This document shows, piece after piece, positions 1 through 64,000 of a stretch of 64,000 bases of DNA. The translations under genes were made by a program, and so were the position numbers. How positions within the stretch are numbered: the stretch's first letter is position 1; each line of letters opens with the position of its first letter. Under the pieces are notes generated by a model. That model ran no database searches, was not told the DNA's origin, and saw nothing but the letters and a program-made list of their open reading frames with translations. The stretch spans positions 1 to 64,000 of the forward strand of contig JAGQOW010000009.1 of the NCBI GenBank assembly GCA_020427155.1, written 5' to 3'. Origin of the DNA: Planctomycetales bacterium. GTDB lineage: Bacteria > Planctomycetota > Planctomycetia > Pirellulales > Lacipirellulaceae.

Positions 1-342
1 GCCAACCGCGCGCATCCGCTCCAACGCCCAAAAAAGATTCACCGCCGTAGGACGACTCGTGGCCAAATAATCGCAAGCCGCCCCCACGGTCTCTATACCC
101 GTACTGCCAGGCAGCACACGGTTCGTCACCGCTTCACGCAAACTCAAACATACGCCGTAGGCCGCCGCACACCCAATCGCCGGCGCTCCACGCACCGCCA
201 ATCGTTTGATCGCCTGCCAGATATCCTCGACCGTCAGGCAATCAAGCTCCACCACTTCGCCCGGCAACCGCGTCTGATCGAGCAACACCAGATGCCCATC
301 AACGTCGCCTTGCCAGTGGAGTGTAGGGGGAGGAGAGCTCAT
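1..342 (-). CDS. mtnA: S-methyl-5-thioribose-1-phosphate isomerase, N-terminal part (partial)
   Basis: The first 114 codons of a gene that runs off the left edge of the window. The translation carries LLDQTRLP near residue 21, the VRGAPAIGCAAAYG block and SRPTAVNLFWALERM. These are hallmarks of the MtnA/eIF2B-alpha family, where MtnA converts methylthioribose-1-phosphate to methylthioribulose-1-phosphate in cytoplasmic methionine salvage. The ATG (342-340) overlaps the ald stop codon in an ATGA arrangement, so translation is probably coupled to ald. The catalytic Cys and Asp lie beyond the window, so an eIF2B-like sugar-phosphate isomerase of another specificity cannot be excluded. Confidence 0.88.
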   Translation of the reverse strand, partial: MSSPPPTLHWQGDVDGHLVLLDQTRLPGEVVELDCLTVEDIWQAIKRLAVRGAPAIGCAAAYGVCLSLREAVTNRVLPGSTGIETVGAACDYLATSRPTAVNLFWALERMRAVG

Positions 343-1448
343 GTCGCGAATCTCTTGGAAAACGGCATATCAAACGTCTCTGCCACTGCCCGGTTGGTCA
401 CTTCGCCTGCGTGCAGGTTGATCGCTCGGGCGACCGGCGGCAAATCGCTGGCCGCTTTCTCCAGCCCACGCTGTGCAATCTGCAGCAGCCAGGGCAGCGT
501 TACGTTGCACAGCGCATAAGTGCTGGTCCGCCCTACCGCCCCTGGCATGTTGGTTACGCAGTAGTGCACGACGTCGTGCACAATGTAGGTCGGCTTGCTG
601 TGCGATGTCGGCCGACTGGTGGCAATGCAGCCTCCCTGGTCGATGGCGACGTCGATGATCACGCTGCCGTGCTTCATCCCTTTGAGATCTTCCTCTTCAA
701 TCAGCCGCGGCGCTTTTGCGCCAGGAATCAACACGGCGCCGATCACCAGGTCAGCCCGCTCGAGCTGCTCGCGAATCGTGTGACGATCGCTGAACAGCAC
801 ATCGACGTTCGGCGGCATCACGTCGGCCAGGTACCGCAGCCGATCCATGTTGATGTCCAGTAAACCCACGTTCGCATTGAACCCCGCGGCAATTTTCGCC
901 GCGTTGGCCCCCACCACGCCGCCGCCCAGGATCGTGATATTCGCCGGCGCCACGCCTGGCACGCCCCCCAGCAAGATCCCTCGGCCCATCTGCGGCCGTT
1001 CAAGATACTTGGCCCCCTCCTGCACGCTCATCCGGCCGGCTACTTCGCTCATCGGCGTCAGCAGCGGCAACTGACCCCGGCTATCCGAGAGCGTTTCGTA
1101 AGCGACGGCCGAACAGCCCGTATCGAGCAAACCCTCGGTCAGTTGTCGATCGGCCGCAAAATGAAAGTAAGTAAACACGATCTGACCCGGGCGGATCAGG
1201 GCCCATTCGCTCGGCTGCGGTTCTTTGACTTTGATGATCAAATCCGCGCGCGCAAAGATTTCTTCGGGGCCGCTGATCATCTCGCAACCATGCTGCGCGT
1301 AGTCCTCGTCGGCCAAGCCTGAACCTAGGCCCGCGCCTGCCTCGACCAGCACCTGATGCCCCCGCCGAACAAGCTCTTCGACGCCAACCGGCAACAGCGA
1401 CACGCGATATTCGTCCTGTTTCACTTCTCGGGGGACGCCGATTATCAT
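339..1448 (-). CDS. ald: Alanine dehydrogenase
   Basis: 369 aa, the normal length for NAD-dependent L-alanine dehydrogenase, which interconverts alanine with pyruvate and ammonia in the cytoplasm. The N-terminus MIIGVPREVKQDEYRVSL, the substrate-binding IIKVKEPQPSEW and TYFHFAAD blocks, the Rossmann motif GGGVVGANAAKIAAGF and the NMPGAVGRTSTYAL stretch are all present. The start ATG fits the family N-terminus. It is the upstream member of a two-gene unit with mtnA (4-base overlap). The 136-base gap to the divergent small membrane protein gene must hold its promoter. Confidence 0.97.
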   Translation of the reverse strand: MIIGVPREVKQDEYRVSLLPVGVEELVRRGHQVLVEAGAGLGSGLADEDYAQHGCEMISGPEEIFARADLIIKVKEPQPSEWALIRPGQIVFTYFHFAADRQLTEGLLDTGCSAVAYETLSDSRGQLPLLTPMSEVAGRMSVQEGAKYLERPQMGRGILLGGVPGVAPANITILGGGVVGANAAKIAAGFNANVGLLDINMDRLRYLADVMPPNVDVLFSDRHTIREQLERADLVIGAVLIPGAKAPRLIEEEDLKGMKHGSVIIDVAIDQGGCIATSRPTSHSKPTYIVHDVVHYCVTNMPGAVGRTSTYALCNVTLPWLLQIAQRGLEKAASDLPPVARAINLHAGEVTNRAVAETFDMPFSKRFAT

Positions 1449-1570
1449 CGAGCTGAAACTCCTGACTGGGCTAGACTGAGAAGCCGACTGGCTGCGCCCC
1501 TGCTCGGGCGACTATAGTGAACCGCAGTGTACACCCGCCAGCGGCTTAGATGAAACGTACAGAAAGCGGC

Positions 1571-1576
1571 TATAAT
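1571..1576 (+). promoter_or_regulatory. Consensus -10 box placed for a leaderless transcript
   Basis: A perfect TATAAT lies 8 bases upstream of the ATG at 1585. Transcription would start at or 1-2 bases before the start codon, leaving no room for a ribosome binding site. No good -35 hexamer was found at 16-18 bases upstream, so this rests on the -10 box and its position only. Confidence 0.4.
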
Positions 1577-1584
1577 TCACGCTT

Positions 1585-1851
1585 ATGCGAAGCGACCAAA
1601 ACCAGAACTGGCTTCCGATCGCCCTGATTGCCGGCGCTATGGTAGTTTGGGGAGGCGTGCTCGGATTGGGCGCCTATTGGGCCCCTTCGGGCGTCGAGGC
1701 GGGGGCCGATTTTCGCAAGTTTCTGGTATTGGCCGCCACCACGGCCGGTTTTCTGCTCTTTTGGGCCTTGGCCCTCTATCTGCGAGCCCGCAGAGTCCGC
1801 CGGCAGCAGCGAGCCAAGAATGCCCAGCAAGACCAAACCTCGTCCAGTTGA
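1585..1851 (+). CDS. Small two-helix membrane protein, unknown function
   Basis: 88 aa. Two hydrophobic segments (about residues 10-31 and 44-65) are followed by a basic stretch RARRVRRQQR and a polar Gln/Ser tail. This predicts an inner-membrane hairpin with a cytoplasmic positive tail. I recognise no domain. It lies between ald (divergent) and rplM (same strand, 117 bases downstream). It could be a planctomycete-specific small membrane protein or, less likely, a fortuitous ORF. Support comes from the clean membrane topology and the -10 box immediately upstream. Confidence 0.6.
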   Translation: MRSDQNQNWLPIALIAGAMVVWGGVLGLGAYWAPSGVEAGADFRKFLVLAATTAGFLLFWALALYLRARRVRRQQRAKNAQQDQTSSS

Positions 1852-1968
1852 GGCTTGCCTGACCGCCCTCAGATCAGTAGATTGATGGATTCCCGACCAT
1901 AGTAGATCACGCCCCTAGGCACTTTCGCTGCTCGGCCCAGAGCAGCATGGATTGGAATCAGTAGCAAG

Positions 1969-2406
1969 ATGAAGACTTACATGGCCAAGACCGCCGAGGT
2001 CGACCAGAAGTGGCTCCTCGTGGATGCGACCGACAAAATCGTAGGTCGCCTCGCCGCAGAAATTGCCACCATCCTGATGGGCAAGCATCGCCCTACCTAC
2101 ACCCCTCATATCGACACGGGCGATTACATCGTCGTGGTCAACGTTGATAAGATCAAATTCACCGGCAAGAAGTGGCAACAAAAGGAATACGCCTGGTATA
2201 CCGGCTATCCTCAGCAGCGGATCGTATCGGCTGAAGTGCGACGCGAGCGCAAGCCTCAGTTGATTCTACAAGAGGCCGTACGCCGCATGCTGCCCAAGAA
2301 TAAATTGGGCCGCGCCATGCTCGCAAAGCTGAAAATCTATGCCGGGCCCGATCATCCGCATACGGCCCAGCAGCCCGAACCTACCGAGCTGGCCTTGAAA
2401 GCCTAA
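1969..2406 (+). CDS. rplM: 50S ribosomal protein L13
   Basis: 145 aa. It matches bacterial uL13 along its length: KWLLVDATDKIVGRLAAEIA, then MGKHRPTYTPHIDTGDYIVVVN, KIKFTGKKWQQKEY, and RMLPKNKLGRAMLAKLKIYAGPDHPH. It binds 23S rRNA early in large-subunit assembly. The start at 1969 is preferred because planctomycete and other L13 proteins usually have a few residues before the MAK segment; an ATG at 1981 is the alternative. The order rplM-rpsI is the near-universal bacterial pairing. Confidence 0.98.
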   Translation: MKTYMAKTAEVDQKWLLVDATDKIVGRLAAEIATILMGKHRPTYTPHIDTGDYIVVVNVDKIKFTGKKWQQKEYAWYTGYPQQRIVSAEVRRERKPQLILQEAVRRMLPKNKLGRAMLAKLKIYAGPDHPHTAQQPEPTELALKA

Positions 2407-2470
2407 TAACCATTTTTTCAATTACGGCCCACCGCATGGCCGGCACCCGGATTAACAGGACCAAAAGTTC

Positions 2471-2875
2471 ATGGCAGCAACTGCAACCGTTGAAGAAGCT
2501 CTCGGAACTGGCCGTCGCAAGACATCGGTCGCTCGCGTGCGCATCCGTGCCGGCAGCGGCAAAATTACGATCAACAAGCGCGAATTGGAAGACTTCTTCT
2601 GTGTCGATCAAGACCGTAACACGGTTGTAGCGCCGCTGGACTATTGCGAGGTTCGCAACGAAGTGGATGTCATCATTCGCGTTCATGGTGGCGGTACCAC
2701 CGGTCAGGCCGGCGCTTGCATGCAGGGTATTGCTCGGGCACTGCTCAAACACGACTCCGATCTCTCGGAAAAGCTTCGCGAAAAGCACTTCCTTACCCGC
2801 GATGCTCGTATGAAAGAGCGCAAGAAGCCAGGCCTCCATGGGGCGCGTCGTGGAACGCAGTTCTCCAAACGTTAG
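2471..2875 (+). CDS. rpsI: 30S ribosomal protein S9
   Basis: 134 aa. Diagnostic features are GTGRRKTSVARVRI near the N-terminus, the VHGGGTTGQAGA core and the C-terminal LTRDARMKERKKPGLHGARRG. The C-terminal tail QFSKR, ending in basic residues, reaches the P-site tRNA in bacterial ribosomes. It follows rplM by 64 bases and is almost certainly cotranscribed with it. Confidence 0.98.
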   Translation: MAATATVEEALGTGRRKTSVARVRIRAGSGKITINKRELEDFFCVDQDRNTVVAPLDYCEVRNEVDVIIRVHGGGTTGQAGACMQGIARALLKHDSDLSEKLREKHFLTRDARMKERKKPGLHGARRGTQFSKR

Positions 2876-2965
2876 TCTCGGTGCATTTCTTCTCGCCCGA
2901 GTCATCACCGGAGAGATACTTTGCTCCGCTGCACCTGGGGCTGTTTCCCGGCCAGAGGTGATGCC

Positions 2966-3898
2966 GTGTTGAGCCGCACGGTGTGGCTTCGACTGCTTGC
3001 CTGTCTCGCAATCCTGGTCGCTCTCCCTACTTACCTGGCCCTTGGCGCCAGGTGGTGGTGGGTGTTCGACTTGGCGACTCACTTTCGTTTCTTCTACGCC
3101 TGCGCGCTGTTGCCGCTTGCAGCCGTTCTTTGCGCCACCAAGCGATGGCGACTCTTGGCCTGGGTCGCCGTTGCCCTCCTCATCGATATCTCTTGGCTGG
3201 CCCCGCACTACTTGGGCCGCACGGTACCAGACGATGCCAGTTTCACGCGCATCATTTCAATCAACGTGCTCTTCAACAATCTGCAGCGAGAGCGAGTCCT
3301 CCAGCTCATCCAACAGGAATCGCCCGATATCGTCTTGCTCGTCGAAGTGGATCCCTCTTGGCAACCGACCTTGTCGGAGCTCGCATCTCAGTTTCCTCAT
3401 GCTTTAGCCGAGCCCAGGGCAGGATCGTTTGGGATCGCTCTGTTCAGCAAGCTACCGCTGGAAGATTTGCAGGTTGTCGAAACTGGGTCCACAGGCTCCC
3501 CGTCGATCCACGCCACGGTAGTAATTGGGAAGACCAACGTACGCATCGTCGGCACCCACTTCATGCCGCCGATGAGCAGCGAGCGGTTTCAATTGCGCAA
3601 CGAGCAACTGCTTGCCACCGCCCAGGCGCTGGCCCAAAAACCTCGGCCCTGTTTGGTGTTGGGCGACATGAATATCACTCCCTGGTCGCCCCACTTTCGC
3701 GACCTTCTCGAAATCGGCAATCTCTGCAACAGTCAGGCCGGCTTCGGCATCCAGCCCAGCTGGCTAGGTGCCATCCCGATCGACCATTTGCTGCATTCCG
3801 AAGACATCGCCGTACTCAATCGTCGCATTGGCCCTCAGGTTGGGTCCGATCACCGTCCTTTGATCGTAGATTTTGTCGTAAGAAATGCGGCCAAATAG
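2966..3898 (+). CDS. Membrane-anchored endonuclease/exonuclease/phosphatase (EEP) fold protein
   Basis: 310 aa from a GTG start preceded by AGAGGTGAT at 2954-2961; an in-frame TTG at 2921 is less likely. Three hydrophobic segments fill roughly residues 5-80. The rest is an EEP-fold hydrolase domain with ISINVLFNN, the metal-binding Glu in PDIVLLVEVD, THFMPP, GDMNITPW and the terminal GSDHRPLIVDF. The architecture matches the common class of bacterial membrane EEP proteins whose substrate is unknown and may be a phosphodiester, phospholipid or nucleic acid. The catalytic domain probably faces the periplasm. Confidence 0.9.
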   Translation: MLSRTVWLRLLACLAILVALPTYLALGARWWWVFDLATHFRFFYACALLPLAAVLCATKRWRLLAWVAVALLIDISWLAPHYLGRTVPDDASFTRIISINVLFNNLQRERVLQLIQQESPDIVLLVEVDPSWQPTLSELASQFPHALAEPRAGSFGIALFSKLPLEDLQVVETGSTGSPSIHATVVIGKTNVRIVGTHFMPPMSSERFQLRNEQLLATAQALAQKPRPCLVLGDMNITPWSPHFRDLLEIGNLCNSQAGFGIQPSWLGAIPIDHLLHSEDIAVLNRRIGPQVGSDHRPLIVDFVVRNAAK

Positions 3899-4030
3899 CG
3901 ATCGCGACCGACACCCCGCCGCCAAGCTGGGGTTGAACCCTTGAGGCCTGGACGTGGTATGCTGCTCGCTGTGGGCGGCCTTGCCGCTCGCACTCCGGAA
4001 AATTGTCTTGGTTGGCTTGAGGAGAAACCT

Positions 4031-5644
4031 ATGCGGTCGAAGCTAGCAAGTCGAATGCTCTGCGCCACTTTTCTGGCCCTTTCGTTGGTTGTTCCTACAG
4101 CACTAGCTGCGCTGCCCTCGCCTGCAAAGACCGCCCAGCGAGTCGATGCCGCGATTGCCGAGGAACTCTTTGGCGAAGAGACTCCCCTTGCGCCCCGCTC
4201 TGACGACGAAACCTACTTGCGCCGGGTGTGGCTCGATCTGGTCGGCGATATCCCCACGCCTGAAGACGTGACCGCCTTCCTGCTCGACTCTTCGACCGAC
4301 AAACGCGAACGTGCTGTCCAGCAACTTCTGGCAAGCCCCTACTATGGGCAGAACTGGGCCCGTTATTGGCGTGATGTGATTTTTTCCCGCACCATCGAAG
4401 ACCGGGCCTACATCGCTGCCAATGCCATGGAGACCGATCTCACCGGCTGGCTCAACGAGGGAGTCGGCTGGGATCAAATCGCTGCCCGCTTTATCACCAG
4501 TCGCGGTGATGTCCAGGAACGCGGCAGTACGGCGATCCTCATGGCCCAAGACGGACGGACCGAAGAAACCACCGCCGAGGTCTCACGTATCTTCCTCGGC
4601 ATTCAAATTCAATGTGCCCAGTGCCACGACCATCCCTACGATCGCTGGAAACGAGAACAGTTTCACGAGCTAGCGGCCTTCTTCCCCCGCGTGGGAGTTC
4701 GTCCCGTCCGCGGCTTGACCAAGCGCAGCTTCGAAGTCTTCGGCACCGATCGCTTTGGTAGAAATGCGAAAAAAGATAACGATCGTCGCCCCCAGGCCGA
4801 GCACTTCATGCCCGATCTCAACGATCCCACGGCCGCAGGCACTCAAATCCAACCGAAGTTCTTTCTCACTAGCGCTACGCTACCAATCGGTGCGTCCGAT
4901 GCCGACCGGCGCGGCCAACTGGCCGAATGGCTCACCGATAACGAGTGGTTTGCCATCGCTCTGGTCAATCGCATCTGGTCGGAACTCCTGGGCGAAGGCT
5001 TTTACGAACCAGTCGATGATATCGGACCCGATCGGCAAGCTTCGGCCCCGGCGGCAGTGCAGCTGTTGGCTGCCGAATTCAGCAATAGCGGCTACGACCT
5101 GAGATGGCTGCTCGAAACGATTTGCCTTACTGAAGCCTATGGCCGCGAATCGCGCCCTCGACGCGACTCCGAGCAGACCCCGTTCACTGCCAATGTGCCC
5201 CAACGCTTGCGCAGCGATCAGCTGATGAACGCCATTCTTTCGGCGCTCGAAGTCGACGAATCGCAACCGGCCAACCGTGGAGGAAGACAGTTTGCCAATA
5301 GCCCCCGAAAACAGTTTGCCGATGTCTTTGGCTACGACCCGAGCGTGGCTCGCGAAAGCGTAACGCTCTCGATTCCTCAGGTGCTCGCGCTAATGAATTC
5401 GGCTCAAGTCAATCGAGCCGTCACTGCCGGCCGCTCGAACATGTTGGGTCGCTTGCTAACCGCTGAGGCAGACGACGAGCAAGTGATTCTTGAGCTTTAC
5501 CTGTGTGCGTTGAGTCGACAGCCAAGCGAGGAAGAGATCGCACAGTTGCTAGCCTACCGAGACGAAGTCGATGATCGTCAGCAAGCTTTTGAAGACGCCC
5601 TGTGGGCCCTCATCAATTCCACCGAATTTCAGCATCGCAGATAG
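4031..5644 (+). CDS. DUF1549/DUF1553 exported protein (pair 1)
   Basis: 537 aa. The start is ATG 4031, preceded by a GAGGAG box and followed directly by a signal peptide ending near ALAALPSPA. A DUF1549 region follows, with the RRVWLDLVGDIPT and LLASPYYGQNWARYWRDV signatures and the CAQCHDHPYDRW motif, then a DUF1553 region with LAEWLTDNEWFAIALVNRIW. Unlike the two other homologues here it lacks the N-terminal planctomycete cytochrome c domain. The DUF1501 partner follows 63 bases downstream. Such pairs are hugely expanded in planctomycetes and often linked to sulfated-polysaccharide use, but no biochemical function is established. Confidence 0.9.
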   Translation: MRSKLASRMLCATFLALSLVVPTALAALPSPAKTAQRVDAAIAEELFGEETPLAPRSDDETYLRRVWLDLVGDIPTPEDVTAFLLDSSTDKRERAVQQLLASPYYGQNWARYWRDVIFSRTIEDRAYIAANAMETDLTGWLNEGVGWDQIAARFITSRGDVQERGSTAILMAQDGRTEETTAEVSRIFLGIQIQCAQCHDHPYDRWKREQFHELAAFFPRVGVRPVRGLTKRSFEVFGTDRFGRNAKKDNDRRPQAEHFMPDLNDPTAAGTQIQPKFFLTSATLPIGASDADRRGQLAEWLTDNEWFAIALVNRIWSELLGEGFYEPVDDIGPDRQASAPAAVQLLAAEFSNSGYDLRWLLETICLTEAYGRESRPRRDSEQTPFTANVPQRLRSDQLMNAILSALEVDESQPANRGGRQFANSPRKQFADVFGYDPSVARESVTLSIPQVLALMNSAQVNRAVTAGRSNMLGRLLTAEADDEQVILELYLCALSRQPSEEEIAQLLAYRDEVDDRQQAFEDALWALINSTEFQHRR

Positions 5645-5707
5645 CTCGGGGGCGCTTGCGTCTGGTAGATTCCTTTTCGTTGTCAATCTGGTTGAGAGAA
5701 GTTCATC

Positions 5708-7009
5708 ATGAACCCAAACATTCAGCGTCGTACCGAAATCGCCCTGCGCGGGAACCGAGTCGTAGGCCGCCGAGATTTCCTGCGACAGATGTCGGCCTTG
5801 GGCCTTACTGCAGGCGCCTGCAACTGGACCGACGTACTCAGCGCCTCGGCCGACGAGCTTCGTTCGCGCGGCATGGCCTGCATCGTGCTCTGGATGCAGG
5901 GGGGACCTTCGCAGTTCGAAACTTTTAGTCCCAAACCTAATCACAATAACGGCGGAGAAACCAAAGCCATTTCAACCAGCGTTCCCGGCATTCAGATTGC
6001 CGAGAATCTTCCGTACTGTGCGCGAGTGATGGAGGACCTGGCGATCATTCGCTCGCTCACCAGCAAAGAAGGCAACCACCAGCGCGCAACTTACCTCTTG
6101 CACCACGGCTATCTGCCGTTGGGCGGCGTGAAGTTTCCCACGCTCGGATCGCACGTCGCCCAACATATCGGCGATGCTGCCAACCAATTGCCAAGTTGCG
6201 TACGGATTGGCGAGCGGCTGGCGAATTCGGGTGACGGAGGTTTCTTAGGCGTCGACTATGATCCGTTCGTACTGCGTTCGGCCAACAGCCCCCCAGAGAA
6301 TACCGAGCCGGCCACGGGCCGCGAACGATATCTGCGCCGACTGCGATTGCTCGACTCGATTCAGGCTAAGTTTGCCGCTGGCTCAGGGGCTCAGGTCGTC
6401 GCCGACCAGCGAAAACTGGTAGCCAACGCGGCGGAGATGATTCTCAGCCCCTCGATGGCGGCGTTTGACCTCGAGCAAGAGCCCGCCGCGCTGCGAGCCG
6501 AATACGGCAAGGGCGACTTCGCCGCGGGATGCATGATGGCGCGCCGCCTGATCGAGCACGGCGTGACGTTTGTCGAAGTCGTCTCCCGAGGTTGGGATAC
6601 CCATCAAGATGTCTTCACTCGCACCCGCGAACTGACCGCACAAGTCGATCAACCGATGGCCATGCTCATCTCCGACCTGAAACAGCGCGGCATGCTCGAC
6701 AAGACTCTCGTCGTTTGGATGGGCGAGTTCGGCCGCACCCCACGAATCAACCCTCGCAGCGGCCGCGACCACTACCCCAAGGCATTCAACGCCGTCTTGG
6801 CAGGCGGCGGAGTCTCGGGAGGTCAGGTCATTGGCGAAACCGACGACGCCGGTGCCCTGGTTTCCGAACGACCTGTTTCAGTCAACGACCTGTTCCGTAC
6901 GATATATCACACCCTCGGCATCGACGCCGACCACGAAAACATCAGCCGTGTCGGCCGCCCGATCAAACTCGTCGACGGTGGCGAAGTAATCCAGGAACTG
7001 TTCAGTTGA
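5708..7009 (+). CDS. DUF1501 Tat-exported protein (pair 1)
   Basis: 433 aa. A twin-arginine signal (GRRDFLRQMSALGLTAG, about residues 19-36) is followed by the DUF1501 blocks IVLWMQGGPSQFETF, the internal GVTFVEVVSRGWDTH and VVWMGEFGRTPRIN with SGRDHYPKAF. DUF1501 belongs to the alkaline phosphatase/sulfatase-like fold, and the conserved Asp/His residues suggest metal binding. Export in folded form is predicted. It is the downstream partner of the DUF1549 protein ending at 5644 and is presumably cotranscribed with it. Substrate unknown. Confidence 0.93.
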   Translation: MNPNIQRRTEIALRGNRVVGRRDFLRQMSALGLTAGACNWTDVLSASADELRSRGMACIVLWMQGGPSQFETFSPKPNHNNGGETKAISTSVPGIQIAENLPYCARVMEDLAIIRSLTSKEGNHQRATYLLHHGYLPLGGVKFPTLGSHVAQHIGDAANQLPSCVRIGERLANSGDGGFLGVDYDPFVLRSANSPPENTEPATGRERYLRRLRLLDSIQAKFAAGSGAQVVADQRKLVANAAEMILSPSMAAFDLEQEPAALRAEYGKGDFAAGCMMARRLIEHGVTFVEVVSRGWDTHQDVFTRTRELTAQVDQPMAMLISDLKQRGMLDKTLVVWMGEFGRTPRINPRSGRDHYPKAFNAVLAGGGVSGGQVIGETDDAGALVSERPVSVNDLFRTIYHTLGIDADHENISRVGRPIKLVDGGEVIQELFS

Positions 7010-7040
7010 TCTTAGCGGCTCATCTTTTTTCTTCTGAGGA

Positions 7041-7874
7041 ATGAAGCCAAAACCATTCAAGCTTGCCCTCATCCAAATGCTCGTCCGAGGCGGCGAGCAG
7101 TCGCTCAACGTCAGCCATGCCCTCGAACTGATCGCCGCAGCCTCGTCCCACGGCGCCGACGTGGCCCTCCTGCCAGAATGCCTGGACCTCGGTTGGGCCC
7201 ATCCTGCCAGCCAAACCATGGCTGGAGAAATCCCCAGCGGCACGGTCTGTCAGGCCCTCATGAACTCTGCCGCCCGCCACGACATCCATCTGTGCGCAGG
7301 GCTGACCGAGAAATATGGCCACCAGGTTTTCAATGCGGCGGTATTGATCGACAACCATGGCAAATTGCTGTGCCAGCACCGCAAAATCCATGAACTGGAA
7401 ATCGCTCATCCGTACTACGCCCAAGGCGACAGGCTTAACATTGCCGAAACGCACTTCGGGACGTTCGGCCTGATGATCTGCGCCGATGCCTTCGCTCAAG
7501 ATCGCGTGCTGACGCGCTCGCTCGGCTATCTGGGCGCCGATGTGATTCTTTCGCCTTGTGCGTGGGCTGTGCCCGCCGACCACGACCAGAACCATCAGCC
7601 CTATGGGCAGCTTTGGCGAGATTCGTACATTCCGGTCGCCAAGGAGTTTTCAATCCCGATCGTCGGCGTCAGCAATGTCGGCAAAATAACCAGCGGCCCC
7701 TGGCAAGGCAGAAACTGCATCGGGTGTTCGCTGGCAATCGACGCCCAAGGTAACGAGCTAGTGCAGGGACCGTACGGCGTCGACCAGGAGTGCATTCTCT
7801 ATATCGATATCAATCCTGTCGCCAGACCAGCAAGAGGAACCGCCTGGACTGACATTTGGAAAGCAGACGCCTGA
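7041..7874 (+). CDS. Carbon-nitrogen hydrolase (nitrilase superfamily)
   Basis: 277 aa, the usual single-domain length. The catalytic triad is visible: Glu46 in VALLPECLDL, Lys in CQHRKIHELE (about residue 115) and Cys in FGLMICADAF (about residue 150). Members hydrolyse amide or nitrile bonds in the cytoplasm (omega-amidases, N-carbamoylputrescine amidases, beta-ureidopropionases). The sequence does not identify the substrate. It starts 31 bases after the DUF1501 stop and could be cotranscribed. It converges on the next gene with only 12 bases between the stops. Confidence 0.9.
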   Translation: MKPKPFKLALIQMLVRGGEQSLNVSHALELIAAASSHGADVALLPECLDLGWAHPASQTMAGEIPSGTVCQALMNSAARHDIHLCAGLTEKYGHQVFNAAVLIDNHGKLLCQHRKIHELEIAHPYYAQGDRLNIAETHFGTFGLMICADAFAQDRVLTRSLGYLGADVILSPCAWAVPADHDQNHQPYGQLWRDSYIPVAKEFSIPIVGVSNVGKITSGPWQGRNCIGCSLAIDAQGNELVQGPYGVDQECILYIDINPVARPARGTAWTDIWKADA

Positions 7875-7886
7875 TCGAACAGCCGG

Positions 7887-9692
7887 CTATTCCTCCGAGA
7901 GCGGAATCTCCAGCGAGATGCCACTCTCCGGTTCTTGCCGCTTGTCGGCCGAGCCCGCTCTCGCAATGCCAACAAGCTCTTCGATCTTCGCGGCAATCGT
8001 TTCTGCATCGGAGCGACGCCTTATTCCGCTTACCAGTTTCTCGGCGTCGCCGATCTTGGTCATCAGAGTCACCTGTTGGTAGACCGTCGCCCCCGAACGC
8101 GTGCCGGAAGGCTCGGCCACAACCTTCTTGATCTGGCCAGGTTCAAAGTGGCGGTGCTTTCCCATCCCCAGCAACCCTCCTTGCACGTCGACGCCATCGG
8201 CGCCAAAGCTCAGTGAGGTCTTCTCCAGCCACATCCACGCAGCCATGGCCAGCACAAGCAAATCGCTCGCTGGAAAGACTATCTTGAACAACAACGGCGC
8301 ATCGGAATAAAGCAATCCGACGCTGATACCTGTCCAGATTGCTGCGAACACCGTGATCACCAGCGCCAGCCCCAGGTTTCTGCCCATCGGAAATACCAAC
8401 TCGCTACGATAGCCGGTTTGCGAAAGCAATCGCCCGCCGGCCCGGGAGACGGCAGACTCGAAACTCGGAGCCGCCACATACTCCTCGAGCAACGATTCGT
8501 CTGCCGGCGGTTCGGCAGAACTCTCCTCTGTCTTGAAAACAGGAACCTCAAAACTAGCGCGGTAATCGACCCCCGGCATCTCGGCCTGCACTTCAAGCCG
8601 CCACAAAAAACCCGCATCTTCGTCCGTCGGATGCTGCTCGTATGGAATCGTGAATCCGACCGGAATGACCGTCTTGCCGGCATGCTCGCCGCCTAGCGTT
8701 TTGACGATCTCCTGGTCCGCCTGCCATACCGCGTCTTCGTAGGTCTCGGTGCCGTCGCTTGTACTTCGCGTCTTCTTCTGAAAACAAGTGAGCGTCAACA
8801 GAAAACTTTCGGCCAGTTCAAGCCCTGCCGGGGCATGAATCACTCCAGCCAGTCGACCGCCGACGACCCCAGGAAGCGTCGCCAATTCCAACTCGCTACC
8901 GCTCCAACGCGTCGCGCCGATCGCCAAATAGACCGTGTAACCCAACATGATCAGCCCGATTACAGGAAATCCAAGGCAGATGGCCACGACCCAAATTGGC
9001 ATGTCTTCATCGCCAAAGAAGAACGCGGCCGCCACGGTCCAGCTAATGGCATTCCAAATCAGCGAGAAGAACGCCATCCCCACGACCGGCCCCCAACGCG
9101 ACGACCGTATCCGGCCGCTGGCCCAGTCTTTCCGCGTCTTCCAGGGTTCAGCGGGATGGAGTTCCCTCAGCTGTTTCTCTTGCCGTACCGTCTTCGCACC
9201 CCACATCCCGGCCACCAACAGCCCGAAACCTACCCCGCCAAACACAACCCCGAACATGGCTTTGAATGCCAGCATGCCTACTCGCAGGTCGCGGTACAGC
9301 AGCGCTTCGCTCGGATCATTCGGATTCACGAAACAGCGAAACGGCTTGCCGCTCTGTTGATACTTCATCAATTCGGCGGCCTTGTTTCGTTGAAACTTGC
9401 CTAGGTTGTCGCTGCCGCCGTGCACTCCGACCACATCGCATTCATACTCCCTGCCAGCCCACTGGTACTTGTACCGGGCGACTGCCCGGTAGGTGGTGCC
9501 GTCCTCATCTGTGCTCTCTTTCAGGCTGGCTTCGACGATCGTACAAGGCGTTTCGGCCCACTCTTGTACCTTCAACCAATAAAGCAGACTGCGGACCGTG
9601 AGCACCGTCATCACCACGCCCACGGCCGCAAATGGCAGCGCGAACAAAACCAGGCAGCCCATGCCAAATTTGTTTTGATGCTTGCCGCTCAT
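7887..9692 (-). CDS. DUF3592-type multipass membrane protein
   Basis: 601 aa. The N-terminus has a membrane helix (about 12-36) and then a DUF3592-like extracytoplasmic domain: TPCTIVEASLKES, RYKYQWAGREYECD, and CFVNPNDPSEALL. More hydrophobic segments follow near 135-160, 205-265 and 450-490, with a beta-rich region between them. The C-terminus is hydrophilic and charged. Function is unknown; DUF3592 proteins are widespread bacterial membrane proteins. The gene lies 55 bases downstream of ychF on the same strand. Confidence 0.82.
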   Translation of the reverse strand: MSGKHQNKFGMGCLVLFALPFAAVGVVMTVLTVRSLLYWLKVQEWAETPCTIVEASLKESTDEDGTTYRAVARYKYQWAGREYECDVVGVHGGSDNLGKFQRNKAAELMKYQQSGKPFRCFVNPNDPSEALLYRDLRVGMLAFKAMFGVVFGGVGFGLLVAGMWGAKTVRQEKQLRELHPAEPWKTRKDWASGRIRSSRWGPVVGMAFFSLIWNAISWTVAAAFFFGDEDMPIWVVAICLGFPVIGLIMLGYTVYLAIGATRWSGSELELATLPGVVGGRLAGVIHAPAGLELAESFLLTLTCFQKKTRSTSDGTETYEDAVWQADQEIVKTLGGEHAGKTVIPVGFTIPYEQHPTDEDAGFLWRLEVQAEMPGVDYRASFEVPVFKTEESSAEPPADESLLEEYVAAPSFESAVSRAGGRLLSQTGYRSELVFPMGRNLGLALVITVFAAIWTGISVGLLYSDAPLLFKIVFPASDLLVLAMAAWMWLEKTSLSFGADGVDVQGGLLGMGKHRHFEPGQIKKVVAEPSGTRSGATVYQQVTLMTKIGDAEKLVSGIRRRSDAETIAAKIEELVGIARAGSADKRQEPESGISLEIPLSEE

Positions 9693-9747
9693 GTGCTACT
9701 CCTGCGGCAGCCTGCTCTTTGCAACAATCGCTTCGCCAAGAGAAGTG

Positions 9748-10839
9748 CTACACGTTAAACAAGAAATGACAAACATCGCTGTCTTGCATAACATAGCTTT
9801 TTCCTTCAATCCGCATTTTGCCGGCCTCGCGAATCGCTTTTTCGCTGCCATATTGGTCCAGATCGTCGACCGAATAGGTCTCGCAGCGGATGAATCCGCG
9901 CTCGAAATCCGTATGAATCACGCCAGCCGCTTGCGGCGCAGTCGCCCCAATGGGGATCGTCCACGCGCGAATCTCCTTTTCGCCCGCTGTAAAGAAACTG
10001 TGCAATCCCAACAGCTCATACGTGGCATGCGCCAACGAAGACAGGGCAGGCTCGGCCAGGCCCAGACTCTCTAGCATCTCGCTGGCTTCCGCTTCGTCCA
10101 GTTCAGCAAGCTCTGCCTCGAGGTTCGCGCAAACCGGCACCACCGAACTTCCTTCGGCTGCCGCATGGCGGCGCAATGCCTGCACGTGTTCGTTTTCGCC
10201 TTTCACATCGTCTTCGCCGACGTTCGCCACATAGAGCACTCGCTTACTCGTGAGCAGCTGCAGCTCCTTCAGCATTTTCGCATGACCAGCATCTTCGTAG
10301 GCAAGCCTGCGCACAGCTTTCCCGTCAGCCAACAATGCCTGACATTCGTCGAGCACTTCCAGCCGACGTTTAGCTTCCTTGTCGCCCGTGCGGGCCGTCC
10401 GCTTCGCCTTGTCGGCCATCGTCTCGACCGACTGCAAATCTGCTAGCATCAGTTCGGTGTCGATCGTCTCGACGTCTCGTAGCGGATCAATCTGGCCATC
10501 GACATGAACGACGTCCGCGTCCTCAAAACAACGCACCACATGCAAGATCGCATCGACCGTTCGAATGTGCGACAGAAACTTGTTCCCCAACCCTTCGCCC
10601 TCGGAAGCTCCACGTACGATTCCTGCGATATCCACCAGCTTCAGCACCGCCGGGATGATCTTCTGCGTAGCAATATGCTTCTCGATGCGCTGCAATCGGC
10701 CGTCAGGAACACTTACGGCGCCCACGTTGGGCTCTATGGTGCAAAACGGATAATTCTCGCTCGCGATCCCTGCAGCCGTCAGCGCGTTGAACAGGGTCGA
10801 CTTCCCGACATTCGGCAACCCCACGATTCCTGCTTCCAT
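9748..10839 (-). CDS. ychF: Redox-regulated ATPase YchF (Obg-family P-loop protein)
   Basis: 363 aa from ATG 10839, the typical YchF length. The open frame extends upstream to 10962, but homologues begin at [15 protein letters not shown], and GAGAGGG precedes this ATG. Features: P-loop GLPNVGKST at residues 6-14, switch region [29 protein letters not shown], the YVANVGEDD block that replaces NKxD and explains ATP preference, and a C-terminal TGS domain with [16 protein letters not shown]. It is a universally conserved, ribosome-associated cytoplasmic protein. Confidence 0.97.
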
Positions 10840-10963
10840 TTCCCTCTCACTTCCCGATCCAACTGCACGTTCGACCCTAGGCCGCTGCGAAAGCCCCGGG
10901 ATTCTAGCCCAGGGTGTCCACCGGCAACAACCGCTCTCGGTGCGCATTTTAGCTAATCTCACG

Positions 10964-10992
10964 TGGTCAGATCAGCCCGCAATCGTCATAAT
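10964..10992 (+). promoter_or_regulatory. Candidate sigma-70 promoter for the TPR protein gene
   Basis: TGGTCA (10964-10969) and CATAAT (10987-10992), 17 bases apart, match TTGACA/TATAAT at 4 of 6 and 5 of 6 positions. They lie in the divergent gap between ychF and the TPR gene starting at 11085, giving a leader of about 85 bases. Confidence 0.35.
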
Positions 10993-11084
10993 AGCGCGTC
11001 TATAGCGAAGTGGGGCAACTACAAGTCAGGTCCATGCCGCCACCGACGAGCTTCCACGGGTCGGCCGTACGAGAGGGTGTTTTT

Positions 11085-12758
11085 ATGGCGTGTTGGCACA
11101 ATGTTTCGAAGCTGATTCCCCTCCTGGGACTCGTCCTGCTCATTGTCGCGGGGCTCGCTCCCTCGACTGCCAAGGCCGAGAATGAAGGACGTCCCGACCT
11201 CGACGAAGCGATGCGTGTGAAAATCAACGCCACGGGGCTGCGTGAAATCAGCCAGACGGTCGATCTCCTGCAAAGCTCGCTGGACAAGGGGCTCGATCTC
11301 GAGGACGCCGAGTTTGCCGAAGCCATGCTCTCCAATACGCTCATGGAACGGGCAACAGCGCTGGTTCGCGTGATCAACGCCCGTTCGATCATGGATCCAA
11401 AGATTCAGCAGGTTCGCGCCTTGGTCGTCTCCGACCTCCGCCGGGTGCTCGCCTACGACAATCCTCCGCCAGAGGCAAGCCTCGAACTCGGACGCTTACT
11501 CGCGCTGCCAGGCGGCGACCCGCACGAGGCACGGCGCGCACTGACCACCTACCTCGAAACGCCCGACTTGCCCGCGCAGCAACGCGCCGAGGCGCTTATC
11601 CTGCGGGCCCGCTTGCAAACGGAAGAAAAGAACGCCTTGGCCGACTTCGACGAAGCCCTCCAGTTGGCCCCCGACGACGCCGGCTTTCGACTTGTCCGCG
11701 CGCTCTATCTGCGCGGACACAACAAGTTCGACCAGGCGCTCTCTGAGGTCGAGGAGGTGCTCACCCAGACCCCCGACGATGCCAACGCGCTGATCTTGCA
11801 AGGCGAGGTCTTCCGCGACCTGGGCAAGCTGGACGAAGCCATCGAGAGTTTCAACAAAGCCACCGAACTCGTTCCCCAGGCCCCCAGTCCTTTCCAGAAC
11901 CGTGGCGAAATTTACCGCGAGCAAGAAAAGTTCGACGAGGCGATCGCCCAATTCAACAAGGTACTGGAACTCCAACCAGGCGACTTGCTTACGCTCGTCC
12001 ATCGGGCCGAAGCCTATCTTTACTCCGATCGACTGAAAGAAGCACTCGCCGATGTCGAAATCGTGCTCGAAAAACAACCGCTGATAGCCGCCCATCGCAT
12101 CCGGGCCGAGGCGCTGGCCAAAATGGATCGTCTCCAAGAAGCCATTTCCGAAATGGAAAGCATTGCCGAAGCCATGCCCGACCAACCCGATCTGCAGATG
12201 CAACTGGCTCTGTACTACCTAGTCGATCGCCAACCTCGCAAGGCGATTGCCGCCTACAGCGCCGTGATCGAGCAGAGCGAGGACAACTTTCTTGCCCTCC
12301 GCAGCCGTGGCGATGCCTACCTGAACATCGGCCTCCATGCAGAAGCCGTGGCCGACTTCGATCGGGCGGTCGAGCTCGAGCCGAACGACACCTCGGTGCT
12401 CAACAATCTGGCTTGGGTGCTAGCCACTTCTCCCGAAGACTCCGTCCGCAACGCTCCGCGCGCCATCGAACTGGCGACCCGCGCCTGCGAGCAGTCCGAC
12501 TACGGCCAGTCGCACATCCTTAGCACCCTCGCCGCTGCCTACGCCGAGTCGGGCGACTTCGAAACCGCCGTCAAATGGTCGCAAAAAGCCGTCGACATGG
12601 AAGACCCCGAGCACGGCGAACAACTCGCCAAAGAACTGGCCAGCTACCACGAAAAGAAACCGTGGCGCGAAAAGCAGACCATGGAAGAAAACAACTCGCC
12701 CCCCAATCCAGAACCACCTCTGCCCTCAGCGACCGAAACGCCGGACGACGCGCCCTGA
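11085..12758 (+). CDS. Exported tetratricopeptide repeat protein
   Basis: 557 aa from ATG 11085, which has GAGAGGG upstream; the frame is open from 11010 but a signal peptide (ending near STAKAEN) follows the chosen start. About ten TPR units fill residues 120-510, for example ALILQGEVFRDLGKLDEAIE and FQNRGEIYREQEKFDEAIA. The LNNLAWVLATSPEDSVRN block with STLAAAYAESGDFETAVKW ends the array. A similar module occurs in the TPR protein near 62.5 kb. The acidic, Pro-rich tail is probably disordered. A periplasmic scaffold role is likely; the partner is unknown. Confidence 0.9.
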   Translation: MACWHNVSKLIPLLGLVLLIVAGLAPSTAKAENEGRPDLDEAMRVKINATGLREISQTVDLLQSSLDKGLDLEDAEFAEAMLSNTLMERATALVRVINARSIMDPKIQQVRALVVSDLRRVLAYDNPPPEASLELGRLLALPGGDPHEARRALTTYLETPDLPAQQRAEALILRARLQTEEKNALADFDEALQLAPDDAGFRLVRALYLRGHNKFDQALSEVEEVLTQTPDDANALILQGEVFRDLGKLDEAIESFNKATELVPQAPSPFQNRGEIYREQEKFDEAIAQFNKVLELQPGDLLTLVHRAEAYLYSDRLKEALADVEIVLEKQPLIAAHRIRAEALAKMDRLQEAISEMESIAEAMPDQPDLQMQLALYYLVDRQPRKAIAAYSAVIEQSEDNFLALRSRGDAYLNIGLHAEAVADFDRAVELEPNDTSVLNNLAWVLATSPEDSVRNAPRAIELATRACEQSDYGQSHILSTLAAAYAESGDFETAVKWSQKAVDMEDPEHGEQLAKELASYHEKKPWREKQTMEENNSPPNPEPPLPSATETPDDAP

Positions 12759-12817
12759 GCAGTGCTTGAAATGGTTTCAGCGTCAATCCGTTCTACATTC
12801 TTGCCGGCAACCACGGC

Positions 12818-14515
12818 CTAACGCCACTTTCTGTCTTGAGGTATTGTTCCCTCCAAGATCTCTTTCTTCCACTTTGCCAGCAATTGCGCGTGCTCTTGAG
12901 CTACCCGCACGCTGTTTTGGTTCGACGGATCTCTCGCCTCCGGGTCAGCCCAAAACTTCCCGACCGAGTCCAAATATTCGATCACTACCGCCTTTTCTCC
13001 TTGCTCCAGCAGCTCCCGCGCAAACGTGAATTGAGGTCCGAATGAGTTCAACTGGGGCGAACCCGGCGACTTGCCTGCTTCCAGAAGATAATGTTTCGCC
13101 TCGTCCAGCTTGCCTTCTTGTAGGGCAATGCGCCCCAAGATCACGTTCATGTTGTGAATGACGTTGCCGTAATTCCAACTCTCGCTCTGCGGGGTAGCTG
13201 CCTGCAATCGTTCCTTTGCATAGCTTCTGGCTTTTTCGAATTCCCCAGCTGCATGGGCCATAGCGGCCAACTCGCTACTTTTCTGCACCGCTGACGCTTG
13301 CCTGTCGCTTAGTCGCATTGACTCCTCCAGGTATTCAAGCGATTGCTTGGCAAAGGCCTGCCGCTGATCCGCGGTCGTTTCGAAAGCGCTACTCTTACTC
13401 GAATAGATGTCACCCAAGAACCAAACCCATTGGCCGTTCTGGGGGTCCAATTCGTGAGCCTGCTGCAATAGTGCAATCGCCTGATCCTGGGCTTCCGCAC
13501 GAAAGATGTCAGTGTAGTGGTAGATGCCAGCATTTCCTGCGATCACCGGATCCGTTGAGTAGGCTTTCACATGCTCCAGCCACAGTTTGCCCCCTGCTAC
13601 CCAAGCCTTTTCATCGCCCATATTGCCTTCCCGCGGAAGCAACAGATAGCCCGTCCTGGAGGCCAACTGCGATCGAGGGTGATGCTTGATGAGCCCGAGG
13701 ATCAACTGGGCGTACGGCCCCTCAGAAGACGGATGCCTGCCTTCCAGCTTCTGGTAATAGCCCATCAGCGCAACGCGGCTAGGCAAATCTTCGGGATTAT
13801 CTTGAAGCTTCTCTTCAATGCCCTTGGCCTGAGCGGGCGAGAGCAGCTGCCCTTGCGCAAGTAACTGACTAACCAACTTGCCGCCAGCTACGCTGGCAAG
13901 AAACGAGTCTGTCTGTTCCAGCTCTTTCAGCAACTCCCTGACGCGTTCAGTGGGATGCCGCACCAATGCCGCCGGCTGTCCATTTGCTTGGTCTCGCCAG
14001 TTCTCAACTCGAATCTCAATCGTGCGATCCGCTGTCGCTTCGAAGACTCGGTTGGAGATCTCCTTATTGTCCTTGTCTTTTTCGACCGTCTCCCAGCTGC
14101 CGCGAGTTACCTTAAACTCAATCTTGCTACCCCCGTTCAAACGCGCAATCGCCTCATACTCTCCCGTCGCCTGTTGGCTAAGTCGCAAACCCCGAGGATT
14201 CCAGCTTCCCAATGCCGGATCGTTCCCAGTGATATAGATGGAATCGCCCGCCGGAATTGCTGCTGCCACCCAAACCCGAAACGCAACCTGGCAAGTCGTC
14301 TGGCCTTCGCCGACGGACCCAGCTCGGCGCCCTGCTTCTTGATCAATGGGCTCAGCATTCACTAGCTCTCCGCCTGGTTCCGTACCTTGCAGCGCCGCTG
14401 ATTCGGCTCCAGGAGCGAGAGTCGACCCTTCCGTAGGATCGGTCTGGTCGCCCGGCTCACACCCCCCAAGCAGTACCAGCGCCATTGCACTCGAAAACAG
14501 AAATTTGCGGTTCAT
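12818..14515 (-). CDS. Lipoprotein with CBM20-like starch-binding domain and TPR repeats
   Basis: 565 aa. The signal peptide ends in the lipobox LLGGC (Cys19), so the mature protein should be lipid-anchored. After a Ser/Glu/Pro-rich linker, residues 76-173 match a family 20 carbohydrate-binding module: VAFRVWVAAAIPAGDSIYIT, GNDPALGSWNPRGLRL, then KIEFKVTRGSWETVEKD. From about 190 onward the protein is alpha-helical with TPR-like pairs (LLQQAHELDPQNGQWVWFLG; LGRIALQEGKLDEAKHYLLE). No catalytic domain is seen. It may bind alpha-glucan or another glycan at the cell surface. Convergent with the TPR gene ending at 12758. Confidence 0.8.
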   Translation of the reverse strand: MNRKFLFSSAMALVLLGGCEPGDQTDPTEGSTLAPGAESAALQGTEPGGELVNAEPIDQEAGRRAGSVGEGQTTCQVAFRVWVAAAIPAGDSIYITGNDPALGSWNPRGLRLSQQATGEYEAIARLNGGSKIEFKVTRGSWETVEKDKDNKEISNRVFEATADRTIEIRVENWRDQANGQPAALVRHPTERVRELLKELEQTDSFLASVAGGKLVSQLLAQGQLLSPAQAKGIEEKLQDNPEDLPSRVALMGYYQKLEGRHPSSEGPYAQLILGLIKHHPRSQLASRTGYLLLPREGNMGDEKAWVAGGKLWLEHVKAYSTDPVIAGNAGIYHYTDIFRAEAQDQAIALLQQAHELDPQNGQWVWFLGDIYSSKSSAFETTADQRQAFAKQSLEYLEESMRLSDRQASAVQKSSELAAMAHAAGEFEKARSYAKERLQAATPQSESWNYGNVIHNMNVILGRIALQEGKLDEAKHYLLEAGKSPGSPQLNSFGPQFTFARELLEQGEKAVVIEYLDSVGKFWADPEARDPSNQNSVRVAQEHAQLLAKWKKEILEGTIPQDRKWR

Positions 14516-15077
14516 GGCCTCACCTCAGAAGTCCACTACCAAACGTCTTGCTACCCTACCGGGGCCGGCAACCGCCGTGTTCGACTACAAAAGAGCCGCT
14601 CGCGGACCGAGAATGCTACCTGCGACACCGACTTCTGCGCGCAGCAGAGAGTGTTCCACACCGCACACCTCCGCCATATTTGTCACGCCATCTCCCCAGA
14701 GAGTTGCACCGGAGGAACTATCCACACAGACTCGCCACAGTCGCCGGCAGAGCATGCTTTAGTAGAGGCAAATTGCGCGCCATAATTCGCAGCAAGCTGC
14801 TGCGATCTTAATCAAATTACACCACCGTATCTCACCAGCGTGCCAAGATCGTGGCTGGGTTAGATCGTAGGCTGGGTTCGTAACCCAGCATTCTCCGCAG
14901 TCCCCCTTTCGCGTCTTTGGCACTCGGAAGCTGGGTGAACCTGTCGGTGGTTTGTTGTTTACAGTGCAGAGCAAATGGCCGACAGAACTACCCAGCCTAC
15001 GGTTTACTGTGGGCAACCCTTGCAGGACAGCAGAGGTGCCGTCTTCACTCCAAGGTAACGGCTGCACCGCAACTTAG
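14516..15077. other. Intergenic region with hairpins and an inverted repeat
   Basis: No convincing gene in about 560 bases. A hairpin at 14787-14805 pairs TCGCAGCA with TGCTGCGA. A second (14871-14889) pairs GCTGGGTT with AACCCAGC. GTAGGCTGGGT at 14867-14877 is repeated inverted as ACCCAGCCTAC at 14990-15000, and a partial direct copy GGCTGGGTTAG sits at 14853. The base pairing suggests a REP-like intergenic element or a structured RNA. I cannot tell which. Confidence 0.5.
14867..15000. repeat. Inverted repeat GTAGGCTGGGT / ACCCAGCCTAC
   Basis: Eleven-base arms at 14867-14877 and 14990-15000 are exact inverted copies and enclose about 112 bases. The left arm also forms its own hairpin with AACCCAGC at 14882-14889. 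There is no transposase in between, so a miniature REP-like element is the simplest reading. Confidence 0.5.
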
Positions 15078-15773
15078 CTATTTGCTTGTGAGATAGAGAT
15101 ACCTTCCAATCAAACCACCCAGTAGGCCGCTATAGACGATTAGCAAAGAATGAAATGTTCTTTCGAAATCCTTCTTGAGTGGTATTTCAAAAGGAGTGGT
15201 GCTTCGAATGTCACGTTGCGATACCTTGCCTTCCACAGCACTGAGAAGGGCTGATTTAGCGCTACGAAACAAGTCTGGATTGTAAGACTCAGGAAAAGAA
15301 GTTTCGTAGTTTGTGTCTATCAGTAGAAGCACGTCCTGTGCATTGGCAGTTTGTTCAAGAATTGAAGGAATCTGCTCGGCTTTGACTACGTTTCCATTGT
15401 GCGTAATCTGCCCGCTTGCCTTCAAGCGGATGATACTTTGGCCTGGGTCAGGCGGCAGTAGGCGACGCACCTTTGAGTGCAAATACGGCACGAGGCGAGA
15501 AGATAAGAATTCTGGGGACCTATCATTATCAAACCAAGGCCCGAAAGTAATCAAGAAATAGCTAATGCCGAAAATAGAAAAGCCTACCCAGAATGCCCTC
15601 CTGCTGTCTCTCCTATAGATAGTGCTGGAAACTGCAAATAACAATGTGCACAGCGCTGTGGTAAAAGCAAAGCTGGCCCAAAAGTTACTCGCATTGATTA
15701 AAGCAACTAGTGTGATTGGGACTAATGTGGTAAGCAGTAGCATCGCTGCTAAGGAAAGCCTGAAGTATTTCAT
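15078..15773 (-). CDS. Small membrane protein with soluble domain, unknown function
   Basis: 231 aa from ATG 15773, chosen because GAGGAG lies 7 bases upstream and the hydrophobic N-terminus begins there; the frame is open to 15926. Three N-terminal membrane segments (about 6-26, 30-48, 58-78) are followed by a soluble region of about 130 residues and a last helix near the C-terminus (TFHSLLIVYSGLLGGLIGRY). The soluble part contains SIIRLKASGQITHNGNVV and QDVLLLIDTNYETSFPES. No family recognised; it is probably a planctomycete lineage protein. Its context gives no clear clue. Confidence 0.65.
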   Translation of the reverse strand: MKYFRLSLAAMLLLTTLVPITLVALINASNFWASFAFTTALCTLLFAVSSTIYRRDSRRAFWVGFSIFGISYFLITFGPWFDNDRSPEFLSSRLVPYLHSKVRRLLPPDPGQSIIRLKASGQITHNGNVVKAEQIPSILEQTANAQDVLLLIDTNYETSFPESYNPDLFRSAKSALLSAVEGKVSQRDIRSTTPFEIPLKKDFERTFHSLLIVYSGLLGGLIGRYLYLTSK

Positions 15774-16333
15774 AGCAAGGCTCCTCTGGATAAGTAGCGT
15801 ATGCAGCTCATAGCTATCGGCTTGACAGTCTAATTGTATTAGCCCTGAATCAGGCCGCAACATGTGTTGCGAACTGCTAATCGACACTACTCTTGACCTC
15901 CCTTCAGCCTTCACCGTCCAACACATTTTCCCAGCTGCGTCGCAGCTACATGCCGTGGCGCTCCGAGCTTCTCAGCAACTCTAGAGAAACAAACCCGTTC
16001 AGCATATTTCTCGCTCGCAATTGGCCGCGCACTCTGCGACACTCAACGCCAGCACATGTGTGTCTCGATTGTCGGCTCTCAGCCGCATTATCAATGCATC
16101 AGCCGCCTTGACCCTCTCCCTGTTTTGTCCCGTAAACCAAATCGCCAAAAAACCAAAATTCGCCCTGTTTTGTCCGCCTGAAAACCAGTAAACCCTACTA
16201 ACCGAGTGGTTCGAGCAAAATGGACCGGACAAAAACACCCAAGCAAAGTCTCAAAAACGCGTTTTTCCCTACCAGGACAAATCCCCATCAGAGGGGATCA
16301 ACTCACCCAGCTTAAAACCGGCAGCCTCCACCC
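15774..16333. other. Intergenic region containing short repeats
   Basis: About 560 bases between the membrane protein gene (minus strand) and the symporter gene (plus strand). CCCTGTTTTGTCC occurs at 16118-16130 and again at 16163-16175, each followed by an A/C-rich run with AAAACC or AAACC. The complement GGACAAA appears at about 16227 and 16275. Small open frames here have no recognisable product. The region must also contain the symporter promoter. Confidence 0.45.
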
Positions 16334-17953
16334 ATGCGATTAGCACTGCACTGGCAAATCCTGATTACTATGCTCCTGGGAGCCGCGCTAGGAGTGACGC
16401 TCAACGCGATCGGCGCCCGGCGACAAGCGAGCCGAACCGCCGAGTTTGCTGCCAGCGAAGTCCAGCTCGTTGGCATGGACAAGGCCATTCACCTGGATGC
16501 CGGCCGTATCTGGTCGCTTGACACCTCGGAGCGAATTCTCATCCAGATCGAACAGCCCCTGGATGCAGACCAGCGCACCACCCGCCGGATCGTCGTAGGC
16601 GACGAGCGCTTCGTCGCCAGGCAACTCGACAAGCTCGGCGAACCTTGGCCCGAGGCCGAGGCCGGCGTCAACATCGCCCGCAAGGTGGTCCCTACGCTCG
16701 ACGTATTAGAGAAAAAGGACCCCCAAGCCTTCGCTGCGTTCCAACAGCATGGCCGCTCGTTTGTGCGCGCCACCGGCGACGTCGCCAAGATGTTTGGCGA
16801 TCTTTTTCTGCGCATGCTCAAGATGATCTCCGTGCCGCTGATCATCGCCTCGTTGCTGTCGGGCATCACCGGTTTGGGACAGGCCGAGCGGCTGGGAAGA
16901 ATGTTTGGCCGTACGCTGCTGTATTATCTCGTGACCAGCATGCTGGCAATCATGGTGGGCCTCTTGATGGTCAACCTCATCCGGCCGGGCGTCAGCGAGG
17001 TTCAAGGCCCGGCTGCGGTAGCCGTCGAAGCCGCTGGGCAACACGGCCAAGGCTTGGCAGCCGTGCTGTTCGCCCAGCTACAGAACATGATTCCCCCCAA
17101 TCCCTTCGAGGCCTTGGCCGCGGGGAACTTCCTGTCGATCATCGCTTTTACGATTGCCATTGGGGTCTGCACGATCCTGGTAGGCGGCTCCGTGGCTGCA
17201 AAAGTCTACGAACTGGCCGACGTTGCGTTTCAGGTGGTGATGAAGCTCACGATGCTCATTATTCATCTAGCGCCTCTGGGCGTCTTCTTCCTCATGCTCT
17301 CGGTGACTTCAACGCAAGGGGCGGGCATTTTTACCACCCTGGGTTGGTATATGCTCACCGTGGCCTGCGCTCTGGCAGTGCACGCGGTGATAGTGCTGCC
17401 ATTGATTCTCCATTTTGTTGCCAAACGAAGTCCCGTCGAGTTCGCCCAGGCAATGAGCCCGGCGCTGCTTACGGCCTTCAGCTCGGCGTCGAGCAACGGC
17501 ACTTTGCCGCTGACGCTCACTTGTGTCGAAGAGCGGGCAAAGATCAGCAACCGCGTCGGCTCGTTTGTGCTGCCGCTAGGGGCCACGATCAACATGGATG
17601 GCACAGCCCTCTACGAAGTCGGCGCAGTGCTCTTTATCGCGCAAATGAGCGGCGTCGACCTGACCCTGGTCGACCAAATGGTCGTCGCCTTTACCGCCCT
17701 GCTGGCCAGTATCGGGGCGGCGGGCATCCCGCACGCGGGGCTTGTGATGATGACCATCATCCTCCAGGCCGTTGGCCTTCCCACCGAAAGCCAGGGGCTC
17801 ATCATCGCCGTCGATCGCGTCCTCGATATGTGCCGCACCTCGGTCAACGTCTGGAGCGATTCTTGCGGTTGTGCGGTCATCAGCCGGTTCGAATTGGGCG
17901 GCGTCGAGCCGCATGACAAACAGGCCCCTGCCCCCGAGAGCGTCGACATTTGA
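16334..17953 (+). CDS. Dicarboxylate/amino acid:cation symporter (DAACS family) with N-terminal insert
   Basis: 539 aa, versus about 420-440 for DctA/GltP. The family core is clear: MLKMISVPLIIASLLSGI, the serine-rich hairpin SSASSNGTLPLTL, the NMDGTALYE cation/substrate motif, and AAGIPHAGLVMM before the last helix. Between the first helix (residues 6-28) and the second lies a hydrophilic insert of about 125 residues, probably on one side of the membrane. The transporter should move C4-dicarboxylates, glutamate or aspartate with Na+ or H+. Substrate cannot be fixed from sequence. Confidence 0.92.
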   Translation: MRLALHWQILITMLLGAALGVTLNAIGARRQASRTAEFAASEVQLVGMDKAIHLDAGRIWSLDTSERILIQIEQPLDADQRTTRRIVVGDERFVARQLDKLGEPWPEAEAGVNIARKVVPTLDVLEKKDPQAFAAFQQHGRSFVRATGDVAKMFGDLFLRMLKMISVPLIIASLLSGITGLGQAERLGRMFGRTLLYYLVTSMLAIMVGLLMVNLIRPGVSEVQGPAAVAVEAAGQHGQGLAAVLFAQLQNMIPPNPFEALAAGNFLSIIAFTIAIGVCTILVGGSVAAKVYELADVAFQVVMKLTMLIIHLAPLGVFFLMLSVTSTQGAGIFTTLGWYMLTVACALAVHAVIVLPLILHFVAKRSPVEFAQAMSPALLTAFSSASSNGTLPLTLTCVEERAKISNRVGSFVLPLGATINMDGTALYEVGAVLFIAQMSGVDLTLVDQMVVAFTALLASIGAAGIPHAGLVMMTIILQAVGLPTESQGLIIAVDRVLDMCRTSVNVWSDSCGCAVISRFELGGVEPHDKQAPAPESVDI

Positions 17954-17962
17954 CCGCCCCGC

Positions 17963-17990
17963 TTGACTGAGTTCACCCGACGAGTAGACT
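17963..17990 (+). promoter_or_regulatory. Candidate promoter of tRNA-Leu
   Basis: TTGACT (17963-17968) and TAGACT (17985-17990) are separated by 16 bases and lie about 45 bases upstream of the tRNA 5' end. The -35 matches 5 of 6 and the -10 4 of 6 consensus positions. Confidence 0.35.
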
Positions 17991-18035
17991 CAATGTTCCT
18001 CAGGTCCCTGCAGGACCAATCCAATTACATTCGAT

Positions 18036-18119
18036 GGGCTCGTGGCGGAATTGGCAGACGCGCATGCTTGAGGGGCATGTGCCCGCAAGGGCGTGCTGGT
18101 TCGACTCCAGTCGGGCCCA
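18036..18119 (+). tRNA. tRNA-Leu (anticodon GAG)
   Basis: Acceptor arms GGGCTCG (18036-18042) and CGGGCCC (18112-18118) pair with one wobble and the discriminator is A. The anticodon stem CATGC/GCATG closes the loop TTGAGGG, giving anticodon GAG, which reads CUC and CUU. A long variable arm (GCCC-GCAA-GGGC) makes it a class II tRNA, and the T arm has the TTCGACT loop. The 3' CCA is not encoded (CTT follows), so it must be added after transcription. Confidence 0.96.
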
Positions 18120-18132
18120 CTTGTGTGTAAAG

Positions 18133-18160
18133 AAGCCACCGGCAAAGTCGGTGGCTTTTC
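18133..18160 (+). terminator. Rho-independent terminator after tRNA-Leu
   Basis: AAGCCACC (18133-18140) pairs with GGTGGCTT (18150-18157), extended by a G-C pair inside the loop, and the stem runs into TTTTC. It sits 14 bases after the tRNA and before convergent genes, as expected for the end of a single-tRNA transcript. Confidence 0.8.
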
Positions 18161-18253
18161 TAGTTCATAGCGCTCCGCGCTCCAATTTGGCCCTTGGCCA
18201 GCGGCGCAGCTCGTTGGCTCCAGTCGAAAACCGATTGCGGCGACAACAACCAG

Positions 18254-19708
18254 CTAAGCCAATAGGCCTGTCACGAGTTTGCCGTGGACGTCGGTTAATC
18301 GATAGTCGCGACCTTGGAAGCGGTAAGTCAGCTGTTCGTGGTCGATGCCCATCAAATGAAGGATGGTTGCATGGAGGTCGTGAACGTGGACCCCGTGGCT
18401 CGCCACGTTGACGGAATAGTCGTCGGTTTCTCCGTAAGTGGCGCCAGCGCGGACCCCGCCGCCTGCCATCCAGAGCGAAAAGCAGCTGGGGTGATGGTCG
18501 CGACCGTACTTCGTCGCGGTCAGTTCTCCCTGAGAATACGCCGTGCGTCCGAACTCTCCTCCCCAAACGACTAGCGTATCGTCGAGCAGCCCTCGCTGCT
18601 TCAGATCGGCAAGCAGAGCAGCGGTCGCGCGATCGGTGTCGTTGCATTGCTTGCGAATCTGGTCAGGAAGGTTCCCGTGCTGGTCCCAACCCTGGTGAAA
18701 GAGCTGAATGAAACGCACTCCCCGTTCAGCTAGCCGACGCGCCACCAGGCAGTTGTACGCATAAGTGCCTTGCTGCAGCACGTCGGCGCCGTACCTATCG
18801 AGAACGTGCCGGGGTTCCTGAGAAAAATCGAGTAACTGCGGCACAGAAACTTGCATCCGATAGGCAAGTTCATACTGAGTGATGCGTGTTTGAATCTCCG
18901 GATCGCCTATCTCTTGGTACTTGAGTTCGTTGAGCGCCGCGAGATGGTCGAGCATGACGCGCCGCAGCGGGCGATCAACTCCGTCGGGATCGTAGATATC
19001 GAGAACCGGCGGCCCCTGATTGCGGAACTTCACTCCCTGAAAGCGCGAGGGCAGAAAACCGCTGCCCCAGAGTCGGTCGTACAGCGGCTGGCCTTCCTTG
19101 GCAGATCCCTTGGAACTCATTGCCACAAAGGCAGGCAGCTCGCTCCGGTCGCTTCCCAGACCGTAATTCAGCCACGCCCCGATGCTGGGGCGGCCTGGGA
19201 TTTGGGAACCCGTTTGAAAAAGGGTCATCGCAGGGTCGTGGTTAATCGCGTCGGTGTGCATCGACTTGATGACGCAGAGATCGTCGACGTGATTGGCCAG
19301 ATGAGGCTGCAATTGGCTAATCCAGGTTCCAGACTCGCCCGCCTGGGAAAACTCGAACAGGCTTGGCGCGGTCGGAAATGAGGCTTGCGCCGAGCTCATG
19401 GTAGTTTTGCGATCGTCCGGGTAAACCGACCGTGGGACTTCTTGGCCGAATTTGTCTTTCAGTTGCGGTTTGTAGTCCCATAAGTCCAATTGCGACGGGC
19501 CGCCCGATTGAAAGAGATAGATGATTCTCTGCGCCTTGGGTGCGTAATGAGGCAACGATGGCAATCCGCGGGAGGGTGTTGAGCCAGTCGCACCCGCGCT
19601 GGAATTCAGTAGGGTGCCGAGCGCCAAGCTCGCGATCCCTGTTCCCGCCCGACTGAAGAAGTGCCGACGGCTTGCGATTGCCTGGTAATCCGCGAGGAGT
19701 TTCATCAT
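18254..19708 (-). CDS. DUF1501 Tat-exported protein (pair 2)
   Basis: 484 aa. The N-terminus has a Tat-type signal (ASRRHFFSRAGTGIASLAL, residues 12-30), then IIYLFQSGGPSQLDLWDYKP, the GVRFIQLFHQGWDQHGNLP block and VVWGGEFGRTAYSQG followed by YGRDHHPSCFSLWMAGGG. All are DUF1501 signatures. It begins 27 bases after the stop of the DUF1549/DUF1553 gene and should be cotranscribed. The protein is predicted to fold in the cytoplasm, then be exported. Substrate unknown; the family is sulfatase/phosphatase-like by fold. Confidence 0.93.
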   Translation of the reverse strand: MMKLLADYQAIASRRHFFSRAGTGIASLALGTLLNSSAGATGSTPSRGLPSLPHYAPKAQRIIYLFQSGGPSQLDLWDYKPQLKDKFGQEVPRSVYPDDRKTTMSSAQASFPTAPSLFEFSQAGESGTWISQLQPHLANHVDDLCVIKSMHTDAINHDPAMTLFQTGSQIPGRPSIGAWLNYGLGSDRSELPAFVAMSSKGSAKEGQPLYDRLWGSGFLPSRFQGVKFRNQGPPVLDIYDPDGVDRPLRRVMLDHLAALNELKYQEIGDPEIQTRITQYELAYRMQVSVPQLLDFSQEPRHVLDRYGADVLQQGTYAYNCLVARRLAERGVRFIQLFHQGWDQHGNLPDQIRKQCNDTDRATAALLADLKQRGLLDDTLVVWGGEFGRTAYSQGELTATKYGRDHHPSCFSLWMAGGGVRAGATYGETDDYSVNVASHGVHVHDLHATILHLMGIDHEQLTYRFQGRDYRLTDVHGKLVTGLLA

Positions 19709-19735
19709 TCGGTAGCCACAGGGTATCTAATGTGT

Positions 19736-22123
19736 TTACTCTTTCGAAATGGTCTCATCCAGATTCAAGAGGATGGACGCAACCATGGTCATCGCCGCAT
19801 GCTCAATCGGGTTAAGGGCTTCGTCTCTCGGCTTCTCGCCGATCGCAAGCAGTTTACCTGTCGACTCGGGAGCCGCCACAAACTTCTCTTTGAATTGTCT
19901 ATAGGCGTCTGCAAGGCGGTTCAATTCCGTACCGGAAGGCTCGCGGCCTGTAGCCAAGCGCATGCCCAGGGTCAGCTGTGCTGCGAGAGTCTGATCACTC
20001 GTTGCGGATGTGCCAGCTTCTAATGGTAAGTCTTGTTGCTCTTGCAAAGCAGGCGGCACTTGATTGGTGCTCATCATACGCTCGGCCAAAAACCGGGCCG
20101 ACTCGACGAAGGTGACGTTGTTCATCAGTGTGAGAGCTTGCAGCGGTGTATTGGTGCGGCCCTTGCGGACGATGCAGACCTCTCGCTCGGCCGAGTTGAA
20201 TGTCATCATCGTCGGCGGCGGGATCGTGCGCCGCCAGTAGGTATAGATGCTGCGTCGGTAAAGATTGTCGCCATGATCTTGTTCGTAGGTGTTATTCGAA
20301 ATCGAACTCCAGATCTTTGGCGGCATGTAGGGCTTGGCGGATGGCCCTCCGAACTTCTCTATCAATAACCCACTGACGTATAGTGCTTGGTCGCGCAGTG
20401 CAAAGGCTGGCAATCGGTATCGGGGACCACGGGCGAGCAAGCGGTTCTCCGGATCCGAGGAATGTGCCTGGACCGTGGCTTGCGACGATTGCCGATAGGT
20501 GGCGCTCAGGAGTATCTTCTTTTGGATCGCTTTTACGTCCCAACCGCTGCGGACAAACTCGCTGGCAAGCCAATCGAGCAGTTCTGGATGACTGGGCATT
20601 TCGCCTTGGGTGCCAAAGTTCTCGGTCGTGCGGACGATGCCGACTCCAAAGAACTGTTGCCAGTAGCGATTGACTGCTACACGAGCTGTCAAAGGATTGC
20701 TGGGATGGGTCAACCATTGTGCCAGTTCCAAACGATTCGTGGGAAGGCTCTGCGAGTTGGTTTGTAGGCACTTCGGAACCGCAGGTTGCAGGGGCTCGGA
20801 CTTATCAGGCAGTTGATACTGGCCTCGCTGCAACAGAAAAGTCGCCCGCGGAGTCTCCATTTCATGCATGACCATGACGGTGTTTTCGCCGCCAGGCTGG
20901 GGCCTCACCACGCCCCCCTGATACTTGCCGTCGCCCTGAAAGCTTAGCGCCGCGGGCGTGATCAAGCGGTCCTCCTCAGCTGATAAGTTGGGCCAGCTTT
21001 GCGGCAGCTCGACAAACGGGGGGCTGTTGCCGTTGTTGGGACCCACGCCCCACTCGGGGACGTTGTTGAAAAAGGCAAAGAGCTCATAGTACTCTTGCTG
21101 CGTAATCGGATCGTACTTGTGGTCGTGACAGCGTGCACAGCCAATCGTAAGGCCGAGAAAGACGGTCCCAAAAGTATCTACCCGGTCTGCGACATTCGCC
21201 ACGTGCCATTCTTCGGGAATCGACCCGGCTTCCGAATTGATGCGATGATTGCGACAAAAGCCGGTCGCGATTTGTTGACGCAGCGTGGCCTCGGGTAGCA
21301 TGTCGCCGGCCAATTGTTCAATCACAAACTTGTCGTACGGCATATTGTCGTTGAGGGCGAGAATGACCCAATCTCGCCAGGCCCACTGGTAGCGATAACG
21401 GTCGTTTTGATACCCATCGGTATCTGCGTAGCGAGCCGCATCGAGCCAAGGCGCGGCCATGTGCTCGCCGTAACGCGACGTGGCGAGCAAGCGGTCGATA
21501 GCTTTTTCGTACGCGTCGACAGAATCCTCTTCGACAAACCGGTCAACTTCCGCTGGCGTGGCTGGCAGGCCGGTCAGATCCAGCGTGACGCGACGAATCA
21601 ATGTGGTCTTATCCGCACCCTGCGATGGCTTCAGCTGTTCGCGATCGAGTCGCGCCAGCACGAAGTAGTCGATCTCATTTAGTGGCCAAGAGGGATCGGA
21701 CACGTCGGGAAGCGCCGGGGCTGCGACCTGGCTTAACGACCAGTGGGTGGCATACGCCGCACCTTGTTCGATCCAATCGCTGAGAACTTGTAGGTCGGCG
21801 GCCGAAACTTGCTTCTTCGCCGACGGGGGCGGCATCCTTTGTTCGGGGTCAGCGTGCGAAACGCGCGCAATCAATTCGCTCTCAGCCGGCAGGCCTGGCT
21901 CGACGACGCGCTGAGCGATACTGGGCAAATCCAATCGCAGGTCGGCCTGTCGCGAATTCGCATCGGGTCCATGACAGGCAAAACACTTGTCGGCCAAGAT
22001 GGGCAATACGTCCCGTGCAAAGCTGACTTCTCCCGCGCAGACGGAACAACAGGGGACAAAGCAGCACCAGGACACAATGCAGACTGTCAAGAGAACAGCA
22101 GCGTTATTAACCGACTGTCGCAT
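19736..22123 (-). CDS. DUF1549/DUF1553 protein with planctomycete cytochrome c domain (pair 2)
   Basis: 795 aa from ATG 22123; a TTG at 22171 in the same frame would add 16 residues. After a Cys-rich hydrophobic signal segment, a PSCyt1-type domain has FARDVLPILADKCFACHGPD with CxxCH at residues 47-51 and ends in WIEQGAAYATHW. DUF1549 follows (LIRRVTLDLTGLP; LLATSRYGEHMAAPWLDAAR; GCARCHDHKYDPI), then DUF1553 (LAQWLTHPSNPLTARVAVNR; LPAFALRDQALYVSG; NTPLQALTLMN). A haem-binding exported enzyme is inferred. It forms an operon with the DUF1501 gene downstream. Confidence 0.9.
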   Translation of the reverse strand: MRQSVNNAAVLLTVCIVSWCCFVPCCSVCAGEVSFARDVLPILADKCFACHGPDANSRQADLRLDLPSIAQRVVEPGLPAESELIARVSHADPEQRMPPPSAKKQVSAADLQVLSDWIEQGAAYATHWSLSQVAAPALPDVSDPSWPLNEIDYFVLARLDREQLKPSQGADKTTLIRRVTLDLTGLPATPAEVDRFVEEDSVDAYEKAIDRLLATSRYGEHMAAPWLDAARYADTDGYQNDRYRYQWAWRDWVILALNDNMPYDKFVIEQLAGDMLPEATLRQQIATGFCRNHRINSEAGSIPEEWHVANVADRVDTFGTVFLGLTIGCARCHDHKYDPITQQEYYELFAFFNNVPEWGVGPNNGNSPPFVELPQSWPNLSAEEDRLITPAALSFQGDGKYQGGVVRPQPGGENTVMVMHEMETPRATFLLQRGQYQLPDKSEPLQPAVPKCLQTNSQSLPTNRLELAQWLTHPSNPLTARVAVNRYWQQFFGVGIVRTTENFGTQGEMPSHPELLDWLASEFVRSGWDVKAIQKKILLSATYRQSSQATVQAHSSDPENRLLARGPRYRLPAFALRDQALYVSGLLIEKFGGPSAKPYMPPKIWSSISNNTYEQDHGDNLYRRSIYTYWRRTIPPPTMMTFNSAEREVCIVRKGRTNTPLQALTLMNNVTFVESARFLAERMMSTNQVPPALQEQQDLPLEAGTSATSDQTLAAQLTLGMRLATGREPSGTELNRLADAYRQFKEKFVAAPESTGKLLAIGEKPRDEALNPIEHAAMTMVASILLNLDETISKE

Positions 22124-22251
22124 GAGTAGAAACAGCACTCTGACCAGGCGCAGGAAACACGAAAACCGCAATCACCGTCCAGCATAACAGAACAAGTACG
22201 CCGGTAGAACGCTCTATCTACGGCAAACTGCGATGTAGCCGGCGGCTCACT

Positions 22252-22953
22252 TCAGGTGGGAAGAGCTGAGGCGCCGAGCCGTTGCATTGGCCAAACTAAC
22301 TTGACTCTTGTGAGTTCAGTACGTTGACTGGATCGTACTGCCAAGAGCGCTGAGGAAGCGTGGTGGCTCGGTGCGGGTTGCGCCACAAGATTGAGATCGA
22401 GGCCGAATTGGAGGAATGCCAGATCAAGGTCTTCGAGGGTGCCTCCCCCGTCGGTGTTGATAACGGTTCCATTGGTAATTGCCAGGTTGCGCAATGTCAC
22501 ATCGATCGAAGTCGTTGACGAGCCATCGTCAATCTCAAAGACACGCCGCTCCAAGCCAGCGGCGCTGACTTCTAGTTCGTAGCCCGTAGGCGCTTCGATG
22601 ATTACGTCATCAGTGATGATTAACGCGGACTGGCTATCTGCGGGTTCAGTGAAGGTTATCGTTGCCTTGGTTGGATCGCCCGATAGCCTGAATAGCGATA
22701 AGTCAAAACTGATAGTGTCGGTATCGAGGTCAAAATTGGAGGCGGCAACTGCTTCACGAAGCGTCGTTAGGCCGTCTCCGGATATTGTATTGTCCAGGTC
22801 CGAATTGACGGTGAGTACGGCCAGCATTCGACGGTCTTCGTATTGTTCCAACCGAAGCTTTCTGCGAAGCACTGAAGTTAATCTGAGACAACGGTTCCTT
22901 CAAGTCAATCCGAGTCTCGTGAATAGTGTTCTCCAAGACATTAGGCTACGCAT
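22252..22953 (-). pseudogene. Broken LEPR-XLL / CSLREA surface-protein gene
   Basis: ATG 22953 has a strong AGGAAGGGG box upstream and begins MRSLMSWRTLFTRLGLT. Codon 18 is then TGA (22902-22900), after which the same frame continues RNRCLRLTSVLRRKLRLEQ and YEDRRMLAV. This is the N-terminal LEPR-XLL signature that starts very large planctomycete surface proteins. A CSLREA-like segment follows (SGDGLTTLREAVAASN), but the frame ends at 22252, giving at most about 230 residues where relatives usually have over 1000. The last 50 residues do not look like CSLREA sequence. A GTG at 22872 could restart translation. I read it as a decayed remnant. Confidence 0.72.
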
Positions 22954-23024
22954 GATTTCCCCTTCCTGAAATTCCAATCCTGTTGTGCTAACCGATACGC
23001 CCAGCACAAAACATGACTCTCTGC

Positions 23025-23705
23025 CTATTCTCCCATGTGAACTGGTCGTCGGAACATAAAACAGAGTGCGGCGATCAGCAGCAAGCCAAGGGAAGCAGAT
23101 TCGGGGACCATACTTCCCTCTATTATAAAGCGATGGTTAGTAAACTCTACGACGTCAGATAGGTCTGTTAGATTAAACCAATCTGCCCCAGATTGAGATC
23201 CGATATATGTGGGTGTTCCAATATCTATGCCGTTACGAACCGCACCTCCGCTTCCGGTAGCACCAAAAAGCCCGCTGCCAAAAACGAGAGCGTACCAGCC
23301 AGACTCTAGCTGCTTGGCCAAATCACCAAACACCTCATCGGAAGGCTCAGGGAAGGTCAGTAAAGTTGAGCCAACAACATCCGACGTCGAGAGATCGCCC
23401 GAGTCTGGGAAATCGTGTTCGTCGTCTAATTCAACAATCGCACCAAAGAAAGAATTGTCTGCGAGGGTGTTCTTAACGAAATGCCCCCCAATTCGTGTAG
23501 TGGTGACTGATTGATCAATAAAGAATCGCACACCGACAAAAACCGCAGTGCTAACATCAGTTCCCGGTACTGTCCCGTCAGTAAAGTCACTCCACGGAAC
23601 TCCCGTAGGGCCAAGCGTACCGCTTTCGTAGAGCGTCGCTGCGTGAGCATTAGTGAACGCCACCGCCAGTAAGATAGCAAGAAAGCACTGAGAGACGCGA
23701 ACCAT
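23025..23705 (-). CDS. Exported PEP-CTERM-type protein
   Basis: 226 aa from ATG 23705 (GAGGGG 6 bases upstream; the frame is open to 23834). A signal peptide ending NAHA is followed by a beta-rich domain starting ATLYESGTLGPTGVPWSDF. The C-terminus is a short motif, a hydrophobic helix and basic residues: VPESASLGLLLIAALCFMFRR. This is the PEP-CTERM layout with Ser where the second Pro normally stands. Such proteins are sorted and cleaved by exosortases, none of which is in the window. The domain resembles the choice-of-anchor type modules of other planctomycete proteins; exact family uncertain. Confidence 0.75.
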   Translation of the reverse strand: MVRVSQCFLAILLAVAFTNAHAATLYESGTLGPTGVPWSDFTDGTVPGTDVSTAVFVGVRFFIDQSVTTTRIGGHFVKNTLADNSFFGAIVELDDEHDFPDSGDLSTSDVVGSTLLTFPEPSDEVFGDLAKQLESGWYALVFGSGLFGATGSGGAVRNGIDIGTPTYIGSQSGADWFNLTDLSDVVEFTNHRFIIEGSMVPESASLGLLLIAALCFMFRRPVHMGE

Positions 23706-24187
23706 GACAAAACCCCTCAAAGTCAATGGGCGACCGCCACGGCCCGAGCCACGGTACGCTTCAGGAACTGGTTGCCGGCACGCGCAATAGCTGTGCCAAA
23801 TCACGACTAGCCCATTATAGCCAATAATGGCCAACTAGAGGCTGATAATCTTCTGCCCCAAAGTGGCACACAAGTGTGCGATATTGGCCATCAGGGCACA
23901 GTGTGGGGGCGAACACATGCAATGTTGCTGGTTGCACCACCGAAGGAAGACACCTATGGGATGTATTCGCGACACTACACAAGCAATGCTGCGAAAACCA
24001 AAGAAAACGGCCCGTTCAATAATCAGCTTGACACCCCCGGCCCGATTGGGCAAGAACGCGGGCGGCGCAGGAGATGCGTAAGTGGGTGCTGTGGCGGCTG
24101 AAGATGTTGCCGCGGATGATGAGCAGCTCCTGCCGGGCCCACGAAACCTGATGGCAGGGACTTCGGCAAACGACTACAATAGAGGCC
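23706..24187. other. Divergent intergenic region
   Basis: About 480 bases without a convincing gene. A small hairpin pairs CCATTA (23812-23817) with TAATGG (23825-23830). The right end carries the promoter of the next gene. Short open frames on both strands have no recognisable product. Confidence 0.4.
24151..24180 (+). promoter_or_regulatory. Promoter placed for leaderless expression of the DUF1549 gene
   Basis: ATGGCA (24151-24156) and TACAAT (24175-24180) are 18 bases apart and match the sigma-70 consensus at 4 and 5 of 6 positions. Only 7 bases separate the -10 box from the ATG at 24188, so transcription would begin at the start codon or just before it. Confidence 0.4.
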
Positions 24188-26641
24188 ATGCTGACTGCCT
24201 CCGACAAGCTGTCGTGCGCTGCCGCTTCATGGAGCCACCGAGTTGCCTGGGCAACTTATTTGTTCTTCGTGCTGTGGTCCGAGGTCCAGGGCGAGACCGT
24301 CCGTTTCAATCGCGACATCCAGCCGGTCTTGGCTGCTCGTTGCTTTTCCTGCCACGGTCCCGACGAGGCCGAGGCGGGCCTGAGTCTTCACACCCACGAT
24401 GCCGCACTGGCCGAGCTGGACTCAGGCGGATTTGCGATTGTGCCCGGCCAGCCCGAACAGAGCGTTTTGTTGGCGCGGATCGGCAGCGAAGACCTCGACC
24501 TGCGGATGCCGCCTGAGGGCGAGCCGCTCTCGCTCGAGGAGATTGCCGCGCTGCGACGTTGGATCGAAGCCGGCGCGGAATGGGAAAAGCACTGGGCCTT
24601 TACACCACTCCAGCGCCGCGAGCCGCCCGCGGTGAAGCAGCTCGACTGGGTCGCCAATCCGATCGACGCCTTTCTGCTCGCCAGGCTTGAGGCCCAGGGG
24701 CTTGCGCCGCAACCGCCCGCCGACAAGCGGACCCTTGCCCGCCGGGCTTACTACAACATCACCGGTCTGCCGCCGTCGCCCGAGCAGTTGGCGGAGTTTC
24801 TCGCCGACGATCGGTCCGATGCCTACGAGCAGTTGGTCGACCGCCTGCTGGCCTCGCCCAGGTACGGCGAGAAGTGGGCCCGCCATTGGCTCGACGTGGT
24901 CCGCTATGCCGAGACCAACAGCTTCGAGCGCGACGCGGCCAAGCCCTACGCCTACAAGTATCGCGACTATGTGATTCGCAGCCTCAACGACGACAAGCCC
25001 TACGATCAATTCGTCCGCGAGCAACTCGCCGGCGACGAGCTGGATCAGGTGACGGCCGACTCGATCATCGCCACCGGTTACTACCGCCTCGGCACGTGGG
25101 ACGACGAACCGGCCGACCCGCTGCAATCGCGGTATGATGATCTCGACAACATCGTCAGTACGACAGGGCAGGGGTTTTTGGGACTGACCGTCGGTTGTGC
25201 CCGCTGCCACGATCACAAGGTCGATCCCTTTCCGCAGACCAATTACTACGGCTTGCTGTCGTTCTTCAGCGATATCACGCCGTATGCTTTGCCCACCCGG
25301 CGAGATGCCAAGTATCACAGCCTGTGGGACTTGTCGCCTCCGGAACAGAAAGCGAGGAGACAAGAGCTCTCAGCCAGAATCGAACAGCTTCGATCGGCAA
25401 AGAAGTTGATTGAACAGCAAGCGATCGAGCGAATGGACGCCGCCGACCAGCGCCGCACCGAGACCGACGAGCGGCAGCAGGTGCTCGACGAGAAGCTCGG
25501 GCAGTTTCTGACCTCAGCCGAGCGAAAGCCTTACGACGATACGATCGCCGAAATTCAAGTTGCCGAGACAAGTCTTGCGCAAGTGCCAGCGGCCGAGTAC
25601 GCACTTGCGTTGGCAAAGTGCGATCCGCATCCGGATACGACGCATGTGATGTTGCGTGGCAATCCGCACGCGCTGGGCGATCCCGTGGAACCTTGCTTTC
25701 CCGAGTTGTTTAACCAGGAGCCTCCGATCATTCCTGAGCCGGCTAACGATGCCCGTTCTGCTGGGCGCCGTCGGGTGCTGGCCGACTGGATTGCCTCGCC
25801 CGAGAACCTGCTCACTTCGCGCGTGATCGTCAATCGCGTCTGGCAGCATCACTTCGGTCGGGGCATCGTCCGTTCGGCCAACAATTTTGGCCAGCTGGGC
25901 ACTCCGCCCACGCACCCCGAGTTACTCGATTGGCTTGCCTGCTGGTTTACCGACAACGGTTGGAGTCTGAAGAAGCTGCATCGGTTGATTCTGACGTCCA
26001 GCGCCTATCGCATGTCGTCGCAGGCCAACGAGGCAGCCTTGGCGATCGACCCCAGCAACGATTTGTTTTGGCGGTTCGATCTGCGGCGGCTCTCGGCCGA
26101 GGAGATTCGCGATTCGGTACTGATGGTTAGCGGTCAGTTGAACGAGCAAATGTACGGTCCCAGTATTTACCCTCCGTTGTCTCAGGAGGTGCTGCAGACG
26201 CAATCGCAACCCGGACTAGGCTGGGGCAAATCGGATCCGCGCCAGGCGGCTCGCCGAAGCATCTACATCCACATCAAGCGAAGTCTCCTTCCGCCCGAGC
26301 TGGCGATCTTCGATTTTCCCGAAACCGACACGAGCTGCGAGGCGCGGTTCGTTACTACGCTTCCCGCGCAGGCGCTCAATCTGCTGCATGGCGATTTTCT
26401 GCAAACCTATGCCGGCCACCTGGCCGATCGAGTGCGTGCAGAAGCGGGCGACGAACTTGAGGCGCGAGTTGTCCGTACGTTGCAATTGGTGCTCTCGCGC
26501 CAGCCCGAGCAAGCGAGCGTCGCCGATAGCCTGCAGTTGATCGAACGGCTGGAGAACGAGCATGGCCTGGAGCGCGACGAGGCCTTTCGGCAGTTCTGTG
26601 TGATGACACTGAATCTCAATGAGTTTGTGTACGTAGATTGA
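24188..26641 (+). CDS. DUF1549/DUF1553 protein with planctomycete cytochrome c domain (pair 3)
   Basis: 817 aa. An N-terminal hydrophobic segment (about 17-33) is a signal or anchor. The cytochrome c-type domain has FNRDIQPVLAARCFSCHGPD with CxxCH at residues 52-56 and ends WIEAGAEWEKHW. DUF1549 follows (LARRAYYNITGLPPSPEQL; LLASPRYGEKWARHWLDVVR; GCARCHDHKVDPF), then a Glu/Arg-rich probable coiled coil at about 395-460 and DUF1553 (LADWIASPENLLTSRVIVNR; ELLDWLACWFTDNGW). Relative to pair 2 the coiled coil is an insertion. It is followed 9 bases later by its DUF1501 partner. Confidence 0.92.
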   Translation: MLTASDKLSCAAASWSHRVAWATYLFFVLWSEVQGETVRFNRDIQPVLAARCFSCHGPDEAEAGLSLHTHDAALAELDSGGFAIVPGQPEQSVLLARIGSEDLDLRMPPEGEPLSLEEIAALRRWIEAGAEWEKHWAFTPLQRREPPAVKQLDWVANPIDAFLLARLEAQGLAPQPPADKRTLARRAYYNITGLPPSPEQLAEFLADDRSDAYEQLVDRLLASPRYGEKWARHWLDVVRYAETNSFERDAAKPYAYKYRDYVIRSLNDDKPYDQFVREQLAGDELDQVTADSIIATGYYRLGTWDDEPADPLQSRYDDLDNIVSTTGQGFLGLTVGCARCHDHKVDPFPQTNYYGLLSFFSDITPYALPTRRDAKYHSLWDLSPPEQKARRQELSARIEQLRSAKKLIEQQAIERMDAADQRRTETDERQQVLDEKLGQFLTSAERKPYDDTIAEIQVAETSLAQVPAAEYALALAKCDPHPDTTHVMLRGNPHALGDPVEPCFPELFNQEPPIIPEPANDARSAGRRRVLADWIASPENLLTSRVIVNRVWQHHFGRGIVRSANNFGQLGTPPTHPELLDWLACWFTDNGWSLKKLHRLILTSSAYRMSSQANEAALAIDPSNDLFWRFDLRRLSAEEIRDSVLMVSGQLNEQMYGPSIYPPLSQEVLQTQSQPGLGWGKSDPRQAARRSIYIHIKRSLLPPELAIFDFPETDTSCEARFVTTLPAQALNLLHGDFLQTYAGHLADRVRAEAGDELEARVVRTLQLVLSRQPEQASVADSLQLIERLENEHGLERDEAFRQFCVMTLNLNEFVYVD

Positions 26642-26650
26642 GGATGAATC

Positions 26651-28108
26651 ATGGCTGGCAATGGCAACTTCTGCGGACGCACACGACGTGAGTTCCTCTG
26701 GGAAGCGGGCTGCGGCTTCGGGGCGGCGGCGCTCAGCGGCATGCTTGCCGGCGACGGCTTCTTCGCCTCCCGCGCCGAGGCGGCGCCAGCGACTTACCTC
26801 AACCCGCTAGCTCCTAGGGCGGCGATGTTGCCCGGCAAAGCAAAGAGCGTGATCTTTCTGTTCATGTACGGCGGGCCCAGCCATATCGATACGTTTGATT
26901 ACAAGCCGGGTATGATTGGCCGCGACAACCAAACGATCGCGGTGAAGACCTTTGGCCGTAGCGGCAAGAAGAATCACGGGCGAATTGTCGAACCGCGCTG
27001 GAAGTTTCAGCAGTATGGCGAGTGCGGCAAATGGGTCAGCGCTTTGTTTCCGCACCTGGCGCGCCAGGTTGACGACATTGCGTTTTTGCACTCGATGACG
27101 GCCGACTCGCCCATCCATGGATCGGCCATGCTGATGATGAACTCCGGCAAGCTGATCTCGGGTAGCCCGGCATTGGGATCTTGGGTCAATTACGGGCTGG
27201 GCAGCCCCAACGAGAACCTGCCCGGGTTTGTCGTGATGCTCGATCCCTCGGGCGGACCGATCTCGGGCGCCAAGAACTGGTCGAGCGGTTACATGCCGGC
27301 GACCTATCAGGGTTCGGTGTTTCGGCACGAAGGCGCGCCGATTCTTGATCTCTCGCGACCTGCCAACACCACCCGCGAGATGCAGCGCGAAACCCTGAAT
27401 ACCTTGGCCAGCATCAACGGCCGCCACCTTGCCGAGCGGCCAGACAACTCGGAGCTCGCCGCGCGGATTTCCAGCTACGAACTGGCTTACAAGATGCAGG
27501 TCTCTGCGCCCGAGGCGACTTATCTGTCGACCGAGTCGGCCGCGACGCTCGACATGTACGGAGTAGGCGGGAAGCAAACGCACAACTTCGGTTCGCAGTG
27601 CTTGATCGCCCGTCGGCTCGTGGAACGCGGCGTACGCTTCATCCAACTCTACTCGGGCGGCAACCATAACGACGCCAATTGGGATGCCCATGGCGATCTC
27701 ATCCATAATCATGAGTTACACGCTGGCGAGACCGACCAGCCGATCGCCGCCCTGATACGCGACCTGAAACAGCGGGGCATGTTGGACGAAACGTTGATCG
27801 TCTGGGGCGGCGAATTCGGTCGGCAGCCGACCGCCGAGTACGCCAAAGGCACTGGTCGCGATCACAACAGCTACGGATTTACGATGTGGATGGCGGGCGG
27901 CGGCATCCGGGGTGGCACTTCGGTCGGCACCACCGACGAACTCGGCAGCCGCGCCGTGGAGCGCCCCCTCACCGTCAAAGAACTACATGCAACAGTGCTC
28001 TACCAAATGGGGCTCGACCCCAATCACCTGAGCTACTTCTACGGCGGACTCAACCAGAAGCTCGTCGGCGTCGAGCCGATCGAGCCGATCCGTGAAATCG
28101 TCGCGTAA
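26651..28108 (+). CDS. DUF1501 Tat-exported protein (pair 3)
   Basis: 485 aa; TGAGGA precedes the ATG, overlapping the end of the upstream gene. The Tat signal is GRTRREFLWEAGCGFGAAAL. DUF1501 blocks include VIFLFMYGGPSHIDTFDYKP, RGVRFIQLYSGGNHNDANWD and IVWGGEFGRQPTAEYA followed by GRDHNSYGFTMWMAGGGIRG. The spacing of 9 bases to the DUF1549 gene indicates one transcript. Sulfatase/alkaline-phosphatase-like fold with unknown substrate. Confidence 0.93.
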   Translation: MAGNGNFCGRTRREFLWEAGCGFGAAALSGMLAGDGFFASRAEAAPATYLNPLAPRAAMLPGKAKSVIFLFMYGGPSHIDTFDYKPGMIGRDNQTIAVKTFGRSGKKNHGRIVEPRWKFQQYGECGKWVSALFPHLARQVDDIAFLHSMTADSPIHGSAMLMMNSGKLISGSPALGSWVNYGLGSPNENLPGFVVMLDPSGGPISGAKNWSSGYMPATYQGSVFRHEGAPILDLSRPANTTREMQRETLNTLASINGRHLAERPDNSELAARISSYELAYKMQVSAPEATYLSTESAATLDMYGVGGKQTHNFGSQCLIARRLVERGVRFIQLYSGGNHNDANWDAHGDLIHNHELHAGETDQPIAALIRDLKQRGMLDETLIVWGGEFGRQPTAEYAKGTGRDHNSYGFTMWMAGGGIRGGTSVGTTDELGSRAVERPLTVKELHATVLYQMGLDPNHLSYFYGGLNQKLVGVEPIEPIREIVA

Positions 28109-28318
28109 TGGGTGTCTGAAACGCTCCCTTGAACTGTGCTCCGCTGCTTGACGTCGTTTGAAGCCGTAGCATTTCGCCACCTGGGTAACCACAACAGCAA
28201 GAAGGCCACGACGAGAACGCTTTTAGGCGCTTGAAGCCAGTCTGTTCGCGTCGCGTCGCAGTAGTTCAATATCGTAGCGGTTCAATACTTAGGCAGTACC
28301 GCCAAGCGACCATAGCAA

Positions 28319-29389
28319 TCAATAAGCATCGTCGCCCGGCTGCTGCAGATTCTTTTCGGGCGTTGTGCCGTCGACGCCCCTCAAATCCGATTGCTTGTGG
28401 TTCGAGGTCATCAACTGGGCGTAGACCAGGTTGTCGATCTGGTCGGAGATGAAGGCAACCTGCCCGGCCATAAACGCCGCTTGCACGCCTCCCGGATGAT
28501 TACTCGACGGGAAACCGTAGTTGGCGGTCATACTGTCACTGATTGTCTGATGGATCAATGGCTCCTTGAGCCCGTTAATTCGCCGATACTTGGCATCCGT
28601 TTCAGTGTTGGTAGAACTTGTAGCAAGGTCGTCAGCTACCACCTTCGGTTGCTCCCAGCAGAAGCCGAAATGGTACTTCTTGTCGGTAACTGTCCCAGCG
28701 TTGTAATAGCCCCAATGCGTAGCATTCTTGTTCTCGGTGAGCATCATCGTGCGGGTTGTCCCATCACCCTTCGACTGAATGTAGGCTGTGGTCATTTTGA
28801 TCATCGGCTCCCCGTTAGTATCACGGGCATCGTCGAGGCTAGGTGAAACGTAGGCGCCATCGGCTGTGCGTGTGCGATCAAAAAAAACACCGTTGGCTGC
28901 ATTCTCGCGCTTGGCCGAGCTTGACCCATCGTTGAACACGTACCCAGCATTAGCAACATAGGACAGCAAAGGCTCGCCTACCGTGTCTGGCGGATCACTA
29001 GGACAAACGAAAATCTCGATGGATGGAAAGGCCTGGGGGTCTGGGACGTTCGGTCTGCCGTTGCTACCAATGTTGTTCCACAGATCCCACAGGGGCGTCT
29101 GCTCAAGTTGCGGGAAAGTCATCACCAGCCAGCTGGCGCGGTTCTGCTTATCGGGGGTGGTCCCAGGAATGCCCAGCTTGTTGATGTAGCCAGGAAACTC
29201 GTTGAGCGACGTCTCGCGGGTGGTCAGCGCCAGCGCGAGTTGCTTGAGATTGTTCTTGCAGGTGTTCGCCCGGGCGGCTTCGCGGGCGGCTTGGACCGCA
29301 GGTAGCAGGAGGCCTACCAACGTGCCGATGATCGCGATGACCACCAGGAGTTCAACCAAAGTAAACGCCGCTTTGTTCTGTTGCCTCAT
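28319..29389 (-). CDS. DUF1559 protein with type IV pilin-like leader
   Basis: 356 aa from ATG 29389 (AGGGAG upstream); the frame is open to 29533. The N-terminus KAAFTLVELLVVIAIIGTLV is a prepilin cleavage/methylation signal, so a prepilin peptidase should process it. The family signature LLPAVQAAREAARANTCKNN follows directly. The C-terminal SNHPGGVQAAFMAGQVAFIS corresponds to the DUF1559 H-x-G motif, with MAGQ where ADGS is usual. Planctomycetes carry many such pseudopilins of unknown role. Single gene; no pilus assembly genes adjoin it. Confidence 0.93.
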   Translation of the reverse strand: MRQQNKAAFTLVELLVVIAIIGTLVGLLLPAVQAAREAARANTCKNNLKQLALALTTRETSLNEFPGYINKLGIPGTTPDKQNRASWLVMTFPQLEQTPLWDLWNNIGSNGRPNVPDPQAFPSIEIFVCPSDPPDTVGEPLLSYVANAGYVFNDGSSSAKRENAANGVFFDRTRTADGAYVSPSLDDARDTNGEPMIKMTTAYIQSKGDGTTRTMMLTENKNATHWGYYNAGTVTDKKYHFGFCWEQPKVVADDLATSSTNTETDAKYRRINGLKEPLIHQTISDSMTANYGFPSSNHPGGVQAAFMAGQVAFISDQIDNLVYAQLMTSNHKQSDLRGVDGTTPEKNLQQPGDDAY

Positions 29390-29863
29390 CTCTGAACTCC
29401 CTGAAGAGTGAAAAGTGGATGCCGCGCTATCAGCCTGTTCCGCAGGGTGCGCCAAGCACACGCCAATACAATAATAGTCGCGACTGCAAGGCCCGCCGCT
29501 GGGCCCTCGTAGCCGAGATCCGTGCCAGACCACCAGGAAATAGTAACAAGAGCTCCCAACACACGACCCGGCTAACGGCTTAATTGTCGCAAAAAAGGGT
29601 TGATTTGTCCAGCAATGGTCGTTTTGCCCGCCCTGTCAGTGCCCGACGCAATGCCCCAGCCTGCGGGACTCCGAACTGGAGAGGCCAAGTCAAACTTTAG
29701 GGGACATTTGTATTATTCACGCCTGCAATGCGGCTGTGCCTGCTATTCCGCCACAGTCCGGTAGTTGAAGTGGCCCGACCCGCAATGGTATGTTAACGGG
29801 CTATCCACCAGCTCGGTTCAGGCGGCCGGGAACCTTACCTTACTCGATCGGGAGAATTAGCAG
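29390..29863. other. Intergenic region upstream of fae
   Basis: About 470 bases between the divergent DUF1559 and fae genes. Apart from the candidate fae promoter near its right end I see no gene, tRNA or strong hairpin here. Confidence 0.4.
29765..29794 (+). promoter_or_regulatory. Candidate fae promoter
   Basis: TTGAAG (29765-29770) and TATGTT (29789-29794) are separated by 18 bases; they match the consensus at 4 of 6 positions each. The resulting leader would be about 63 bases before the fae ATG. Confidence 0.3.
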
Positions 29864-30361
29864 ATGTCGATGTTCATAGGTGAAGCACTCGCAGGCGATG
29901 GCAACGAAATTGCTCATATCGACCTGCTCATTGGCAGCAAAGAAGGCCCCGTCGGAAACGCCTTTGCAAACGCCCTGGCTCGTCAGAGCGAAGGACATAC
30001 CAACCTGCTGGCCGTCTTGACCCCCAATCTTGCCGTGAAGCCCGCCACCGTGATGGTCACCAAAGTTACGATCAAAGGCATGCGGCAAGCCGTACAGATG
30101 TTCGGGCCTGCCCAGGCAGCGGTCGCCAAAGCGATTGCCGACTCAGTTGGTGATGGCGTGATCTCAACCGACGCCGCCGAAGATCTCGTCTGTGTCTGCG
30201 GCGTGTTCATCCACCCCGAGGCAGCCGACGACAAGAAGATCTACGACTACAACTACGAAGCCACCAAGATGGCAGTCAAGAACGCCATGGAAGGCAAGCC
30301 CACGGCCGGCGAAATGCTCCGAGGCAAAGAGGAAGCCGCGCATCCTTTCCGCGGCTTCTAG
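29864..30361 (+). CDS. fae: Formaldehyde-activating enzyme
   Basis: 165 aa, close to the 170 aa of characterised Fae. The N-terminus MSMFIGEALAGDGNEIAHID carries the catalytic His (here residue 18) and conserved Asp/Glu, and VTKVTIKGMRQAVQMFGPAQ is another family block. Fae condenses formaldehyde with tetrahydromethanopterin to methylene-H4MPT in the cytoplasm. The downstream dehydrogenase acts on its product, so the two genes describe the first steps of H4MPT-linked formaldehyde oxidation, a pathway known in several planctomycetes. A terminator separates it from the dehydrogenase gene. Confidence 0.96.
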   Translation: MSMFIGEALAGDGNEIAHIDLLIGSKEGPVGNAFANALARQSEGHTNLLAVLTPNLAVKPATVMVTKVTIKGMRQAVQMFGPAQAAVAKAIADSVGDGVISTDAAEDLVCVCGVFIHPEAADDKKIYDYNYEATKMAVKNAMEGKPTAGEMLRGKEEAAHPFRGF

Positions 30362-30399
30362 CACGTTAGAAGCCGACTTGGCAACTTGTCCACGGCTCA

Positions 30400-30430
30400 A
30401 AGCCCAGGGGTGCATCCCCTGGGCTTTTCC
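30400..30430 (+). terminator. Rho-independent terminator between fae and mtdB
   Basis: AAGCCCAGGGG (30400-30410) pairs perfectly with CCCCTGGGCTT (30416-30426) around the loop TGCAT and runs into TTCC. The 11-bp stem is among the strongest in the window. It would end the fae transcript or reduce read-through into the dehydrogenase gene. Confidence 0.8.
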
Positions 30431-30466
30431 TTCGCCGCATGGGTCCCCGAATTTGATTAGATCGCA

Positions 30467-31330
30467 ATGAAAAAGATCCTGCTCTGTCTTGACAGTGATC
30501 CGCAGCCCAGCGTTTTCGACAGCGTGGTCGCCATCGATGCCGACGTCGACTACCTGCTGCGCCACGGGGATGTCAAACCTGCCGAGGTCCGCGACCTGGT
30601 GCACGGCGTGATGTTCACTCGCGGCGGAGCCCATCTGAAGAACGCCGCCGTGTTTATCGGCGGCACCGACGTCCACGCCGGCGAACAATTGCTCGCCGCA
30701 GCACAAAAAGCCTTCTTCGGCCCAGTTCGGGTGTCGCTGATGCTCGACTGCAACGGGGCCAACACGACCGCCGCCGCCGCGGTGGTCTCGGCGCGCCGCC
30801 ACGTTCCCATGGGGCCAGAGACTACGGCAGTCGTGCTGGGCGCCACCGGCTCGGTTGGGCAACGTGTGGTGCGAATGTTGGCTCAAGAAAGCGTCGAGGT
30901 TCGCGTCGCCTCGCGCCGGCTGCCTCGAGCCGAAGGGGTTTGCCATCGAGTTTCGCAAGCCGTCAGCGGAGCCCGCTTGACTCCCCACTCGACCGATGCG
31001 ACCGAAGTCGCCGAGCTGATCCAGGGCGCCCAGCTAGTGATTGCCACAGGCGCCGCCGGGGTGCAACTGCTCGACGCCAATTCGCGACGTGCCGCTGCTT
31101 CGTTGCAAGTGGCGATCGACCTCAACGCAGTACCCCCGCTAGGCGTCGAAGGCATCGAGCCCGGCGACAAGGCCGCCGAACGCGCCGGACAGATCTGCTA
31201 CGGCGCCCTGGGCGTCGGCGGGCTGAAGATGAAAATTCACAAAGGCGCGATCAATCGCCTGTTTCAGGCAAACGATCTGGTTCTCGATGCCGACGAAATC
31301 TACGCACTCGGTAAACACCTCGATGCCTGA
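30467..31330 (+). CDS. mtdB: Methylene-tetrahydromethanopterin dehydrogenase (MtdB/MtdC type)
   Basis: 287 aa, the family length. MKKILLCLDSDPQPSVFDSV is typical of the N-terminal domain, and the dinucleotide-binding motif VVLGATGSVGQRVVRML is at residues 122-138. The C-terminal LGVGGLKMKIHKGAINRLF is also conserved. It oxidises methylene-H4MPT, the product of Fae, to methenyl-H4MPT with NAD(P)+. Planctomycetes have a distinct class named MtdC, and sequence comparison is needed to choose between MtdB and MtdC. No mch or fhcABCD genes are in this window. Confidence 0.9.
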   Translation: MKKILLCLDSDPQPSVFDSVVAIDADVDYLLRHGDVKPAEVRDLVHGVMFTRGGAHLKNAAVFIGGTDVHAGEQLLAAAQKAFFGPVRVSLMLDCNGANTTAAAAVVSARRHVPMGPETTAVVLGATGSVGQRVVRMLAQESVEVRVASRRLPRAEGVCHRVSQAVSGARLTPHSTDATEVAELIQGAQLVIATGAAGVQLLDANSRRAAASLQVAIDLNAVPPLGVEGIEPGDKAAERAGQICYGALGVGGLKMKIHKGAINRLFQANDLVLDADEIYALGKHLDA

Positions 31331-31384
31331 GCCGCGGCCAAGTAGCTGCTGCAAACTTGCCCAATCTCTGGTGGGAAGCGAAAG

Positions 31385-31921
31385 ATGACGTTGTCTGTGC
31401 GACGCGCAAAAAGCGGCAACGGTTGGACCCTGGTTCCCTCGCGCGACGCGCGCGATTGTGCCGAAGATCTCGACGAAGTGCGCGCCATGATCGACGCTGG
31501 CGAAATCGACATTGCCGTCGACGAACTGCGCTGGCTGTTGGGAAATTGCCATGAGTTGCTCGACGCTCATTACTTGCTCGGGCAACTGGCTGTCGAAATC
31601 GACGGCGACGTGCCGCTCGCACGCGGCCATTTCGGCTTGGGCTACCAATTGGGAATGAAGGCCTTGAAAAAAGCCAGGCTCCCGACGCCCGTCCCCGCAC
31701 TGCACCCTGCCAACCGCACGTTCTTCGACTGCGGTCGCGGACTCATCTGGTGTCTGCATCAACTGAAAAAACCCGAGATGGCGCTGGAAATCATCGAACA
31801 ACTGCGGCAGCTCGACCCCGCCGACCCCCTAGCGCTGACAGCCTGGATCGATGAGATCAAGACCCAAGGGATGCCCATCGTGGATGTCGGCACGATGTTT
31901 CGCAAGGGGAATGGGGGGTAG
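31385..31921 (+). CDS. Hypothetical helical-repeat (TPR-like) protein next to mtdB
   Basis: 178 aa, with no signal peptide or membrane segment, so probably cytoplasmic. The middle and C-terminus look like degenerate TPR helices (IDVAVDELRWLLGNC-type and MALEIIEQLRQLDPADPLAL segments). It starts 54 bases after mtdB on the same strand with GGGAAG upstream and is likely cotranscribed. I do not recognise the family. Linkage to a C1-metabolism gene is suggestive only. Confidence 0.7.
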   Translation: MTLSVRRAKSGNGWTLVPSRDARDCAEDLDEVRAMIDAGEIDIAVDELRWLLGNCHELLDAHYLLGQLAVEIDGDVPLARGHFGLGYQLGMKALKKARLPTPVPALHPANRTFFDCGRGLIWCLHQLKKPEMALEIIEQLRQLDPADPLALTAWIDEIKTQGMPIVDVGTMFRKGNGG

Positions 31922-31981
31922 CAGATTGACCTCTCCGTTTTCAGCTCTCCACGATCGGCTTTCCGCTTTCAACTCTCCCGT

Positions 31982-33316
31982 CTAAGGCAACGGAATCTCT
32001 TTCAGCTCGTATTCGACCGGCACCCGCACAATCGCGGCTGGCGTGCGATACACCCAGGTATACTCGCCGATCGCGTCGTCGGGCAATTCAAAGAAATATG
32101 CCAGGCCAATTTCTCGTTCCGATTGCATCGTCGTTTCGAAGCCGGCGTGGTCGATAATCTCTTCGTTCTTGTTAAGCAAATACGTGGCATTCTGAAACAC
32201 CCAGCCGCGATGCGACTCGAGCCCTGCCTCTTCGCTTTCGACCTGCAACCGCATGTGCACTTCCCAGAGCGCCTGATTCTTTCGCAGGCCGCTCAAGGTT
32301 ACCCTCACACCTCCACGCCGCTGCTCAACGCTTTGCGGTTTGTCCAACTCGTTGAAGCGAAACTCAACCGTACGGCCTGGTACCAGGGCCGAGAGGCGCC
32401 CCTGGAAACTGGCGATCGACGACACTCCTCGGGGCGGCAAAGTGAGCGGGATGGTCAACTCGGTGGCATGGCTCCCAACTTGCACCTCGACGTCGAAAGA
32501 AGCCTCGGGATTCCTCACCGTGATCGGCGAGCCGTCGCCAGCAACAATCTCCAACCCCTCGGCCGGCTGAGACAGTGCGATTGGCTGCAAGCGGGGTTCC
32601 CAGGCAATCTCCAACTCGACGCTCGCCCCCTGTTCGCTCGGCGAACGCAAACTTCTGCGGGCAACGACGGCCAGGGGCTCGATGCGGAAAGGTCCGACAT
32701 AGCTTGCCCGACCGACGCGCGGCGCAGCTCTCTCTTCGCGATTGATTACCGCCAGCGCCTCTTCCTCGGCAAACGGGTACAGGCTCATCTCCGTCGCATC
32801 GAGAATCTTGTCGATCGCCGGCCAGAACGCCTCGTTTTCGATCTCAATCGTCACGTTGCGCGGTTGGGCGTCCTGTCCAAACTGATCTCGATAGTCCATC
32901 AACTCGTTGCTCGTCTGCTCCTGGACCACTTTCAGAACTGCACTCAAATCCATGGCGCTGGCGCTGAGCGTAAGTCGGCTAGCCACCAGTTCCTTGTCAC
33001 CTTGCCGCCTTTCGATGCGTTGGCGCACCCGGCTCAGCCTGAGCCGTACTTCGGCCGGCATCCCCTCCAGCGGCTCAGGCAGCAGCAACATGAACGCGTC
33101 GCATTCCTCCAGATCGGTCGGCGCCAGCTTGAACAGTTCTTGCTCAGCATCGTCACGACGAGCAGATTCCTCGTCGTTCAATTGGCGAAGTAACTGGTCG
33201 ACTCGCAGTGAAAGCGCCGGGTCGGGCTCGGCTGCATACAGCACCGTGGCACTTGTCAGTATCAGGGCGACGCATGTCGCAGAAACTCCCCAGCCGCTAT
33301 CTCGTGTCATCCGCAT
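31982..33316 (-). CDS. Exported protein of unknown function, alpha/beta-rich
   Basis: 444 aa from ATG 33316, which has GGAGAGG just upstream; the frame extends to 33352. A signal peptide ends near VLYAAEPD. Residues 20-110 are charged and helical (LRVDQLLRQLNDEESARRDD), reminiscent of other planctomycete exported proteins that score rows of repeats. The rest is beta-rich with no recognised motif. The gene is divergent from the DUF1570 protein gene 170 bases away. Probably periplasmic; function unknown. Confidence 0.7.
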   Translation of the reverse strand: MRMTRDSGWGVSATCVALILTSATVLYAAEPDPALSLRVDQLLRQLNDEESARRDDAEQELFKLAPTDLEECDAFMLLLPEPLEGMPAEVRLRLSRVRQRIERRQGDKELVASRLTLSASAMDLSAVLKVVQEQTSNELMDYRDQFGQDAQPRNVTIEIENEAFWPAIDKILDATEMSLYPFAEEEALAVINREERAAPRVGRASYVGPFRIEPLAVVARRSLRSPSEQGASVELEIAWEPRLQPIALSQPAEGLEIVAGDGSPITVRNPEASFDVEVQVGSHATELTIPLTLPPRGVSSIASFQGRLSALVPGRTVEFRFNELDKPQSVEQRRGGVRVTLSGLRKNQALWEVHMRLQVESEEAGLESHRGWVFQNATYLLNKNEEIIDHAGFETTMQSEREIGLAYFFELPDDAIGEYTWVYRTPAAIVRVPVEYELKEIPLP

Positions 33317-33486
33317 AAGGCCTCTCCACGCTATCTCCAGCAGGTCCACCACTCCATTGTAGCGGACCTGCCGGCTGTGACGAATCCTCGGTCTGACTGT
33401 GAGCTAAGCTTGGGATAGGGCGCCCCGGCGCCTGGGCCGTCCCACCCCATGATCAAAGCCTTATCGCCGTGGAGGAAATCGATCCG

Positions 33487-34587
33487 ATGACTGGAGGACG
33501 TTTACTATTTGCGTGGAGCGCATCGCTCGCCATCGGGCTTCTTTGCTTGCCTGCCACGACCGCATCGGCAGCCGGTCCGGCGAAATTCATGATGACCACC
33601 CACGTCAACGGCCGAGTCTTGGAAGGCCAACCGCTCACCTGGACCGATCGGCAGATGCTGCTGCTCGGCCGTGACGGCCAACTGTACGAGTTTGAGCCTG
33701 AAGCCGCGAAGGACTCGCAGAAGACGAGCACCCGATTTCAGGGCTATACCGTGAGCGAAATGCGGAATCGGCTCCGGGCAGAGTTTGATAAGAGCTTCGA
33801 CATCAGCACCACCGCCCACTTCGTCGTCGTCCATCCGCGCGGCCAGTGGAGTGCTTGGGCCGAACGCCTCGAGTCGCTATTCCGCTCTTTTACTCATTAC
33901 ATGCAGGTGCGTAGTTTCTCGATCCAGCAGACCCAGGTGCCGCTTGTGGCCATTGTTTTTCGTAACCAGAGCGACTATTACCGCCACGCCGCAGCCAGCG
34001 GCACCCCCCTGCAACCAGGCACTCTGGGCCATTACGATCCGCAGTCCAACCGCATCTTTCTCTTCGACGCCACCACACCCGACGGCGAAACCGATTGGTC
34101 GGCCAATGCCGAGACGATCATCCACGAAGCCACCCACCAAACCGCCTTCAACGTTGGCGTCCATCGACGATTTGCCGAGCAGCCTCGCTGGGTGGTGGAA
34201 GGATTAGCAACGATGTTCGAAGCACGAGGAGTATGGGATGGCCGATCGGTCTACCAGCAGTCCGACCGAATCAACCGTGGCCGACTCGAAGACTTTCGCG
34301 CCCTTCTCCAGAGTCGACCCGACAACGTGCTGGCTCATCTCGTCTCTTCAGACCAGTTGTTCCGAAGCAATCCTGGGGCCGCCTACGCCGAGGCCTGGGG
34401 ACTAACCTTTTTTCTCTGCGAGACCCAGCCGCAGGCTTACAGCCAGTACCTGGCCCGAGTGGCCGCTCGCAAGCCCTTTGCCGCCTACCCAGCCAAAGAA
34501 CGGCTGATCGACTTCATGAGTATCTTCGGCAAAGACCTCGAACTGCTCGACGCCCAACTGCTGCGTTTTGTCTCCAAACTCGATTGA
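33487..34587 (+). CDS. DUF1570 putative zinc metallopeptidase, exported
   Basis: 366 aa from ATG 33487; GGAGGAAAT lies 8 bases upstream, and the in-frame GTG at 33469 is less likely. A signal peptide ends near TASAAGPA. The DUF1570 region has HFVVVHPRG, VFRNQSDYYRHAA, then HEATHQ with the zincin HExxH pattern (His213, Glu214, His217) and the third-ligand candidate Glu in WVVEGLATMFEARG. This gluzincin-like arrangement implies a periplasmic or surface metalloprotease. Substrate unknown. Confidence 0.85.
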   Translation: MTGGRLLFAWSASLAIGLLCLPATTASAAGPAKFMMTTHVNGRVLEGQPLTWTDRQMLLLGRDGQLYEFEPEAAKDSQKTSTRFQGYTVSEMRNRLRAEFDKSFDISTTAHFVVVHPRGQWSAWAERLESLFRSFTHYMQVRSFSIQQTQVPLVAIVFRNQSDYYRHAAASGTPLQPGTLGHYDPQSNRIFLFDATTPDGETDWSANAETIIHEATHQTAFNVGVHRRFAEQPRWVVEGLATMFEARGVWDGRSVYQQSDRINRGRLEDFRALLQSRPDNVLAHLVSSDQLFRSNPGAAYAEAWGLTFFLCETQPQAYSQYLARVAARKPFAAYPAKERLIDFMSIFGKDLELLDAQLLRFVSKLD

Positions 34588-34679
34588 AACCGTCATCGTA
34601 ACTGCCGTGGACCGCATGGCAGTCCGGCAAAGTCGGGGTTGAGCTGCTTCGCGTGGAAACTGCGTCGCGAGGCGGCTGA

Positions 34680-35966
34680 CTACCGCTTGTCGATGGGCAC
34701 AAAATCGCGGGCGACCTCGCCCGTATAGACTTGCCGCGGCCGGCAAATCCGTTTCGTCGGGCTCTGATGCATTTCCCGCCAGTGGGCAATCCACCCCGGC
34801 AAGCGACCGATCGAGAACAACACCGTAAACATCTGCACCGGAATACCTAACGCCCGATAGATGACGCCCGAGTAGAAGTCGACGTTCGGATAAAGTTTCT
34901 TCTCGATGAAGTATTCGTCGTTCAGTGCCACTTCGGCAAGTTCCTGGGCGATATCAAAAACAGGATCGTTGATATCTCGTTTTGCCAGCAGTTTATCACA
35001 CGACGCCTTGATGATCGTGGCGCGCGGATCGAAGTTCTTGTATACGCGATGTCCGAAACCCATGAGCCGGAAGTCGTCGTTCTTATCCTTAGCCTTGTCG
35101 ACGTACTTTTTGACGTTGCCGTGATCTTGCCGAATCTGCTCGAGCATCGCCACACAGGCTTCGTTTGCCCCGCCGTGCAGCGGCCCCCAGAGCGCGCTGA
35201 TGCCAGCCGAGATCGAGGCAAACAGATTGGCATTCGACGAACCGACCATTCGCACCGTCGAGGTACTGCAGTTCTGCTCGTGATCGGCATGCACAATCAG
35301 CAGCAAATTGAGCGCATCGACAAAATCCGGGTCGACTTCGTAATCTTCGGTAGGCACCGAAAACATCATCCGCAGGAAGTTCGCACAGTAGGTCAGGTCG
35401 TTCTGAGGATAAACAAAGGGCTGGCCTACGGATTTCTTGTAGGCAAAAGCGGCAATCGTGGGCAACTTGGCCAAGAGCCGGATTGCCGACTCGGTGACTT
35501 GCTCATCGTCGTGAGGATCAAGCGAATCTTGATAAAAGGTCGACATTGCCCCAACGACTGAGCTCAAGATCGCCATCGGATGGGCGTCACGCGGAAAACC
35601 ATCGTAGAACAGCCGCATGTCCTCGTGCAGCATCGTATGCCGCCGCAGCCGCATTCGGAATTTCTCCAGCTCGGTCTGGGTCGGCAGTTTGCCGAAGACC
35701 AGCAAATAGGCAACCTCGATAAAATCGCATTGCCCCGCTAGTTGCTCGATCGGATATCCCCGATAGCGGAGAATTCCCTTCTCGCCGTTAAGGAAAGTAA
35801 TCGCGCTGGTCGTCGATCCAGTGTTCACATACCCTTCGTCGATGGTGATAAGCCCCGTTGCAGCTCGCAATTTGCCGATATCTATGGCCCGCTCACGCTC
35901 GGTCCCCTCAATCACCGGTAGATCAATCTCTTGGTCGCCAACCGTGAGTTTCCCAACTTCGCTCAT
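34680..35966 (-). CDS. gltA: Citrate synthase
   Basis: 428 aa from ATG 35966 (GGAAGAG upstream), typical of the hexameric bacterial type. It condenses oxaloacetate and acetyl-CoA to citrate, entering the TCA cycle. Key stretches: LRYRGYPIEQLAGQCDFIEV, LYDGFPRDAHPMAILSSVVG-type segment, GPLHGGANEACVAMLEQI with the catalytic His, and GFGHRVYKNFDPRATIIK. The C-terminal IGRLPGWIAHWREMH and TGEVARDFVPIDKR contain the oxaloacetate-binding Arg region. It is a single gene on the minus strand. Confidence 0.97.
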   Translation of the reverse strand: MSEVGKLTVGDQEIDLPVIEGTERERAIDIGKLRAATGLITIDEGYVNTGSTTSAITFLNGEKGILRYRGYPIEQLAGQCDFIEVAYLLVFGKLPTQTELEKFRMRLRRHTMLHEDMRLFYDGFPRDAHPMAILSSVVGAMSTFYQDSLDPHDDEQVTESAIRLLAKLPTIAAFAYKKSVGQPFVYPQNDLTYCANFLRMMFSVPTEDYEVDPDFVDALNLLLIVHADHEQNCSTSTVRMVGSSNANLFASISAGISALWGPLHGGANEACVAMLEQIRQDHGNVKKYVDKAKDKNDDFRLMGFGHRVYKNFDPRATIIKASCDKLLAKRDINDPVFDIAQELAEVALNDEYFIEKKLYPNVDFYSGVIYRALGIPVQMFTVLFSIGRLPGWIAHWREMHQSPTKRICRPRQVYTGEVARDFVPIDKR

Positions 35967-36150
35967 CGAGCTCTTCCTTTCCAACGTCCCACTCATAATG
36001 TCCCACTTAGGTCAAGAAATGGCATTTAGACCGGCGGTGGCCCACAAGAAGTGTAACGGCGGCGCGCCCGATCAGCAATCGGGGCGATCCATCCGACTGC
36101 GCTGGAAGGCTATTGAGACTGCCCTGGAAGAGTTTGCCGCAGATTGGGAG

Positions 36151-37497
36151 TCAGCGCTTTTGCTGCTGTCCTAGCAGCTCGGCTACTTGCGGACCGCTGA
36201 ATTCGCCGTCAAAGACGGTCCAAACCCGACTTTGCTTGCGTAGTTTGACCAGTTCCTCTTCTACCAGCTCTCGTTTCTGGCTGGCCTCAAGCTCATCGCG
36301 GATAGCGGCTTGGGCCTCCTCAAACGAAGTTCGACCCGCTTCCTCACGCTCGAGTACGCGGACAATATGAAAGCCGCTTTCGGATTCGAGAATATTGCTC
36401 AACTGTCCGACTTGCAACGTAAAAAGAGCTTCGTCGACCGACTTGCCACGAAGTGCCCCCCGAGTAGTCCAGTCGTGCTGCCCGCCCTCTGCGGCCGTAA
36501 AACCGTGAGACTGCTCTTTAGCAAGCTCGACAAAAACTGGCCCCCTTGCTGCAGGATTGGCTTGCACCCTCTGCCAAAGTTGGTTGCCCAGTTCTGCCAT
36601 GGCGCGCCACGTGGCCGTACGATCACCTTCGAACCGATCGAACCGTAACATCAACTCTTCCCATTTGGCCCGGGCCGGGTAATCGTACTTAGCCAGGTGT
36701 TCCTGGTAGTATTCGAGCATTTGCTCGTGGGTTACCGGCTTGGGCTTGGGCGTCTTCTGCCGCAGCCATTCTCCGGCAATAGTCCGTTCGTTGAATTGCC
36801 GTTGCACATCGGCAAGCGAAGAGCCGCGCGCTTCTAGCAATTCTGCCAACGCGCGGCGGTCTTTCACTTCGAGCACTTTGACCAATCGAGGTACTTCGCT
36901 CTCTTCAAAGGGTTCGACCAGATTCTTTTCGATCTGCGGAATATTCTCGCTCGGCACCGTGCGGCGGAAATCGGCATAAAGCAACTTGGTATCAATCAGC
37001 CCCATCACCTGTTGCCGCAAGATGCTCCTACGGGCAACCTCGATCTGTTCCGGAGCAATCCGATCGCGATTGGCTTCGATGATTTGATTCACCTGCCAAA
37101 GCACGTCGCTGGCCAATACGATCTGACCGTCCACACGAGCCACAATCTCGCCACCTTCCAGAGGCTGAGCCCCGGCGGACGACGTCGGTAATATGCTGTC
37201 GCTAACTACGTCAGTCGATTGCGGAGAAACGGCCGCCGACTGAGGAACTGGCGGGGCAATTGTCGCCGGCGATGCCGAAGGTTGTGCCGGATCATAGATC
37301 CCGCGCACAGCCGAGGCTCGCGGCGGGGGAGGGGGGGCGAAAGCCGGTTGAGCCCACGCCGCACTGCTTCCCAGAGCTTGCCATGCCAACAGCAGAAAAC
37401 AGTAAATGCTGGCCTCGATCTGACAAATCGCCGCGGTGCTCGAGCGAACTGTCCCGTCGCGGCTAAGGTCCACTTTGCTATTGTCCGATGGGCCCAT
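36151..37497 (-). CDS. Exported parvulin-type peptidyl-prolyl isomerase (SurA-like)
   Basis: 448 aa. A hydrophobic signal segment (about 32-49) is followed by a Pro/Ala/Ser-rich linker (50-110), a SurA-N-like helical region with VARVDGQIVLASDVLWQVNQ, and a PpiC domain at about 270-390 (FVELAKEQSHGFTAAEGGQH; LFTLQVGQLSNILESESGFH). The C-terminus is a charged helix, probably a coiled coil. A periplasmic chaperone/isomerase acting on exported proteins is expected. It starts 41 bases after mfd and is likely cotranscribed with it. Confidence 0.9.
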   Translation of the reverse strand: MGPSDNSKVDLSRDGTVRSSTAAICQIEASIYCFLLLAWQALGSSAAWAQPAFAPPPPPRASAVRGIYDPAQPSASPATIAPPVPQSAAVSPQSTDVVSDSILPTSSAGAQPLEGGEIVARVDGQIVLASDVLWQVNQIIEANRDRIAPEQIEVARRSILRQQVMGLIDTKLLYADFRRTVPSENIPQIEKNLVEPFEESEVPRLVKVLEVKDRRALAELLEARGSSLADVQRQFNERTIAGEWLRQKTPKPKPVTHEQMLEYYQEHLAKYDYPARAKWEELMLRFDRFEGDRTATWRAMAELGNQLWQRVQANPAARGPVFVELAKEQSHGFTAAEGGQHDWTTRGALRGKSVDEALFTLQVGQLSNILESESGFHIVRVLEREEAGRTSFEEAQAAIRDELEASQKRELVEEELVKLRKQSRVWTVFDGEFSGPQVAELLGQQQKR

Positions 37498-37538
37498 TGA
37501 GCTCGCTCAAAAGAGAAGTAAAGAAAAGCGGCGGGATT

Positions 37539-40500
37539 CTAGTGATCAGCCAACGCTGGCCGCAAGAGCGATTTGAGCTCTTCGAGAATCTCCTGAATAT
37601 CGCTAACTTCTTTACCCATAGGGAGATACGCACTTTTAGCGTCTGCCACTCGCAGCCTCTGACCGCTTCGCACGACCAGATCGGCGATTTTCGCTCGGTC
37701 GGTGAACCCGAGGACCAGATATCGACCCTCGAGATGAATCGCGTTGATTCTCCAGCTGTGCGCCCAAATCCGCAGTCGGGCAAGTTCTACCAACTGTTCG
37801 ACCGAAGCGGGCGGCGCGCCGAATCGATCAGCTAGCTCCACGCGAAAGTCATCCAATTCCTCTTCCGCAACTATCCGAGCCAGCCGTCGATACAGATCGA
37901 TCTTCGTCCGCATGTCGGGCACGTATTGCCGAGGAAAATACGCGCCCAAAGGCAAGTCGAGCGAGACGTCGACCGCTTCCTTCAGCGGCAATTGCTTGAG
38001 TTGTCGAACCGCTTTCTCCAGCAAAGCACAGTACAGTTCGTAACCCACACTGGCGATGTGGCCACTTTGTTGCGTGCCCAACAGGTTCCCGGCCCCACGC
38101 AGCTCCAAGTCGCGCATCGCGATAGCAAACCCCGCCCCCATCTGGCTGTACTCTTCGATCGCGCGTAAGCGGCGCGCGGCTTCGGGCGACAAGTGCCGGT
38201 CTTCATCGACGAGCAAATAGCAATACGCACGATGCTTGTATCGACCCACACGGCCGCGCAGCTGGTGCAGGTCGGCCAGACCATAGCGATCGGCGTCGTC
38301 GATAAAAATCGTATTGGAATTGGGTATGTCGAGACCGCTCTCGATGATCGTTGTCGCCAGCAGGATATCGAATTCGCCGCGCATGAACCCGAGCATCACC
38401 TCCTCCAGCTCGGTTTCAGGCATTTGCCCATGTCCGATGCCTATGCTGGCTTCTGGCACAATGCGCCGCAGTCGTTCTGCCACCGCGTGAATGTCATGCA
38501 CCCGATTATGAACAAAGTAGACCTGACCTTCGCGGTTCAATTCGCGCAGCACCGCATGACGAACGAGCGTCTCGTCGAACCGTGCGATCCGCGTTTCTAC
38601 GGCAAGCCGATCCTCGGGAGCAGTTTCCAGATTCGAAATGCTTCGTACGCCTAAGAGCGACATGTGTAAGGTACGAGGAATCGGAGTGGCCGTCATGGTG
38701 AGCACATCGACACTCGCCCGCAGTGCTTTAAGGCGCTCCTTCACGGCTACGCCAAATCGTTGCTCTTCGTCGATGATCACCAGTCCTAGGTTCTGGAATC
38801 GCACGTCTGCCGATGCCAACCGATGTGTGCCGATCAGCAAATCGACCTGTCCTGCGGCAGCTCGTTCGAGGATTAGTCGCTGCTCTTTCTTCGAGCAAAA
38901 GCGCGAGAGTACTGCGATCTCGAAAGGAAACTCCGCCATTCGCTGCGTAAACGTCCGACCATGTTGCATCGCCAGTACGGTCGTCGGCACGAGCACGGCC
39001 ACCTGGTGTCCGGCGTCGATTGCCTTGAATGCAGCCCGAATGGCCAACTCGGTTTTGCCAAAGCCAACATCGCCGCACAGCAGCCGATCCATCGGTTTGG
39101 GTTGCTGCATATCCTCCTTGATCGACTCCAGAGCCACCAATTGATCTGGCGTCTCTTGATGGGGAAAGGCGGCGTCGAATTCTTGCTGCCAGGTGCTATC
39201 TTCCGGAAACGCGATGCCCGGGCGAGCACTGCGGGCCGCCTGCAACTGGAGCATGTCGGCCGCCAGGTCGGTGACCGCTCTTTCCGCTGCCTGCTTTTGG
39301 CGCAGCCATGATTTGCCGCCAATACGTGCCAGCGAAGGCTTCGTCTTGCGGCCGCCGACATACTTCTGAACCAGGTCGATCTTGCTCGAGGGCACATAGA
39401 TGCGCGTCCCGCCATGAAACTCGACCTCGAGGTGTTCTTCAGCACTCCCTTCCTTCTGCAGGAGTTTGAGCCCTCGGTAACGGCCGATGCCATGGCCAAC
39501 GTGTACCACCAAGTCGCCTTCTCGTAACTGCAAGAAGCTATCGATCGCCCGACCCACTCGCCTCAGACTAGGCCGAGCGACTTCCTCGCGGAGAAACAGC
39601 TCCGCTGCGCTGATCAGTACCACCTGCTGATCGACTAATCGAAAACCGCTTCTTAGGCGTCCCAGGACAAACTGGAGACGGCCTTGATTCAGCAGTTCGG
39701 TCTTGCCGAATAACTCGGTCAGACGCTGCACCTCGGCTTCGGTCTCGGCAACAAGAAAGACACTTTGGCCAGCCGCCACACTGTCCAGCTCTTCGCGCAC
39801 TCGATGAACGTCGCCGCTAAACCGCTCAATCGACTCGAACTGCAAATGTGCCGTCGTCTCGTACGAACCCGCGGGCACCCCCGAGGCGGTAACCGAAGGA
39901 AACTTGTAGACTTCCTTGAGAGCCGTCGACACGGCAAAGAACTCGTCGGGCCGCTCGAGCCGTCGGTGATAGTACCTGCCTTCCTCCTCCAATTCGCTCG
40001 GTTCGACTAGCAGAAACCAACTCTGCGATGGAAGATAGCTCGTGAAGTGCGTACGGTCGCGGGCGTTAGGCTGCAGGGCAGTGATGTCGACCGCTTGCAG
40101 GTTCTCCTTACTGCGCTGCGTGGCAACATCGAAAGAGCGGATCGATTCTACTTCGTCGCCAAACAGCTCGATGCGCACAGGATATTCCGCATCGGGTGGA
40201 AAGATATCAAAAATTCCGCCGCGAACTGAAAACTCGCCCGGCAATTCAATGGCACTTGTACTTTCGCACCCCTGCGCAGCCAGCCACCCGGTCAACTCTG
40301 ATACTGAGATCGTATCGCCAACACGCAGCGTTCGGGTAGCCGCCGCCAGATCGTTCCAACTCGGCCCCGGCTGCATCAAACTCTGAATCGCCGTCACCAC
40401 CATAAAGGGGGCAGAACTATTCTTCTCGCCGCCCGCCTGCAGCCGCTTCATGACGCGCAAACGCTGCGCATAAATCTCGTCTTGTAGCAGCCGCTCTCGA

Positions 40501-40802
40501 GCATCGCTCTCCCAGGCAGGAAACTGCTCGACGGCAAGATTCGAAAACAGCCGCAGATCGTCGCTGAAGGCATCCAGATCTCTCGCGTGCGGCAAGACGA
40601 CTACCAGGGTCGCTGGACACGCGCGCTGAATCGCGGTCGCCACCAGCGCGCACGACGAACCCCAGACTCCACCCAATGTTCCGCCATGCCCCGCCGCGAG
40701 GCTGGCAAGCACCTCAGGAAAGCCAAGCTGCTTCTCAAGTTGACCAGACAGGCCATAAAGCTCTTCAGCCGAAAATGGCCTGGCCGTGGCAATGCTGTCC
40801 AT
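37539..40802 (-). CDS. mfd: Transcription-repair coupling factor
   Basis: 1087 aa from ATG 40802; the frame is open to 40943, but that would overlap the end of the FkbM gene and homologues begin near here. It contains a UvrB-like N-terminal module with GEFSVRGGIFDIFPPD, the RNA polymerase-interacting domain (DLVVHVGHGIGRYRGLK), a RecG-like helicase core with CGDVGFGKTELAIRA (Walker A) and IIDEEQRFGV (DExH variant), HRVH-type late motifs and a C-terminal TRCF domain. It displaces RNA polymerase stalled at lesions and recruits UvrA. No clear Shine-Dalgarno precedes the ATG. Confidence 0.97.
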   Translation of the reverse strand: MDSIATARPFSAEELYGLSGQLEKQLGFPEVLASLAAGHGGTLGGVWGSSCALVATAIQRACPATLVVVLPHARDLDAFSDDLRLFSNLAVEQFPAWESDARERLLQDEIYAQRLRVMKRLQAGGEKNSSAPFMVVTAIQSLMQPGPSWNDLAAATRTLRVGDTISVSELTGWLAAQGCESTSAIELPGEFSVRGGIFDIFPPDAEYPVRIELFGDEVESIRSFDVATQRSKENLQAVDITALQPNARDRTHFTSYLPSQSWFLLVEPSELEEEGRYYHRRLERPDEFFAVSTALKEVYKFPSVTASGVPAGSYETTAHLQFESIERFSGDVHRVREELDSVAAGQSVFLVAETEAEVQRLTELFGKTELLNQGRLQFVLGRLRSGFRLVDQQVVLISAAELFLREEVARPSLRRVGRAIDSFLQLREGDLVVHVGHGIGRYRGLKLLQKEGSAEEHLEVEFHGGTRIYVPSSKIDLVQKYVGGRKTKPSLARIGGKSWLRQKQAAERAVTDLAADMLQLQAARSARPGIAFPEDSTWQQEFDAAFPHQETPDQLVALESIKEDMQQPKPMDRLLCGDVGFGKTELAIRAAFKAIDAGHQVAVLVPTTVLAMQHGRTFTQRMAEFPFEIAVLSRFCSKKEQRLILERAAAGQVDLLIGTHRLASADVRFQNLGLVIIDEEQRFGVAVKERLKALRASVDVLTMTATPIPRTLHMSLLGVRSISNLETAPEDRLAVETRIARFDETLVRHAVLRELNREGQVYFVHNRVHDIHAVAERLRRIVPEASIGIGHGQMPETELEEVMLGFMRGEFDILLATTIIESGLDIPNSNTIFIDDADRYGLADLHQLRGRVGRYKHRAYCYLLVDEDRHLSPEAARRLRAIEEYSQMGAGFAIAMRDLELRGAGNLLGTQQSGHIASVGYELYCALLEKAVRQLKQLPLKEAVDVSLDLPLGAYFPRQYVPDMRTKIDLYRRLARIVAEEELDDFRVELADRFGAPPASVEQLVELARLRIWAHSWRINAIHLEGRYLVLGFTDRAKIADLVVRSGQRLRVADAKSAYLPMGKEVSDIQEILEELKSLLRPALADH

Positions 40803-40905
40803 CGTTTTGATGACGGAATTGTACTTGGCGCGGCGGAAACCCGAAAGTGGAATGCACGCTGCCTGCAACTGGCTGGCTAAGATCGCCAGCCACGATCTGC
40901 TTGAC

Positions 40906-41619
40906 TCACGCTGCCGCTTGCGCCGACCAGTTTTCCCATACAAACTCGTACTGGTAGGTCAACGCATGAGTCTTCTGCAACTTCGCCTGAATGGCGCGCA
41001 TCCGCGCACGTGCCTTGGGCACAAACCAGTGAAACTGCACCTGGATGTTGTCGAACTGCTCGATCATGCCTGTCTCGATCAGCGATTCGAGCAGTTCGTA
41101 CTCGCCCCCCTCAATGTTCAATTTCAACAAGGCCACTCGATCGATTCGTTGTTCTTTCATGAAATCCGTGATCGACCGCAGTCGGCATGCTTCGACTTCC
41201 TGGCCTGCTTTGAATTGCGAGGAAGAGTCTTCCAGTACCGCCAGCGATACCGTCCTGTCGCTTGACGAGAGACCAAAAGCGTGCGCAACCACATTTTCTA
41301 CCTCTGCAAAGCGAGACTCGATCTGCTGATAATACGCAGCAACTGGCTCGAAAACGTGAATCCTCGAACCGTACCGTTCCGCAATCTCCGCAGCCCAATC
41401 GCCGCGATAACCTCCCACGTCGAAAACAACATCCTCTGGCCCAAGCTCGTAGGCGAGACGGTGCGTTGCGTCGCCGTCGCTGGCGAGCCATTGGCGATGG
41501 CTGCGGGCGTGAGTCGTGTACGGGGGCATACGGTCGGGAAGGCCACACAAGGTCAAAACGGCATCGGCTCGTTTAACCATGCTGCGGGCAATTCGCTGAG
41601 TAAATGGCAATCGTGTCAC
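40906..41619 (-). CDS. FkbM family methyltransferase
   Basis: 237 aa, single-domain SAM-dependent methyltransferase. LGPEDVVFDVGGYRGDWAAE is the SAM-binding motif I, HVFEPVAAYYQQIESRF motif II, and LLKLNIEGGEYELLESLIE is the FkbM D/N-x-E-G block. FkbM enzymes typically O-methylate sugars or secondary metabolites. Context between a fucosyltransferase gene and mfd in the glycan run suggests a methylated sugar residue. Gap to the GT11 gene upstream is 64 bases. Confidence 0.9.
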   Translation of the reverse strand: MTRLPFTQRIARSMVKRADAVLTLCGLPDRMPPYTTHARSHRQWLASDGDATHRLAYELGPEDVVFDVGGYRGDWAAEIAERYGSRIHVFEPVAAYYQQIESRFAEVENVVAHAFGLSSSDRTVSLAVLEDSSSQFKAGQEVEACRLRSITDFMKEQRIDRVALLKLNIEGGEYELLESLIETGMIEQFDNIQVQFHWFVPKARARMRAIQAKLQKTHALTYQYEFVWENWSAQAAA

Positions 41620-41683
41620 AGGTCGTTACTCATTCTAGAGGATAAAGCAGACTCGCTAGTTTCCATTGGTGCAAGGCACAGAG

Positions 41684-42628
41684 CTATGCAGCAGTGTTAT
41701 TGGTTTTCAAAGCAGCAATCGTTTGTTCACCGATCCAGTCATGGCAGCCGATTGCGCCTCCCTCCTGGGTTCCCGCGTTAAACCAGGGCTGTGGATAGTA
41801 CACTCGACGTTCTGCGCGGTCGTTCGCCAGGTAGGCTCCCCACCAACTGAAAGAGCTGTTGGCGATCACCGCGTGACGGCACTGGGTCATCAGAAACAGG
41901 TCTTCATGGGCCGTCGCAGCCCCGTTGTGCGTCACTGGGGTAAATGGTACACCGACGTCCAGGTTCGCCAGGCACCAGGCTGGGTCGTTGGAAAACAGAA
42001 ACACGTGGAGGCCAGCGACACGCTGTCGAAGATCTGCCAAGCAGGCACGGTAATACTCGCTCTCGAGGCAACGGTAAATTGCTTGCGTCTCGGGGTCGGT
42101 CACATAATCGCCTCGGCGTACATGTACTGCCACGCTTTCGGTTTCTGACATCTTTTCTCCGACGGCGCGCGATTCTGACGACAGCGGATCGCGCAGCGCA
42201 AACTCCCTGCGCAACCGATCTCGCATTCCAGGAAAGAATCTTTCTCCTTGCCAATAGCCGTCGAGATAGAGATTAACTCCCGGTTTCACATACGCTTCCT
42301 GATAGCCAAAAGGCTTCTCGCGTCGCAGTGTCAACGGGGCTGAGCGAGTGCTGCGAAAGCGGCCGACAAACTGCTCGATCGCTTCCCTCGTGCGAGTAGT
42401 TCCCCGATATCTTCCCGGGATGCGGCGTCTGCACTCTGCGGGCATCCGCTTCGCGGTGATCGCAAAGCGATCAATTGCCAGCGCGTGCAATTGGTAGCTT
42501 TCATAAGCGCTGTCGTCCAGCATGAGTTCTTGCCCCGCCTGATTGGCCAGGTACAAGCCGTACGCATACTGAAACAACTGATTGCCCAGGCCGCCGATCA
42601 ATCGTGTGATTATCATCTGCCTTGCCAT
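41684..42628 (-). CDS. Alpha-1,2-fucosyltransferase-like protein (GT11)
   Basis: 314 aa. The GT11 hallmarks are present: GGLGNQLFQYAYGLYLA at residues 12-28, the GDP-binding motif HVRRGDYV (His169, Arg171, Arg172, Asp174) and FLMTQCRHAVIANSSFSWWG near the C-terminus. GT11 enzymes transfer fucose from GDP-fucose, usually in alpha-1,2 linkage. No membrane segment is seen, so it probably works at the cytoplasmic face of the inner membrane. The start may be ATG 42616. It belongs to the minus-strand glycan run. Confidence 0.93.
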   Translation of the reverse strand: MARQMIITRLIGGLGNQLFQYAYGLYLANQAGQELMLDDSAYESYQLHALAIDRFAITAKRMPAECRRRIPGRYRGTTRTREAIEQFVGRFRSTRSAPLTLRREKPFGYQEAYVKPGVNLYLDGYWQGERFFPGMRDRLRREFALRDPLSSESRAVGEKMSETESVAVHVRRGDYVTDPETQAIYRCLESEYYRACLADLRQRVAGLHVFLFSNDPAWCLANLDVGVPFTPVTHNGAATAHEDLFLMTQCRHAVIANSSFSWWGAYLANDRAERRVYYPQPWFNAGTQEGGAIGCHDWIGEQTIAALKTNNTAA

Positions 42629-42682
42629 TCGCCGAGCAATACAGTGTGTGGAATACTGCGGTCGGCGCCATGCCGACGAGCG

Positions 42683-43969
42683 TTAAGAAGCCCTGCGAAG
42701 CCTGGGCTTGGTAACAGTCTCGTTCAGCGATTGTTCGAGAGTGCGAATCAGCCGTTCGACGATCAGGTCGTCAAACATCGGACTGAGTCCTACGTAAAAA
42801 CCGTCCTCGTGAACGGCCTCGGCGCCGGGGTAGTCTGCAGGATTGATCTCACCCAACAGCTTCGCGGCCGGTTGCCGGGCAAAATTGCCCGTTACGATAG
42901 GCCGCGTTTCTACACCGGCACGATCGAGACTGGCCAACAGTGCGCTGCGCTCAGTCGCTGCGTCTCCGCACAATCGCACCACCAAGGCAAACGGACTGGC
43001 AGTGCCCGCGGCGGGGGTATCAAACCGCCTCAGGTAGGGGCTACTGTCAACAAACTGATAGAACCGTTCGGCCAGTTCGGTACGGCGCATGCTCATCGCG
43101 TCGAGTTTCTTAAGTTGTTCGATGCCAAAGGCCGCCTGCAACTCGGTTGGGCGAACGTTGAATCCCCAATTGATGAACCGAAAACGCTCGTCCAAGCCCT
43201 GACCGAGACTGGAAACGCTCGCCTGATTGTTGATGCCCCGCGTCCATCCATGGGCACGCAGCACGCGAATCGCATCAGCGTCTTCCTCGCTTTGGCATGT
43301 CACCATGCCGCCTTCCATCGTGGTCATGTGGTGCGAGAAGAAGAAGCTGAAACTGCCTCCCAGCCCAAAGGTGCCTACGTGACGATCGCCATACCGAGCG
43401 CCGAGCGATTCGCAACAATCCTCGATCAGCAGCAACCCATACTCCTGGCAAACCTGTAACAACTCGTCCATCTCGCAGGGATTGCCCATCAGATGAACTG
43501 CAAACAAACACTTGGTGCGCGGAGTAATGCGCCGTCGCAAATCATCCAAATCGACGTTCAATGTCGACGGGTCGACGTCCACCAGCTTGACTTGGAGCCC
43601 AGCCATCAACGGCGACCAGACCTGGGTCGGCCACGTCACGGCTGGAACGAGCACCTCGTCGCCCGGCTGCAGTCGGGGATGATTGGGATTGATCAGCTGG
43701 AAGGCCAGCAAAAGATCGGCCGACGACCCACTGTTGACCATCACAGCGTCGTGCGCTCCGACGTATGCCGCAAATTGGCGTTCGAACATTCGCGTCAGGG
43801 TTCCCATCGAAGTGCGATAATCGCACATCGTTGCGACCGCTGCGGCAATCTCTTCCTTGCCATAGGTTGGCAGCGTCAAGGGAAACCAATACTTCCCCTG
43901 CCCGTCGAGCGGCGACTCCAGGTGCTCGTCCAACCAGTTTTCCAGGCTTTCCTGAGTGTGCAGTTTCAT
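42683..43969 (-). CDS. PLP-dependent sugar 3-dehydratase-like protein (ColD/RfbH type, His in place of Lys)
   Basis: 428 aa from ATG 43969, which overlaps the fcl stop by ATGA; the long upstream open frame is fcl in another frame. The fold is that of DegT/DnrJ aminotransferases: [48 protein letters not shown]. At the position where aminotransferases have the PLP lysine (K-N-L-T-T-G-E-G-G) it has HHMTTMEGG, with His213 aligning with the lysine. This His is diagnostic of ColD and RfbH/E1, which remove a C3 hydroxyl from GDP- or CDP-sugars. With the adjoining fcl, GDP-colitose synthesis is plausible. Confidence 0.82.
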
Positions 43970-44919
43970 GCCGCCCTCGGGTTTGAGTCTTGGCCCACCA
44001 GTGTTCGGTACTCGGAAACAGTACGGCGAACCCCCTCGCGAAGCGATATCCGGGCCTTGAAACCGCTCGCCGCAAGTCGGCTCACGTCGGTACACTTTCG
44101 CAGCATGCCGTCGGGACGGCTTGTGTCCCACACGATCTCGCCTTCGTAACCTGTCTCGGCTGCAATGAGTGCGGCTAACTCCGCGATCGAAACATCTTCG
44201 CCCGTTCCCAGATTGATGATCTCTTCGCCCTCGGCAACTTTAAAGAGATGCAGTATCCCTGCGACTACGTCGTCGACATGAATGAACTCGCGCCGCGCCG
44301 CGCCCGTTCCCCACAGCACGACCTCTCCTGCCTTGGCCTCTTTGGCATCGCAGAAACGCTTGACCAAAGCACTGAGCACATGACTGCGCTCGAGCTCAAA
44401 GTGATCTCCAGTTCCATAGATATTGCAAGGCATCGGCAGTACGCACTTCATGCCGTACTGTTTGCGGTAGGCTTGCGCCAATCGCAGGCCTGCGATCTTG
44501 GCAATTGCGTATCCCTCGTTCGTTGGTTCGAGTGGACCGGTCAGCAGGGACTCCTCGCGCATTGGTTGCGGACACTCGCGAGGATAGATGCACGAACTTC
44601 CCAGGAGCAAAGACTTCTCGACACCAAACTGATGACAAGCGCTCAACTGGTTGACGACGATCCGCAGATTGTTGGCAAGAAAGCCGGTCGGATCTTCGAT
44701 GTTAGCCATGATGCCGCCAACTTGGGCGGCCAGAAAGAAGGCATACTTTGGTCGATGCTGTTCAAACCAGGCGTCCACCGATCGGCTGTCGCAGAGGTCC
44801 ATCTCTTGACGAGATGGCACCAACAGACGGTCGAAGCCCTGCGATTGCAGCTGCGCAACAAGCCGGCTGCCTACCATCCCGGTCCCACCGGTGATCAATA
44901 TCGGGTCGCTACTATTCAC
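43966..44919 (-). CDS. fcl: GDP-L-fucose synthase-like epimerase/reductase
   Basis: 317 aa from a GTG start with AAGGAAG upstream. It has the NADP motif ITGGTGMVGSRL and the SDR residues Ser109, Tyr137 and Lys141 (GSSCIYP; EGYAIAKIAG). The epimerisation Cys110 and His180 of GMER/Fcl are both present. Fcl converts GDP-4-keto-6-deoxy-mannose to GDP-L-fucose; the close homologue ColC completes GDP-colitose from the ColD product. Coupling to the ColD-like gene by ATGA supports the latter, and the downstream GT11/GT10 genes support the former. Confidence 0.9.
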   Translation of the reverse strand: MNSSDPILITGGTGMVGSRLVAQLQSQGFDRLLVPSRQEMDLCDSRSVDAWFEQHRPKYAFFLAAQVGGIMANIEDPTGFLANNLRIVVNQLSACHQFGVEKSLLLGSSCIYPRECPQPMREESLLTGPLEPTNEGYAIAKIAGLRLAQAYRKQYGMKCVLPMPCNIYGTGDHFELERSHVLSALVKRFCDAKEAKAGEVVLWGTGAARREFIHVDDVVAGILHLFKVAEGEEIINLGTGEDVSIAELAALIAAETGYEGEIVWDTSRPDGMLRKCTDVSRLAASGFKARISLREGVRRTVSEYRTLVGQDSNPRAA

Positions 44920-44952
44920 GGAACTTCCTTGCTCCTTGACTGGCGGCTCGGG

Positions 44953-44976
44953 GGCTGCATCCTGCAGCCTCTTTTT
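44953..44976 (+). terminator. Plus-strand terminator-like hairpin inside the minus-strand glycan run
   Basis: GGCTGCA (44953-44959) and TGCAGCC (44963-44969) form a 7-bp stem with loop TCC, followed by TCTTTTT. It would terminate plus-strand transcription only; on the minus strand the run of T becomes A. It lies in the 132-base gap between fcl and the GT2 gene, and could instead be a REP-like element. Confidence 0.45.
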
Positions 44977-45051
44977 GCCCGGCGATTATCAAGACTTGCC
45001 CCGTTAGGGGCAATGCCGATTGTGCCCATCCCAGGGTCGAACTCGAGGATC

Positions 45052-46017
45052 TCAGGCGGCGTCGCGATAGCGTGGTATTTCCGGCAATGCCGTCTTTCGG
45101 CCAAATAGCAAATGCGTGGTCGAGCGCGCCGCCACCTCCAGTGTCATGCGCCAGGTCAATGAACTGGCCGGCGCCTCTTGCCAAAGCTTTCGCAAATGCT
45201 TGCAAGCAATTCCCCAGTGTCCCTGACGCGAGGCCTTGCGGGCCCACTTGCCCGGTCCGCCTGGCGAACGCACCTTGAGGTAACGCTGTTCGAATCCATG
45301 CGGAACAAGCAGGCCACGACGTTCATACGCCTCTCTCAAAGCAGCGATCGCCCGCTGCACTCGCGACTCGCCAACGCGCCAGGTTCCGCTGGATGCATGC
45401 TGGCGATAGCAGAGCAATACCTCGGGCAAATTGGCCAATCTGCCGTGTTCAGACATCCGCAGCCACAGATCATAGTCCTCGACCCATTCAAATTCGGCCC
45501 GATATCCGCCTAACGATTGCACCGCCCGACGCCGCATCATCACCGAAGGATGAGCCAACCCACTTCGCATTTGCATTAAACCTGCGTCGATCTGCTCGTG
45601 CTCCAACGGATTCTGAACGATCGCCAGCGGCTCGCTGTCGGTGTCCATCTCCAGAATGGCTGTTCCCACGGCAAACACTTTGGGATCCGCCTGCAAAAAC
45701 TCCACTTGCCGCTGAAAACGGTCTGGCATCGCAATGTCATCGGCGTCCATGCGTGCTATCAGTGGCGCTGTGCATTTCGACAGCCCTGCGTTCAGGGCGC
45801 CTACCAAACCGGCATTCTCCTGCCGCAGGACCTCGATTCGGCGATCTTCCGCCGCCAACCGATCGAGAATCTCCGACGAACCGTCTGTGCAGCCGTCGTC
45901 CACGCAGATCAGTCGAAATGATTCGAAACTCTGCCGCAAGATGCTCTGAACCGATTCACAGACATATGTCTCGGCATTGTAAACAGGCATGACGACGTCG
46001 ACGTCTGGCAAAGGCAT
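45052..46017 (-). CDS. Glycosyltransferase family 2
   Basis: 321 aa. The GT-A fold motifs are clear: VDVVMPVYNAETYVCESVQS, VDDGCTDGSSEILD and IARMDADDIAMPDRF with the metal-binding DxD-type block (DADD), then LGGYRAEFEWVEDYDLWLRM. No membrane segment. It transfers a sugar from a nucleotide donor during surface-polysaccharide assembly. In the run it follows the methyltransferase gene by 60 bases. Confidence 0.95.
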   Translation of the reverse strand: MPLPDVDVVMPVYNAETYVCESVQSILRQSFESFRLICVDDGCTDGSSEILDRLAAEDRRIEVLRQENAGLVGALNAGLSKCTAPLIARMDADDIAMPDRFQRQVEFLQADPKVFAVGTAILEMDTDSEPLAIVQNPLEHEQIDAGLMQMRSGLAHPSVMMRRRAVQSLGGYRAEFEWVEDYDLWLRMSEHGRLANLPEVLLCYRQHASSGTWRVGESRVQRAIAALREAYERRGLLVPHGFEQRYLKVRSPGGPGKWARKASRQGHWGIACKHLRKLWQEAPASSLTWRMTLEVAARSTTHLLFGRKTALPEIPRYRDAA

Positions 46018-46077
46018 GACGATCCAAACTGGAGTAAGTGTGAAGAATCAAGCAAACCATATAATCTGAAACACGCG

Positions 46078-46794
46078 TTACGCCGCGAGTTGGCTGCGTT
46101 CGCATACCTCCCGAACCGCCTGCGCGGACCACACGCCAAGCATCTTGTCCGGATAGGCGCCGTTGTCTTGCGTGCATTGTTCGTCGATCCATTGGCAGGG
46201 TGCGGGCAGACAAAATGGATCGGCTTGCAGATTCAGGGGACGCCACTGGCCGGTGACAATCTGTTTTTCATTCCCCCGGTCAGTAAACGAAGTCGTGATC
46301 AGATACTTCGCATCACTACGGGCAATGTTCCGCAGCGCTTGCCAAACGTGATGGTTCGAGAAATGCACCAGACAATCTCGGCAGAAGATCGCATCCACAC
46401 TGGGCAAGGCGTCTGTCAACAAATCACAGGAGACAAACGAACGGCTTTCGCTTGCAAATGCCTCGTTCCCGCGAACCAGGTCTTCGACAATGTCGGCACC
46501 GACGTACTCGATCCCGTCGAGATCCACATGCCGCATCCAGTAAAAGTCGCCGCAGGGAATGTCGAGCAGCGACCGTGCCCCTAGCTCTCGCAATACGCGG
46601 GGCAGCTCGGCGACAATTCGAGCGGTTTGCTCTCGATCGGAACCCAGGCCAGAAACCGATTCCGTTCCTTTCCAGCCGTTACGCTCGTAAATCGATTCGA
46701 ATACCGATCGCGGGGTCATCTTCGCTAGCTGCTCCGCCTTCAATCGGCGACGACCGGTGAAGACTCGACTTAGAAATTCCTGCAGCCGTGGCAT
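46078..46794 (-). CDS. Class I SAM-dependent methyltransferase
   Basis: 238 aa from ATG 46794 (GGGAGC upstream); ATG 46809 is in frame and possible. The SAM-binding motif I is SLLDIPCGDFYWMRHVDL, motif II YVGADIVEDLV, and DAIFCRDCLVHFSNHHVW is post-motif II. Cys-Gly-Asp in place of Gly-xGly-type motif I is typical of one subgroup of class I enzymes found in glycan loci. Substrate unknown, presumably a sugar in the same glycan. Confidence 0.85.
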   Translation of the reverse strand: MPRLQEFLSRVFTGRRRLKAEQLAKMTPRSVFESIYERNGWKGTESVSGLGSDREQTARIVAELPRVLRELGARSLLDIPCGDFYWMRHVDLDGIEYVGADIVEDLVRGNEAFASESRSFVSCDLLTDALPSVDAIFCRDCLVHFSNHHVWQALRNIARSDAKYLITTSFTDRGNEKQIVTGQWRPLNLQADPFCLPAPCQWIDEQCTQDNGAYPDKMLGVWSAQAVREVCERSQLAA

Positions 46795-46945
46795 CACACT
46801 AGCTCCCATCCATGAGCTTCTGTTTCTGTCTCTTCCTGAAGCCGTGCGAGACTAGTACCAGCCTTCGCTCCAGTCAACGCCAGCTTCAATGGTGCTATCA
46901 GCTGCCAGGCAAACTCCACCGGAGTCGCAACTTCCCCAGCAGCAC

Positions 46946-47914
46946 CTACGCGGCCCGGCGCAGAAAACGGCCTACTCCGCTCATTGCGAGCTGCAGATGC
47001 TGCCCCTTGGGATAGAGACGTAGCCTGCGCTTCGGGCGATCGACAAGCTTCTGTCGCAGCAAACGTACGAGCATCGCAAAGAGGTTCAACTCGTCCAGAA
47101 CGACTCGCCTGGCTTGCTGCACTTCGTCGCGACGTCGCATATCCACTTGCGAATCGATCGCAGCACAAATCTTCTCGATGGCCTGCTCGGGCTGAAAGAT
47201 GTCGATCGGTTCAAAGCTGTGCTTGGGGAAGTAACTGCCAGCATTCGGAGCGCCGAAGTAAAAAGGATAGGAGCTGCCCAAAAACGCATCACAGACTTTC
47301 TCTGTCAGATAATCGGGACGCGATGCATTCTCCATCGCCAAGTGAAACCGATAGGGCGCAACTGCCTCCCACTTGTCAGCAATCGACTGATGTCCCCGCC
47401 CATAGACGTGAAATCTGTCGCCCAGACGCTCCTTCAATTGCTTGACGAACGCCAGTCGCTGGCGATGAGCAGGCGTTATCGCCTTGCTGGAGATGACGGT
47501 ACTCAGCACGTGCGGCTTGTCGGGAACGTCCATTGCAGACAGCGCGTCGTAATCCAGTGTCGCAATAAAACCTCTGTCCGCATCAACCCCGACATGCCAA
47601 GGATGTCCCTGCTGCGCAGCTATCAGTCCTCGATGCCGAGTTTCGTGGCAAGTGACTACCCAGCGAAACTGATTCAAGAAGTCGCGACGATACTTCCGAA
47701 TTTCTGGTGGCTCCGCCGAAACAAAGAACAAGTTTTCGGGAGCACATGTCGCGCTGGTTGTCTCGCCGAGATTATCAAAAACAACCCAGGCATCGCACAC
47801 GCTGCCTGGTTGGTCGATCACAAACTCGTAATCCTCCCAAACTCCTAGCCGCTTGGGAGTTTGACGTATCATCGGCCAATTGGGGCAGCAGGTCGTTAGC
47901 AGCACTCGAACCAT
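46946..47914 (-). CDS. Glycosyltransferase family 10 (alpha-1,3/1,4-fucosyltransferase-like)
   Basis: 322 aa from ATG 47914; the frame is open to 48124, but that overlaps the divergent GT4 gene, and homology begins at MVRVLLTTCCPNW. The GT10 signature is present: YRFHLAMENASRPDYLTEKV followed by CDAFLGSSYPFYFGAPNAG. GT10 enzymes use GDP-fucose. The protein ends in a basic, possibly amphipathic tail (LLRQKLVDRPKRRLRLYPKG) that could bind the membrane, as in Helicobacter FucT. It is the first gene of the minus-strand run. Confidence 0.9.
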   Translation of the reverse strand: MVRVLLTTCCPNWPMIRQTPKRLGVWEDYEFVIDQPGSVCDAWVVFDNLGETTSATCAPENLFFVSAEPPEIRKYRRDFLNQFRWVVTCHETRHRGLIAAQQGHPWHVGVDADRGFIATLDYDALSAMDVPDKPHVLSTVISSKAITPAHRQRLAFVKQLKERLGDRFHVYGRGHQSIADKWEAVAPYRFHLAMENASRPDYLTEKVCDAFLGSSYPFYFGAPNAGSYFPKHSFEPIDIFQPEQAIEKICAAIDSQVDMRRRDEVQQARRVVLDELNLFAMLVRLLRQKLVDRPKRRLRLYPKGQHLQLAMSGVGRFLRRAA

Positions 47915-48091
47915 GTTAACTTTCGCGCTGGATTGTCTTCGATCGGAGACTTCGATGCTTCGGTCGGAGCATAGCAAGAGCTTCTCCCCAGGCGGAAGGC
48001 CAAAGAAGTGTCCTAAGATCTCTGTTGGCTGGCCTGCGAAGGATCGATACGATGCCCGCCTGTTGACGGCCATCAAAAGGAGTCCTCTACG

Positions 48092-49234
48092 ATGCGAATC
48101 TGTTTTGTCAGCACGGCAAAGCAATGGGGTGGCGGCGAGCAGGTGCTAGCAACTCTGATCGAAGCCGTTGCCAGCACTCAACACGAAGTCGCACTCGTCG
48201 CCAGGCAATGCAGTCCCATGGCGCGCTGGGGTCGCCAGCGGCCCTGGCTACTCGTTCGCGAACAGCCAGGTCGCGGACGAAGCCCCGTCAGCTTGTGGCA
48301 GCTCCGACGCTGGCTCATCTACCATCGGTTCGATGTGCTTGTACTCAACGACCCCCACGCTATTACCAGCGGAGGGCTGGCAAGCTATCACACCGACCTG
48401 CTGAAGATCGGCATTCGACACACGATTTTCCCTATCCGGTCGGCTGCAAAGCACAACCGTCTGCTCGACCAAGTCGTCTGTGTCTCTCAGGCAGCCAGCC
48501 AACAGTGCGAGTCCGCGGGCATCCTGCCAGAAAAAACGAGCATTATCTACGGCGGGGTTCCCCAGCGAACCGTCGATCCAAACGACAACGCAAAAGTACG
48601 CAATCTCTTTCAGTCGGCTGCCCAAGACGATTCCGACCGTCACCTCCTGGCCATCGGGAGCCTGTTGCCCGTCAAAGGGTTTGATACGATCATTCGCGCA
48701 ATTGCGCGAGGCACTACTGCTAGCCGCGGCTGGCACTTGTGGTTGGCAGGCGGTGGCCCGCAGCGAACCGCTCTCGAATCGCTCGCCACGCAATTGCAAG
48801 TCGACGACCGGGTCCATTTCCTCGGCTTTCGCGCCGAAGTGGCCGAACTGCTTGCCAATGCGGATCTCTTTGTCTCTGCCTCGCATAGCGAAGGGCTTTC
48901 GCTAGTCTTGATCGAAGCCATGTTGGCCGGCTGCCCGATTGCCGCAACTGCCGTCGGCGGTACTTGCGAAGTGATGCGTGTCGACGCCTCAGGCAAATCA
49001 CCTTGCGCCGTACTATTCGAACCTGGCAATGTCGAACAGTTGACCGCTGCAATCGACAAAGGACTGGCTCGTTCGCCCGCTCAGCAACTTCGTGTCGCAA
49101 CTGCCAAGAACTGGGCCGAAGCGACTTTTTCTGCCCAGCAGATGGCCAGTAGTCATCTCGCCTTGTACCAGCAGTTGCTGGATGCCAAGAAACCGCGCAG
49201 CAAGTCGAAGGACGCGCGACCGCAAGCTGCGTGA
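48092..49234 (+). CDS. Glycosyltransferase family 4
   Basis: 380 aa. GT-B fold with the N-terminal MRICFVSTAKQWGGGEQVLA, the acceptor-side stretch VVCVSQAASQQ, and the donor-site blocks HLLAIGSLLPVKGFDTIIRA, RVHFLGFRAEVAELLANADL and SASHSEGLSLVLIEAM with the ExFGxxxxE-like catalytic glutamates. It is divergent from the GT10 gene across a 177-base gap, which must contain both promoters. Substrate undetermined. Confidence 0.93.
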   Translation: MRICFVSTAKQWGGGEQVLATLIEAVASTQHEVALVARQCSPMARWGRQRPWLLVREQPGRGRSPVSLWQLRRWLIYHRFDVLVLNDPHAITSGGLASYHTDLLKIGIRHTIFPIRSAAKHNRLLDQVVCVSQAASQQCESAGILPEKTSIIYGGVPQRTVDPNDNAKVRNLFQSAAQDDSDRHLLAIGSLLPVKGFDTIIRAIARGTTASRGWHLWLAGGGPQRTALESLATQLQVDDRVHFLGFRAEVAELLANADLFVSASHSEGLSLVLIEAMLAGCPIAATAVGGTCEVMRVDASGKSPCAVLFEPGNVEQLTAAIDKGLARSPAQQLRVATAKNWAEATFSAQQMASSHLALYQQLLDAKKPRSKSKDARPQAA

Positions 49235-49256
49235 AACTTCCCTTAGAACTCGCGGG

Positions 49257-50348
49257 TTACGCAACTCGCCGGGAGCCTGGCGACTCTTTCTCGAGCAATC
49301 TGCGAAAACCCCCCAGCATCCGCTCGGCCGCCTGCCGACACGAAAATGATTCAGCGATCCGACGTTTGGCCGAGGCGGCATACGTCTCTGCAAGCTCGCG
49401 ATCTTCGTACAAAGTACGGATGGCCTCCACCATTCCCGCGACTGACTCTCGGCCAAAAACCAAACCGTCGCGGCCGTGGCGAACCACTTCCTTCATCCCT
49501 CCTGCGTCGCTCACCACCGGGCAGACGCCGGCATCCATCGCCTCGAGCAAGGCTCGGCAGAGACCCTCGGAGCGCGACGGCATGACAAACAAGTCGGCAG
49601 CGGATATCAGTTTTCTCGCCTCCGGCAGATAACCCGGCAGGCGGACGCGGTCTTTGATGCGCGGATCAGCAGCCAGTTTTCGTACCAGCGGGTCGGCCAC
49701 CTCGCCCAGCAGTACCCAATATACATCGCGCAGTTCTGAGCATTCTATGGCCGCCTCGAGCAACAAATCCATCCCTTTCACACGACGCATCTTGGCGACC
49801 GTGCCTACTACGAATGCTTCGGGCGGCACATTCAGTTGTTCTAAGATCGATTCGCGGGACCGCCTCCCCGCGGACGAAGAAGCCACGCCGTTGTAAGTCA
49901 CCCAGCATCTTTCGGCCGGGATACCCGACTCGATCACCGCCTGACGAATCGCCTCCGACTCGCAGGCAAAGCCGTCAATTCTTGGATTCAAGAACGTTAT
50001 CCAGTTGGCCGGATCACGACGAGACAGTTTCGTGGTGATTCCGCGAAACGCAACGATCTTCGGTGGACGCGGCATGCCAATCGTCGCCAACACCGCGTGG
50101 GCAATGCTCCGACTCAAGAACGCCTGCACAACGTCGGGTTGGAATTCGAGGATCGCGCGACGGACGCTTTGCCGCGCTCGCCACGATAGCTTCGAACCCG
50201 CCGGGTAATGGAACGCCCAAGAGCTATCCTCTCGTGCAACGAGAGTCTGCACTCCCTGACGCCTCGCAAGCGACATCAATTCGACATCGGCACGCTCGAC
50301 CATCTCCCGGGCAATCTCATCCGCTATGTCGACAGTCAGAATTCGCAT
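49257..50348 (-). CDS. Glycosyltransferase family 4
   Basis: 363 aa from ATG 50348 (MRILTVDIADEIAREMVERA); the frame is open to 50417. Donor-site blocks: FVVGTVAKMRRVKGMDLLLE, RVRLPGYLPEARKLISAADL and MPSRSEGLCRALLEAMDAGV. It converges on the other GT4 gene with 22 bases between stops. As a GT-B retaining enzyme it should act at the inner membrane in glycan assembly. Confidence 0.92.
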   Translation of the reverse strand: MRILTVDIADEIAREMVERADVELMSLARRQGVQTLVAREDSSWAFHYPAGSKLSWRARQSVRRAILEFQPDVVQAFLSRSIAHAVLATIGMPRPPKIVAFRGITTKLSRRDPANWITFLNPRIDGFACESEAIRQAVIESGIPAERCWVTYNGVASSSAGRRSRESILEQLNVPPEAFVVGTVAKMRRVKGMDLLLEAAIECSELRDVYWVLLGEVADPLVRKLAADPRIKDRVRLPGYLPEARKLISAADLFVMPSRSEGLCRALLEAMDAGVCPVVSDAGGMKEVVRHGRDGLVFGRESVAGMVEAIRTLYEDRELAETYAASAKRRIAESFSCRQAAERMLGGFRRLLEKESPGSRRVA

Positions 50349-50619
50349 GTTGGAAGACTCTACGAGACAGGCAGCCTGCAAAGACACCTCGGGCCTGATA
50401 AGAGACCAACAGATCAATACTCACGAAATGCTTACAAAACAGCTCTTCAGCGCCCTCGCCGAGACATAATCCCGACAACCCCCAAACCCTGCAAGATCAG
50501 AAACCTTTCTTCCCCGTCGATCCCAGCCAGGCCGGCAACGTCTATAGCGCGACCGTAGCTAGCGTCGATGTAATTCAGTGAATCACACTCCAAATATTCT
50601 GCACTCAGGAGCTACAGCG

Positions 50620-50844
50620 ATGTGGCGATCTCTCTTCTTGGCACTTGGCGCCTACACATGCCTGCTCGGCGTCGAAGCGCTTGCCATTGACAAGGCAATC
50701 CTCAAAAAACCGGCCGAGGGACAGAAGCCGCTCGTGGCCTCGGGTGAAATCGTCCCTCCCGAATGGGCGCCCTGGAGCCTGATGGCCTCCGGCGCCGTGG
50801 TGGTCCTCTATTCCTTCACGATCCCTCGCCGAGCCAAGGGCTAG
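50620..50844 (+). CDS. Small two-helix membrane protein
   Basis: 74 aa from ATG 50620, with AGGAG 9 bases upstream; a GTG at 50578 would extend it by 14 residues. Two hydrophobic segments (about 5-23 and 49-66) flank a short loop with EIVPPEWAPWS, and the C-terminus is basic (IPRRAKG). The Pro/Trp-rich loop looks conserved in planctomycete small membrane proteins. Function unknown. Confidence 0.7.
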   Translation: MWRSLFLALGAYTCLLGVEALAIDKAILKKPAEGQKPLVASGEIVPPEWAPWSLMASGAVVVLYSFTIPRRAKG

Positions 50845-51049
50845 AATCGCGATTAAGCAAACGGCTCCAGCCTCGCGAACCCGCGACAACGAGATCCGCT
50901 CATCTCTTGCAGGCGGCCCAAGTCGTGATACTTGCGACCGTTCCGCCCTGCTCGAATTGCCTATGGCTCCTTGTTTCTGCCCTTATCCAGGTTTAGTATG
51001 GACTGATTCGAGGTACTGACGGCCAAAAACTGGCAAAACCCCGACATCG

Positions 51050-51067
51050 AGATGCCGTTTGGCATCT
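51050..51067 (+). promoter_or_regulatory. Hairpin in the ilvB leader
   Basis: AGATGCC (51050-51056) pairs with GGCATCT (51061-51067) around the loop GTTT, 37 bases before the ilvB start codon. It could be part of an attenuator or an RNA stability element. No branched-chain-rich leader peptide was found nearby. Confidence 0.35.
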
Positions 51068-51104
51068 ACTACTTCTATTAGCATTGAGTCCGAGGAAAGA
51101 ATCA

Positions 51105-52874
51105 GTGGCTTCCACGACTGCAGCAAAGACCAAGGGCGAAGTTACATGTGGTGCTGACATTTTGGTCCAGTCGCTGATCAACCAGGGCGTCGAGGTGATA
51201 TTCGCCTATCCAGGCGGCGCGAGTATGCCGCTGCACCAAGCTCTTACTCGCTTTAGCGACCAGCTACGGACTATCCTGCCCCGCCACGAACAAGGCGGCG
51301 GCTTCGCGGCACAGGGCGTCGCTCGCGCCACCGGCAAAGTTGGCGTCTGCATGGCCACGAGCGGACCGGGCGCCACGAATCTCGTCACCGCCATTGCCGA
51401 TGCCAAGCTCGACAGCATCCCCATGGTGGCCATTACCGCACAAGTTCCCCTCAAAGCAATCGGCTCCGATGCCTTTCAAGAAACGCCAATCGTCGAAGTC
51501 TGCCGCGGCATCACCAAGCACCACTACCTTGTGACCGACGTCAACGATATCGCCCGGGTCATGAAGGAAGCCTTCTTGATCGCCTCGACCGGCCGCCCCG
51601 GCCCGGTCCTGGTCGACATCCCCAAAAACGTACAACTCGATACCTGCATTCCCGACTACGACGCAGAGCTTGATCTGCCGGGCTACACCATCGAGGCTCC
51701 TCGTGCCCGTCCCGAGCAAATCAATCAGATCGCGGCCGCGATTCGCCTCGCCAAGCGGCCGGTCATCTACGCCGGCGGCGGCATCATCCTGGCCGAGGCC
51801 AGCCAGCAGCTCCGCGAGCTGGTCAAGAAAACCGGCATCCCGATCACCACCACCGTCATGGGCCTCGGGACTTACCCTGGTACCGATCCCCTCTCGCTCG
51901 ACATGCTCGGCATGCACGGTACCGTCTATGCCAATTACGCGGTCGACAACGCCGACTTGCTGATCGCCCTCGGGGTGCGATTTGACGACAGGGTCACAGG
52001 AAAGGTCGAGGCATTTTGCGAACACGGCAAAATCATCCACGTCGACATCGACGCCTCTGAGCTCAATAAAAACAAGCCAGCTCACATCCCCGTCTGTAGC
52101 GATGTGAAGTTTGTGCTCGAAGAGCTCAACAAGATCGTCGAACCGCCGGAAGATATCTCTGAATGGGTCGACCAATGCATGCGTTGGAAAGAAGAAGAGC
52201 CGCTCAAGTTCGACACCGAGTATTCTGGCATTACCCAGCAGTCTGCAATCCATGAGCTCTGGAAACTCACCGCCGACAAAGATCCGATCATTGCCGTCGG
52301 AGTTGGTCAGCACCAGATGTGGTCAGCCCAGTTCTTCAAGTTCTCTCAACCCAGAACCTGGCTCAGCAGCAGCGGTTTGGGAACCATGGGCTTCGGTTTG
52401 CCGGCTGCCATGGGCGTTTTGGCAGCCTTCCCCGATCGACTGGTAATCGATATCGAAGGCGACGGCAGCTTTTTGATGAACATCCAGGAGATGGCCACCT
52501 GTGTTTGCGAGAAACTCCCGGTCAAGGTCATGCTGCTCAACAATCAGCACCTGGGAATGGTTGTCCAGTGGGAAGACCGCTTTATGCAGGGCAATCGGGC
52601 CCACACCTATCTGGGGCCAATCGACAACCCCGAAGCGACCGGCAAAGGCGACGGTCTGAGCCCCAAACAGCGCTACCCCGATTTTGTTTCAATTGCCAAG
52701 GGCTTCGGCTGGGGCGCCAAGTGCATTAAGCAAAAGTCCGACTTGCTCCCCGCTCTGAAAGAAATGATTTCCCACGACGGTCCCTACCTGCTCGATGTGG
52801 AAGTCCCCTACCAGGAGCATGTGCTCCCGATGATTCCTAGCGGCCATACGGTCAAAGACATCATCAAAGAGTAG
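51105..52874 (+). CDS. ilvB: Acetolactate synthase, catalytic (large) subunit
   Basis: 589 aa from GTG 51105, preceded by GAGGAAAG; a TTG at 51084 is in frame but lacks that spacing. Typical TPP-enzyme features: the catalytic Glu in [42 protein letters not shown]-region [20 protein letters not shown], and the TPP-binding [17 protein letters not shown] block ending LLNN. It makes acetolactate or acetohydroxybutyrate for valine, leucine and isoleucine. The regulatory subunit ilvN is not adjacent. Confidence 0.95.
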
Positions 52875-52972
52875 GCCGTCGGTAGCTGCCTTGCAGACGC
52901 TTACTCCGCAAGTGGCAAGCACCATGTAGGTGATTGGCAGATTCCTGGAACGAGCGTCCTACCAATTAGAAA

Positions 52973-52990
52973 GGCCGCCTCGCGGCGGCC
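52973..52990 (-). terminator. Rho-independent terminator downstream of the small basic protein gene
   Basis: GGCCGCC (52973-52979) and GGCGGCC (52984-52990) form a 7-bp GC stem with a four-base loop. Read on the minus strand it is followed by TTTCT, so it serves the minus-strand gene ending at 53067. It lies between the convergent ilvB and small basic protein genes and might also slow plus-strand transcription. Confidence 0.65.
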
Positions 52991-53066
52991 CTGAAACTCA
53001 AGATATCTTGGCGGCTTAGTTCTCACTGGCCCAGAATTCAGCCGACTTGCTAGCCATCAAGTCCCC

Positions 53067-53297
53067 TTACTTCTTTTTCTTAGCATCACCGGCTTTTGCG
53101 TCGTCGGTCTCCTCAACCTTCTTCTTTTTCTTCTTCAGCACGAGTTTGCGCACGCGAACCTTAGGCAGTCCCAGGGGCGAGTCGCCCTCTTGCCACCGTT
53201 CTGTCTCTTTAAGCTTTTCCAGCCGCTCGCTGCGTTTCAGCACGCTACGGTTCGAGCTGCCGCCGCGGCGGACTTTCAGGCTTTTGTCGATAGTCAT
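53067..53297 (-). CDS. Small basic protein (TIGR04137-like) with lysine-rich tail
   Basis: 76 aa from ATG 53297 (GGAG upstream); the frame is open to 53321. MTIDKSLKVRRGGSSNRSVL is the start of the small basic protein family shared by Planctomycetes, Verrucomicrobia and Chlamydiae. The C-terminus is very Lys-rich (VLKKKKKK and a final KKKK), longer than the conserved core. The family is thought to be ribosome-related, but I regard that as unproven here. It is followed by a terminator at 52973-52990. Confidence 0.85.
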   Translation of the reverse strand: MTIDKSLKVRRGGSSNRSVLKRSERLEKLKETERWQEGDSPLGLPKVRVRKLVLKKKKKKVEETDDAKAGDAKKKK

Positions 53298-53490
53298 CGT
53301 TCCACTCCAACTTGAATACAAGCACGGCGTCTCTTTGCTGAAATCGCCGAATCGGCCAGTATACGTGAGTCAGTCCCTGGCCGCAATGCTCGGCTTGAAG
53401 CCCGGCTACGCCCCCCAAGTCAGCCTCAATCCCTTGGGTACCGCGGATATCTCGCCGCTGGCCAGCCAAAGCCGCCGCCTCGACATCCAG

Positions 53491-54384
53491 CTAGTTGCCT
53501 GCCGTAGGAGCTACCTCTTCAGACTTCACATTGGCGATCATTGCCAGAAATTGCTTCATCGTCTGCATTCGCTTTTGCAGGTCGGGCAGCATGCACTGGG
53601 AAATCGCCTTGCTCAAAGTCGGGTGGATATTCGGGCAGAAATGTTCCAGCGGGGTCGGCTCGCTTTGTCCGTGACTCATCGCCGCCAGGCCGTCGCCGCT
53701 CCCGCGTTGCCAAGGCAACTCGAAAGTGAACATTTCGTACATCGACACCCCAAACGCAAAGATATCCAGGCGATGGTCCGTATGCTTTCGCCGTACCACC
53801 TCGGGCGCCATGTAGTTAGGCGTGCCTGTACGAATCCCTGGTTGCATGAACTCTTTGCTCGCCGGAACCGTCAATCCAAAGTCGATGAGTTTCAGCGATG
53901 TCGCATCCGGTGAACATACAAAATTCCGCGGACAGACGTCTCGGTGAATAAACCCCGCCTCATGCACCGCTTGCAGCGCCTCGGCTGCCTCTCGCATCAG
54001 CGTCAGCCGATTGCCGTCGAGCAGCTTGCTTCGGCCGATAATCAGGGAGTTCAATCCCGGTCCTTCAAGAAACTCCATGACCAGGAACTGCTCGCCTTTG
54101 GTTGTCAAACCATGGTTGAGCGTCTTGACGATGCGCGGATGATTGAACTGGACAGCGATTTCGCCTTCGGTCGGCTTGTTGAGGCCGCGAAATCGCATCT
54201 CTAATTGCTCGGTCTTCTTCTTGTCGAGAACTTTCAGCCCGACAATCTGTTCGGTCTCGCGATCGCGCACCTTGTTGAAGTCCGACATCGTGCCCGAGAC
54301 CGCTTCACGCAAGATCTCATAGCGCCTCGCCACGTCAACCTTGCCACCATCCATGACCGATTTGAAGAACGAGCTAATGCCCAT
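53491..54384 (-). CDS. Short serine/threonine protein kinase
   Basis: 297 aa from ATG 54384, because relatives start with a similar SFFKS motif; the frame is open to 54576. Kinase elements: a Gly-poor nucleotide loop (SGTMSDFNKVRD, residues 30-41), the catalytic Lys51 in VGLKVLDKKK, HRDVCPRNF (147-155) with Cys where Leu/Val is usual, DFGLT (168-172) and APE (193-195). The catalytic Lys and both Asp are present, so activity is plausible, but the weak Gly loop makes it uncertain. No membrane segment, so it is cytoplasmic. Confidence 0.88.
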   Translation of the reverse strand: MGISSFFKSVMDGGKVDVARRYEILREAVSGTMSDFNKVRDRETEQIVGLKVLDKKKTEQLEMRFRGLNKPTEGEIAVQFNHPRIVKTLNHGLTTKGEQFLVMEFLEGPGLNSLIIGRSKLLDGNRLTLMREAAEALQAVHEAGFIHRDVCPRNFVCSPDATSLKLIDFGLTVPASKEFMQPGIRTGTPNYMAPEVVRRKHTDHRLDIFAFGVSMYEMFTFELPWQRGSGDGLAAMSHGQSEPTPLEHFCPNIHPTLSKAISQCMLPDLQKRMQTMKQFLAMIANVKSEEVAPTAGN

Positions 54385-54645
54385 GATGTAAGCAATGTTC
54401 CACGTTTTGGGCGCAGCTGGCAGCGCGCCTTCTTGAGCTGAGAAACCAGTTTCCGTCGACTTGGCAACCCAACTCGCCCCTTGCTCGGCGTCGCCAGTCA
54501 CTTTCTCCCCGCTCTCTACTCTAAGCGCCTTAAGGGCTTTGGGCAACAAACTGCGGGTTGCTAACGCCTCAATCAACAGGGCTTGGGCCCGAAAACCATC
54601 AGTGGCCGGCCGTACCCACCATCCCTCGCCAGCTGCCTGAGTACG

Positions 54646-55497
54646 CTATTTCCCGCAATAATCGATCAATCGGGCAATCTCGCTCTTGAGATCGGCCCTA
54701 CGCACTACTCGATCGATATAACCGTGCTCTAGCAGGAACTCGCTCGTTTGAAAGCCTTCAGGCAATTCAATACGAATGGTGGCCTTGATTGTCCGAGGGC
54801 CGGCAAACCCGATCAGGGCCTTTGGCTCGGCAAGTATGACGTCGCCCAACGAGGCGAAACTGGCCGCGACTCCCCCCATGGTCGGATTGGTCATCACAGA
54901 AATGAACAGCCCGCCCGCCTCGTCGTATCGAGCCAACGCAGCCGACACCTTGGCCATCTGCATGAGCGAGAAGATGCCTTCGTGCATCCGCGCGCCACCG
55001 CCCGAACCGCTCACAATGATCAGCGGTAACCGTTGTTCGGTCGCCCGCTCGACGAGACGCGTAAGTCGCTCTCCGACGACCGAACCCATGCTCCCCATAA
55101 TGAACGCCGAATCGGTGACTCCAAACGCTACCCGGCGAGCGCGAATCATCCCGGTACCCGTCAACGCGGCATCACGCAAACCGGTACGTTTTTGCTCGGC
55201 CACCAGACGGTCTTTGTATTTCTTCTGGTCTTCGAACTGCAGCGGGTCCAGCGGCTCCAGGTTCGCATCCCACTCCTCAAAAGTCCCTTCGTCGAGCACC
55301 GTCTCGACTCGCTTGCGGGCACTGAGGTACATGTGGTAACCACACTCAGGGCAAACATTCATCAGGCGTTCGACTTCCTTGCGGAAAATCATCGCCCCAC
55401 AATCTTCGCAGCCCAGCCACAGCCCCCCAGGCACCCCACGCTTTTCGCGCACGGGTTTTGCCTTTTCGCTCGTTACGTCCGACTCGCTGGTAGCCAT
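54646..55497 (-). CDS. accD: Acetyl-CoA carboxylase carboxyltransferase subunit beta
   Basis: 283 aa from ATG 55497. A four-cysteine zinc ribbon is visible near the N-terminus ([14 protein letters not shown] and [13 protein letters not shown]), followed by the carboxyltransferase core with [56 protein letters not shown] and [20 protein letters not shown]. It works with AccA to move CO2 from carboxybiotin to acetyl-CoA in fatty-acid synthesis. The 261-base gap to the kinase gene suggests it is not a tight operon. Confidence 0.96.
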
Positions 55498-55700
55498 GTT
55501 CAAACCTAGGATCTACAATCCCCGACTGCCGCGAAACACCAAGATGGGCCGATTGGCTCTCCGCGTTGCGCCCCGCGGGAGGGCCCAAAACCTAGAGGCC
55601 AGTATATCAGTGAGCAAGCCGACCAGCCATGCCGGCTGACATCTCTTCGACTCAACAGTTTGCTCCCCTCGATGCGGCCAATCGCCGTAAACCAAAGGCT

Positions 55701-56279
55701 CTAAGGACTGGCAGCTCCTGCAGTCACCTCGATAAGTTCCCACTGCGGCAGGCACTTCCCCTCGACTCCCCACAGGTCGCCCAAGGCATCCTCACGCAGC
55801 ATATTCCTCAGCAACCTGGCAATCGCCGTGTCGACTACCAATCCGACCGTACCCGACTTGTGCTTCTTCATCACCTTCGCCAACAACTGTTGAAGTCGCT
55901 CTCGGGCCGCTTTGAGCGTCTCTCCACTCGGCGGGCAAACTGTCTCCGGATGGTCTTGCCACTGGCGATACACCTTCGGCTGCTTGTTCTTCACGTCTTT
56001 GATAAGCATCCCCTGCCAGAGGCCAAGGTTGAGATTCGAGAGGCCCTCAACCGTCTTAGCCTTCAGCGATAATCGGTCGGCCAAGATTTCGGCCGACTGT
56101 TGCGAAGCCCGGCAAGGTCCCGCATAGAGCGCATCGACTTCGGTTCCTTCCACCTGCTCGGCAACCTGTTCGATTTGTTGCCGTCCATCTTCACTCAAGG
56201 GGACGTCGAGCGCACCTTGAATGCGACCTTGGCATTCGTACTCGGTCGCTCCGGTGCGAACCAACATGATCGTAAGCAT
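55701..56279 (-). CDS. Histidine phosphatase-fold protein lacking the catalytic histidines (likely pseudoenzyme)
   Basis: 192 aa, with the phosphoglycerate-mutase fold: TIMLVRTGATEYECQGRIQG, LDVPLSEDGRQQI, and YAGPCRASQQSAEIL. The conserved motif is LVRHG; here His is Thr9 (LVRTG). The second His, normally in VSHGG near the C-terminus, is Asp (VVDTAIARLLRNM). Both phosphotransfer residues are therefore missing, so the protein is likely a binding or regulatory pseudoenzyme. It begins 19 bases after the rpe stop codon and may be cotranscribed with rpe. Confidence 0.83.
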   Translation of the reverse strand: MLTIMLVRTGATEYECQGRIQGALDVPLSEDGRQQIEQVAEQVEGTEVDALYAGPCRASQQSAEILADRLSLKAKTVEGLSNLNLGLWQGMLIKDVKNKQPKVYRQWQDHPETVCPPSGETLKAARERLQQLLAKVMKKHKSGTVGLVVDTAIARLLRNMLREDALGDLWGVEGKCLPQWELIEVTAGAASP

Positions 56280-56298
56280 AGTCTAACTAGTCCCAGGG

Positions 56299-56994
56299 TT
56301 ATTCTGCGATCGGAGCTGCCAGCCTGGTCAGTTGCGACAAAGCAGCCGTGTAATCGGTTTTGCGAAAAATGGCGGATCCAGCCACCAGCAGCTGGGCGCC
56401 CGCTTCGCCGCAAGCAGCGATCGTCTCTTCGTTGACGCCTCCATCGACCTCCAGCAGCACATCTTCCGGCAGTGTGGCTCGCAGGGTACGCAACTTGTCC
56501 AGCGCCACAGGATCAAACACTTGCCCGCCAAAACCAGGCATCACGCTCATCACCAGCACAAGATCGCACAACGAAAGTACGGGCTGGATCTCTTTCAGAG
56601 CCGTCGGCGGATTGATCGCCAGCCCCGCGCCTGCTCCTTGGGCACGGATTGCTTCCAGCACCGGGCGGGGGTCTTCTACCGCCTCTCGATGGATAGTGAC
56701 TACATCGGCGCCTGCTTCGACAAACTGACGAACGTACTTGCCGGGATCAACAATCATTAAGTGCACGTCCAACGGCAAATCGGTAAGCCGCCGCATGGCT
56801 TCGACAATCGGCAAACCGTAGCTCAAATTCGGGACGAACTGTCCGTCCATCACGTCCAGGTGGTACCCTTGGACTCCCGCCTCTTCCAGATCTCGCACCT
56901 CGCGTTCCAAGTTCCCGAAGTCGCATAGCAACAACGAGGGCAGAACCGCGGGAGACGACTCTCTCAGTCGAGCAAGCTGATTGGATTGAGGCAT
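56299..56994 (-). CDS. rpe: Ribulose-phosphate 3-epimerase
   Basis: 231 aa TIM-barrel protein. Catalytic regions: VLPSLLLCDFGNLEREV, GYHLDVMDGQFVPNLSYGLP with the metal/catalytic His and Asp, DVHLMIVDPGKYVRQF, MSVMPGFGGQVFDP and LLEVDGGVNEETIAACGEAG. It interconverts ribulose-5-phosphate and xylulose-5-phosphate in the pentose phosphate pathway. The histidine-phosphatase-like gene follows 19 bases later on the same strand. Confidence 0.97.
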   Translation of the reverse strand: MPQSNQLARLRESSPAVLPSLLLCDFGNLEREVRDLEEAGVQGYHLDVMDGQFVPNLSYGLPIVEAMRRLTDLPLDVHLMIVDPGKYVRQFVEAGADVVTIHREAVEDPRPVLEAIRAQGAGAGLAINPPTALKEIQPVLSLCDLVLVMSVMPGFGGQVFDPVALDKLRTLRATLPEDVLLEVDGGVNEETIAACGEAGAQLLVAGSAIFRKTDYTAALSQLTRLAAPIAE

Positions 56995-57445
56995 AGGAAC
57001 GTGTTACTGAAGAATTGAATCACGACTCAGATCATTCGCCATCGCAGGAGGAGTGCCTGGCAAGTGCCTTGACCCACGACGGAAGGATTCTGGAATTTGC
57101 GGCCCGAGTGGTTCTGATCAGATGGTTGCACCGAAAGCTGAGGGGCAGGGGCTGAAACTAGCCTCGACCGAAAAGTAGGTCATGACACACGGCGGCAGCA
57201 GAGAGATACGGCTTCATTCGTACGAAAGGATATTTGGACTTCGAGCTTGCTTTGAGTTCCAAAGGATTCTTTCAAACTCAATCCATCCAATCGATCTCCT
57301 GCTCTATTGTTCGGCATGGAAGGCGGGAATTCTAGCAAGCCTGCCAAGTGCCGCTAGGCCCGGATTATTGGTATTCCGATTTAACTCCTATATGAGAAAC
57401 GAGTTACGGCCAGACACCTGATCCTTCATCCACCCCTCCCAAGGA
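56995..57445. other. Intergenic region, no feature recognised
   Basis: About 450 bases between rpe and scpB. A 79-codon open frame on the plus strand (57182-57421) lacks a ribosome binding site and any recognisable motif. I saw no tRNA, strong terminator or repeat. Confidence 0.4.
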
Positions 57446-58180
57446 CTAGGAATCGTCGAGATCCTCGCTCCGCGGGAGTTCTGCAGCCGAACCGATACGA
57501 AACAGCGAGTTGAATCTTTCGGTCGTATGATAAGCCGGTTTCTTGTTCACCGCCTCACCTCGATCGAGCCGCAGCAACCCACGCCGGACCAGTTGACTCA
57601 ATATCGCCCGACTCGTTGAACGGCGGAGTCTCGCCACCTCTTCGGCGGTAATCGGTTGGCGATACGCGACTACCGAAAGCACTTCAATCGCTGCGGTCGT
57701 AAGTTTTGCCTCGCGTACCTTCCCATGGAACCGACGCCGGATCGCTTCGTGCTCTGGTCGAATCCGCATTCGATAGCCCGCGCCTTCACTGACAATCTCG
57801 TATGTGGTCTGGTTATCAAGGTAACTCTGGTTAAGTTCCGCGATCAGCGTATCGACTTCTTGAGGAGAAACATCGCGAATGTTGGCCGCCAGCTGGCGAT
57901 TGGTTAGCGGCTGCCCCTCGCGATTGCCGACAAACAACATCCCCTCAACGATCATTCGTGGCGAGATTACCTCGCCGACGGTCGAGGCCTTCTCCTCGCA
58001 ACTTGCCACTTCGTCGAACGACTCTGCCAGCTCGGGCACTCCTGGTCTGGCTTCCGCTGCGCCTGCCAGCCGTGCAAATGCCGCTGATAGCCGATGGAGC
58101 GAGAAACGGCCATCCGAAGATTGCTCGCCGCCCGTCCCGGTCGACAGATTGTTTTCTTGTTCTGCTGCCTGAGTTTCCAT
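57446..58180 (-). CDS. scpB: Segregation and condensation protein B
   Basis: 244 aa. The conserved winged-helix domains occupy about residues 72-225: MIVEGMLFVGNREGQPLTNR, then LTTAAIEVLSVVAYRQPITA, EEVARLRRSTSRAILSQLVR and GLLRLDRGEAVNKKPAYHTT. An acidic N-terminal extension of about 70 residues precedes them. ScpB binds ScpA and SMC in the condensin-like complex. The scpA gene is not in the window. Confidence 0.93.
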   Translation of the reverse strand: METQAAEQENNLSTGTGGEQSSDGRFSLHRLSAAFARLAGAAEARPGVPELAESFDEVASCEEKASTVGEVISPRMIVEGMLFVGNREGQPLTNRQLAANIRDVSPQEVDTLIAELNQSYLDNQTTYEIVSEGAGYRMRIRPEHEAIRRRFHGKVREAKLTTAAIEVLSVVAYRQPITAEEVARLRRSTSRAILSQLVRRGLLRLDRGEAVNKKPAYHTTERFNSLFRIGSAAELPRSEDLDDS

Positions 58181-58316
58181 CGGTCAGATAATACGGCCGC
58201 AAGGGAAAGCCCAACAAGTGCGATGTGCTGCTAGCACAGGCTGATCTCGACAAGCTGGTGCGCAAGGGTTAGATAGCGAGCTTTATCCCACAGGTTTTCC
58301 CGCTGGCATCTTTCCG

Positions 58317-59264
58317 ATGAATCTGCTCTTACTCGCCCAAGCCCTGCCCGCCAAAGCCCCTGGAGCCCTTCCCAACAAACCCCCGATTGGCTCCAAGGAT
58401 TGGATGGCCTGGGTCCTGGGAAAGTTCTCCTCGCTCACTTGGGACGAATTCGGCAAGGATGAATGGACCTACGTTGCGACCTATTACGGTTTGCGCGCCT
58501 TGTTCGTGGTCGTGTTGATGGTGCTCGCCTGGACCGTCTCCAGTTGGGCCTCGATGCTGGTGCGTGGCGGCCTGCGCCGCGTGAGATTTGACGAGACACT
58601 GACCAGTTTCATCTCGAAATTTGTACGCTGGTTGATCCTGGGACTGGCGGTGCTCACCTGCCTCAGCTATTTCGGCATCGAGACCACCAGCTTTGCCGCG
58701 GTGATAGGCGCCGCAGGCTTGGCCATTGGCCTGGCCTTTCAAGGCACGCTCTCGAACTTTGCCGCCGGCGCAATGCTCCTGGTCTTCCGCCCCTACAAAA
58801 TTGGCGACATCGTCAACGTCGCCGGAAACCTGGGCAAAGTCTTTGAAATCGAATTGTTTACCACTGCCATCGACACCTTCGACAACCGCCGCTTTATCAT
58901 TCCCAACAGCGAAATCTTCGGATCGGTGATCGAGAACATCACCTATCACCCGGTGCGCCGCGTCGACATCGAAGTCGGCGCCTCTTACGACGCTGATATC
59001 GACCAAACTCGCAAGGCACTAGAAGACGCCATCGGCACCGTTGCCCAATGTGTGGCTAATCCCGAACCTGCTGTAGTACTCACCGGCTTAGGGGCTTCCA
59101 GCGTCGATTGGTCGGTCCGCATCTGGGTCAACCGCGACGATTTCGGCGATGCCAAGCAAGCGCTCATCCGTGCAGTCAAGATGCAACTGGACCAAGCGGG
59201 AATCGCGATCCCCTATCCGCAGCTCGACATCCATGTCGACAAGCCTGCCGACAGCGCCGCCTAG
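58317..59264 (+). CDS. Mechanosensitive ion channel (MscS family)
   Basis: 315 aa. Three membrane segments (about 60-82, 100-122, 124-146) precede the MscS beta domain. The pore helix AAVIGAAGLAIGLAFQGTLS and NFAAGAMLLVFRPYKIGDIV are typical, as are ELFTTAIDTFDNRRFIIPNS and the C-terminal VDWSVRIWVNRDD region. It opens on membrane tension and releases solutes on hypo-osmotic shock. An N-terminal extension of about 50 residues (Pro/Ala-rich) precedes the first helix. Confidence 0.95.
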   Translation: MNLLLLAQALPAKAPGALPNKPPIGSKDWMAWVLGKFSSLTWDEFGKDEWTYVATYYGLRALFVVVLMVLAWTVSSWASMLVRGGLRRVRFDETLTSFISKFVRWLILGLAVLTCLSYFGIETTSFAAVIGAAGLAIGLAFQGTLSNFAAGAMLLVFRPYKIGDIVNVAGNLGKVFEIELFTTAIDTFDNRRFIIPNSEIFGSVIENITYHPVRRVDIEVGASYDADIDQTRKALEDAIGTVAQCVANPEPAVVLTGLGASSVDWSVRIWVNRDDFGDAKQALIRAVKMQLDQAGIAIPYPQLDIHVDKPADSAA

Positions 59265-59346
59265 TTCAATTGTTGTTTCTCGCTGCAAGCAACGAAGGCA
59301 CGCATTGCGGACGCTCACTGCAAGCGGTAACTTGAACTTAGCGTTA

Positions 59347-59364
59347 GCCGTCGTCCCCGACGGC
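59347..59364 (+). promoter_or_regulatory. Hairpin upstream of fumC
   Basis: GCCGTCG (59347-59353) pairs with CGACGGC (59358-59364) around TCCC, 44 bases before the fumC ATG. Low confidence; it may reflect a leader structure or a weak terminator for the MscS gene. Confidence 0.25.
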
Positions 59365-59407
59365 CCTCGGTTCAGCTCCCCACTTCCGTAAACTCGCGAG
59401 CCCCACC

Positions 59408-60823
59408 ATGAGCAATTTCCGCACCGAACGCGACACGATGGGCGAAATGCAAGTGCCTGCTGACGCCCTCTACGGCGCTTCTACTGCCCGTGCCATCGAG
59501 AACTTCCCCATTGCCAACGAGCCCGTACCCGCGGCAGTTATTCACGCCTTCGGCTACTTGAAGGCTGCCTGCGCGCAGGCCAACCTGGACTTGGGCAAAC
59601 TCGATCCCCAGCGAGCCGCCGCGATTATTGATGCCTCCAACGAGGTTGCCGCAGGCAAGCAAGACGCCCATTTTCCGGTCGACGTCTATCAAACAGGTTC
59701 GGGTACCTCGACCAACATGAACGCCAACGAGGTAATCGCCAATCTGGCCAACGAAAAGCTGGGCCTGGGCGTCGGAGCCAAGGGCCAAGAGGGCGCTGTC
59801 CATCCCAACGACCACGTCAACATGGGCCAGTCGTCCAATGACACGTTTCCCACGGCGATGCACATCGCAGCTGCCTGCCGCCTGGCAGACGACTTGATCC
59901 CCGCCATGACCAGGTTGGCCGACGCCTTGGATGAAAAAGCCTCGCAATGGGATTCGATCGTAAAGATCGGCCGTACCCATTTGATGGACGCCACGCCAAT
60001 TCGCGTCGGACAAGTTTTTTCTGGTTACGCTGCTCAGGCTCGTTATGCTGCGACCCGCGCCAATCGAGCATTGCAGCGCACCCTAGAAAATCTGCCCATC
60101 GGCGGCACGGCTGTCGGTACCGGCATCAACACCCATCCCGAGTTTGCCGACCGCGTTTGCCAGGCCCTTTCCGCCAAGCTCGGCAATACCTTTCAGGAAG
60201 CCGCCAACCACCCCGAGGCCCAAGCAGCCAAAGACTCTTTCGTCGCCGCTCACAGCGAGCTCAAAACCATCGCAGTCTCGCTCTCGAAAATCGCTAACGA
60301 CATCCGTCACCTGGGTTCAGGGCCGCGCTGCGGCATCTTCGAATTCAGTCTGCCCGCCACCCAGCCCGGCTCCTCCATCATGCCCGGCAAAGTGAATCCG
60401 GTCATGTGCGAATCGGTCATGCAAGTCGCCTGCCGCGTCATTGGCAACGACGCCACGGTCACCACGGCTGCCCTCGGCGGCATCGGCTCGCTGTTCGAGC
60501 TCAATGTAGCTATGCCTGTCATGATCGATGCCTTTCTCGAATCCGTAAAACTGCTCTCCGCTGCAGCCAACGTCTTCGTCGACAAGCTGGTAACTGATCT
60601 TGAGGTGAACGAACAGCGCTGCCGCGAGCTGATAGATCAATCGCTGATGATGGTTACCTCGTTGGCGCCGGTCGTTGGCTACGAACAGTCGGCTACTCTG
60701 GCCAAAGATGCCTTCAAAACCGGCAAGACGATTCGCCAGCTCTGCCTCGACCGCAAGGTTCTGGCCGCCGACAAGCTCGACGCATTGCTCGACCCCGATT
60801 CGATGACGCGTCCGTCAGCCTAG
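59408..60823 (+). CDS. fumC: Fumarate hydratase class II
   Basis: 471 aa, the class II length. The N-terminus FRTERDTMGEMQVPADALYG, YQTGSGTSTNMNANEVIANL, VHPNDHVNMGQSSNDTFPTA, and the signature GSSIMPGKVNPVMCESVMQV identify FumC. It hydrates fumarate to malate in the TCA cycle, without an Fe-S cluster. It is independent of the citrate synthase gene at 34.7 kb. Confidence 0.97.
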   Translation: MSNFRTERDTMGEMQVPADALYGASTARAIENFPIANEPVPAAVIHAFGYLKAACAQANLDLGKLDPQRAAAIIDASNEVAAGKQDAHFPVDVYQTGSGTSTNMNANEVIANLANEKLGLGVGAKGQEGAVHPNDHVNMGQSSNDTFPTAMHIAAACRLADDLIPAMTRLADALDEKASQWDSIVKIGRTHLMDATPIRVGQVFSGYAAQARYAATRANRALQRTLENLPIGGTAVGTGINTHPEFADRVCQALSAKLGNTFQEAANHPEAQAAKDSFVAAHSELKTIAVSLSKIANDIRHLGSGPRCGIFEFSLPATQPGSSIMPGKVNPVMCESVMQVACRVIGNDATVTTAALGGIGSLFELNVAMPVMIDAFLESVKLLSAAANVFVDKLVTDLEVNEQRCRELIDQSLMMVTSLAPVVGYEQSATLAKDAFKTGKTIRQLCLDRKVLAADKLDALLDPDSMTRPSA

Positions 60824-61127
60824 CCCTGCCACGACTGCTAGCTTGCACATCGGTCGTTTCGTATTTTGATCACGGTGATCGAGCTGCCTAGACTCGCCAT
60901 CCTGGCGAGGAAGAGCGGCCAACCATTTCTGCAGGCGGCTTCTATGCCGCGTGCTATCAGCAGCTCTGCTAGCGGTTGACTAGGCAATTCAAGCAGACCT
61001 TTCTGATTCTTTCGATGATTTTGGTTACGGCGAGTTTGCCGCTCGGCCGATAACTAGGACCGAGGTGCCGACTCGTCGTGCGCCCAGGAACCTTGCTACC
61101 TCGACCCTCATCGCCGGACAACGAAGC
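60824..61127. other. Intergenic region with a palindromic hairpin
   Basis: About 300 bases. A perfect 7-bp hairpin CTCGCCA/TGGCGAG sits at 60893-60909 with loop TCC, and GATCAcggTGATC is at about 60868-60880. No T tract follows either. No gene is seen before the TPR protein start. Confidence 0.4.
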
Positions 61128-62729
61128 ATGGATGCGACCTTTTCAAACACCCGACATCGCCAGCTGCTGCTCCTGACAGCCTTCGCTTTGATCGCTGGAC
61201 CCGGCTCTTCGATCGCAGTTAATCAATCGCTAGCCAGCGATTCCAGCAAAACTTCAACGATTATTATCAGCGATAGCAACCCGCAGCCATCAAACCAAGC
61301 TGCCCCCGCTGCGCGTGGCTCAATTACCTTCGTAGCCCCGGCTGCCGACGCCAGTTTCGTCGTCCAAGACAGCAGCTCGTCCCAGCCACAACCCCTGAGC
61401 CCAGCACCGCAAGCCATAGCCCAGGCCGCCCCCAAACAGGCGCGCTCGGCACGAGCCGACCTGGTGCTCGTTCCCCAACTTCCATTGCCGCCAGTTTTCC
61501 AGCGAACGCAACCTGCACCGACCGACGCAAGTCCTAGTACGGTCGCCGCTTCGCCCCAGCCAGCTCAATCTCCCCAGGCCGTTGGCCCGAGCGGAGCAAA
61601 GCAGCCCAGCAGCTTTCTTCAAGCTGCCTCGCGCAAGCTGCTGCCCCTGGGTCAGAATCGCGGCACTGAACAGCAACCCCATGCTACCAATCGCGTTCAA
61701 CCGGTCCAGCATCAAGAATCAGAAGCCGACATCGCCAGTCCGTCGGTCGAGCTGCTGGTAGCAGCACATGCCCTTTCGCTGCAGGCGCAACAAGAGTCGG
61801 AGTATACCCAGATCGTCGATCAGGCCTCTCAGGCCGTAAGGATGGGCGCCGACAAGGAACAACGACAATTCGCCCACCAACTCATCTCCTGGGCCCTCAA
61901 TCGTCGCGGACAATTACGCGCCGACTCTGGGCTACAGGAACAGGCCGATGCCGACTTCCGTGCAGCAATCGATAACAACCCCAATAACTGGCGGGCACTG
62001 CACAATCGCGGCGTCACTTATGCCCAACTTGGCTTCTTTGCCGAGGCCTTCGACGACTTCAATCGCGTCACGCAACTCAACCCAAAGTTTGCCAAAGGCT
62101 ATGCTAATCGTGCGACCCTCTTTGTCCAGGCCAACGATCTTCAGTCGGCCTTGGACGATTATCAGCACGCCGCCCAGCTAAATCCCAATCTCTCGAATGC
62201 CCAAGTTGGCATCGCGCGCGTCCTGCACATGTTAGGCCGCTGGGATGAAGCACTCGCCCAGTTCGAAGTTGCTGTCCACTGCGATCCTACCAATGCCGAA
62301 ATCCTCTGCAGCCGTGGCGATCTGCTGGCCGACATGGGCCGCTACGGCGAAGCACTCGCCGATTATGCGCGCACCGTTGAAGTCAATCCCCAGTTTGCCC
62401 ACGCCTACCGCAACGGCTCGTGGCTCCTGGCAACCTGCCCCGACGCAAAGTTTCGCGACGCCGAAAACGCACTCCTAGGCGCTCAGCAAGCTCTCCAATT
62501 CGACTATGGACAGCGCCATGTGGCCCTCGATACCCTAGCCGCTGCACAAGCCAACGCCGGACAATTCGCCTCTGCGATCAAGACGCTTCAGGATGCTCTC
62601 GCCATTGCCCCCGAACAGTCCAAGATCGCGTACACCGAACGACTGCGGCTCTACCAGCAGCGTATCCCTTATCGCACCGAGCCGGTCGGCGAGGTGTCGC
62701 AGGTCATTTACGAAGCGACCGATCGGTAG
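61128..62729 (+). CDS. Exported TPR protein with long low-complexity linker
   Basis: 533 aa from ATG 61128, giving an ordinary signal peptide (HRQLLLLTAFALIAGPGSSI); a GTG at 61065 with AGGA upstream is the other candidate. Residues 40-200 are rich in Ala, Gln, Pro and Ser, probably disordered. From about 220, TPR units follow (WRALHNRGVTYAQLGFFAEA; AYANRATLFVQ-like and ILCSRGDLLADMGRYGEALA). The array ends with GSWLLATCPDAKFRDAENAL and ALDTLAAAQANAGQFASAIK, the same module as in the TPR protein near 12 kb. A periplasmic scaffold is likely. Confidence 0.87.
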   Translation: MDATFSNTRHRQLLLLTAFALIAGPGSSIAVNQSLASDSSKTSTIIISDSNPQPSNQAAPAARGSITFVAPAADASFVVQDSSSSQPQPLSPAPQAIAQAAPKQARSARADLVLVPQLPLPPVFQRTQPAPTDASPSTVAASPQPAQSPQAVGPSGAKQPSSFLQAASRKLLPLGQNRGTEQQPHATNRVQPVQHQESEADIASPSVELLVAAHALSLQAQQESEYTQIVDQASQAVRMGADKEQRQFAHQLISWALNRRGQLRADSGLQEQADADFRAAIDNNPNNWRALHNRGVTYAQLGFFAEAFDDFNRVTQLNPKFAKGYANRATLFVQANDLQSALDDYQHAAQLNPNLSNAQVGIARVLHMLGRWDEALAQFEVAVHCDPTNAEILCSRGDLLADMGRYGEALADYARTVEVNPQFAHAYRNGSWLLATCPDAKFRDAENALLGAQQALQFDYGQRHVALDTLAAAQANAGQFASAIKTLQDALAIAPEQSKIAYTERLRLYQQRIPYRTEPVGEVSQVIYEATDR

Positions 62730-62770
62730 CTACAGGCCCGCCTGCTCGCGTCGCTTGCCCTGCCGACCCG

Positions 62771-63688
62771 CTACATCAATTGCCACTCGCCGCTGGCAAC
62801 TACGTAGGCCCCCAGCAAGAAATTGGTTACCGCGTGGGCCGCAACGCAATCCCAGATATTGCGCGTGCGAACCATCAGCCAGGTCACCATGCTGAACCAG
62901 ACCAGCGCAGCCAGTAGCTCGCCTGGGTGCATCAACATCGGTATCGCCGTGCCGGCGATCACCGCTGTCCTATTGACGGCGCCAAACGGTACCAGCCACC
63001 AGTTTTCGTGCACCACGTAACGCATCAAGAATCCACGCAGAAAAAACTCCTCGATCACAGGCACTACCAGCGCCAGTCCCGCAAATCGAATGGCCAAAAA
63101 AACATAGGCCCAAACGCCTGCCTCGCGAAGTTCTTCAAGCGGATTGAACGCGCTCCGCTCGCCAGTGCCCAGGATGCCCATCAAACCGATCGTCGGTTCT
63201 TCTTCTGGTCCCAGCTCCATGGGCAACAAACCGCCCAAGAAACGATCCACCGGGCCAATCAACTTCGGTTCCAACTGCAGCCGGCAAAGGCCAATCCACA
63301 GCACGACTCCCACCACCCCCACCACAACACTCATGCAGCTCACCTTCAAGGGAAACGAACCATAGCCTGGCCACACCAACACCATGGTTACCAAAGTGAG
63401 GACGATCTTCGCGGTGTAGATCAGCGGGTAGTGCTCGTAGCGGATCGCTGGCAGCAGGCCTTCTTCGTCGAACGATTCCGCAATCTGTCGCTCAAACTCC
63501 GCCGTTGCCTCGTCGACCTTCTCGGCAACCTGCGGGGGCTTGGGTTCGAGCGTCCCCATCAGCATGTAGACGATCATGGGCAGCAAGAACGTCACCCAGG
63601 GCCAACGTGATAGCCAACCAGCCGGCAGTTGCCCTGCCCGGCTCTCTACGCTGGCAGAATCTCCAGAATTCGCTGCCGCCTCAACCAT
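62771..63688 (-). CDS. CPBP family intramembrane metalloprotease (CAAX protease-related)
   Basis: 305 aa with about seven membrane segments. The ABI/CPBP motifs are present: VIEEFFLRGFLMR (Glu213, Glu214, Arg218), MLMHPGE (His254) and AAHAVTNFLLG (His285, Asn289). The charged region 50-85 and the large hydrophilic part at 155-190 lie between helices. Some CAAX-protease-related proteins accompany exosortase systems, and a PEP-CTERM-type protein occurs at 23 kb, but no exosortase gene is here. Its substrate is unknown. Confidence 0.88.
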   Translation of the reverse strand: MVEAAANSGDSASVESRAGQLPAGWLSRWPWVTFLLPMIVYMLMGTLEPKPPQVAEKVDEATAEFERQIAESFDEEGLLPAIRYEHYPLIYTAKIVLTLVTMVLVWPGYGSFPLKVSCMSVVVGVVGVVLWIGLCRLQLEPKLIGPVDRFLGGLLPMELGPEEEPTIGLMGILGTGERSAFNPLEELREAGVWAYVFLAIRFAGLALVVPVIEEFFLRGFLMRYVVHENWWLVPFGAVNRTAVIAGTAIPMLMHPGELLAALVWFSMVTWLMVRTRNIWDCVAAHAVTNFLLGAYVVASGEWQLM

Positions 63689-64000
63689 CGCATTCCCCTG
63701 GTATCTCTCTCGCTGCTTCGGCCACAGCTTGCTTGCCGCCGAGACTGTCTACCCGCCAGACCAGCGTCCCACGCGGCTTGACCTATCTATCTGCAAATAA
63801 AGAACTTAACGCTTCCCGTCGATACCCCGAGCGGACCGCTTCTCCATTCTACTTGCCACAGCTCCGACGCAGATAAACATTCTTAGCCAAATCGGTCTTT
63901 GCCCCCAAGCCGCCGCCGCCTAATCTTCTTCGGCTGCAGCCAAGCGCATGCCACTACCGCCTGGTCTGTCGTTACGTCACGTTTTCCAAGAGTTTGCACT
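63689..64000. other. Right-end region, no gene resolved
   Basis: The last 312 bases hold no recognisable start or domain. On the minus strand one frame is open from the window edge to a TAA near 63884 (39 codons, ending in an RRRRLGGKDRFG segment). It might be the tail of a gene outside the window. I see no support for it beyond openness. Confidence 0.3.

Follow-up and report, generated by a model that had tools for sequence, protein, structure and literature searches.

PspB is the non-catalytic subunit of iPSP2, the mixed-dimer enzyme that it forms with PspA in Hydrogenobacter thermophilus, and it would provide a precedent in bacteria for keeping an inactive homologue of the histidine phosphatases. 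PspA itself (iPSP1; PDB 4ij5 and 4ij6) has its catalytic histidines. A second described relative is HFP of Aquifex aeolicus, a riboflavin phosphatase (PDB 9mmh), whose pocket consists of R8, H9, N15, R58, E82 and H149 according to the available part of its description (PMC12051542). Pseudophosphatases as such are already a known kind of protein, as the accessible portion of a review documents (PMC10211241). The eukaryotic examples STYX and MTMR13 keep a phosphatase fold for binding, for competition or for the allosteric control of a partner. The term histidine phosphatase has 0 occurrences in the main text of this review, as far as the accessible portion extends. A literature search, with subscription papers mostly outside its reach, returned no paper on the pseudophosphatase family described here, and the main text of a transposon study of Planctopirus limnophila (PMC10632474), in the part available, makes no mention of phosphatase, accD or ribulose.

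The window analyzed here is a stretch of 64,000 nucleotides from a Planctomycetales bacterium. One of its ORFs, which starts with ATG, encodes a protein that belongs by descent to branch 1 of the histidine phosphatase superfamily, as evidenced by its match to PF00300 (His_Phos_1; E 4.4e-36, 124.8 bits against a cut-off of 21.7) and by the shared fold. The nearest NCBIfam model was PspA (NF045917), and the 107.2 bits obtained lie well below its equivalog cut-off of 350; no NCBIfam model reached its cut-off for the window protein. NF045917 was also matched by 51/51 members of an alignment of the family, with a best E of 5e-35. The curated models nearest to the family are those of phosphatases and phosphoglycerate mutases, and its members are very probably neither. 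The rpe gene lies upstream on the same strand, at exactly the 19 bp that the original prediction had given, and accD, which was absent from that prediction, follows downstream on that strand after 197 bp.

Table 1. The gene under study and its neighbours in the window (columns: feature, coordinates, strand, evidence).
Pseudophosphatase, histidine phosphatase branch-1 fold, 192 aa, T9/A58/N82/D150 for H/R/E/H	55701..56279	(-)	ORF, PF00300, residue alignment, model, fold matches
rpe, ribulose-phosphate 3-epimerase	56299..56994	(-)	TIGR01163, 245.7 bits, above cut-off 212.6
accD, acetyl-CoA carboxylase carboxyltransferase beta subunit	54646..55503	(-)	TIGR00515, 381.2 bits, above cut-off 317.45
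Protein kinase, a context gene behind accD on the same strand	53491..54576	(-)	PF00069, E 8.2e-38
scpB, upstream of rpe, same strand	57446..58180	(-)	PF04079; TIGR00281, 88.1 bits, just below cut-off 89.2

The AlphaFold2 model of the window protein had a mean pLDDT of 94.3 and a pTM of 0.90. Among the 50 PDB matches listed, the Z scores ranged from 20.0 to 24.8. The best match was the H9A mutant of the phosphoserine phosphatase PspA, 4ij6 (VIA-align Z 24.8, rmsd 2.2, 185 residues, 27% identity), and the PspA fold is common to the window protein over its whole length. HFP, as presented in the available part of PMC12051542, has the same fold (Z 23.2), and W107, found in 91% of 181 family members, is shared between HFP and the family. 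The window protein probably folds normally. The original prediction had described the rest of the fold as well preserved, and the predicted model, with its full-length match to active enzymes, bears this out.

Whereas PspA has its catalytic histidines, the nucleophile His, Arg58, the acid and the second His are all replaced in the window protein. The nucleophile motif is L-V-R-T-G, with T9 in place of His, and the second His is replaced by D150; these are the Thr and Asp substitutions that had been predicted. The losses go further than was predicted: the general acid E82 is N82, the second phosphate Arg R58 is A58, and N15 is E15. The window protein thus has neither the nucleophile His of an RHG motif, nor the second His and the second phosphate Arg, nor a Glu or Asp as general acid. 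The numbering of HFP is nearly the same, and at its six pocket positions, as named in the accessible text of that paper, the window protein has R8, T9, E15, A58, N82 and D150, so that only R8 (1/6) is left. Three of the four core phosphate-pocket residues named in the same text (PMC12051542) are replaced, which argues against a sugar phosphate being held in the usual mode. Judged from these residues, ordinary sugar-phosphate binding by a protein with a dismantled phosphate pocket appears unlikely.

We gathered all homologous domains from 334 loci and removed duplicates, which gave 240 domains; 200 of these had rpe and/or accD adjoining (linked), and 40 were unlinked. The linked rows were mostly collected with the family's own sequence or profile. 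The nucleophile His occurred in none of the 199 readable linked homologues, Arg58 in 1/200 and the second His in 2/200. At the acid site, 181 rows had Asn, 15 had Glu, 3 had Asp and 1 had Gly. Arg8 was kept in 175/200. The two His sites were variable: the nucleophile site was P, S, T, A, C, D or G, most commonly Pro (138/200), and the second-His site was P, A, S, G, R, D, C, H, Q or T, again most commonly Pro (103/200). The Thr (18/200) and Asp (3/200) of the window protein are minority letters at these sites. Position 15, Glu in the window, was mainly Asp (170/200), and E120 and R19 were each present in 198/200. The unlinked homologues had His9 in 39/39 readable rows, and Arg58, the second His and a Glu or Asp at the acid site in 40/40. 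All 40 were of the active type at readable sites; the flank was shorter than 1000 bp on one side in 19 of them and longer in 21, which makes the classification of those 19 as unlinked less certain.

These counts speak to the check proposed in the original prediction, which was whether the substitutions are conserved, and to its concern that close homologues with an intact RHG motif would point to a recent mutation. The nucleophile His is missing in 199/199 readable linked homologues and no intact RHG was found among them, which rules out a recent local mutation. The proposed pseudoenzyme has, on the sequence evidence, become a conserved pseudoenzyme candidate.

Trees were built from 81 rows, comprising 23 of the 181 N82-type members (the window included), 19 other linked rows, and 39 of the 40 active rows (L242, a fragment, was left out). 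All linked rows fell on one side and all active rows on the other (100/99). Since the catalytic sites could themselves cause this split, 21 positions in or beside them were removed and the tree was rebuilt; the split persisted (100/97). The Asn82 rows formed a subgroup in both trees (99/98 and 96/96). Outside the motif-found loci described below, Asn82 tracked the window's class: the 19 linked rows without Asn82 all came from the same phylum, outside that class. As evidenced by the residue counts and the trees, the catalytic motif is missing and its absence is conserved: in the sequences compared, the catalytic residues are lacking throughout a well supported group adjoining rpe and/or accD in Planctomycetota. 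Within the linked set, two copies of family f104 (L276 and L280) were without the nucleophile His and still had the second His and, at position 82, an acidic residue. In family f27, the acid site was Glu (10) or Asp (2) in 12/12 copies and the second-His site was Arg. The f104 and f27 copies are possible stages of the loss of catalytic residues.

The 181 members with N82 were strongly conserved at R19 (0.99), L87 (1.00), P116 (0.98) and Pro152 (0.97). The 40 active homologues had R19 at 0.60 and no such consensus at positions 87, 116 and 152. The most conserved positions of the 181 members that are unlike the active enzymes include R19, L87, Q89, P116 and Pro152, N82 being the residue that defines the subset. 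The window protein keeps R19, L87, Q89, P116 and N82, and has Ala instead of the family Pro at position 152. Invariant residues were also seen in the 51-member alignment. From the known fold, the family-specific residues would sit in loops around the old active site, and they could also serve folding.

The fold is kept, the catalytic residues are gone and the gene is intact in many Planctomycetota, where its neighbours serve sugar-phosphate and fatty-acid metabolism, which together suggests binding rather than catalysis. We therefore favour, with a probability of roughly 0.55, a binding-only pseudophosphatase of PspA/CobC-like descent, in which the old active-site loops form a putative interaction site and which leans slightly towards acetyl-CoA carboxylase. 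The loops of the former active site would now be a conserved site that grips a partner, with R19, P27, N82, L87-W88-Q89-G90, P116-P117-x-G119-E120 and the family Pro152 (Ala in the window) as its predicted residues. The partner would be either a stretch of protein or a small molecule without a tightly held phosphate. The variation of the two His sites alongside conserved loop residues suits a gripping site without phosphoryl transfer. More tentatively, the protein might be a regulatory or assembly subunit that acts on an operon partner, with AccD slightly likelier than Rpe; we prefer such a role in acetyl-CoA carboxylase over a role in Rpe with low confidence. The proposed role resembles that of STYX and MTMR13, although these have other phosphatase folds and are eukaryotic (accessible portion of PMC10211241). 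A control layer of this kind over acetyl-CoA carboxylase or Rpe in planctomycetes would possibly be new. A conserved dead phosphatase beside accD is also a test case for how a bacterial enzyme fold becomes a binding protein, possibly with transitional forms still alive.

The gene order around the family was examined in two sets of loci. The first was retrieved with tblastn and a short peptide motif, irrespective of linkage, and 80 of the 304 matches were kept. At least one of rpe and accD adjoined in 80/80 of these motif-found loci: both in 65, in the full order rpe-pseudophosphatase-accD, rpe only in 6 and accD only in 5, with one side too short in 4. The scpB gene was found in many, not all, of the 80. 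The second set comprised the 182 linked loci with enough flank, 18 of the 200 linked rows having been left out for too little flank. Both neighbours were present in 144, accD only in 22 and rpe only in 16, so that rpe lay upstream in 160/182 and accD was a neighbour in 166/182. The predicted linkage to rpe is therefore conserved, but it is not particular to rpe. An rpe-specific linkage is ruled out because accD adjoins equally often, and neither Rpe nor AccD is singled out by gene order.

Elsewhere in the phylum, 29 accD loci of 28 genomes were inspected, which came from 30 hand-picked genomes, some of them chosen for having a match; 14 had rpe beside accD without a pseudophosphatase and 3 had a pseudophosphatase. 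Given the rpe-accD pairs in 14/29 loci, the pseudophosphatase gene probably joined an older rpe-accD pair. The alternative history, in which the gene was lost from many lineages, is compatible with the same loci. In a partial correlation of distance matrices over 149 loci, the pseudophosphatase correlated with AccD given Rpe at 0.57 and with Rpe given AccD at 0.41, and this order was kept in 200/200 overlapping subsamples. The distance correlation is weak evidence, and the stronger tie to AccD may come only from a steadier AccD clock.

These results bear on the role that the original prediction had offered, in which the pentose phosphate pathway is regulated by a protein that binds Rpe or a pentose phosphate. 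The 19-bp spacing, the upstream position of rpe in most linked loci and the retention of the phosphate ligand Arg8 are in its favour. However, accD adjoins in 166 of the 182 loci with enough flank, R58, the second His and N15 are lost from the phosphate pocket, and the distance correlation is lower with Rpe than with AccD. We consider this role doubtful. As worded, a role tied to a pentose-phosphate enzyme or sugar phosphate is not supported, given the equal linkage of accD and the replacement of three of four pocket residues, and the pseudoenzyme part of the proposal stands.

Another explanation is that the protein is still an enzyme and that a remodelled pocket (N82, the acidic residue 15, R19 and E120) performs a new chemistry. 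The acid site is not drifting, as its Asn in 181/200 indicates, and the Asp at position 15 and the near-constant E120 and R19 would fit a working pocket. However, the nucleophile and second-His sites are variable, which is unusual for a catalytic pocket, and E120 may be structural, since the active enzymes conserve it to about the same degree (0.93). We regard a new catalytic activity as unlikely.

A PspB-like role, in which the protein would be the dead half of a mixed dimer with an active histidine phosphatase, is suggested by PspA being both the nearest curated model and the nearest solved structure, and by iPSP1 being dimeric in solution, as reported in the available part of PMC12051542. 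The window's own genome has a longer further PF00300 match (G000:C221, 45.5 bits, profile positions 24-192) in addition to a short one, and such a longer match was found in 4 of the 13 genomes of the genus (G000, G004, G007 and G008). However, 7/13 had only one short further PF00300 match of about 70 positions, and two (G003 and G005, 83 and 87% complete) had no other PF00300 match. In addition, the gene neighbours are rpe and accD and include no other phosphatase. We give a mixed dimer a low probability, which the longer match in the window's own genome raises slightly. As regards serine synthesis, SerB (TIGR00338) was below the cut-off in 20/20 genomes searched (the window's own and 19 relatives), so the last step may use another enzyme, and other phosphatases may serve in place of SerB.

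The kinase gene downstream of accD invites a reading in which rpe, the pseudophosphatase, accD and the kinase form a phosphorylation-linked control module of acetyl-CoA carboxylase in the window's class. The kinase would modify a carboxylase subunit, and the dead phosphatase would read, shield or hold that state. Kinase control of acetyl-CoA carboxylase exists in eukaryotes, and the module, if real, would be its bacterial counterpart. The conserved Lys, HRD and DFG sites of the kinase are present and its glycine loop is odd (GTMS). In 97/97 aligned rows, duplicates included, this loop was G-[TS]-M-S. The catalytic loop of kinases is commonly HRDxKPxN; here a Cys was found in it (HRDxCPRN) in 92/97 of the same rows, duplicates included. 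A kinase orthologue lay behind accD in 44/65 motif-found loci with accD and enough downstream sequence, and in 14/43 loci of the class with a pseudophosphatase. It also lay there in 19/26 accD loci without a pseudophosphatase (one was too short, and the genomes had been picked for no strong match), and in 0/24 judged loci of family f21 with one. Because the kinase follows accD with or without the pseudophosphatase, it belongs with accD. These last two counts weaken the kinase as a dedicated partner of the pseudophosphatase, and we hold the control module to be improbable as well.

The median dN/dS of the pseudophosphatase was 0.085 in 76 pairs of linked loci of moderate divergence, which share sequences and are not independent; 71 of these pairs yielded a value for rpe, with a median of 0.117. 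Selection thus maintains the protein: as far as sequence divergence can show, it is under strong purifying selection, about as strict as that on a housekeeping enzyme such as rpe, and neutral decay is rejected on this measure. Strong matches (E 2.5e-38 or better) were present in 56/59 related genomes, the window's own included; the others were one fragment at a contig end and two genomes without a match. A decaying relic carried in the operon, for which the absence of the gene from some lineages could be cited, is therefore dismissed as highly improbable in view of a dN/dS as low as that of rpe, the strong matches in the relatives and the invariant residues of the 51-row alignment.

In a sample of the class, 82/118 genomes had a match at E 9e-43 or better, and 2 more had a divergent copy beside rpe and accD. 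Two of the 82 (G078 and G062) were flagged for one stop within the matched stretch. Outside the window's class the gene was patchy; in one search beyond the class, the best candidates per genome, at most 8, were scored. On the best reading, almost every genome of the window's order has the gene, many of its class do, and the occurrence beyond the class is patchy. It can also be lost. No strong match was found in any of the 24 genomes of family f23, where rpe was also not beside accD in 18/18 loci inspected and the pseudophosphatase was absent there too, and one genome (L342) has rpe-accD without the pseudophosphatase. In L339, L340 and L226 (family f22, genus g73), a very divergent copy still stands between rpe and accD; it has Gln where Arg8 is otherwise conserved, and its second-His site is Asp. 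Finally, the planctomycete arrangement of rpe, pseudophosphatase, accD and kinase also occurs in one record titled Candidatus Nealsonbacteria (L166), which is probably a mislabelled or mixed bin.
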